Positions 1-6,511 of a stretch of DNA of 6,511 bases are shown here, in pieces. Made by a program: the position numbers and the translations under genes. This stretch comes from a bacterium (GTDB lineage Bacteria; Elusimicrobiota; Elusimicrobia; Elusimicrobiales; UBA9959). Each line of letters starts with the position of its first letter. The stretch's first letter is position 1. The stretch spans positions 1-6,511 of the forward strand of contig JAKAMO010000124.1 of NCBI GenBank assembly GCA_021812825.1. Direction: 5' to 3'. The notes below the pieces were generated by a model. It saw nothing but the letters and a program-made list of their open reading frames with translations. It was not told the origin of the DNA and did not search any database.

Positions 1-930
1 GGTATGGTCGCCGCGGTGCATCACGACGCCCTTCGTCCAGGTCCACCAGGGCTTGTCGGACTTGCCGCCGGGCAGGAAGACCAGCTCTTTCAGGTAGAGC
101 TCGCCGTTCCAGACCCGGTTCGCCGGGTTGAACTGGTCGGGGTCCTCGACGAAGTCCACGCTGGCCCATTTCCCGACCACGCGCGGGTCGTCGGCGAAAG
201 GCAGGTCGATGTTGTCGGCGCGCAGCTGCGAGGTCTTGCGCAGCACGTAGTACAGCGGCTTGCGGTGGCGTATCGTGTAGTCGCCGCTCTTCCACTCGAA
301 GAACATGTACTCGGCGCCGTCGAGCTTCTTTATCTCGTACTTGCTGGCGGTGGAATTGCCGTGGTGCATGACCACGCCCTTCGTCCAGGTCAGCCAGCCG
401 TTCGGGCATTTCCCGCCGGGCAGGAAGACCAGCTCCTTGAGGAACAGGTCGCCCTTCCAGTCGCGGCGGCCGGCCCTGAAATCCCCCGGCTCCCGCACGA
501 AGTCCACCGAGGTCCAGGTCCCGGTCACGGCGGGGTCGTCCACGAAAGGCAGCTTGATGTCGTCCTTAAGGATATCCGAACCGTCGCCGGTATAGGCGCC
601 CCGCTCCAGCACGTAGTACCACGGCGGCTTGCGGAAGATAGTGTATTCCGGGGTCTTCCACTGGAAGAACAGGTACTGCCTGCCGCCGATCTCGCGGATG
701 GCGTAGGTCGCGGCCGTCCCGTCCTCCTTGTTGATCACGTAGCCGTTGGTCCAGTTCAGCCAGGCCTCGAACATCTTGCCGCCGTCGAGGAAGGTGAGGC
801 CCTTCAGGAACAGGTCCGGCTTCCAGGTCTTAACGCCGGGCTTGAACAGCTCGGGAGACTTCACGAAGTCTACCGAGCGCCATTTGCCCTTCACGGCCGC
901 GTCGTCCGCGAAAGGCAGGTCGGTATTGTC
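1..930 (-). repeat. Tandem protein modules, about 116-122 residues each
   Basis: Three in-frame modules are visible at about 930-601, 564-235 and 216-1 (the last cut by the edge). The period is 366 bases between modules 1 and 2 and 348 bases between modules 2 and 3. Modules 2 and 3 also share exact DNA blocks at the 348-base offset: the 18-base block at 26-43 recurs at 374-391, and the 21-base block at 67-87 recurs at 415-435. That suggests a fairly recent duplication. Module 1 is more divergent (WTNG for WTKG, FQW for FEW). Confidence 0.9.
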
Positions 931-1008
931 CTTGATCCCGCCGGCGCGGTAATAGACCGCGAAGGCCGCCAGGAACACTGCGAAACCTAAAAGTATTTTC
1001 TTGCCCAT
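1..1008 (-). CDS. Secreted or membrane-anchored tandem-module protein, partial (C-terminus beyond left edge)
   Basis: The frame is open from ATG at 1008 down to base 1, giving 336 visible residues and no stop. A strong AGGAGG site overlaps the stop of the preceding gene and fixes the start. Residues 1-20 (MGKKILLGFAVFLAAFAVYY) are a signal peptide or membrane anchor without a lipobox Cys. The rest is a tandem module seen two and a half times. Its marks are LPFxDD (residues 31, 153, 269), W-x-SVDFV (43, 165, 281), FLKxLxFL-xGGK, WT(K/N)G (86, 208, 324) and YYVL (131, 253). From memory, very similar modules occur at the C-terminus of Bacillota proteins annotated as BlaR1-like. I know no function for them. 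The protein is the last visible gene of an ECF sigma operon, so it is likely the regulated envelope output or a ligand-sensing component. More modules probably lie beyond the edge. Confidence 0.9.
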   Translation of the reverse strand, partial: MGKKILLGFAVFLAAFAVYYRAGGIKDNTDLPFADDAAVKGKWRSVDFVKSPELFKPGVKTWKPDLFLKGLTFLDGGKMFEAWLNWTNGYVINKEDGTAATYAIREIGGRQYLFFQWKTPEYTIFRKPPWYYVLERGAYTGDGSDILKDDIKLPFVDDPAVTGTWTSVDFVREPGDFRAGRRDWKGDLFLKELVFLPGGKCPNGWLTWTKGVVMHHGNSTASKYEIKKLDGAEYMFFEWKSGDYTIRHRKPLYYVLRKTSQLRADNIDLPFADDPRVVGKWASVDFVEDPDQFNPANRVWNGELYLKELVFLPGGKSDKPWWTWTKGVVMHRGDHT

Positions 1009-1017
1009 AAAGCCTCC

Positions 1018-1341
1018 TCAGAACCTCGACCGCGCCGAGGTGTCGCCCAGGCCGCGCCGCCCGCACTCGGCGTAGCCGTCGTCCGCCAGCTCATAGCCGG
1101 GAGCGGCCGCCAGCGAGGCAGGGACAGCGCGCCCGCCGCGCGGCCAGAGCAGCAGCAGCGCCGCCGCGGCCGCGAAGGCCGGCACCAGCCAGGCGAAGAA
1201 CGGCACGCGGCGCTCCGGCCGGAGGGACTTCGCCAGCAGCCGGGCCTTCAGCGCGTAGCGCACGCGGCTGTCCGAATCCAGTTCCGCGCCGCGCAGGCGG
1301 GCCTCGAGCCCGGCAAACTCCCCTCCGATATCCTCTTTCAT
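1018..1341 (-). CDS. Small single-span membrane protein, putative anti-sigma factor
   Basis: This is a 107-residue protein whose ATG overlaps the sigma-factor stop as ATGA, with GGAGG just upstream (1345-1350), which implies translational coupling. Residues 1-46 are charged and probably cytoplasmic (LEARLRGAELDSDSRV...). Residues 47-66 are one hydrophobic span (PFFAWLVPAFAAAAALLLLW). The following RGGR favours an unclear or N-in topology. The C-terminal 40 residues are short and hold one Cys (C93). There is no HxxxCxxC zinc anti-sigma motif. The role is inferred from position: genes directly after an ECF sigma factor that encode one membrane span usually sequester the sigma factor. A membrane protein merely co-regulated with it is the alternative. 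A longer same-frame ORF reaching up to 1671 only reads out of frame through the sigma gene and is not used. Confidence 0.82.
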   Translation of the reverse strand: MKEDIGGEFAGLEARLRGAELDSDSRVRYALKARLLAKSLRPERRVPFFAWLVPAFAAAAALLLLWPRGGRAVPASLAAAPGYELADDGYAECGRRGLGDTSARSRF

Positions 1342-1832
1342 TTGCCCTCCGGCCCCAGCCGGTCCCGCAATTTCTTTATAGCCCTGAACAGGGTCACGCC
1401 CACGTTGCTCTCGCTCAGGCCGGTATGCGCCGACATCTCGCGGGTGCTGAGGTCCAGCGCGTACCTCATCGCTATGAGCTCCCGCTCGTTCTCCGAGAGC
1501 CCCGCCATCGCCGCCAGCAGCCTGGCGTTCTCCTCGCGCGCTTCCGCCCCGCGCTCCACCGACTCTCCGGAGGGTATGACCTCCTCGAAGCCGCTGGTGG
1601 ATAGCGAGCCCCGCACCCTGCCGCGGCGGTAATGGTCGTTGAGGGTGTTGCGGGCTATCGCGAACAGCCACGGCTCCACCGGCCTCGCCTGGTCGAAGTC
1701 GCCGAACCCGTCCAGCACCTTCTCGAACACGGCCGAGACTATGTCGTCGGCCGCGTCGCGCGCCAGCACGCGGTAGCGGACGTAGTTGTAGATCCGCCGG
1801 AAATACCTGTCGTAGAGTTCCTCGAAGACCAT
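1338..1832 (-). CDS. ECF-type RNA polymerase sigma factor (sigma-70 family)
   Basis: This 164-residue protein has the usual ECF size and the two-domain layout. Sigma region 2 spans about residues 4-71: YDRYFRRIYNYV, the AADDIVSAVFEKVL helix that binds core polymerase and the -10 element, and the PWLFAIARNTLNDHYRR end. Sigma region 4 spans about 107-158: LSENERELIAMRY followed by the helix-turn-helix STREMSAHTGLSESNVGVTLFRA, which reads the -35 element. It would direct polymerase to a small regulon, probably including its own operon. An in-frame stop lies 21 bases upstream with no other start between, so ATG at 1832 is the first possible one. The ribosome site is weak: GGAGG sits about 11 bases away. 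It is 46 bases after the dedA-like gene, where TTGTAA and TAATAA with a 19-base spacer are only a poor promoter candidate, so read-through is possible. Confidence 0.95.
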   Translation of the reverse strand: MVFEELYDRYFRRIYNYVRYRVLARDAADDIVSAVFEKVLDGFGDFDQARPVEPWLFAIARNTLNDHYRRGRVRGSLSTSGFEEVIPSGESVERGAEAREENARLLAAMAGLSENERELIAMRYALDLSTREMSAHTGLSESNVGVTLFRAIKKLRDRLGPEGK

Positions 1833-1878
1833 GCCAAGAGCCGCCTCCGTACGTTATTACGCGGCGCCCCCCGTTTTC

Positions 1879-2556
1879 TTACAAGGCCGGACCGGGCCTG
1901 GCGGCCCGTTTGTGCCTTACGTACTCGACTACAGCCGGCAGAATCGATATGAAGATGATGACCAGTATGACCGCGGTGAAGTTCTTCCTGACGGCCGGGA
2001 TGTTGCCGAAGAAGTAGCCGGCGAAGGTCACTATCGTGACCCAGCTGAAGCCGCCTATCACGTTGAACATCAGGAAACGGGGATAGGTCATAGCCCCGAC
2101 GCCGGCCACGAAAGGAGCGAACGTGCGCACTATAGGCACGTACTTGCAGAGGATGATGGCCTTCCCGCCGTACCTCTCGTAGAAGTTATGCGTCTTCTGC
2201 AGGTATTCTTTTTTGAAGATGCGCGAGTTCTCATAGTGGAAGACCTTGGGACCGATATAATTGCCAACCGCATAGTTCACGTTATCGCCCAGTATCGCGG
2301 CGAAGGCCAGCAGCGGCCAGATCTTGTGGATGTCCAGGTACTGCAGCGCGGCGAAGGTGCCCACGGCGAACAGCAGGGAGTCTCCCGGCAGTATCGGGGT
2401 GACCACCAGGCCGGTCTCGCAGAAGATTATCAGGAAAAGTATCAGGTAGGTCCAGGCGCCGTAGTCCTGTATAACGGCGCCGAGGGTCTTGTCCAGGTGG
2501 AGGAAAAGACCGAACGCGTATGCCAGGAAGGAAAAAAGCTTGTCGAAGATCTCCAT
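1879..2556 (-). CDS. DedA-family integral membrane protein
   Basis: The protein has 225 residues, normal for the family, and carries the DedA (SNARE-associated/VTT) signatures. These are an acidic-residue-plus-LPGD segment in FCETGLVVTPILPGDSLLF (residues 45-63), the glycine-rich LGDNVNYAVGNYIG (89-102), and KYVPIVRTFAPFVAGVGAM (138-156) followed by FNVIGGFSW (164-172). Hydrophobic spans lie near 34-47, 60-75, 81-100, 160-185 and 193-212, with re-entrant loops expected around the LPGD and VAG segments. Family members act in envelope homeostasis, and some recycle undecaprenyl phosphate across the inner membrane. The exact substrate here is unknown. ATG at 2556 is chosen because it follows a GGGCGGGGGATT site and matches the family N-terminus. 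Starts further upstream would run into the tRNA gene. Confidence 0.95.
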   Translation of the reverse strand: MEIFDKLFSFLAYAFGLFLHLDKTLGAVIQDYGAWTYLILFLIIFCETGLVVTPILPGDSLLFAVGTFAALQYLDIHKIWPLLAFAAILGDNVNYAVGNYIGPKVFHYENSRIFKKEYLQKTHNFYERYGGKAIILCKYVPIVRTFAPFVAGVGAMTYPRFLMFNVIGGFSWVTIVTFAGYFFGNIPAVRKNFTAVILVIIFISILPAVVEYVRHKRAARPGPAL

Positions 2557-2578
2557 AATCCCCCGCCCCGGAATGAAA

Positions 2579-2599
2579 TTGCCGCCCGGGGGGCGGCAA
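2579..2599 (-). terminator. Perfect 9-bp hairpin between tRNA-Val and dedA-like gene
   Basis: TTGCCGCCC (2579-2587) pairs perfectly with GGGCGGCAA (2591-2599) around a 3-base loop. On the minus strand the stem is followed by TTTCATTCC, a weak U tract. It lies 15 bases after the tRNA 3' end and about 23 bases before the dedA-like start, so it is probably a leaky terminator for the tRNA transcript. It could also act as an attenuator for the gene behind it. Confidence 0.6.
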
Positions 2600-2613
2600 C
2601 CTTCCTTTAAATC

Positions 2614-2688
2614 TGGTGGGTGGTACAGGATTTGAACCTGTGACATCTGTCGTGTGAGGACAGCGCTCTACCGCTGAGCTAACCACCC
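2614..2688 (-). tRNA. tRNA-Val (anticodon CAC)
   Basis: A complete 75-base cloverleaf including an encoded CCA (2614-2616). The acceptor is GGGTGGT/ACCACCC with discriminator A. The D arm is GCTC-AGCGGTA-GAGC. The anticodon stem CTGTC/GACAG encloses the loop CTCACAC, so the anticodon is CAC, reading GUG valine codons. The variable loop is ATGTC and the T arm is ACAGG-TTCAAAT-CCTGT. GUG is a preferred Val codon in GC-rich genomes. Open frames across this stretch are not genes. Confidence 0.97.
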
Positions 2689-2700
2689 GCGCGATAAGAG

Positions 2701-2709
2701 ATTCTAGCA
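2701..2709 (-). promoter_or_regulatory. Extended -10 promoter for tRNA-Val
   Basis: On the minus strand the sequence reads TGC-TAGAAT, an extended -10 element ending 12 bases before the tRNA 5' end. That predicts initiation near 2694. The -35 region is poor (TTTATG with an 18-base spacer), as is common with extended -10 promoters. Confidence 0.6.
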
Positions 2710-2716
2710 CATTTGG

Positions 2717-2740
2717 GAGCCGGGCATAAACCGCCGGCTC
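2717..2740 (-). terminator. Hairpin at the lipid-kinase stop codon, weak terminator candidate
   Basis: GAGCCGG (2717-2723) pairs with CCGGCTC (2734-2740) across a 10-base loop. The stem begins inside the kinase stop codon. No T tract follows on the minus strand (CCAAATGTG), so it may be a stabilising 3' structure and not an intrinsic terminator. Confidence 0.35.
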
Positions 2741-3659
2741 AGGGGAAAAGGACGTTGACCGCGCGCGGCAGCGTCTCGAAGACCGCCGGCAGCATCCCCT
2801 CCGCCTCGCCGTCTATATTCAGGTAAACGGGCTCCTCCGAGTAGGCCTCCAGCCTGCGCAGGCTTATACGCGAGACCCCGGGAGAGCCGATATGCTTTCC
2901 TTTATATATGAGGGGGAACTTGCCTATCAGGGCCGGCCTGCTCATATCCGCCACCAGCACGAGGTCCATCAGCCCGTCGTCGTCACGCGCTCCCGGGGCC
3001 ACCAGCATGCCTCCGCCCATGGAGGAAGTGTTGGCCAGCACGCCCAGGTGGAAGCGGCCCTTGATCTCCCTGCCGTCGGCCCGCAGCTCTATCGCCCGGG
3101 CCCGGGCGCCGAGTATGGAAAGAAGGGAGGACACCGCGTAGGAAACGGTGCCGCCGAACGGTTTGCCCATCCCCTTTATGTGCCGCGCGACGTCCCCGGC
3201 CAGCCCGAAGGCGGCGATATTGATGAAATGCCTCGTTGCCGGCGAGCCGTCCTCCCCGGTGAAGTCCGCGCGGCCGGCGTCTATCGGCCTGGACCGGCCG
3301 CGCGCCAGCATGCCCAGCAGGCCTTCGGGGTCCCGGGGGCAGCCCAGATGCCTGGCCAGGTCGCAGCCGGAGCCGGCCGGAAAAGCCCCCAGCGCAGAGC
3401 GCCGCCGCAGGTTCTCCGGCGCCGCCATCATTCCTTCCAGCGCCTCGCGCAGCGTGCCGTCGCCGCCCACCGCTATCACCTTCTCCGCGCCGGCGCGCAC
3501 GGCCTCCTCGGCCAGCGCCGCGGCGCCGCCGGGGCGGTCCGTGACGGCGAACCCCGAACCGGGAGCCAGCCGCAGCGCCCGCCCGCGAAGGGCGTTCCAG
3601 AAGCCCAGGGCCCTGCCGTGCCCGGCCGCCGGGTTGACGATGAAGAAGTTGGATGCCAT
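2739..3659 (-). CDS. Diacylglycerol/lipid kinase family protein (DAGK catalytic domain)
   Basis: The protein has 306 residues, the usual size of bacterial YegS/DgkB-like lipid kinases. These phosphorylate a membrane lipid such as diacylglycerol or phosphatidylglycerol with ATP. The nucleotide-binding segments are FIVNPAAGHGRA (residues 6-17), the signature GGDGT (65-69) in IAVGGDGTLREALEG, and FPAGSGCDLARHLG (93-106), which corresponds to the usual GTGNDFAR with Cys99 in place of Asn. The C-terminal beta-sandwich carries NIAAFGLAGDV (147-157), DDDGLMDLVLV (226-236) and the late IDGE (282-285), all in family positions. ATG at 3659 is chosen because VNP starts seven residues later, as in homologues. 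The in-frame extension to 3758 would translate the promoter and part of a hairpin. GGGAGGAGGGG is present but 13 bases away. The substrate cannot be told from sequence. Confidence 0.95.
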   Translation of the reverse strand: MASNFFIVNPAAGHGRALGFWNALRGRALRLAPGSGFAVTDRPGGAAALAEEAVRAGAEKVIAVGGDGTLREALEGMMAAPENLRRRSALGAFPAGSGCDLARHLGCPRDPEGLLGMLARGRSRPIDAGRADFTGEDGSPATRHFINIAAFGLAGDVARHIKGMGKPFGGTVSYAVSSLLSILGARARAIELRADGREIKGRFHLGVLANTSSMGGGMLVAPGARDDDGLMDLVLVADMSRPALIGKFPLIYKGKHIGSPGVSRISLRRLEAYSEEPVYLNIDGEAEGMLPAVFETLPRAVNVLFP

Positions 3660-3698
3660 CTCGGATTGCGGGCCCCTCCTCCCGGCCCCCGCCAGGCT

Positions 3699-3707
3699 AT
3701 GATAACA
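3699..3707 (-). promoter_or_regulatory. Extended -10 promoter for the lipid kinase
   Basis: On the minus strand the sequence reads TGT-TATCAT inside the only AT-rich patch between the hairpin at 3740-3776 and the kinase start. Initiation near 3692 would give a leader of about 33 bases. No convincing -35 is seen, so the call rests on the extended -10 and its position. Confidence 0.5.
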
Positions 3708-3739
3708 AAAATATGAACGCGCCTCTCCGCCGAAAGCAG

Positions 3740-3776
3740 AGGCGGCGCCGAGGACCATCCGGTCCAGGCGCCGCCT
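3740..3776. terminator. Long hairpin after the Lys-rich gene
   Basis: AGGCGGCGCC (3740-3749) pairs with GGCGCCGCCT (3767-3776), and an inner GGACC/GGTCC stem (3752-3756 with 3761-3765) closes on a 4-base loop. It begins 20 bases past the stop of the lysine-rich gene. The flanks are only modestly T-rich (CTGCTTTC on the minus strand, TGTTTCC on the plus strand). It most likely ends the short upstream transcript and insulates the kinase promoter. Confidence 0.65.
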
Positions 3777-3795
3777 TGTTTCCGAAGCGAGCGAT

Positions 3796-3891
3796 CTACT
3801 TTTTCTTCGCTTTCTTCGCTTTCTTCACGGACTTCTTCGCCGTCTTTTTCTTGGCGACCTTCTTGGCAACCTTCTTTTTCGCTTTAGGCAT
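3796..3891 (-). CDS. 31-residue lysine-rich, histone H1-tail-like protein
   Basis: The small frame starts with MPKAKKKVAKK and consists almost only of Lys, Ala and Val, with Thr17 and Ser21. 18 of 31 residues are Lys, and there are no acidic residues. It resembles the Ala/Lys-rich tails of bacterial histone H1-like and other nucleoid-binding proteins, so nucleic-acid binding is the natural inference; no folded domain is present. That it is a real gene is supported by an AAGGAGATAAA ribosome site in front of ATG at 3891, a near-consensus promoter upstream and a strong hairpin after TAG. The transcript would thus be monocistronic. It is a complete unit and not the tail of a larger protein, because stop and start are both internal to the window. 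Simple-sequence AAG/AAA codons could let its length vary between strains. Confidence 0.8.
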   Translation of the reverse strand: MPKAKKKVAKKVAKKKTAKKSVKKAKKAKKK

Positions 3892-3924
3892 TTTATCTCC
3901 TTGCGCTCATCAGCGCGTGAATTG

Positions 3925-3953
3925 ATTGTATATCATGAAATTTCAAAATGCAA
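3925..3953 (-). promoter_or_regulatory. Sigma-70-type promoter of the Lys-rich gene
   Basis: On the minus strand TTGCAT (3953-3948) and TACAAT (3930-3925) are separated by exactly 17 bases, a near-consensus housekeeping promoter. Initiation near 3918 would give a leader of about 27 bases, which contains a small GCGCT/AGCGC hairpin (3904-3917) just before the ribosome site. This is the best promoter in the window and implies strong expression. Confidence 0.75.
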
Positions 3954-4009
3954 TAGGAAATTTAATTTTTAAAAAGTATTTTTTTCCTCTGCTTCCCGGG
4001 AAGGTTTTA

Positions 4010-4015
4010 TATAAT
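4010..4015 (+). promoter_or_regulatory. -10 element TATAAT directly before the Rieske operon
   Basis: A perfect TATAAT lies six bases before the ATG at 4022, in an AT-rich stretch. No good -35 is found 16-18 bases upstream. Initiation about seven bases downstream would fall at the start codon, giving a leaderless or nearly leaderless mRNA. The only purine-rich sequence before ATG is TTGGAAA, a poor ribosome site, which fits this reading. Confidence 0.5.
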
Positions 4016-4021
4016 TGGAAA

Positions 4022-4330
4022 ATGAACGAAGCGGTGGACATCTGCGGGCTCGAGAGCCTGCCCGACGGCAAGCCGCGGGCCTTCTACCCGCTGGGGCTGC
4101 CGGTGCTGCTGCTGCGCCGCGGCGCCGAGGTGTTCGCGCTCGAGAACCGCTGCGCGCACATGGGCTGCCCGCTCTCCTCCGGCAGCCTCGACGGCTACAC
4201 GCTGCGCTGCCCGTGCCACGACTGGCGCTTCGACGTGCGGGACGGGAAATTCCTGGACGCGCCGGAGATCTCGCTGCGCACCTACCCCGCCGCGGTCAAA
4301 GGCGGCCGCGTCCAACTGAGGTTGCAATGA
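4022..4330 (+). CDS. Rieske [2Fe-2S] protein 1, disulfide-type boxes
   Basis: The 102-residue soluble protein covers a whole Rieske domain. Box I is CAHMGC (C44, H46) and box II is CPCH (C63, H66), separated by 16 residues; these give the 2-Cys, 2-His cluster ligands. C49 and C65 occupy the positions of the disulfide that supports the cluster in cytochrome bc-type Rieske proteins. The following DWRFDVRDGKFLDAPEISLRTY resembles NirD-like and soluble Rieske ferredoxins. There is no signal peptide or membrane span, so it is cytoplasmic. It would carry single electrons to or from a partner. ATG at 4022 is chosen because DICGLESLPDGKPRAF matches the usual N-terminal strand. In-frame starts at 3926 and 3935 would translate the AT-rich promoter. 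The stop overlaps the next start (ATGA). Confidence 0.93.
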   Translation: MNEAVDICGLESLPDGKPRAFYPLGLPVLLLRRGAEVFALENRCAHMGCPLSSGSLDGYTLRCPCHDWRFDVRDGKFLDAPEISLRTYPAAVKGGRVQLRLQ

Positions 4331-4578
4331 AAAAAGTCACGATCTACGCGCTCAGCACCTGCCTGTGGTGCAGGAAGACTAAGAAGTTCTTCGAGGACAA
4401 GAACGTGCCGTTCGAAGCCGTCGACTACGACAAGCAGGACGAGAAGAGGCAGGCCGAGATGAAGAAGGAGATGAAGGAAGCCGGCTGCGCGGCCTCCTTC
4501 CCTTTCGTCCGCATCGGCGGGTCCTGCGTCCAGGGCTACGACCCGGACGAGTTCGAGAAGCTGCTAGGAGGGAAATGA
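4327..4578 (+). CDS. Glutaredoxin-family thiol-disulfide oxidoreductase
   Basis: The protein has 83 residues, the size of a classic single-domain glutaredoxin. The fold is read as strand KKVTIYAL, the active site C12-L-W-C15 at the start of helix 1, VPFEAVDYD as strand 2, a lysine/glutamate-rich helix (about 36-52), then SFPFVRIGG (57-65) with Pro59 in the cis-Pro position, and GYDPDEFEKLL as the last helix. It has two extra Cys, C54 just before the cis-Pro strand and C67 after it. It should exchange dithiol and disulfide with protein or low-molecular thiols. It starts inside the Rieske stop codon and ends inside the start of the FTR-type subunit, so coupling to both is tight. A dedicated reductase partner, not glutathione, is the likely electron source, but that is inference. 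Confidence 0.92.
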   Translation: MKKVTIYALSTCLWCRKTKKFFEDKNVPFEAVDYDKQDEKRQAEMKKEMKEAGCAASFPFVRIGGSCVQGYDPDEFEKLLGGK

Positions 4579-4919
4579 GCCTCCAGGCGCGCAAAGCGGC
4601 GCTCCGCTTCCTCTTCGCTCCCGTCGTGGACAGGCTCGGCTACAAGTTCACGCCCAACGAGGAGGACGCCGACTTCCTGCTCGAGCAGGAAGCGGCCATC
4701 GAGGCCGAGACCGGGATCCCCTACTGCCCGTGCCAGGCCCGTTCGGGGGACCGCGCCGAGGACATGCGCATGGTCTGCCCCTGCATACCTTTCCACCGGG
4801 CCCATTACGACGCGATGCGCCGCTGCTGGTGCGGCCTGTTCGTGCACAAGGACGTGACCGACCCGGACGGCCTGAAGCAGATCCCCGAAGCCAGATGGAA
4901 GGAGCGGGCCGGGCTCTAG
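4575..4919 (+). CDS. Ferredoxin:thioredoxin reductase catalytic (beta) subunit-like Fe-S protein
   Basis: This 114-residue protein carries the six-cysteine pattern of the FTR catalytic chain: C51-P-C53, C68-P-C70 and C84-W-C86, the last running into GLF as in the family (usual form CPC...CPC...CHCGLF). These Cys hold a [4Fe-4S] cluster next to a redox-active disulfide, which lets single electrons reduce a disulfide in a thioredoxin-like partner. The N-terminal helical part (KAALRFLF...LGYKFTPNEED) also fits. The family's classical partner is thioredoxin, with electrons from plant-type ferredoxin and a variable alpha subunit. None of these is encoded in the window. Instead it overlaps a glutaredoxin gene by ATGA, with AGGAGGGAA as ribosome site, and is flanked by Rieske proteins. 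Confidence 0.93.
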   Translation: MSLQARKAALRFLFAPVVDRLGYKFTPNEEDADFLLEQEAAIEAETGIPYCPCQARSGDRAEDMRMVCPCIPFHRAHYDAMRRCWCGLFVHKDVTDPDGLKQIPEARWKERAGL

Positions 4920-4928
4920 CCCCGAACC

Positions 4929-5285
4929 ATGTACCTGAAGGCCCTCGAAGAAACGGAGCTCGCGCCAGGCGGCATGAAGGCCGTCTCCCTGCGCGGCACG
5001 GAGGCGGTGATCTGCGAGTACGCGGGCCGCTACTACGCCGTCTCCCGGGCCTGCGGCCACGCGGCCGCCCGCCTGGAGCGCGGCGCGCTCACCGGCTGGA
5101 TACTTACCTGCCCGCTGCACTACGCGCAGTTCGACGTGCGCACCGGCGAGGCACTCAGCGGACCCGCGCCGAAAGCGCCGGAGACCGCGCACCGCGACCC
5201 GCGCGACCCCTCGCTCGCCACCCGCGGGCTGAAGACCTGGCCGGCGAAAGCCGAAGACGGCTGGATCTGGCTCGACGTCCCCTGA
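4929..5285 (+). CDS. Rieske [2Fe-2S] protein 2, ferredoxin type
   Basis: The 118-residue soluble protein has a Rieske cluster site C42-G-H44 ... C61-P-L-H64, with 16 residues between the halves, followed by YAQFDVRTGEALSGPAPKAP, typical of the ferredoxins of ring-hydroxylating oxygenases and related soluble Rieske proteins. Unlike protein 1 it lacks the two disulfide cysteines (A47 and L63 stand there). It also carries an unusual stretch of about 15 polar residues (TAHRDPRDPSLATRG, 86-100) before the last strands KTWPAKAEDGWIWLDV. It starts nine bases after the FTR-type gene with only a poor ribosome site, consistent with translation coupled to that gene. No oxygenase or reductase subunit is adjacent, so a role in aromatic degradation is not supported; it more likely serves the redox operon. 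Confidence 0.92.
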   Translation: MYLKALEETELAPGGMKAVSLRGTEAVICEYAGRYYAVSRACGHAAARLERGALTGWILTCPLHYAQFDVRTGEALSGPAPKAPETAHRDPRDPSLATRGLKTWPAKAEDGWIWLDVP

Positions 5286-5312
5286 CCCCCTCCGCAATAA
5301 AACGGGCCCCTC

Positions 5313-5335
5313 CCGCGTTCTATTAACGGACGCGG
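5313..5335 (+). other. Small hairpin in the leader of the Cys-rich protein gene
   Basis: CCGCGT (5313-5318) pairs with ACGCGG (5330-5335) across an 11-base loop, four bases before the AAGGAG site. No T tract follows, so it is not a convincing terminator for the Rieske operon. No good promoter is visible between 5286 and 5351, and read-through from the operon is possible. Confidence 0.3.
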
Positions 5336-5351
5336 AAGAAAGGAGCTCGTT

Positions 5352-5897
5352 ATGAGATCACGCATTATCGCAGCTATAGCCATCGGGACCTTCCTGGCCG
5401 GTGCCGCCGCGCCGGCCGCGGCTGAAAAGGGCAAAGGCCCCTGCGCAGAGGACGCCGCCAGGTTCTGCAAGGACGTAAAGCCCGGAGAAGGCCGCGTCGC
5501 GGCCTGCCTGAAGGAACACGAGAAGGAGCTCACCGGGGCGTGCGCCGAGCGGCGCGCGCGGCTGGCGGAGAAACGCGCCGGGCGCGCGGGCGGGCGCCGG
5601 GGCGGCGGGGCCTGCCTGCGGGCTTACGGCGACGGCTTCGAGCGCGGTTTCAGGCGCGGGCTGAGCATGCGCCCGGGCAGGGACGGCCGGGAAGCCGCCG
5701 GCAAGAAGAAGAACGGCTTCAAGGTCTGCGCCGCCGACGCGAAGAAGCTCTGCGGGGACGTGAAGCCGGGCGAGGGCCGGGTCAGGGACTGCCTGATAAA
5801 GAACCTGGACAAGCTCTCCGGCGGCTGCAAGGCCCGGGCGGAGAAGGCCAGGGCCCGCCTGGAGAAGAAGGGGGACGACAGGGAAAAGAAGGCTTGA
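5352..5897 (+). CDS. Secreted protein with two Cys-rich (GLG1-type) repeats
   Basis: The protein has 181 residues. Residues 1-24 are a clear signal peptide (MRSRII, an Ala/Ile core, then PAAA before EKG), so the product goes to the periplasm or outside. Two copies of the cysteine-rich repeat of the Golgi GLG1/Cys_rich_FGFR family follow, around residues 30-67 and 125-162. Cys are at 31, 39, 52, 64 and at 126, 134, 147, 159, with identical spacing (7, 12 and 11 residues between them) and a shared DVKPGEGRV core. Four Cys per repeat suggest two disulfides each. The linker (68-124) is Arg/Gly-rich with one unpaired C88, and the tail is Lys/Arg/Glu-rich. An AAAGGAG site precedes ATG at 5352. Such proteins are widespread in environmental bacteria, with no settled function that I know of. 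Confidence 0.9.
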   Translation: MRSRIIAAIAIGTFLAGAAAPAAAEKGKGPCAEDAARFCKDVKPGEGRVAACLKEHEKELTGACAERRARLAEKRAGRAGGRRGGGACLRAYGDGFERGFRRGLSMRPGRDGREAAGKKKNGFKVCAADAKKLCGDVKPGEGRVRDCLIKNLDKLSGGCKARAEKARARLEKKGDDREKKA

Positions 5898-5916
5898 ACC
5901 GTCTTCCGCGAAAAAA

Positions 5917-5946
5917 AGGGCGGCTCCCCGCGGGGGGAGCCGCCCT
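5917..5946. terminator. Strong intrinsic terminator between convergent genes
   Basis: A 13-bp perfect stem (5917-5929 with 5934-5946) closes on a GCGG loop. On the minus strand it is followed by seven T residues (bases 5911-5917), making it a textbook Rho-independent terminator for the right-edge gene, 18 bases past that gene's stop. On the plus strand it follows the Cys-rich gene by 19 bases but only CATT comes after, so it is a weaker terminator in that direction. Confidence 0.9.
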
Positions 5947-5964
5947 CATTCCGGGCAGGCCGGC

Positions 5965-6511
5965 TCAGCGCCGCACGGCGCGCTCCGGCTGGAAGGCGGG
6001 CTTGGACATCTCTATCGGCTTGGAGACGAACAGCAGCGAACCGTAATCGATGCGCAGGCCGTACAGCACGCCGTTCACGGCCAGCAGCCAGCGCGGGTAG
6101 TCGGCTATCTGCGCGTCCGGCGTCAGCGAGAAATAATACAGCCCGTCGGAACCGACCCGCAGGGAGACGGTCCCCTCCCTCTCGGTCAGCGGCTCCAGGT
6201 TGCGGAAGACCGCGTACGTGACCGCGTCCCCGAAAGTGACCTTCAGCGAATCTTGGTAGAGCAGGTCGAACAGGGCGGTGACAGTGGTCTCCGCCTTCGC
6301 GCCGGCCCCCTCCACGGTAAGGGCGTCGCCGGTCTTAGTTATCTTCAGCTCCAGGTCCTTGTACCTGTAGACCGCTCCGGACTCGAGGGAGTCCTCCTTC
6401 CAGGCGCCGGCGCCAGGGCCGGAAACCGGCTTTATCATCACCCAGGAATCCCAGGCGGCGTCGAAGACGACTGAGACCAGGAACTTCACGCCCCCGATCT
6501 CGAGAGGCAGC
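5965..6511 (-). CDS. Unrecognised protein, C-terminal part (start beyond right edge)
   Basis: The frame is open from the right edge to TGA at 5965, giving 181 visible residues. The first possible start inside, GTG at 6489, is preceded by in-frame LPLEIGG that reads like coding sequence and has no ribosome site, so the true start lies outside the window. I do not recognise the family. The sequence looks like a mostly beta-strand soluble protein: alternating stretches such as KFLVSVVFDAAWDSWVMIK, YRYKDLELKITKTG, VSLRVGSDGLYYFSLT and WLLAVNGVLYGLRIDYGSL. It has no Cys, no membrane span and no obvious catalytic motif. The C-terminus is basic (PERAVRR). A periplasmic or surface protein with an N-terminal signal outside the window is possible, but that is a guess. 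A strong terminator follows. Confidence 0.8.
   Translation of the reverse strand, partial: LPLEIGGVKFLVSVVFDAAWDSWVMIKPVSGPGAGAWKEDSLESGAVYRYKDLELKITKTGDALTVEGAGAKAETTVTALFDLLYQDSLKVTFGDAVTYAVFRNLEPLTEREGTVSLRVGSDGLYYFSLTPDAQIADYPRWLLAVNGVLYGLRIDYGSLLFVSKPIEMSKPAFQPERAVRR

Follow-up and report, generated by a model that had tools for sequence, protein, structure and literature searches.

A small Rieske protein was found to be the constant companion of one subfamily of ferredoxin-thioredoxin-reductase-type (FTR) catalytic subunits. Its gene (R1) lies upstream of the FTR gene in 74/74 distinct loci of this subfamily, bacterial as well as archaeal. FTR-type enzymes are ferredoxin-to-thioredoxin converters. 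The enzyme type and its pairing with a glutaredoxin are already known; new is the Rieske protein as constant partner of FTR. That this protein is the one-electron partner of the FTR, whichever direction the electrons take, is the explanation we favour with reasonable confidence. The partnership is very likely real because the gene order is constant, because other FTRs used as negative control have no Rieske gene nearby, and because FTR::Rieske fusions with a glutaredoxin gene upstream exist. No description of FTR, glutaredoxin and Rieske protein as one system was found by title and abstract in the open-licence PMC literature, a search that does not establish absence from print.

The window, i.e. 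the whole analysed stretch of 6,511 nucleotides, contains the following features:

4010..4015, + strand: TATAAT box, read from the sequence, ending 6 bases 5' of the R1 start codon
4022..4330, + strand: R1, Rieske protein of 102 aa (PF00355, 71.9 bits)
4166..4168, + strand: codon of R1 C49, first cysteine of a pair placed as the loop disulfide of the bc1 Rieske protein
4214..4216, + strand: codon of R1 C65, second cysteine of this bc1-type pair
4327..4578, + strand: GRX, glutaredoxin-like protein of 83 aa, active site CLWC at residues 12-15 (PF00462, 46.6 bits)
4575..4919, + strand: FTR, ferredoxin-thioredoxin-reductase-type catalytic subunit of 114 aa with CPC/CPC/CWC, codons 4725-4832 (PF02943, 81.0 bits)
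4929..5285, + strand: R2, second Rieske protein of 118 aa with CGHAAA and CPLHYA, without the cysteine pair (PF00355, 56.5 bits)

All four Pfam matches exceed the curated cut-offs. ATGA overlaps join R1 to GRX (4327-4330) and GRX to FTR (4575-4578), and 9 bases (4920-4928) separate FTR from R2; the four reading frames, both overlaps and the gap are as the preliminary description had given them. The six cysteines of FTR (CPC, CPC, CWC), the CxxC of GRX and both Rieske ligand sets are intact in the window proteins. The window's own assembly (G000) stops within FTR, at window position 4618, and therefore lacks the rest of FTR as well as R2; a PF02943 search of this genome gave no match because its contig ends there. 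At 90% identity the FTR protein cluster (P0001) comprises 8 contigs, the longest of 63,913 bases. In a PHROGs search GRX had three matches and the other three proteins had none, which gave no sign of a phage module.

The TATAAT box is likely R1's own promoter, with an mRNA that would be leaderless or nearly so. Of 28 Elusimicrobia loci, window excluded, 26 have a box of this type (at least 5/6 bases) in about this position. As background, such a box was counted at 43 of 473 first ATGs (ORFs of at least 130 aa in 26 of these loci, spurious ORFs included). The 15-base match at 4001-4015 was found once in the window and in none of 200 shuffles. A simple promoter scan gave nothing at the R1 upstream site.

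The arrangement of the four genes is not due to chance. The 74 loci remained from 84 after removal of 10 duplicates by protein identity; L131-L133 (repeats of L039, L029 and L028), the fusion loci L134-L137 and the loci from R1 searches stand outside this count. GRX is present in 73 of the 74 and R2 downstream in 42. Hence, of the four-gene set claimed at the outset, R1, GRX and FTR are kept together, but R2 is not a regular member; as far as the compared loci indicate, the core is R1-GRX-FTR and R2 is optional. The gap between R1 and GRX is at most 20 bases in 71/73 loci and that between GRX and FTR in 73/73, with start codons picked by script. L038 has R1 and FTR, with GRX about 4 kb upstream. 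A first set of 42 loci was obtained by searching for six exact peptide patterns taken from a single query and hence consists of close relatives. Of these, 41 have a Rieske gene before FTR; in the exception, L042, about 44 residues matched and the other block genes were absent. The preliminary description had named the absence of Rieske genes beside the FTR-glutaredoxin pairs of relatives as the observation that would speak against it; for this subfamily R1 was present in every locus. Together with the fusions this constancy indicates that the Rieske genes are more than bystanders.

The R1-GRX-FTR set behaves as if it travels as a block. Tree distances of the three proteins are correlated (Spearman 0.74-0.82, 73 loci), and common descent alone may be the source of these correlations. 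The Elusimicrobia group and the Bacillota-type group are monophyletic in the R1, GRX and FTR trees; three smaller groups are monophyletic in none of them. In the reverse test, R1 was found in 34 of 59 genomes of the window's family, all from two genera. In 33 of the 34 there is a single further match at E<=1e-8, no more than 1 kb away and in the position of R2; it was read as R2 in seven of the 33, and in the remaining genome (G000) the contig ends inside FTR. In the phylum to which a Methanoperedens genome belongs, a strong R1 match (at least 138 bits) was found in 13 of 148 genomes, and these are the ones with this FTR, G200 and G203 being counted in the FTR search of that phylum. A further R1-like gene (about 110-113 bits) was seen outside the block in six of these 13; R1, judged by these matches, is not exclusive to the block. 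The neighbours of the off-block genes in the six genomes included no clear redox partner. In the Chloroflexi and Bathyarchaeota phylum samples no strong FTR match was found beyond the centre genomes, G206 and G199, each the only match of its search. All centre genomes (G202, G200, G203, G206, G199, G198) are known positives and were counted in their searches; the other match of the G198 search was the fusion. The distribution of the set is patchy in the genomes searched.

The six FTR cysteines (CPC/CPC/CWC), characteristic of the classical catalytic subunit, are present in 74/74 loci, and GRX has CxxC in 73/73; its best NCBIfam match is the YruB-type, below the cut-off of that family. With profile A1 this FTR subfamily scored 159-212 bits, the fusion FTR 110 bits and weaker FTRs 38-55 bits, the last not appearing in those searches that were limited to E 1e-25. 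As a control, 13 of 30 weaker FTR matches of the same phylum (L050-L062) were inspected over about 1.5 kb on each side (less for L056 and L062). Nine had GRX nearby, eight of them adjoining or overlapping the FTR frame and one (L054) about 0.2 kb away; a Rieske match was found in 0/13 of the fetched stretches. The Rieske protein is therefore the new element, and the FTR-glutaredoxin pair itself is ordinary. The earlier claim of a Rieske-glutaredoxin-FTR pairing thus stands for its Rieske part, but not for the FTR-glutaredoxin pair as something special, the more so as one solved chain, 7pwe_A, matches both of the latter.

Classical FTR (EC 1.8.7.2) requires an alpha subunit, with plant-type ferredoxin as donor and thioredoxin as acceptor. 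The plant and cyanobacterial enzyme shares the six-cysteine pattern with the block FTR, and its solved chains were matched by sequence. In contrast, the neighbours of the block FTR are Rieske and glutaredoxin genes, and an alpha subunit (PF02941), already reported as missing from the window, was found in none of 46 genomes, several of them incomplete. These comprised 43 genomes with this FTR or the fusion and G000, G1584 and G1586, known by R1; a positive control, Synechococcus elongatus, gave a match. Closer is the ferredoxin:disulfide reductase (FDR) of Methanosarcina, reportedly described by Wei in 2015 and Prakash in 2018, which pairs with NrdH. Like the block, it does without an alpha subunit and combines an FTR-type catalytic subunit with a glutaredoxin-like protein; its partner is a ferredoxin, whereas the constant company of the block FTR is a Rieske protein. 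Among solved FTR chains the closest is 4tpu_A, which bears the entry name 'Rubredoxin' and is presumably the M. acetivorans FDR. In chain A of PDB 7pwe ('Ferredoxin-thioredoxin reductase subunit B', 196 aa) GRX matches residues 4-83 and FTR residues 124-173. By these matches a glutaredoxin-FTR fusion is already solved, and unlike in the block no Rieske protein was matched.

Some other assignments of the window FTR were rejected. The selenoprotein FtrB family (NF041072) gave 42.7 bits vs a curated cut-off of 160, and the in-frame TAG in three FTR matches is an ordinary C-terminal stop, with the profile match running past it. A rubredoxin-bearing FDR does not fit a protein of 114 aa with PF02943 only and no C-terminal rubredoxin domain. 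An FTR paralogue apart from the block in L035 is rubredoxin-bearing by the look of its sequence.

R1 has the Rieske ligands C-x-H ... C-x-x-H of PF00355 (C44, H46, C63, H66) and a fold of the dioxygenase-ferredoxin type. In the window neither of the partners of dioxygenase ferredoxins, oxygenase and ferredoxin reductase, was found among the ten ORFs scanned. The bc1-type cysteine pair is present in 74/74 R1 copies nearest FTR and absent from R2 in 42/42, from an extra upstream R1-type copy in L096 and from four aligned proteins of the dioxygenase-ferredoxin fold; the Rieske ferredoxins of naphthalene, toluene, biphenyl and carbazole dioxygenases differ from R1 in this respect. With the Rieske subunits of bc1 and AioB R1 shares the cysteine pattern CxHxxC...CxCH, and its loop pair is a putative disulfide at a bc1/AioB-like position. 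The bc1 protein has Ser and Tyr as potential-raising residues. In R1 the Ser occurs in 0/74 with Trp in its place in all, and the Tyr in 5/74 with Phe in the other 69; moreover R1 is short and has by eye neither signal peptide nor membrane anchor. R1 is thus a hybrid of a dioxygenase-ferredoxin fold and a bc1-type cysteine pair, minus the potential-raising Ser.

FTR and Rieske protein occur as one protein of 221 aa in G1478 and in Coriobacteriia-type records. Of 657 homologues of the fusion, the 120 listed all carry PF02943 and PF00355 as well as the six FTR cysteines, and none of these 120 has the R1-type pair in its Rieske domain; the fused Rieske domain and R1 may, given this difference, do different jobs. 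GRX lies directly upstream of the fusion in the 3/3 loci read. The structure model of the fusion is of only moderate confidence (pTM 0.75). Fusion and neighbourhood are evidence of functional linkage, which is distinct from electron transfer.

The cysteine pair suggests another explanation, in which FTR and GRX open and close the C49-C65 disulfide of R1 and so tune or gate its cluster, R1 being their substrate and no partner. The invariance of the pair on a fold that otherwise lacks it, the exactly four cysteines of 66/74 R1 proteins, and the position of R1, seemingly without signal peptide, beside a dithiol system are consistent with such a switch. According to PMC3758308, A. faecalis AioB and bc1 have a disulfide between the corresponding cysteines; Rieske potentials are +130 to +225 mV for AioB and about +300 mV for bc1, and removal of the disulfide lowers the potential of the bc1 protein. 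However, the same paper gives a shift of -35 mV for a disulfide added to AioB and no effect for its removal. The link to Rieske proteins is moreover independent of the pair, since fused Rieske and R2 do without it, as does the extra copy in L096. We regard this switch as unlikely.

The partnership explanation regards the block as a Rieske-coupled relative of ferredoxin:thioredoxin and ferredoxin:disulfide reductases. Known FTRs convert between one-electron and two-electron chemistry by a [4Fe-4S] cluster and a neighbouring cysteine pair. The six conserved cysteines suggest that the block FTR would do the same; GRX would stand in the place of thioredoxin as two-electron dithiol/disulfide partner, and R1, or the fused Rieske domain, in that of ferredoxin as one-electron partner. 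R2, or a nitroreductase-family flavoprotein in Methanolobus-type loci, would probably be a further electron port. The observations are gene order, co-occurrence, fusion and conserved residues, from which a direct electron exchange between Rieske protein and FTR is inferred. A Rieske-partnered FTR in two domains of life would widen the carrier range for FTR cluster chemistry, and it raises the question how a normally high-potential cluster works with a low-potential dithiol. With 83 to 118 aa the window proteins are small, and the fusion offers a test case on one chain.

Glutaredoxin potentials are about -200 to -250 mV. A ferredoxin-like, reductive role of the Rieske protein is thermodynamically awkward because Rieske potentials are usually well above those of dithiols; flow from thiols to Rieske looks easier, and the reverse flow considered at the outset, dithiol oxidation, is plausible. 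Within the partnership explanation we hold a net flow from GRX dithiols over FTR to Rieske, as an outlet for thiol oxidation, to be about an even call. Against the oxidative reading it counts that no final acceptor is known for it. More speculative, and in our view rather improbable, is the wider proposal of a further kind of FTR system, shared by bacteria and archaea, with Rieske and glutaredoxin partners that runs mainly backwards, from cytosolic dithiols to higher-potential Rieske carriers, as a soluble, flavin-independent thiol oxidation (disulfide-forming or redox-sensing) in anaerobes, with the R1 pair as switch.

The reductive alternative, from a dicluster ferredoxin or a flavoprotein to Rieske or FTR, GRX and target disulfides (e.g. 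ribonucleotide reductase, peroxiredoxin), is a tentative possibility, both as an explanation of its own and as a direction within the partnership, the remainder of which falls to regulation. Known FTR/FDR systems run this way according to the review PMC7278568. As given in PMC12954380, loss of the Ser or the Tyr lowers the potential of the yeast Rieske protein by about 130 or 65 mV, in line with the residues of R1. However, these residues are loose predictors, since Kustd1480 with Phe instead of Tyr has +335 mV (PMC12954380). Even with such losses the Rieske potential would be expected above that of glutaredoxin. In three loci of the Bacillota-type (L102, L103, L104) a 2[4Fe-4S] dicluster ferredoxin gene stands upstream of the FTR motif, about 1 kb away and in the same orientation, but the strict motif precedes the block in only 3 of 59 readable loci (of 72, the FTR motif was not located in 13; L099 was left out). 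In L118 a different dicluster motif was seen 2.6 kb downstream of the block.

Of 47 wide loci, 20 have a nitroreductase-family gene downstream of FTR; in this count R2 was taken only above 100 bits and that of L038 was missed. Because of the nitroreductase gene and the dicluster ferredoxin upstream in three loci, the self-contained route between Rieske clusters and glutaredoxin proposed earlier is doubtful in its self-containment, while its Rieske linkage holds. Upstream, a MATE gene was found in 15 and a MarR gene in 14 of the 20 nitroreductase loci, as would suit a stress or detoxification regulon whose small redox proteins are merely co-transcribed, with no direct contact. The FTR::Rieske fusions, a gene order constant over two domains and the agreement between the occurrence of R1 and that of this FTR argue against this explanation, which we consider quite unlikely.

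Iron-sulfur repair or assembly, by which GRX and FTR would keep Rieske clusters or cysteines usable, appears very improbable. Rieske clusters are the constant company, and some glutaredoxins are known to carry clusters. However, GRX is of the dithiol CxxC type in 73/73, unlike the monothiol CGFS type, and the full catalytic cysteine set is retained by FTR in every one of the 74 loci.

The preliminary description had proposed a redox operon in the window, in the order Rieske, glutaredoxin, FTR, Rieske. All four genes were found at their positions, each with a clear Pfam score:

4001-4015: AAGGTTTTATATAAT, directly 5' of R1, contains a TATAAT-like box
4022-4330 (+): R1, first Rieske gene, 102 aa
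4327-4578 (+): GRX, glutaredoxin-like gene
4575-4919 (+): FTR, ferredoxin-thioredoxin-reductase-type catalytic subunit
4929-5285 (+): R2, second Rieske gene, 118 aa

The six cysteines of the catalytic family are all kept in FTR, and the CxxC site of GRX is CLWC. R1 carries the Rieske ligands C44, H46, C63 and H66 as well as two additional cysteines, C49 and C65, positioned as in bc1 Rieske proteins. The Rieske ligands are also present in R2, without the extra cysteine pair. The genome is of Elusimicrobiota type; G000, the assembly matching the window, stops within FTR.

The Rieske-linked FTR block is genuine. One genome-contig scan yielded 42 loci, among them records titled Elusimicrobia, Bathyarchaeota, Candidatus Methanoperedens, Methanolobus, a Clostridiales, a Chloroflexi and an 'Actinomycetes' MAG. 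A Rieske gene was located upstream of FTR in 41 of them; of these 41 loci, 40 had an adjacent GRX and 37 also R2. Whole genomes were searched with an alignment of FTR (A1), the counts including the centre genome around which each phylum was sampled. Strong matches were obtained in 7 of 198 Elusimicrobiota genomes; the phylum to which the Clostridiales genome belongs gave 7 of 348, and that of a Methanoperedens genome 29 of 344. For the phyla of the Chloroflexi (1/251) and Bathyarchaeota (1/200) genomes the centre alone was found, and for that of the 'Actinomycetes' MAG (2/149) the centre and one fusion. Thus, the block is widespread yet patchy.

Co-occurrence and gene order, for which the preliminary description had asked, were both confirmed. 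The order R1, GRX, FTR was constant in all 36 loci from the Clostridiales- and Methanoperedens-phylum searches. Among 74 pooled loci (duplicates removed) R1 and the six FTR cysteines were present in 74, GRX in 73 and R2 in 42. Gaps of at most 20 bases separated R1 from GRX in 71/73 and GRX from FTR in 73/73 of these loci. Two or three consecutive R1-type genes precede GRX in 20 of the 74 loci (L033, L036, L078, L080 and others). At L038:244-5652 (Methanoperedens) about 4 kb lie between GRX and R1-FTR-R2, as if by insertion.

Weaker FTRs and a reverse search for R1 served as controls. The A1 scores in Elusimicrobiota were bimodal (192-205 bits in 7 genomes, 38-55 bits in 30); outside this phylum, the Rieske-linked subfamily scored down to 159 bits. 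Thirteen loci of the weaker group (30 FTRs) provided the negative controls. GRX was found at or near FTR in 9 of these 13 loci, a Rieske gene in none. FTR with glutaredoxin is therefore the ordinary pairing, and the Rieske protein is the element particular to this FTR subfamily.

For the reverse test an alignment of R1 (A2) was used as query. Of the 59 genomes in the family of the window, 34 had an R1 match of at least 131 bits: 30/32 of the window's genus, 4/4 of a second genus and 0/23 of the remainder. In 33 of the 34 genomes the sole other match at E<=1e-8 lay within 1 kb, at the place of R2. Of 148 genomes searched in the phylum of Methanoperedens, 13 had R1 at 138 bits or more, the same 13 in which A1 had matched this FTR; 21 further genomes had only weaker Rieske matches (at most 77 bits). 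However, six of these 13 genomes also contain an R1-like gene (about 110-113 bits; L199-L204) far from the block, which counts against a strict R1-FTR rule. No clear redox partner was seen among the neighbours of these six genes.

Pairwise distances of R1, GRX and FTR were correlated (Spearman 0.74-0.82, 73 loci), also outside Elusimicrobia (0.66-0.78, 45 loci). In each of the three trees the Elusimicrobia and Bacillota-type groups were monophyletic; none of the trees recovered Bathyarchaeota, Methanoperedens or Methanolobus as such. The trees are compatible with, but no proof of, movement of R1-GRX-FTR as a block.

The long frame with an FTR of intermediate A1 score (110 bits) from the 'Actinomycetes'-MAG phylum search encodes a 221-residue protein with FTR followed by Rieske. 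Its homologues number 657 at E<=0.001. Among the 120 matches listed, all contain both domains and complete FTR cysteines, the Rieske part is without the extra cysteine pair, and the named sources are Coriobacteriia or other Actinobacteria records. The fusion occurs in 3 of 198 genomes of its phylum. Each of these three loci has GRX immediately 5' of the fusion gene and showed no separate R1 in the fetched stretch. The predicted fold was reasonable (mean pLDDT 81.9, pTM 0.75), with Rieske ferredoxins as best PDB matches. The strongest single argument for FTR and Rieske acting on each other is this fusion.

Known FTR enzymes and ferredoxin:disulfide reductases (FDR) use ferredoxin together with a [4Fe-4S] cluster in the active site for the reduction of thioredoxin or of other disulfides (review PMC7278568). 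In contrast, the genes found here encode Rieske and glutaredoxin. In the simplest reading both partners would be swapped, with Rieske in the place of ferredoxin and glutaredoxin in that of thioredoxin. An FTR alpha subunit was not found in any of the 46 genomes searched. The block is a variant of the FTR/FDR kind in which the Rieske element appears to be new; chemistry of a new kind is not claimed. No description of Rieske as partner of FTR and glutaredoxin was found among the open-licence papers listed. The mechanism of the set is testable.

For bc1 and arsenite oxidase, PMC3758308 gives Rieske potentials of about +130 to +300 mV. Loss of the Ser or Tyr donor in the yeast protein lowers the potential by about 130 or 65 mV, respectively (PMC12954380). 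R1 has Trp at the Ser place in 74/74 loci and Phe at the Tyr place in 69/74. An anammox Rieske protein with Phe is nonetheless listed at +335 mV (PMC12954380). In fold, R1 is closest to the dioxygenase ferredoxins. The potential of the latter is near -150 mV, that of glutaredoxins near -200 to -250 mV. The potential of R1 is probably below that of bc1 Rieske proteins, still above that of glutaredoxin. This makes electron flow from dithiol to Rieske the likelier of the two directions. The extra cysteine pair occurs in R1 of all 74 loci, on a ferredoxin-like fold and next to a disulfide enzyme, and thus suggests a switch, although it is absent from the fused Rieske and R2.

A nitroreductase-family gene directly follows FTR in 20 of 47 wide loci (L033, L036, L041, L107-L120, L122, L123, L128), R2 in 14 and both together in none. 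Lineage may account for this mutual exclusion; those nitroreductase loci that have names belong to Methanolobus. Within the 20 nitroreductase loci, an upstream MATE gene was present in 15 and an upstream MarR gene in 14. A dicluster ferredoxin gene lies upstream of the block in three loci of Bacillota type.

The TATAAT box of the window ends six bases 5' of the R1 start codon. A similar box lies a few bases 5' of the R1 ATG in 26 of 28 Elusimicrobia loci, which suggests a putative own promoter and, for the Elusimicrobia loci, leaderless messages. In 26 of the Elusimicrobia loci, a box of this kind also preceded 43 of the 473 first ATGs of longer ORFs and is therefore no rarity there.

The open frame at 1-1008 (-), 336 aa and extending beyond the window, had no Pfam family above its cut-off; read by eye, it consists of repeat units of about 95 aa with DDPxVxGxWxSVDFV. 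Downstream of R2, 5352-5894 (+) encodes a protein with two cysteine-rich repeats (PF00839), present in many Elusimicrobia loci. At E 0.1 neither Pfam nor NCBIfam gave a match for the frame at 5965-6510 (-); its relatives are found on the opposite strand past the block in many Elusimicrobia loci.
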